DNA from: Diplocarpon mali
Taxonomy: Eukaryota > Ascomycota > Leotiomycetes > Helotiales > Drepanopezizaceae
Reading direction: 5' to 3'
Assembly: GCA_024741835.1 (NCBI GenBank)
Contig: JAENRP010000461.1
Coordinates: forward strand, 9,006-27,954
DNA length: 18,949 nucleotides
The position numbers were made by a program, and so were the translations under genes. The notes beneath the pieces were generated by a model. It was not told the origin of the DNA and searched no databases. It worked only from the letters and a program-made list of their open reading frames with translations. Positions 1 to 18,949 of the stretch are shown one piece after another; within the stretch, counting starts at the first letter, position 1, and each line of letters begins with the position of its first letter.

Positions 1-427
1 AACTCTTCTTTTTTTTCCTTTTACCTTTAATAATAATATAGTCTTAGTTTAGGCCTTTTAATATATTAGTTTTCTTGCACTTAAGGTTTACTAGTAATTG
101 ATATACTATTGCCTTAACCTATATTGTTTTATATTCTTTGCTAATAGTAGTAAGGGCTATTACTTTTGTTATTTAGGATATATATAAAGACCTAAGATAA
201 ATAGGTCTTATAATATATATCATATGATCGGCGCAGGCCGGTAGGAGGATAAAAGGGCCACCTTCTATATATAGAGATAGCGCGTATTGCTATAATACTA
301 AATATACCCTATACTTAGGACTTATTCTTAATATCTTATCTAAGAGAGCCCGCTTGTGGTGCTTCCTCCTCTTGTTTTTAGGTCTTCCCTTGGGCCTATT
401 CTTGTGTTGTCTCCCCTCAGTTTTATA
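1..427 (+). repeat. 5' LTR of the gypsy element (left end cut by window)
   Basis: Bases 1-427 align without gaps to 15089-15515. I counted 29 differences by eye, 26 of them transitions, in both directions, as expected when RIP hits the two copies independently. The LTR would promote and terminate transcription of the element. Similarity stops after 427, where the leader of gag begins. The shared end reads TTTTATA, which could be a RIP-altered TTTTACA (canonical CA end lost). I could not identify a convincing tRNA primer-binding site in 428-450. Up to about 20 more LTR bases may lie left of the window. Confidence 0.92.
266..273 (+). promoter_or_regulatory. TATA-like box in the 5' LTR
   Basis: A TATATATA run lies in the LTR after a GC-richer patch (AGGCCGGTAGG region near 235) and keeps its place in the 3' LTR at 15354-15361. 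The position suits a retrotransposon promoter, but the sequence is so rich in TA that the match could be chance. This is an inference only. Confidence 0.25.
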
Positions 428-752
428 GTAATACTAAGCGCAAACTCTAATTGGAAGTGTCTCTTTAGAATCCTTAGAAATCCGAATCTGATAATTCAGC
501 CGCCTTAGCTAGATAGAACTTTAAAAATTACCTTAGAATCGTCTCTAAAGACCCCTTTATTCTAAGGACTAATAGGAATTGGCTTAAAGGCTAAGAAGAA
601 TCTTAAATATAAACCTTATCTTAGAAATTAGTCCTTAATTAAGTAAACCTTATCTTATTACAATTAGTTGCAACGCTCTTATTAGCTATTTAGCACCTAC
701 TTAGAATCTTTTAGCAAACTCGGATTAAACTTTTAATAGAATCCGGAATTCT

Positions 753-775
753 ACTCCTAGGCCTAGCCTATAAGT
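753..775 (+). repeat. Palindromic repeat copy 1
   Basis: It matches the 23-bp consensus with 6 transitions and 1 transversion (hand count). It lies in the N-terminal part of the gag relic, but in a different codon phase from most copies: the gag frame is 1 mod 3 and this copy starts at 0 mod 3. The core reads AGGCCTAGCCT. Confidence 0.7.
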
Positions 776-1761
776 AAGAGGATAAAAAGATATCTTTAAA
801 TAACTTAAGACTACTACTTACTTTTTTAATATTAATATTAGAAAATACTAAAAATAATAATAATTTTAAACTTTTTATTAACCCTTTATTTAAATCTTTT
901 TAAACTTGTCCTAATTACTTTAAGATTGATTTAGATTCTAAACGTTCTTTAAACCCTTTTGAATTTCGAAGTACTCCTTTTAGCAATCAATCTCGCAATA
1001 TTAAAGCTTTCCCTTTACCCCTTATAGATTCTATTAACTTAAACGGTTAGTATAAAATGATAATAGCCGCATTTAAGGCTATTACTAGTCACTTTCCCCT
1101 CCTTAGTTCCTTTAGCGCTCCTTACTTTATAGGTGCTGATATTACTGATTTCCTTAAGCAATATAAGGAAACTTATTACGATTTTAGTATTATATAAAAG
1201 GATATGATTTCTCGACTTCCTTACTATTATAATCATATAAGTAAGGATATTATTAAATCCCTCTTCGAATGGAAAACTTATAGTTTATAAGAACTCCTTA
1301 TTAAAGCCCTCAAATCTGAATTCCGCGAATTTGACAGATAGTAGATTTGCAATACCCTAGCTTTCTTAAAGGAATTTGTTCTAATCACTTATACTCCTAA
1401 GGGACTTAAGAACTATTATCGGACTTTTACTTATATATCGAATACCTTAATTAGCTAGAAAATACTTAGCGAAGTTAAAAGAGGCCGCCTTTTCTTACTT
1501 AAATTACCTATTAGCCTTTAAAATAAGATCATTAAGCATTTTAAGATCAATAAGCAAGACCCTATAACCTTTGCCTTATTTAAGGAATTCTCAGCCTTTA
1601 CTTTAAAATCAGATCTTAGTAAGAGAACTATTAATACTATAGAGCAGGAAAAAGCCCCTATTCCCTTTTATACTAAAGACCTTAAGAGCCTGGTCCAAGA
1701 ATACTCGAAAGCTCTAGAAGTTATAGAAAAGGCGAAGAAGAACCTAGTGGTTATACCTTTC

Positions 1762-1784
1762 ACTCGCGGGCCCGACCTAGGAGT
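1762..1784 (+). repeat. Palindromic repeat copy 2
   Basis: It matches the consensus with 3 transitions and 1 transversion and is one of the best-kept copies (ACTCGCGGGCCC, then GACCTAGGAGT). In the gag frame it reads TRGPDLGV. It lies between the capsid-like part and the Cys cluster of Gag. Confidence 0.85.
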
Positions 1785-3839
1785 AAGATCTAACCCTAGA
1801 ATTAAGGAACTTAAGACCCAATTTGCAGAACTCTAAATCTAAAGCTTAAAAACTAGGATTAATAATCTCTTATAGGAAAAATAGCATATTCCTTAATTTA
1901 ATAATAGATAAAACTCAGCTATTATAAGCCAACTTAATAGTTCCTATTACTAGATTCCTACTTCTTATTATTCGGAATAACTAGCTAATATAAGAATGCA
2001 ATAGCTGGCTAAAGAAGGAGAAATTAATCCTAACTAGCACTCTGCTAATATTAATACTATAGGGTATTAAGGGAATGGCAATAGAAGACGACTAACCTGC
2101 AACTTTTGCAATAATAAAGAACTTAACTGCGCTTAATATAAGTATCGCAACGATTGCCCTCTTTTCTATCGTTTTATTAATACTAAGGTTATATATATTA
2201 ATAAGTATAGGATGCTTTGCATTAAAGATCCTAGGCCAAAAGCTATCCCTATTAAAAAGTACTAGAATCACTTATAGTTATAGACTATTTGAATAATAAT
2301 ATATAGTATAAAATAGGACGAGAATTTAGTCGAACAATAGCATATTATAAATATAAATATTAAAATTCCAACTTATATATATACTAGTCCAATTAGCAAC
2401 TTACTTAAGGGAGTTCTTAAGGACCTAGCTTCTAATTAAATAGCTATAGAAGTTAGAGGCATCTCTATCTTAGGATAGGTTAATAATAATATAACTACTA
2501 ATATTAATGCTACTTCTGTATTTAGAAACCCTTAGAATACTCGGCGTCCTTCTAAATCTACCACTCTTCTAATACTAATAAAACCAGCCAAAGTCTAGAA
2601 ATCAATACGTGTAACTTAGGAATCTTAATATAGAGTCCAAACGCTAAAAGACACTTAATAATCTAGAACTGCAATAGATAAAGATAAAGCCAATATAGCA
2701 GATAAATTGATTAAAGATATAATAGATAAAGATGGCTTTAAGCTTAAAGATTAAGAAGTCGAAGTTATTATATAGACCCTTGACCTTAAGCGAAAGAGAT
2801 AGATATTAAAATAGGAAAAATTCGTCGATAAATACGCTAGTTTAATTGCAATAGAGAAAGCTATAAAGAATATTATAGCTTAGTAAATTAACCTTACGTT
2901 TAAAGACTTATTTAGTTTAATTGGACGCTTTAATAAAGTATTAAGAAAGCATATCTTAGTTGCCTTTAAAGATTTGAATAATAATAAAGAAATGGAAATT
3001 ATAATGCAAAAGAACTTTAAAAAGCACTTAGTCTTAATTAAATATCTTTAGATTATAGAAAACGAAAGAACCTAAAGGTATTATAATATTATAGTAATAG
3101 CTTTAATATCTTAGAATATTAATCGAAATTATTTAGTAGTTGTAATAAAAAGCCCTATTATTATTTATTTAATAGAAGAATTAGTTAAAGCAAAGGCTTT
3201 GATCGATTGTAGTTTAAAAGTTAATACAATAATTAGAAAAGTAGTAGAAATAGCTCGATTGACAATTGTTAGCAATCGACTCCTTATTTATTCGACTATC
3301 TTTAGATTGAAATACAATTTTAATAGATAGGTGAAAAATGTAAAGGTTAGAGTTAGAGGAATTATTAATTATACTAACTTTCTAATAATAGAGAATTCTT
3401 TAAATAACATTCTTTTAAGAATACCCTTTATTTTAAAATCTTAGCTAATATTTAACTATTCTAAAGATAGTCTTATAAAAGCTAATCTTTAAAATATAGA
3501 TCGATTTTTAAAAGGATAAATAGTTATTACAAAAGATATAGCCGAATTCTAAAATAAGGTTTTAAGAAACGATTAGCTAGCATAGGGGCTAGGCTTAATG
3601 CTAGTAAAGGAAGGCACTTAGCGAGGAGTTATAGTAAAAGAAAGGTAAGTTTGCCGATTTTAAATAATAGCGATTTAATTTGCAATCTTAAACTAGGAGT
3701 CAAATCTAGAATTTTGAAAATTAGTACAATTAGCGTTTTATTAGCTTAATAATTAAGAAAAAAGAAAAATAAAGTAGAAAAGAGAGTTCGTTTTATAAAT
3801 TTTAATAATTTATTAATCATTTTAAAAAACCTAAAAACC

Positions 3840-3862
3840 ACTTATAAGCTAGACTTGCAAGT
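3840..3862 (+). repeat. Palindromic repeat copy 3
   Basis: It matches with 9 transitions and 1 transversion. In the local frame (0 mod 3) it reads TYKLDLQV, the RIP-altered form of TRGPGLRV. It sits between protease and reverse transcriptase and helps to show that frame 0 is the real one there. Confidence 0.7.
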
Positions 3863-5807
3863 GAAAAATAATAAAATTACTAATAATACTTCCATTTATA
3901 CACTTTAAATTAATAATTTAAAAAATCTTTTATTTATTTTTAAAAAGGAAAATTCGAACCATTTTATAAGATTTGATAAAAAAGGAAAGAAGTAGAGAAG
4001 TATAGTATTAGCTAATATTCGAACTATATATAAAAGTAAGGCTAATAAAGTACAACTAGTAGATTAGGGAATCTTTAATAGCTTAAAGCCTAAAGGACTA
4101 AACGATTAGTTTAAATAAAATAAGAAGCTTCGACCTTTAAAGCTAAGTAGCAAATTCGATAAGTTTATTATAAGTAGATTTTCTAATAAACCTATTAGAT
4201 ATCGGCTAATAAAAGAACATTTTAATATATTAAAAATTGAAGATGACTTAATAGAATAAGAATGCGAACTACTTTATAAAACCTTAATAAATTAGGAGGA
4301 CGCTTTAGCTTTTGACTAAATAGAACTTAGCTAGATTTAAAAAGAGATCACGCCTTATATTAAGATTAAGATAATACCTTATAAAGCCTAGTAAGAGAAA
4401 ACATTTAAGGTCTTTAAAGCTCTTTAAGAAAAGGTAATTGAAATATTAAAAGATAGGCTAAGGCAAGGAGTTCTCGAGTTCTATAATAGCCTTTATAAGA
4501 ATAAATGGTTCCTAGTTGCTAAGAAAGAGAAGGGAACTTATAGACTAATAATAGTAGTAGTAGAAATGAACCGAGTAACTATTAGAGATACTAACATTCC
4601 TTTGAATATAGATGAGTTCTTAAATGAATTCGTAGGATTAACCCGTAGCTCTCTTATTAACTCTCGTCTTTAAATATAACCAATTTATTCTTAATATTAA
4701 ATCGAGAGATATAATAGCAATTCAAACCCCTCTTAGGCTACTTCAAATAATAAGATTACCTTAAGGGGCTATAAATTCGATTACTTAATTTATTTAAATA
4801 ATCTATAAGATATTAATAGATTATATACCTAATATTATACTCCCTTATATAGACGATATAAGAGTAAAAGGATTAAGATCATTCTATAACTATAAAGAAG
4901 TTCTTCTTAATATATAACGATTTATAATAGAATATATTTAGAACCTAGACTAGGTGCTTATACAATTCGAAAGGGTAAAAGCAATAGTTAATCCAAAGTT
5001 ATAATACTATCTTCTATTAATGGAAATTATTAGTTTTATTACTAATTCTAATGGCTAAAGTCCTTAGAAGGCTAAAGTACTTAAAATCGACAAATAGAAG
5101 AGGTATGATAATATAGCAAAAGCTTGCGCGTTTATTAGTATTATAATATACTATTGCATTTAAATTAAGGATTTTATTAAAAAGGCAGCGCTTATTTACG
5201 CCTTATTTTAGAAAGGGGCTGAGTTTTAATAGGAGGAACCTTAAATAAAGGCTATAAAACAATTAAAGCAAGCGTTACTTAAAGCGCTATATCTGATTAA
5301 AATAGACTATAGAGCTAACGCTAGGCTAATTATACTAATAGTTAATATAAGCTTAATCAAATAGGGTACTATCTTTTAATAAGCTAATAGCTAATAGAAA
5401 AGACATTTAGCTCACTTTGAAAGTAGTCTTTAGAATCTAGTAAAGATAAAGTATAATACTATTAAATAGGAATGCAAAGGAGCTTTAAAAGTAATGAAAA
5501 AGATGAGAAGCGACCTTTATAGCATTTACTTCATCTTTAAAACTAATACTAAAGTACTAGTAGAATAATTAAATAGAGCTGCAAGCGACTTACCTAAAGC
5601 CTTACTAATGAAATGGATTATTTAAATAAGATTAATAGACTTTAAAGTCAAATATATTCTAAGAATGAAAAATACTACTGTAAACGGCCTTTTAAGAAGA
5701 ACTTGCCCCTACTCTTCTAATTTAATTAAAGAAGACGAAATAGATATTAATAAGTAGGTAGAGAATAAAGTTGGTTATCTATTAATATATTACCTTAAAG
5801 GGACTCG

Positions 5808-5830
5808 ACTCTTAAGCCTGGTCTACGAGT
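5808..5830 (+). repeat. Palindromic repeat copy 4
   Basis: It matches with 5 transitions and 1 transversion (core AAGCCTGGTCTACGAGT). It lies between RNase H and integrase. Its codon phase is shifted relative to the pol frame, so the peptide differs (LLSLVYEL), yet the frame continues through it. Confidence 0.75.
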
Positions 5831-7242
5831 TAAATAAGAGAATTTTATCACCTGACTACTTAAGTGACTTTAAAGAAATTGCGAAATTTTTAATTATATT
5901 TAAATAATTAAAGATAGTTGCTCTTAAGGATTTTTAGAAATTTAAAGTTAAAGCTCTAATTTATCTAATATAAAGAAGACGATTGTTTAAAAGGAGCGAT
6001 AACTCATTTCTTATATAACTCTACTTAAATAATGAAAAACTAAGGGCTAAGGCTATTTAGGATATTTATAAGGAAACTGGCTACTAAGGAGCTAAGTCTA
6101 CCTACCACCGACTCTTAAGGAAATTCTTTTAGAAGGGTTCTTTTAAGGACTGCAAAGCCTTTATAAAAAGTTGCGTCCCTTATTAAAAATAAAAACCTAA
6201 TTATAAAGAGAATCTCCTATTCCTAACCTGGCTATTAGGCCTTTTCTATAAAGTCAGTCTTAATATTATATAAGTACTAATAATTGAAAATAGGATTATA
6301 TATTTTATTCTAATAAAGGAAGACCTATTAGGATAGCCTAAAGGATAACTATTAAGATCTGCTAACTTTGAATCTATTATAAAGTTCCTTTAAGAAGATA
6401 TAGTCTATTGCTATGGACTTTTTAGCAAACTAACTATTAATAGAGGCCTTGAAAATAAAGGAGTAGTTAAAGCTTTTTTATAAAAATATAATATTAAATA
6501 GGTTCAAATCTTAGCGTATAACTCAAAAGCTAATAGAGTAGTAGAGCGAAGATATTGCAATATTCTTAATAGGCTATTTAAAGTTACTTGCAAAGGATTT
6601 AAGAATTAGATAAAACACTTTTATAGAATACTCTTTGCTTATCGAATGATAATTTATAAACCGACTAGAGTTATACTATTTTTCCTTATCTATAGTAGAG
6701 AGGCATAGCTCCCTTTTGAATCCTAATAGCCTATTTAAAGATTGTTCAACTATAGTCAAATTCAGAACCGTTCCAATTTACTTATAATAAGATACTAATA
6801 ACTTAAGCTTTAAAATATAAATAAAAAGGAAATCATTTTATAAAAGAAATAATATTAGGAAAAAGCTAAGGAAGTATAAGCTGCTTTTAAAGTACTTAAA
6901 ATATACCTTATTTAAAAAGATAATCTTATCCTAGTCTATAATATTATAAGAAGTATTAATATATTAGCAGATACTAAACTTGACTATTAATAGCTTAGTC
7001 TATTTAAGGTTAAGTCTAAGTAGAAAAAAAAGGGATACTATTCTCTTTAGGAACTTGATAGAATTAATATTAAAGGAACCTTTGTAGCTAATCGACTAAA
7101 GCGCTTTTATTAATATAACTAGACTTTATTCCTTTTAAAAGACAAATTAGAAATTGATATAACCTTCGAATCTTTTGCAAGAACTAATAGCGATATAAGC
7201 AATTTTAAACCTTTAGATAAAGACTAAGATTTTTCTAACTTG

Positions 7243-7265
7243 ACTTATAAGCTGGTCCTATAAGT
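7243..7265 (+). repeat. Palindromic repeat copy 5
   Basis: It matches with 9 transitions and 2 transversions. In frame it reads TYKLVL*V near the C-terminus of pol. Confidence 0.65.
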
Positions 7266-7359
7266 AAAGAATATTAAAATACTTAATTAATTGCAACCTT
7301 AAGTTATTATTCTTAAAATATCTAAAGAATATAGATAGGAATATTAAATGATTTCCTAG

Positions 7360-7680
7360 CCTATTAATTATCTTACCTTCCTTTAATTCTTATTTTTACA
7401 TTTTTAGTAAGGTCGCTTCCTTTATTATTTAAGATATAGATCTTTTAGGATTACTTTAAATTCTTGCTTACTTTAACTTATTTTATATTCTTAATATTAG
7501 CCTTTAATTATAGCATTCCTATTACTTTCTTTAAATAATAAATAAAAAGTCCAATTTCCTTAATATATATATAGCAAACCTATTATAGCTTATATGCCCT
7601 TTTAATTCTTATATCCTATTGAACTTTCTTATTTATACTCCTTATCTTTTATAAGTAATATACCTTTAAAGAACTTATAA
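7360..7680. other. Pyrimidine-rich spacer between pol and ORF A
   Basis: About 320 bases rich in T and C on the + strand, with no frame that continues pol or ORF A. Because ORF A has its own start, the spacer might hold an internal promoter, an intron or a translation-reinitiation region, but I see no clear signal for any of these. Confidence 0.4.
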
Positions 7681-8505
7681 ATGGTTTTATCTATAGCAAT
7701 AGGGGATAAATAAGTACTAGTTATAAACTTCTTTTAAAATAGCAGAGCTATTGTATTATTAGAGAACTTTAAATCGACTTACGCAGCCTTAGGAGATATA
7801 GAGTAATAAAAACTCCTTTTAGCTTATGCGAATGCTATTAATAACCTTTTAACTTAAGTAGCCCTTGGAATTCTCTAATTTGACAACTTCTTAACTAAAG
7901 AATTAAGACTAAAGGGAATCTTTAGAGAGGAATTCTTAGCTAATGTAGATTAATATATGACCTTGGCCGACACTTTCAAAATAGATTAAGATAAAAGGGA
8001 AGAATCTATTCGATAATTAAATAATTTAGCTATTGATAAAAGAGGACTCCTATTTTGTTTGCGCTTTTTAACAAATATTGATTCTAATAATAGAAGGCGA
8101 GTATTATTAAAAATTCTTAAGGAAAATACACTTATAGCCAGAGCTATATAGATTCTTAATTTCTTTATTATTTAAGAAGGAGTAGTAAAATTCTGAGGCA
8201 ATCGAATTCGCAGTTGCAAATTTATAAGCTTATCTAATATAGTACTTATAGCAGCTGATAAAGCTATAAAAAGATCAAATTGGGCTGTAGATATTACCTT
8301 ACCTAATAGTACTATTATTAATATGCTAAGGCTCTGCGCTTCTGCTTATAGTTTACTTATTTTAAAAGAGAATTGGACTCTTATGCTAAGGTTTAGATAA
8401 GATTTCTTTAATAATAAAGAAGGGAATTGGTTATTTATAATCAAGCCTACTTTAAAATTTGCTTCTTAACCTAAAGATATAATAAGTGCTAAACTATATA
8501 ATTTA

Positions 8506-8528
8506 ACTCGCAGTCCTAAATTAGAAGT
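8506..8528 (+). repeat. Palindromic repeat copy 6 (ORF A)
   Basis: A more degraded copy: 6 transitions and 3 transversions. In the ORF A frame it reads TRSPKLEV. It lines up with the copy at 12569 in ORF B. Confidence 0.5.
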
Positions 8529-9891
8529 TAGAAATGAGAATTTTAAAACTAGACCTAACTTGCCTCTTATTAAAATGATTTTAGAAACCGCTATTAAATA
8601 AATTGCCTAAACGCTTAGCGCAGCCTCTTTAGAATTTTCAGAATCTTTAAAGGACTTTCCTTTAGCTAAACGACCTATTTTAACTTAACTTTTAAAAAGG
8701 ATAGATTATTTAATAGCTACCTTAGCTAATTTGCAATTTAAAATCAAAGGATTGCGCGCTCGCTTAAACTCCTTCTTTAATAACTTAAAGGAGCTAGTTC
8801 TTAAATTCTTTATATCTATATACAACTATTTTAAAAATGATAATATAAGGAAAGACCCTATTCCTACTGCTCTAAAGACGATTAAAAGAGCTATTAGATA
8901 GATTTAATAGCTTATTTTAAATAAGTTCGCCCTTATAGATATTATTTAATTCTTTAATAATTATAAAAGTTAAGAACCTAGTCTTTTAAATGCTAAGCGA
9001 GACTATTTTATCTTATAAGAAAGAGAACGCAAAGAAGAATCTATTAATTAGGACATTTGTAATTATAGTAATATGCTTTAATCGGTTATTCTTAATCTTA
9101 AGCTTAGAGAATGATATAATATTTAGGTGTCCTTTATAATAAAGACTCGCTTTCGATAGTATCTTCCTAATATAGAAATCGAAGGGAGAAGACTTTGCGA
9201 CCTTTATATTTACTCTCTTTCGGTTTACTATAATCTCAATTATAAAGGATTTAATATTAATAAAACTATTAAATACCTTGAACTTCTTTATATAATAGAA
9301 GATATTGATCTTTTTTTAATCTACCTTAATAATCAGTTCTTTATCTCTTTAAAGATATGCAAATCTAACTTATTAATAATAGAGGCATCTTTAAGTGTTA
9401 TAAAATTCAAGGCTAATCCCAAAGCCTTAAAGGCGTTAGAGCCGATTGAATAGAATAATTCTTTCTTTTTAATATTATTAAGTAATAAATAGCAAAAGGA
9501 AATAGAAGAAGAAGGGTCAATTGTGATGCTTAAACCCTTTAGATACCGCTTCCTAACTAATAATTTTACTACTAATAATAGTACTTTTATAAGTATATTC
9601 CTCTCTATTATAAGATAAGAAGTAGAGATGTACCTTTATTACTTCTACCTTATAAATAACGCAACCTTTATACCTTCTTATTTTCTTTATAATATAATAT
9701 TTAGTCTTACTTAATAAGTCCTTTGGATGCATTATAGACTCTACCTCTTAGCTATAATAGCGAAAAGTAAAAGAGCCTATTAGCTTACGGCCTACTTTAA
9801 ACCTCCCTAATTGATTGGCCTTAGTCTTTATAATTAAGTTGTTTTAATAAAAAGGGATGCAAGTACTATTAATAAAGAAATTCCGATTTTC

Positions 9892-9914
9892 ACTTGCGGT
9901 CCTAGCTCGCGAGT
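9892..9914 (+). repeat. Palindromic repeat copy 7 (ORF A)
   Basis: It matches with 4 transitions and 1 transversion and ends in the intact arm CTCGCGAGT. In frame it reads TCGPSSRVN. It lines up with the copy at 13799 in ORF B (TPGLSS*VN). Confidence 0.85.
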
Positions 9915-10776
9915 CAATTTTATTAGAAAGTAAGTCTTAGATTATTAAATCCTATTAATTAGATAAGGGCTATCTTTTAGAAGCCTTAATAGGTAGGTCG
10001 GCTCTTAATCGAATATAAAACTCACTTTATTTATAAAGAAGATAAGTCGATAGACTTCCTAGGTACTTGGTTCAAAATCTTAGCTAGCTTGTATAATTAT
10101 AAAAATAAAGTAAAAAGAGATCTTATAACCTATTACTAATAATAGTAACCCTATTATAATAATAATAAAATAAGGGCACCTTTTTAAAATGCGCTTAAAC
10201 AAACTTTATAAAATTGGTAGCTTTATAGCCTTTTGCAATAACTATATAGCTATTTGTGATAAAAATACCTTGGAAAATAAGATTCGAATCTCTGATCTTA
10301 TCTTTTTAGTTTTTACTTTAAAGTAACCTCTAATGCCTTAATAAATTAATATAAGTAGAACTACTATACCTTTTAAAGCAGCTTTTTATCTTAAGAACTG
10401 CGGCAGCCTCTTTAAAGCTATTATTAATTAACGCTTTTAGATAGATCCTTTTATTATAACTGAAGTATAAGAGTTATTTCTTTTTAATAAGGACAAATTG
10501 AAAATCCACTTTGCAAAATATAATTAAAAACTCTTTAACGCCCTTATTAAGGCTTAGATAAACGTTATAAATACTAAGTCGCTTTTTTATAGACTTAAGT
10601 CTTAAGGATAATATAATAAAGTAAATACTATCTAAGAGCTTAATATATTAATTAATAAAGGTATTATTATAAGAAAATTCGGAAAAGAGACAAATTAAGA
10701 CACTAGTATAATATTAGACCCTGATTTAGGAACTAATTCCTTATTTTTACCCTTAAGCTTAGAAACGCTAAGACTG

Positions 10777-10799
10777 ACTCGCGAGCCTGGCCTATAAGT
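10777..10799 (+). repeat. Palindromic repeat copy 8 (ORF A)
   Basis: It matches with only 4 transitions (ACTCGCGAGCCTGGCCT, then ATAAGT). In frame it reads TREPGL*V. It lies near the C-terminus of ORF A and lines up with the copy at 14621 in ORF B. Confidence 0.87.
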
Positions 10800-10935
10800 G
10801 AGGTTAGACTTAGCTAGCTTAAGTCTATAAGATGGTTCAGATAAACCTTAGTCATTTAAATTAGAGAAAACGCCAAGAGGTAAGAACTAATGCAAAAGAA
10901 GAAGACTTTAAAGTGATAATAGAATTGATAATTGA

Positions 10936-11509
10936 GTTAAGCAATCTAAAGAATCTAGCTTATTACCCTTAAAGAAGACTATTTAAAGGACTTATGAATT
11001 TGAGTTAAATCTTTTTAAGATTATCTACTTCTTATATACTAGTACCTTTTTATTCTCTATTTATTATTCTATTTTATATATATTCTTTATACTACTTTAT
11101 TTTTTATATAATCTATCCTTTAATTATTTCCTTTATATGCAATTTTCTAATGCTTACCTTTGAAATATTATCCTTACCTTTAAAGAATTATCATTTACCA
11201 ATTATAAGTCCTTATATATATTATACCTTACTTTTATTCCTACTTCCAGCCTCTTTATACCTACTTTTCCTTTATACACTAGTACGACTTTAAACTCTAT
11301 AAATAAGCCTCTTCCTACACTACAATTTTACTTTTTTTACTTCTCTTTTCAACCCTACCAGACCTATAATATTAGTACTACTACTATTATCTTTCTATTA
11401 TTAATCTTTTTAAGTATAAGCCTATTATATTATTAATCTTTTTTAAATAATTATCTCTTTATTTAAAGCTACCTCTTTTACTAAATAATTTATTATAGCA
11501 CCACTAACT
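10936..11509. other. AT- and pyrimidine-rich spacer between ORF A and ORF B
   Basis: About 570 bases without a coherent frame. The sequence is strongly T/C-biased on the + strand, like the spacer before ORF A. The first 50 bases could be a read-through tail of ORF A. I see no RNA gene, palindromic repeat or clear promoter here. Confidence 0.4.
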
Positions 11510-12382
11510 ATAAGTAAAAAGGCCATACTTAAGAAGAATATATCGGTTGTTACTTTAGGTAGCAAGTCCTTAAGTACTATTAATAATGAACTAATATTAG
11601 AGGGAGGGTTCTTATAAGATAGTAAGTCATTAAGATCATTAGAAGATATAGTAAGTACCTATAGAACGTTAGGTAAGATTAAATAGTAGGTATTCCTGAA
11701 TTCATCTATTAAGGTGCTTAATTATAGAATTTCTACTATTAAGGAAGGATTCTTAGGTTTTGATGATTTCTTAGATAAGGAACTCTAAGGCAAAGGTATT
11801 AATTATAAAAAGTTTTTATAAGAGTATTAAGGGTATACTAATTCGATTGACTTGTTTTAGAAGAACTGAGATAAGAAAAATAAGTATATAAAAAGACTGA
11901 TATAGTTTATAAGCAGAATATATAGAATGCTCTTTTAAAGCCACTTTATAAATGATATTATTATAAACAATGCTCTGCGGGGACTTAGCAAGATTTTTAA
12001 GATGTATTAACTAGTGGCTAAAGCTATATAGGTATTGAATTATTTCACTATTTAAGAAGGTATAAAGAAGTTGCAAGGAAATAGTACGCAAAGTAGAAAA
12101 TTTATTAGATTCTTAAGCACTATTATATATTCTACTATTTAAACTATAAAGGATAGCCCCGCCTAGTATAATAATCTTGCACTCTTTAACCAAACTATTC
12201 TAAATACGCTCGGCCTGCAATAGTTATAATATAGTCTACTTATTATAAAAGAAAAGATAATATATCTAGCTAAATATATTATAAACTACTTTAATAATAA
12301 AATGGAAAGATAGGAATTTATTATACCTACCGCCTTAAAGCTACTACTACTTGCGGTAGGATTAATAGATAAGCGCGATTTA

Positions 12383-12405
12383 ACTTATAGGCCTAGCCTA
12401 TAGGT
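12383..12405 (+). repeat. Palindromic repeat copy 9 (ORF B)
   Basis: It matches with 9 transitions and no transversion. In frame it reads TYRPSL*V. I see no clear counterpart at the same place in ORF A. Confidence 0.8.
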
Positions 12406-12568
12406 AGAATTAGCATATAATAAAGAAGTCTATAAGTATAAAGTGCCTATAATATTAAAAATACAAACTACTAACTATTATAACCTTAAAGTATTAGATT
12501 TAAATGTATTTGAATTACTATCCTTAGAAATGCTTAGAATACCTTATATACTAGTAGTAAAGAAACTG

Positions 12569-12591
12569 GCTCGCGGGCCTGGCCTATAGGT
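12569..12591 (+). repeat. Palindromic repeat copy 10 (ORF B)
   Basis: It matches with 5 transitions and no transversion (GCTCGCGGGCCTGGCCT, then ATAGGT). In frame it reads ARGPGL*V. It lies 186 bases after copy 9, the closest spacing in the window. Confidence 0.87.
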
Positions 12592-13798
12592 TAAAATATA
12601 TAATAATATAGATTTAAAAGATAAGCTGATAGATAAAGTAGATAGTCCTATTACTAATATATTAGAAATTTTTAATAATACTAAGAAGGATATATCTAAT
12701 ATTATATAGACCTTTCCTAAAGATTTATAAAAGTTTATTTTAAAATTCTATAAGTCTATAATAAAGCGTTTAAAGAAGGAAAACTAAGGAGATATTTTAT
12801 TAATATAAGAGGTAATAGTAAGAGCTATTAAATAGATTATAAAACTGCAATAAGACGAATTTACCTTAGATAATATTATATAGTTCTTTATCAATTATAA
12901 GAAATCAAAGGGCGATTACTATATACTTAAGGAGAAGCCTAAAGATACTATAATAATAATTTCTATAGAATATTATTAAGTCCCCTTTAATATTAAGATA
13001 ATACTGTAGTATAGTAATAGATTTAAAGTTATAGTAATATTAGAAATAAAGACTCGCTTAAGTAAATTTGTAATAGGGATATTTAGAGACTTCTATTTTA
13101 AGAAATTTTATACCCTTTATAAATAATAATATGCACTATACTGCGGACTAGCATTAATAGGCATTACTAATAAAGAGGTATTATCTAATATCTATAAATT
13201 TTATACTACTCCTAATTTAAAACTATTCTTATTATACCTTGGAAACTATGCAATTATGGCTACTAGTAATAGAATGGCTAATTAGGTTAAGAAAGATATA
13301 TTATTAGGTTTCTTTAAGTTCCGAGTAGCACTTAAGGCCTTTAAATTATTCTATAATATCGCTTAGACCCTTACTTAATATAAGATTATACTAACTAATA
13401 ATACCTTAATATCGCTTTATAGTAAAGGCTTCTTAAATATGCCTAAGCTGCTTAGCTATACCTTTTTAAGTGCTATGTGTATATATAGTCCTGGCTATTA
13501 TAAAAAGAATTCATTTTTAATATTGGTATAAGAGGAATTGGAAATATACTAATATCATTTTCGGAATTCTAATAAAAAACTTTCGCCCCCTTTTATATTT
13601 CTTTATAATATAATATATAGCCTAATATAATAGACTTTGAAAATATACTATAGGCTGTATCTTAGTGCGCTATTGACTTATTATAAGTCTTTATATAAGT
13701 TGGTAATATATCTTAAGCCTATATAGTTTATAGGTATTAACTACTATTTGAGAATTATTACTATTAAGATTAATGCTAACTTGCGATTTATTAAATCG

Positions 13799-13821
13799 AC
13801 TCCTGGGCTTAGCTCGTAGGT
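13799..13821 (+). repeat. Palindromic repeat copy 11 (ORF B)
   Basis: It matches with 8 transitions and 1 transversion. In frame it reads TPGLSS*VN, at the place matching copy 7 in ORF A. Confidence 0.72.
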
Positions 13822-14620
13822 CAATTCCTCTAATAATAGAACTATTGACTATTATATAATTCCTATTATAAAATAATCGATTAGAGAATTTGCTATATAG
13901 GAAAAGTCTTATAAGTCATTTATACTTATATCCTATTATTTTAAGAACTCTTAATAGATCTTATTAAATCTAGCGTAAAGTGCTATATAATAAAAAGAGC
14001 TAAATACTAAGGAGAAAATTGTCTTAAAGGAATACGTTTCAAATAATACTACTCTATTCTTAGTATTTATAAGATAAGGTACATTTATTAATCTCGATTT
14101 AAAATAGGAATTTAAAAAGGGCGGCTTTTTGACTATTAGTAATAATTATATAGAAGTTATTAGTAATGATTTACTTAAGAATAGCATTAACCTAGAAGAT
14201 TTTCTTATTAACTTACTTAATATAAAGAGATTAAGTATAGTAAGATAGGGTGCAGCTAGAGAATCTTTTGCAAAGTTCTATATAACCCTTAGGATAATAA
14301 AAGGCAGTCTATTATTAGAGGCCCTTATAGGTAGAAGATTATAGAATAACCTATTAGTAGTAATAGCTATAAAGGAGTTGTTCTTAAAGGATATAGCATA
14401 ACTGATAATATATTTAAAGAAATATAAGCAAGAACTTTTTAACAATTTTACTAATACTTAAAAGCTAGTGCAATAACTAGAACTATAGTTATATAGTAAT
14501 AAATCCTAGGCTAAGACGAAAGGCATTAATAATAATATTAAGGCTAATAATATGATTAATAAGACAATTCTTCTTAAGAAGTATAGTATTAAAAAGCCTT
14601 ATATAAAAACCCTTAATACG

Positions 14621-14643
14621 ACTCCTAGGCCCGGCCTGCGACT
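14621..14643 (+). repeat. Palindromic repeat copy 12 (ORF B)
   Basis: It matches with 3 transitions and 2 transversions (ACTCCTAGGCCCGGCCTG). In the still-open stretch it reads TPRPGLRLN without a stop, so it shows the peptide nearly intact. It matches copy 8 in ORF A. Confidence 0.83.
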
Positions 14644-14731
14644 TAATCTAAAGAAAGGCAAGGCTAAGGAAGTCGTAGTTATAGAATCTCCTGCTATATC
14701 CCCCTTAGTAGCAGATGACTCTTTAGAGAAT

Positions 14732-14766
14732 GATAATAATAATAAAGAGGATAATAATAATAATAT
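14732..14766 (+). repeat. AAT/GAT trinucleotide tract encoding an Asn/Asp-rich tail of ORF B
   Basis: Runs of AAT with occasional GAT give DNNNKEDNNNN in the ORF B frame. Since RIP turns TGAT into TAAT, the ancestral tract was probably GAT repeats coding a poly-Asp acidic stretch. It is also a simple-sequence repeat that could slip. The ancestral reading is inference. Confidence 0.5.
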
Positions 14767-14968
14767 AGTAATATAAGTCTCCCTTTCTATTAGTAGAAGC
14801 TATCAAACTATACTAGTATCTTTATAAAATACTAAAGCTCTTATAATACTAAGACTAGACTCTTCTAATATTAATAGCAAACTATTAAAAAGAAGTAGGC
14901 GCTTTATAAAGAAAGTATTATCTAATAATAGTTCTCCTTATCTCTTGAAAAGATCTAAGGAAAATTGA

Positions 14969-15088
14969 CATTTAGGTTAATACTATTTTTAATTATTTTT
15001 ACGACTTTATAGCTTATTTGTTTATTTTGCTAGTTTCGTTTTCTAACTTATAGGCCCAGCCTATAGGTGAAAAGTATAAAAAAAAAAA
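14969..15088 (+). other. 3' untranslated region with A-rich tract before the 3' LTR
   Basis: This short stretch between the ORF B stop and the aligned LTR holds one palindrome (15046-15068) and then an A-rich purine run ending in twelve A (15079-15090), in the place where the polypurine tract that primes plus-strand synthesis should be. The exact LTR start could be anywhere from 15068 (a TG) to 15089, because the matching left edge is cut off by the window. Confidence 0.5.
15046..15068 (+). repeat. Palindromic repeat copy 13, non-coding, next to the 3' LTR
   Basis: It matches with 10 transitions and no transversion (ACTTATAGGCCCAGCCT, then ATAGGT). It lies after the ORF B stop and just before the A-rich tract, so the repeat is not limited to coding DNA. 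Confidence 0.8.
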
Positions 15089-15515
15089 AACTCTTCTTTT
15101 TTTTCCTTTTACCTTTAATAATAATATAGCCTTAGTTTAGGCCTTTTAATATATTAGTTTTCTTACACTTAAGGTTTGCTAGTAATTGATATACTATTAC
15201 CTTGACCTATATTATTTTATATTCTTTATTAATAGTAGTAAGGGCTATTACTTTTATTATTTAAAATATATATAAAGACCTAAGATAGATAGGTCTTATA
15301 ATATATATCATATAATTGGCGTAGGCCGGTAAGAGGATAAAAGGGCCACCTTTTATATATAAAGATAGCGCGTATCGCTATAGTACTGAATATACCCTAT
15401 TATTAGGACTTGTTCCTAATATCTTATCTAGGAGAGCCCGCTTATGGTGCTTCCTCCTCTTGTTTTTAGGTCTTCCCTTAGGCCTATTCTTGTGTTGTCT
15501 CCCCTCTGTTTTATA
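15089..15515 (+). repeat. 3' LTR of the gypsy element
   Basis: It aligns base for base with 1-427 (offset 15088). It keeps the TATA-like run at 15354-15361 and the CT-rich end (CTTCCTCCTCTTG, then CTCCCCT). The differences from the 5' copy are mostly transitions in both directions. Directly after it, CTAAGAGATATGGAC begins the copia reading frame; the base group CTAAG could be the right half of a target-site duplication, but its partner would be outside the window. Confidence 0.92.
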
Positions 15516-17007
15516 CTAAGAGATATGGACCGACTAGGCGTACAATATGACAACCTATGCAATATACTTATTTAAGGCAAGAATATCATACCTATAGTCC
15601 GCCGATTTAGCTACCCGTAGCTACTATTAAACACCAAGGAATCAATTGTTCAATTCTTAGCAGAACCTAAGCTACGCCGTCTATACCGCAGATTTAGCTA
15701 TATCTCTATCGCAAAGCTAGCCAAGGTACTAGATAGAGCTAGTAAAGACTATAATCTCCCTATATTATAATAAATAGAGGAGTTTTATTACCATTATTAG
15801 ATGCATAGCAAATCCCCTAGCAGATTCAAGTTCTCTATTAAAGAGGATCATTCTTTCAATTATTCAATTATTATTAACATCTTCTACCTTAATAGCAAGC
15901 CAGTTCTATATATTATTAATAGTACTATAAGCTTTTAAGCAGGTCGATTTATAAAAGATATAATAGCACATTATACTTAGGATTTACTATAAGCTTATTA
16001 AATTGATACTTACATTAGACCACTTAATTTAATCGTTTACGACGCTAGCAAGAACTTTGCTTCTGCAGAGTTCCGCTAACTTACTAAGACGTTCAATTGC
16101 AAAATCAAAGAAGTACCTATGGAAGCTTATAATAGTGTCGGCAAGGTTGAATGATACTATATAGCTATTCGCCGAGCTTATAAGATCATCTCTGCAGAGC
16201 TCTTAAATGCATTCCCAGCTATAAAGCTTCAAATAGCGTTTAAGACAATCAACAACTCTATTGGACTAAATAGCTTGATTCCTATATTGCTAGTTTTTAA
16301 AGCCTACCTACGATTAATTAACCTTAGTCTACCGGCACCTTCTATAATACAATAAGCTTCTGCTATTCGCAAAGCTATAGATGAATTACGCTTACTCTAA
16401 GCTCGCAGACAAGTCTCTAACGCATTGGCTATGCGCAATAGCCCTAATACAACTTTAACTCTTGATCTACTATTACAATCAAAAGTACGCGTATAAAGAG
16501 AGAAGGTCGATAATTGGAATAGATAGTATAGCCTATATATACTAGTAGCAACTAACGGCGAAGAGTACTTTATAGAGATCGGAGGCAGAGTTGTTAAATT
16601 TCGAAGTATAGTAGTGAAACCATACAAAGAGGAACTCTCTAATTTGGCTCCAGAACCCGGTTCTTAAGCCGAGCCACAACTGGACGAAGAAGCCTTTCTA
16701 ACTTATAAAGAGAAATTCGATTGCAACCTAGCGGTTAGACTACGTAAAGAGCGAGTTATTATAACTCTAAGCGAGCCATTCCAGGCCTTCTAACTCTAAG
16801 AAGTGGAAGGTTTAATCGCTTAAGGTGTTATGAAGTTTATATAATTCGACTAAAAGCTCTATTCCAAAGTACGCATATTCAATTCTCGATTTATCAATAA
16901 GGTTAAAGATAAGATAATAGCTCTATTTGAGAAGTCGCGTCTTATTATTCAAGTATATATAGATTAAGGAAAAGAAGTTATTTTAACCCAATCTCTATTG
17001 AGATAGG
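15516..17007 (+). pseudogene. Ty1/copia pol fragment: pre-integrase, integrase, start of RT
   Basis: The frame at 0 mod 3 reads as copia Pol from the first codons after the gypsy LTR. A pre-integrase-like part (MDRLGVQYDNL from 15525) leads to FYYHY*MH, a damaged HHCC finger (the Cys codons at 15786 and 15795 now read Tyr). The integrase core follows: first catalytic Asp changed to Asn (15876), second kept in VYDASKNF (16041), Glu kept in GKVE (16149), where the next Arg has become TGA. RT begins with LSEPFQAF and KSRLIIQVY, then breaks off near 17000. More than twenty stops occur, mostly TAA/TAG at Gln/Trp positions. The sequence looks more GC-rich than the gypsy element. The 5' half of this copia should lie left of the window, on the other side of the gypsy insertion. 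Confidence 0.86.
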
Positions 17008-17588
17008 TGATATAGCTATCACTCCGATATATTATCATATGACCCTACTGCTTATTCAATAGGATATTAATACATATATAGCTATAGGGAAGAAAGGGGT
17101 AACCTTCCTTCCTTAACTCTTATTAATATATCGACTATCGACCTTTAGAAGCCTCTTTTACCTACTGCGCCGACTTACTTAAGCTTAATAGGTTATAAGC
17201 CTTAGCTAGACTAATAATAGATTATTAACTTCCTTTAGAAAGCACTTGCGCTGCAACTATTAATAGGAAGTTGAACGAGACTTATAGTAAGAGGCGAGCA
17301 ATTGGCAAATAAGAGGTATAATTCCCTATTTAGCTAACCTGTATTATAAGAGGTATGATTCCTTGCTCTATAACCCTTTAGTATTATAAAAGGTATAATT
17401 CCTTGCTTTACTATATTTTATAAGAGGTATAATTCCTTATATTATAGCCTAAAACCCCTTTTCGATAAGAGGACTTCCTTCTTATTTAATACTTTTATAA
17501 TACCTGCTATTTAATTATTTCAACCTTTCGATAAGAGGAGTGCCTTTAACTATTTAATTTATTTGATTTTAATACAATTCTATTCGAA
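17008..17588 (+). repeat. Putative LTR and leader of the second copia element
   Basis: No coherent frame. It opens with a near-palindrome, TGATA-TAGC-TATCA (17008-17021). A hairpin-capable pair AACTTCCT (17227-17234) and AGGAAGTT (17265-17272) lies inside, and the sequence up to TGCGCTGCA (about 17254) could be the LTR, with the rest as leader. These limits are guesses. The leader holds the ATAAGAGG-type repeats described separately. No primer-binding site was recognised. Confidence 0.45.
17309..17438 (+). repeat. Four spaced copies of an AAGAGGTATAATTCC motif
   Basis: Copies start at about 17309, 17346, 17386 and 17420, at intervals of 37, 40 and 34 bases. The second and third are extended to 27 bases (17341-17367 and 17381-17407) and differ at two positions. 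Related half-motifs (AAGAGG) lie at about 17288, 17465 and 17531. The motif has short self-complementary ends (AGG and CCT). They could be regulatory or packaging repeats of the copia leader, or a decayed tandem repeat. Confidence 0.75.
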
Positions 17589-18949
17589 ATGGTAATAGCT
17601 TCTGATTCTAATCGAAATACTAGACCTAAAGACCTTTAACTCTCTTAAAAGAATTAGCAATAATAGTTCGATGATTTAAAGCTTTACTTTAAGAGTAAAG
17701 GCATTGAAATAGCAATTCGAAAGACACTTATTAAATATATAAGAATAGCCCTTTATACTCCCTTTACTAATTTGTCTACTTCCACTTTAATAGCTAATAT
17801 AACTGCTAAGGATTTGCTAGATATATTAAATAAGCTTAGCCTAAGAGCCTTAGTAGATAATAATTAAGAATCCTAAAGGCAGATTTTAAATATAGAAAAG
17901 GAGAAGGAGTATAAGCTGGCCTTAGTTAAATATAAGCTTAAGATTAATAGAGGTTTAAGCGATAAAGACTGAGATTTTATTTAAGTTTATAATAATGCAA
18001 AGATAAGATAGGATACTTTAAAGGTAAAATACTTTTAAATAATTGCCTTTAATACTTAGCATCTACTATAGCAGATTACTTTATTTTAATATAAAAAAGA
18101 TAAAGATAATAAGAATATAAATATAAATATAAATTCTACTTAATCTATATTATATAAAGTAAGAAGGAAAGTAAAAGCTATAGATCCTAAGATAGCTATA
18201 ACTTTTAAGGAAACTTAGCTTTTTAGTTTCCTACTTAATAGCCTCCCTTTTAAGTTTGCTATTATAAAATAATCTCTTCTTATCTAACTTAACCTTAAGA
18301 TTTATAAGAAGATCGACCTCCTTTAAACTATTAAGTAAGACCTTAAAGGATGCTTTAAATTAGTAAATACCGCGTTATAAAGCAACGATAAGCTTAAGAA
18401 GAGGAAGGAGCGTAAGATAAGCCCTTAAGCTTATTAGAGATACTACTTCTATAATAATACTTATAATATTACTAATTGTAAAGTTAGAAGGTAATTAATT
18501 AATATAATCGCTAGCTTTAATATTAAGAAGCAATTGAAGTAGAAGTTAAGAAGTAAATTGCCCTTATCCTATTAAAGGCCGCAACTACTAAGGAAAGGCA
18601 AAGGAAAAGGCTATTTAGCTAAAACTTTAGCAAATACCTTTAATAATAATAGTAAGTTATTTAAACTTAAATCCACTTTTAATAATTTAAATGATAATTA
18701 TAATAAAGATGCTTATATTTTAAAAGCCGATCTTTATAAGATCTTTAAATCTGATTAGTATAGTAATACTAGTTATATAGTATATATAACTAATAAATCC
18801 TACCTATTTAAAGGCCTATTTATTAAAATAAAAAGGCGCTTTATTAAAGTTAGTAGTAAAAAGTTGTATATAGACTTAATAGATATAGTAAAGATAAATA
18901 TTACTAGCATTTCTTTCCTTTTATAAAATATTCTCCTTATACCTAGCTT
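17589..18949 (+). pseudogene. Copia gag and start of protease, relic, partial
   Basis: The frame at 0 mod 3 starts with ATG at 17589 (MVIASDSNRNTRPKDL) and stays coherent to the window edge with TAA/TAG stops at Gln-like codons. It has the lysine-rich look of copia Gag. A nucleocapsid-like knuckle lies at 18441-18479 (YYFYNNTYNITNCK), where Tyr codons probably replace Cys and His, and the spacing is one residue short. The copia protease site follows at about 18756-18800 (NTSYIVYITNKSYLF, matching the usual DTGAS-HMT-SLF pattern with Asp to Asn and Gly to Ser), then the RRFIKV and KLYIDLI stretch typical of the same domain. I chose the start because the ATG follows the non-coding leader and the protein is readable from there. 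The second copia may or may not be the same family as the one at 15516. Confidence 0.75.

Follow-up and report, generated by a model that had tools for sequence, protein, structure and literature searches.

A short palindromic DNA word is carried by at least three, and probably four, LTR-retrotransposon families of the genome of Diplocarpon mali, so that its description in an earlier note as a property of one giant gypsy element proved too narrow. The element in question, here called gypsy A, lies in a window of 18,949 nt, this being the whole stretch of DNA analysed, and the entire host genome (49.4 Mb) was scanned in addition. The window is AT-rich and scrambled by RIP. The common unit is the DNA word rather than a peptide: the same word recurs across different retrotransposons, sometimes in non-coding DNA and once in another reading phase, and the non-coding copies together with the other phase exclude the peptide as the unit that was copied.

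Palindromes in gypsy A and across the genome

With a refined consensus, ACTCSCGGKCCNGGMCCGSGAGT, which occurs in both orientations, a transition-tolerant scan located 14 palindromes in gypsy A (Table 1), against a mean of 0.24 and a maximum of 2 in 50 shuffles, and none in positions 15500-18949 of the window. The 13 sites previously reported were matched in number by the original consensus when transitions were allowed (mean 0.175 and at most 1 in 40 Markov shuffles); the candidate at 4628, with 10 matches and 2 transversions, is probably a chance resemblance, since its counterparts in three copies are non-palindromic, and the refined consensus raises the count to 14. The palindromes at 3678 and 8506 are decayed and were first spotted via better-preserved relatives, the former through L008 and L014. 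Decay by transitions, as had been proposed, is evident from 0.187 transitions and 0.009 transversions per compared base when 13 sites, two of which had been placed 9 and 1 bases off, were pooled against 12 other loci.

Table 1. Long terminal repeats and palindromes of gypsy A, in window positions.
Feature	Positions	Strand	Remarks
5' LTR	1..433	+	end approximate; palindrome-free; first 300 nt recur (93%) at 15089-15388
Palindrome between LTR and gag	753..775	+	no clear frame (one copy only); also in diverged relatives L005 and L021
Palindrome in gag	1762..1784	+	phase 0; upstream of zinc-knuckle-like stretch (read from translation)
Strongly decayed palindrome	3678..3700	+	phase 0; upstream of RT region (read from translation)
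Palindrome	3840..3862	+	phase 0; upstream of RT region (read from translation)
Palindrome in RNase H-integrase linker	5808..5830	+	upstream of integrase; other reading phase
Palindrome	7243..7265	+	downstream of integrase region; no clear frame
Palindrome in second ORF region	8506..8528	+	phase 0 (frame scored from 8505); open frame L017:6903-7331:-
Palindrome	9892..9914	+	phase 0 (weak); in 10/10 other aligned copies
Palindrome	10777..10799	+	phase 0; in 10/10 other aligned copies
Palindrome in ORF3	12383..12405	+	phase 0; kept while flanks diverge
Palindrome in ORF3	12569..12591	+	phase 0; kept while flanks diverge
Palindrome in ORF3	13799..13821	+	phase 0; kept while flanks diverge
Palindrome in ORF3	14621..14643	+	phase 0; kept while flanks diverge
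Palindrome 20 bp before 3' LTR	15046..15068	+	no clear frame, probably non-coding; Copia similar
3' LTR	15089..15519	+	end approximate; palindrome-free

The genome search with a degenerate consensus that the earlier note had recommended revealed a genome-wide family, comprising 1317 sites with no more than three mismatches and 58 exact copies, with none in the reversed-pattern control in either case. Fifty of the exact copies were listed, and all 45 of these that were examined in context lay inside LTR retrotransposons (28 in Copia, 10 in a second gypsy family, gypsy B, six in gypsy A, and one in a probable second Copia), the context read amounting to about 0.6% of the genome and most loci having been fetched by the palindrome itself. 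The second Copia (L051) is a probable assignment from its translation, and the array at 7178-7548 of L013 may belong to it, an attribution weaker still. A clear Pfam domain was found for Copia only (SH3_retrovirus), with RVT_1 and Integrase_H2C2 for gypsy B on C48; in gypsy A, tool-based domain support consists of an Integrase_H2C2 match on C12 and C1, the other domains being read from translations. The location of the palindromes is presumably nuclear, since the contigs whose LTR retrotransposons carry them are as long as 560 kb.

Palindromes are found in gag, upstream of RT and in the RNase H-integrase linker of gypsy B, and in the gag-PR linker, the integrase-RT linker and the 3' UTR of Copia. 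Coding copies occupy linkers, gag and accessory ORFs, and the remainder untranslated ends, the non-coding copies including those in 19 of 20 Copia 3' UTRs and the one at 15046; the surrounding protein differs among gypsy A, gypsy B and Copia though the DNA word is the same. The LTRs checked contained none, no copies were seen outside LTR elements among the loci sampled, nor any in cellular genes within this small sampling, and exact sites numbered zero both in prokaryotic genome contigs and in IMG/VR. The palindrome at 1762 is represented by a different allele in L015 and L021. That at 5808, whose counterpart in L012 lies 200 bp before a Pfam Integrase_H2C2 match (C12:234080-234247), shows four left-arm alleles among eight copies within 60 flank columns devoid of any transversion.

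Dyad structure, reading frame and conservation

The core of the unit measures 23 bp, its symmetry extends to about 27 bp, and its arms are separated by one base. Half-sites are almost always paired back to back (296 of the 299 in 0.29 Mb, against three unpaired, two of them from one gypsy B place), and position -2 is a pyrimidine and +2 a purine in 32/32 contexts, non-coding ones included. The 11-base pairing of the arms that had been described is partly wrong: positions 5/19 are mismatched, as C-C or G-G, in 24 of 32 RIP-collapsed contexts (C..C 12, G..G 12, G..C 8, C..G 0; without eight tandem copies, 24 contexts, 10, 6, 8 and 0), so whatever is being preserved, it is no perfect hairpin. Covariation was considered as proof of a hairpin and rejected, the pair 9/15 being weakly associated (21/32 matched, p 0.15; 20/24 without the eight tandem copies, p 0.007, post hoc) and the pair 5/19 not at all (8/32 matched, 17 expected). 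RNA folding of five 23-mers gave -10.6 to -16.8 kcal/mol (z -1.45 to -3.76), and Rfam at gathering thresholds returned zero matches in 36 kb.

With reading phase taken as the frame with fewest stops, the frame continues through the palindromes at coding sites of gypsy A, gypsy B and Copia, as the earlier note had stated for its element. Ten of the 11 gypsy A sites with a readable frame share phase 0 and 5808 lies in another; the earlier placement of twelve sites within coding relics was not confirmed in every case, and of the two sites assigned there to another phase, 5808 has one and 753 lacks a clear frame. Coding sites of gypsy B and Copia with an open sense frame are likewise in phase 0, and other or antisense frames also span sites of L039, L042 396, L049 and L052. 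Positions 3, 6, 18 and 21, each of which falls third in its codon in phase 0, show zero transversions over 32 contexts, though the code permits them.

In gypsy A the sites are single and scattered rather than tandem. Gypsy B carries one, two, three and four tandem units in 3, 12, 4 and 1 of 20 loci, and Copia one, two and three in 2, 16 and 2 of 20; four units occur in L035. At L080 a single Copia unit takes the place of the two present at most loci, and in L090, one of the two single-unit Copia loci, a second unit is damaged. Gypsy B and Copia show the varying number of tandem copies in one reading frame that defines a coding minisatellite. Protein database searches yielded 1, 3 and 0 relatives, none with the peptide. 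The motif was absent from the same linker of distant Copia relatives from elsewhere, whose linkers do not align cleanly (complete in P0002 and P0003, partial in P0004; P0001 ends before it), and the palindrome was therefore probably gained in the Diplocarpon mali lineage.

In ORF3, which evolves fast, the palindromes are conserved even at silent positions. Columns varying by transversion numbered 1/92 in palindromes and 163/1063 in flanks (p = 1.4e-5, the copies being related sequences rather than independent events), and 0/28 versus 102/400 at third codon positions; the contrast is weaker against non-palindrome windows of ORF3 with G+C >= 0.40, of which 54/243 also have no more than one variable column. 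Outside ORF3, where divergence is too low to tell, the palindromes show no stronger conservation than the flanks (4/138 and 46/1783 columns, p = 0.78).

Origin and maintenance of the unit

Members of a family share inherited sites and differ in their number of tandem units. No empty site was encountered in any gypsy copy covering a site, in the 20 loci each of gypsy B and Copia retrieved with protein queries (a sampling not fully blind, as the queries included the linker), or in the 19 Copia 3'-UTR loci running unbroken to the site among 20 fetched by a DNA query outside the palindrome. Direct repeats showed no excess at the borders (p 0.08-0.64 for k = 3, 4, 5, 6 and 8). The mobile palindrome of the earlier note thus found neither an empty site nor a target-site duplication among the sampled loci in its favour; conservation as a normal protein repeat, which that note had named alongside missing empty sites as contrary evidence, was not found.

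We give about an even chance to an origin in which several LTR retrotransposons received DNA copies of a short dyad unit, which has since persisted as a site under constraint and probably acting in cis. Units with a 23 bp core and about 27 bp of symmetry would have been copied as DNA, in either orientation, into at least three, probably four, LTR families, the surviving copies marking places that tolerate an in-frame insert (inter-domain linkers, gag, accessory ORFs) or lie in 5' and 3' untranslated parts. Each copy would since have been inherited along with its host element, some expanding into coding tandem arrays that advance by 45-72 bp per repeat, and the units would now be held by constraint on their nucleotide sequence, most likely through use of the dyad, as a DNA site or RNA hairpin, by the elements or a host factor. 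Reverse transcription may have been the occasion for the copying, through template switching or gap repair; this would account for the palindrome having been seen in LTR elements only. A bolder version, tentative and short of even, is a nuclear dyad hyperparasite of 23-27 bp: a minimal mobile word living in LTR retrotransposons, crossing between gypsy and Copia, read in frame whichever way it points, and both kept and shuffled there, as the four left-arm alleles at 5808 would illustrate.

A possible but rather unlikely alternative dispenses with mobility of the unit itself: the dyad would be a binding site or RNA hairpin needed by the LTR retrotransposons of Diplocarpon mali, for transcription, silencing escape, RNA dimerisation or packaging, rarely acquired by recombination and then multiplied and kept by selection. 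The dyad consensus includes CGG-N7-CCG, which we take to be a half-site pair of the type bound by fungal Zn2Cys6 proteins and hence a candidate site only. The ORF3 conservation, the invariant pyrimidine and purine at -2 and +2, and the presence of the palindrome in every copy sampled all fit such a need, as does a copy near the 3' LTR in gypsy A and Copia and, at 4997 of the diverged relative L015, near a stretch resembling an LTR; Ty3 RNA, moreover, reportedly dimerises via a short palindrome (PMC11381356). Against this, some 14 sites would be needed in one element, known dimerisation palindromes sit at the RNA 5' end, two other RVT_1-bearing stretches (L021 6600-10000, read as gypsy-like, and L022 1-6100) are palindrome-free over these positions, and the 5/19 mismatch speaks against a plain hairpin.

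Selection for a Pro-Gly-rich linker peptide (TPGPGPRV / TRGPGPGV), with the palindrome arising as a side effect of tandem duplication and gene conversion, would account for the prevalence of phase 0 in all three families and for the varying unit number in gypsy B and Copia. We consider it improbable, given the non-coding copies, the phase of 5808, the transversion-free third positions and the homologous linkers elsewhere without the peptide; as the only unit the peptide is largely refuted by the non-coding copies, and might act as a subsidiary influence. Remains of a MITE-like DNA transposon, whether 11-bp inverted ends with the inside lost or palindromic footprints, would suit the inverted-repeat form and both orientations, but are very improbable in view of the back-to-back pairing of nearly all half-sites, the missing target-site duplication and the failure to see a copy anywhere but in LTR elements. 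Chance or a spurious effect of extreme base composition, to which an AT-rich, RIP-scrambled window might lend itself, has a negligible probability and is refuted by near-zero counts in shuffles and reversed-pattern controls and by the sharing of each site among aligned copies.

Short palindromic mobile words are already known from bacteria and organelles; if the bolder version is true, a nuclear in-frame family in different LTR retrotransposons would be a new layer of parasitism, and otherwise a shared control site would have been acquired by several retrotransposons of one host. Either reading would add to what is known of how retrotransposons exchange sequence or how a fungus recognises them, and the motif is so well defined that any fungal genome can be scanned for it, making the question testable at once.

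Relation to known palindromic repeats

No described nuclear family of such palindromes was found in the open-licence literature. Yeast mitochondrial GC clusters, as characterised in the portion of the source cited, are short GC-rich palindromes in AT-rich surroundings, constrained and with variant subtypes, and the 42-nt GC42 has empty sites and a putative target-site duplication, its copy number differing from strain to strain (PMC4478555). The Diplocarpon family shares the shortness, GC-richness, palindromic form, AT-rich setting, constraint and variant subtypes, but resides in LTR retrotransposons rather than mitochondria, and empty sites and target duplications were sought in it without being found. 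Sponge mitochondria contain repetitive hairpin-forming elements and Volvox organelles contain palindromes, both of them short and spread through a genome; in the sections cited, the Volvox palindromes favour organelle introns and nuclear copies are judged inert transfers (PMC2670323, PMC2800124). As described there, these are organellar and mostly intergenic or intronic, unlike the palindromes in Diplocarpon LTR retrotransposons. Organelle introns are themselves selfish DNA.

The Ty3 dimerisation model, said in the cited part of the source to cover Ty1 and HIV-1 as well (PMC11381356), offers a precedent for a palindrome within LTR-retrotransposon RNA. The Ty3 palindromes described comprise six bases at the RNA 5' end, whereas the Diplocarpon word is long, shared by different families and distributed along the whole element, one gypsy A copy (753) lying near the 5' end. 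Rickettsia palindromic elements, according to the cited portion of the source, are palindromic repeats lying in frame inside unrelated protein genes, through which the frame continues (PMC10969869), and the Diplocarpon palindromes resemble them in lying in frame within gypsy and Copia ORFs. The Rickettsia elements, as presented there, are bacterial, about 150 bp long and located in cellular genes, whereas the present units measure 23-27 bp, belong to a eukaryote and lie in LTR retrotransposons in all cases seen.

The palindrome in the window and in the genome

A scan of the window with a refined motif found 14 palindromes, against a mean of 0.24 in shuffled sequence, and the 13 counted in the earlier note were essentially right. 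Two decayed sites, 3678 and 8506, were added to the list; position 4628, a match in the first scan, looks like chance. The family had been placed inside one giant gypsy element, and it is indeed present there (gypsy A), but exact sites read in context carry the same word in a Copia family, a further gypsy family (gypsy B) and a probable second Copia.

The genome searched comprised 49.4 Mb in 676 contigs, about 0.6% of which was read in context; the window corresponds to C461:9006-27954. The pattern ACTCGCRGGCCNGGCCYGCGAGT occurred at 1317 sites with up to three mismatches (backwards-pattern control, 0), sites with one to three mismatches being classified by family only within fetched loci. The refined exact pattern occurred at 58 genomic sites, with none in the backwards control, the prokaryotic genome collection or IMG/VR. 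Among the 50 listed of these 58, 45 were inspected in context and all had flanks of known places: 28 in Copia, 10 in gypsy B, six in gypsy A and one in the probable second Copia (L051). The other five listed sites (C132:36153, C172:13155, C231:54397, C235:33464 and C314:5877) each lie approximately 1.5-1.6 kb from a Copia match, as expected of a site in the 3' UTR.

In a motif-blind sample of eight 3-kb stretches, seven were without the palindrome and the eighth (L032) was gypsy B; it was also absent from the examined parts of two further RVT_1-bearing stretches (L021 6600-10000, L022 1-6100). The palindrome therefore seems to be a marker of certain families rather than of all. Among named proteins, the nearest to one Copia stretch belongs to Diplocarpon coronariae, the apple-blotch fungus (82% across 89 residues), which makes this species or a near relative the probable host. 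Its assemblies are given as 50-54 Mb with 25-32% LTR elements (PMC11527701); the word 'palindrom' is absent from the main text of that article and of PMC12158172.

Places within the elements and state of the copies

Places of the palindrome by element family; domain names in gypsy A and gypsy B are partly our reading of broken translations
Family	Place	Number	Location
Gypsy A	Before gag; within gag
Gypsy A	Upstream of RT region (our reading)	Two
Gypsy A	Upstream of integrase	One	L012, 200 bp before Integrase_H2C2 match
Gypsy A	Downstream of integrase; within accessory ORFs
Gypsy A	20 bp before 3' LTR	One
Gypsy B	gag
Gypsy B	Upstream of RT		Units at 170370 and 170415, then RVT_1 match C48:171099-171581
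Gypsy B	RNase H-integrase linker (our reading)		L018 6516; L123
Copia	gag-PR linker	One or two
Copia	Between integrase end (SH3_retrovirus) and RT	One to four
Copia	3' UTR near LTR	One

No palindrome was found in any LTR stretch checked. Gypsy A is unusually long (15 kb), and additional ORF regions lie downstream of its pol; the last of these (window 11400-14900) evolves much faster than the rest, with transversions at 3-8% per base compared with <1% for most of the initial 9.5 kb of interior sequence. Diverged relatives (L015 4604-6897, L021 5484-6911 and L005), possibly a shorter form of gypsy A, have in common with it parts of the 5' region and one or both of the palindromes at 753 and 1762. 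They also bear additional palindromes, which in L015 lie close to a stretch resembling the gypsy A LTR.

The decay of the window reads as RIP, an interpretation resting on transition bias and dinucleotide indices judged against the usual thresholds (TpA/ApT 1.40; (CpA+TpG)/(ApC+GpT) 0.57). Unlike the RIP-damaged copies, Integrase_H2C2 matches at C102:133108, C200:6014 and C498:5858 lie in stop-free open frames of 964-1024 residues. A RIP-damaged element at L013 7178-7548 (minus strand), possibly the second Copia, holds six decayed palindromes in a single open frame, the last four at 48-bp steps. Elsewhere in L013, a Copia element interrupts a repeat which the window has intact; the two flanks (921-1186 and 6765-7011) overlap by 6 bases at window 18703-18708, which looks like that element's target duplication. 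The palindrome at L049 608 is severed in the middle, and the Copia copy in L101 breaks off immediately ahead of its palindrome; these two cases look as if breaks favoured palindromes.

Conserved positions, alleles and tandem number

Over 32 contexts (24 without tandem neighbours), the core was ACTCSCGGKCCNGGMCCGSGAGT, flanked in 32/32, non-coding contexts included, by a pyrimidine at -2 and a purine at +2. Positions 5/19 were C-C in 12 contexts, G-G in 12, G-C in eight and C-G in none, the distribution expected if an asymmetric unit had entered in either orientation and a symmetric subtype existed beside it. Transversions were present at positions 9, 12 and 15 and absent at 3, 6, 18 and 21, which in phase 0 (the common reading phase of gypsy A sites) are third codon positions; the peptide alone would not produce this pattern.

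In ORF3, the last and fast-evolving region of gypsy A, transversion-variable columns numbered 1/92 in palindromes against 163/1063 in flanks (p 1.4e-5), whereas outside ORF3 there was no difference (4/138 against 46/1783, p 0.78), both statistics treating copies as sequences rather than independent events. The ORF3 control was less clean, as 54/243 non-palindrome windows with G+C >=0.40 had at most one variable column; the palindromes, at 0.53-0.64, are still richer than this floor.

The palindrome was present in every gypsy A copy covering a given site, most loci compared having been fetched via one of their own palindromes. Other copies carrying it numbered eight to ten for the sites from 5808 to 14621, four for 15046 and two for 3678 and 3840; at 1762 there were two, plus two diverged relatives, and at 753 diverged relatives only. 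At most sites one allele was kept across copies, and adjacent sites tended to have common alleles (five adjacent pairs, p 0.003, leaving out 5808 and counting 3840 and 7243 as neighbours). Exceptions were 15046, where one of six copies differs, 1762, where the diverged relatives differ, and most strongly 5808, where positions 5 and 9 take four combinations among eight copies and the 60 flank columns are free of transversions, which hints that the left arm of this site was converted or replaced.

Protein-anchored samples of 20 loci each, chosen for varied length with queries that include the linker, were drawn from 173 gypsy B and 219 Copia matches, and no locus in either set was empty. The 45-bp units of gypsy B numbered one, two, three and four in 3, 12, 4 and 1 loci, and the Copia linker units one, two and three in 2, 16 and 2. 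In a Copia gag-PR linker (L115, C152:26314), the 83 bases examined contain one palindrome; in other copies this linker has a pair with a spacing of 48-66 bp. With a query outside the palindrome, the Copia 3' UTR carried it in 19 of 20 loci, the twentieth (L101) being broken at that point.

Proposed copying and constraint

The length of the word makes independent origin at about 20 places in different elements most unlikely, and we infer that it was copied. The occurrence of copies in both orientations, outside genes and in one other frame indicates that the copied unit was DNA, not peptide. The Copia palindrome was probably gained in this lineage, since distant Copia relatives (two from JGI contigs and one from Podosphaera aphanis, the latter covering the linker partly) are without it. 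That no empty site was found means either that the copying had ended by the time today's families expanded or that elements lacking the palindrome did not persist.

The main rival, that the word is purely a cis-acting site, appears to us rather unlikely. The reading we favour, with about even confidence, is that a DNA word was copied among elements, by a route at which we can only guess, and that the palindromes would then have been held by constraint; it draws on the copied DNA word and the conservation in ORF3, which favours a present use of the palindrome.
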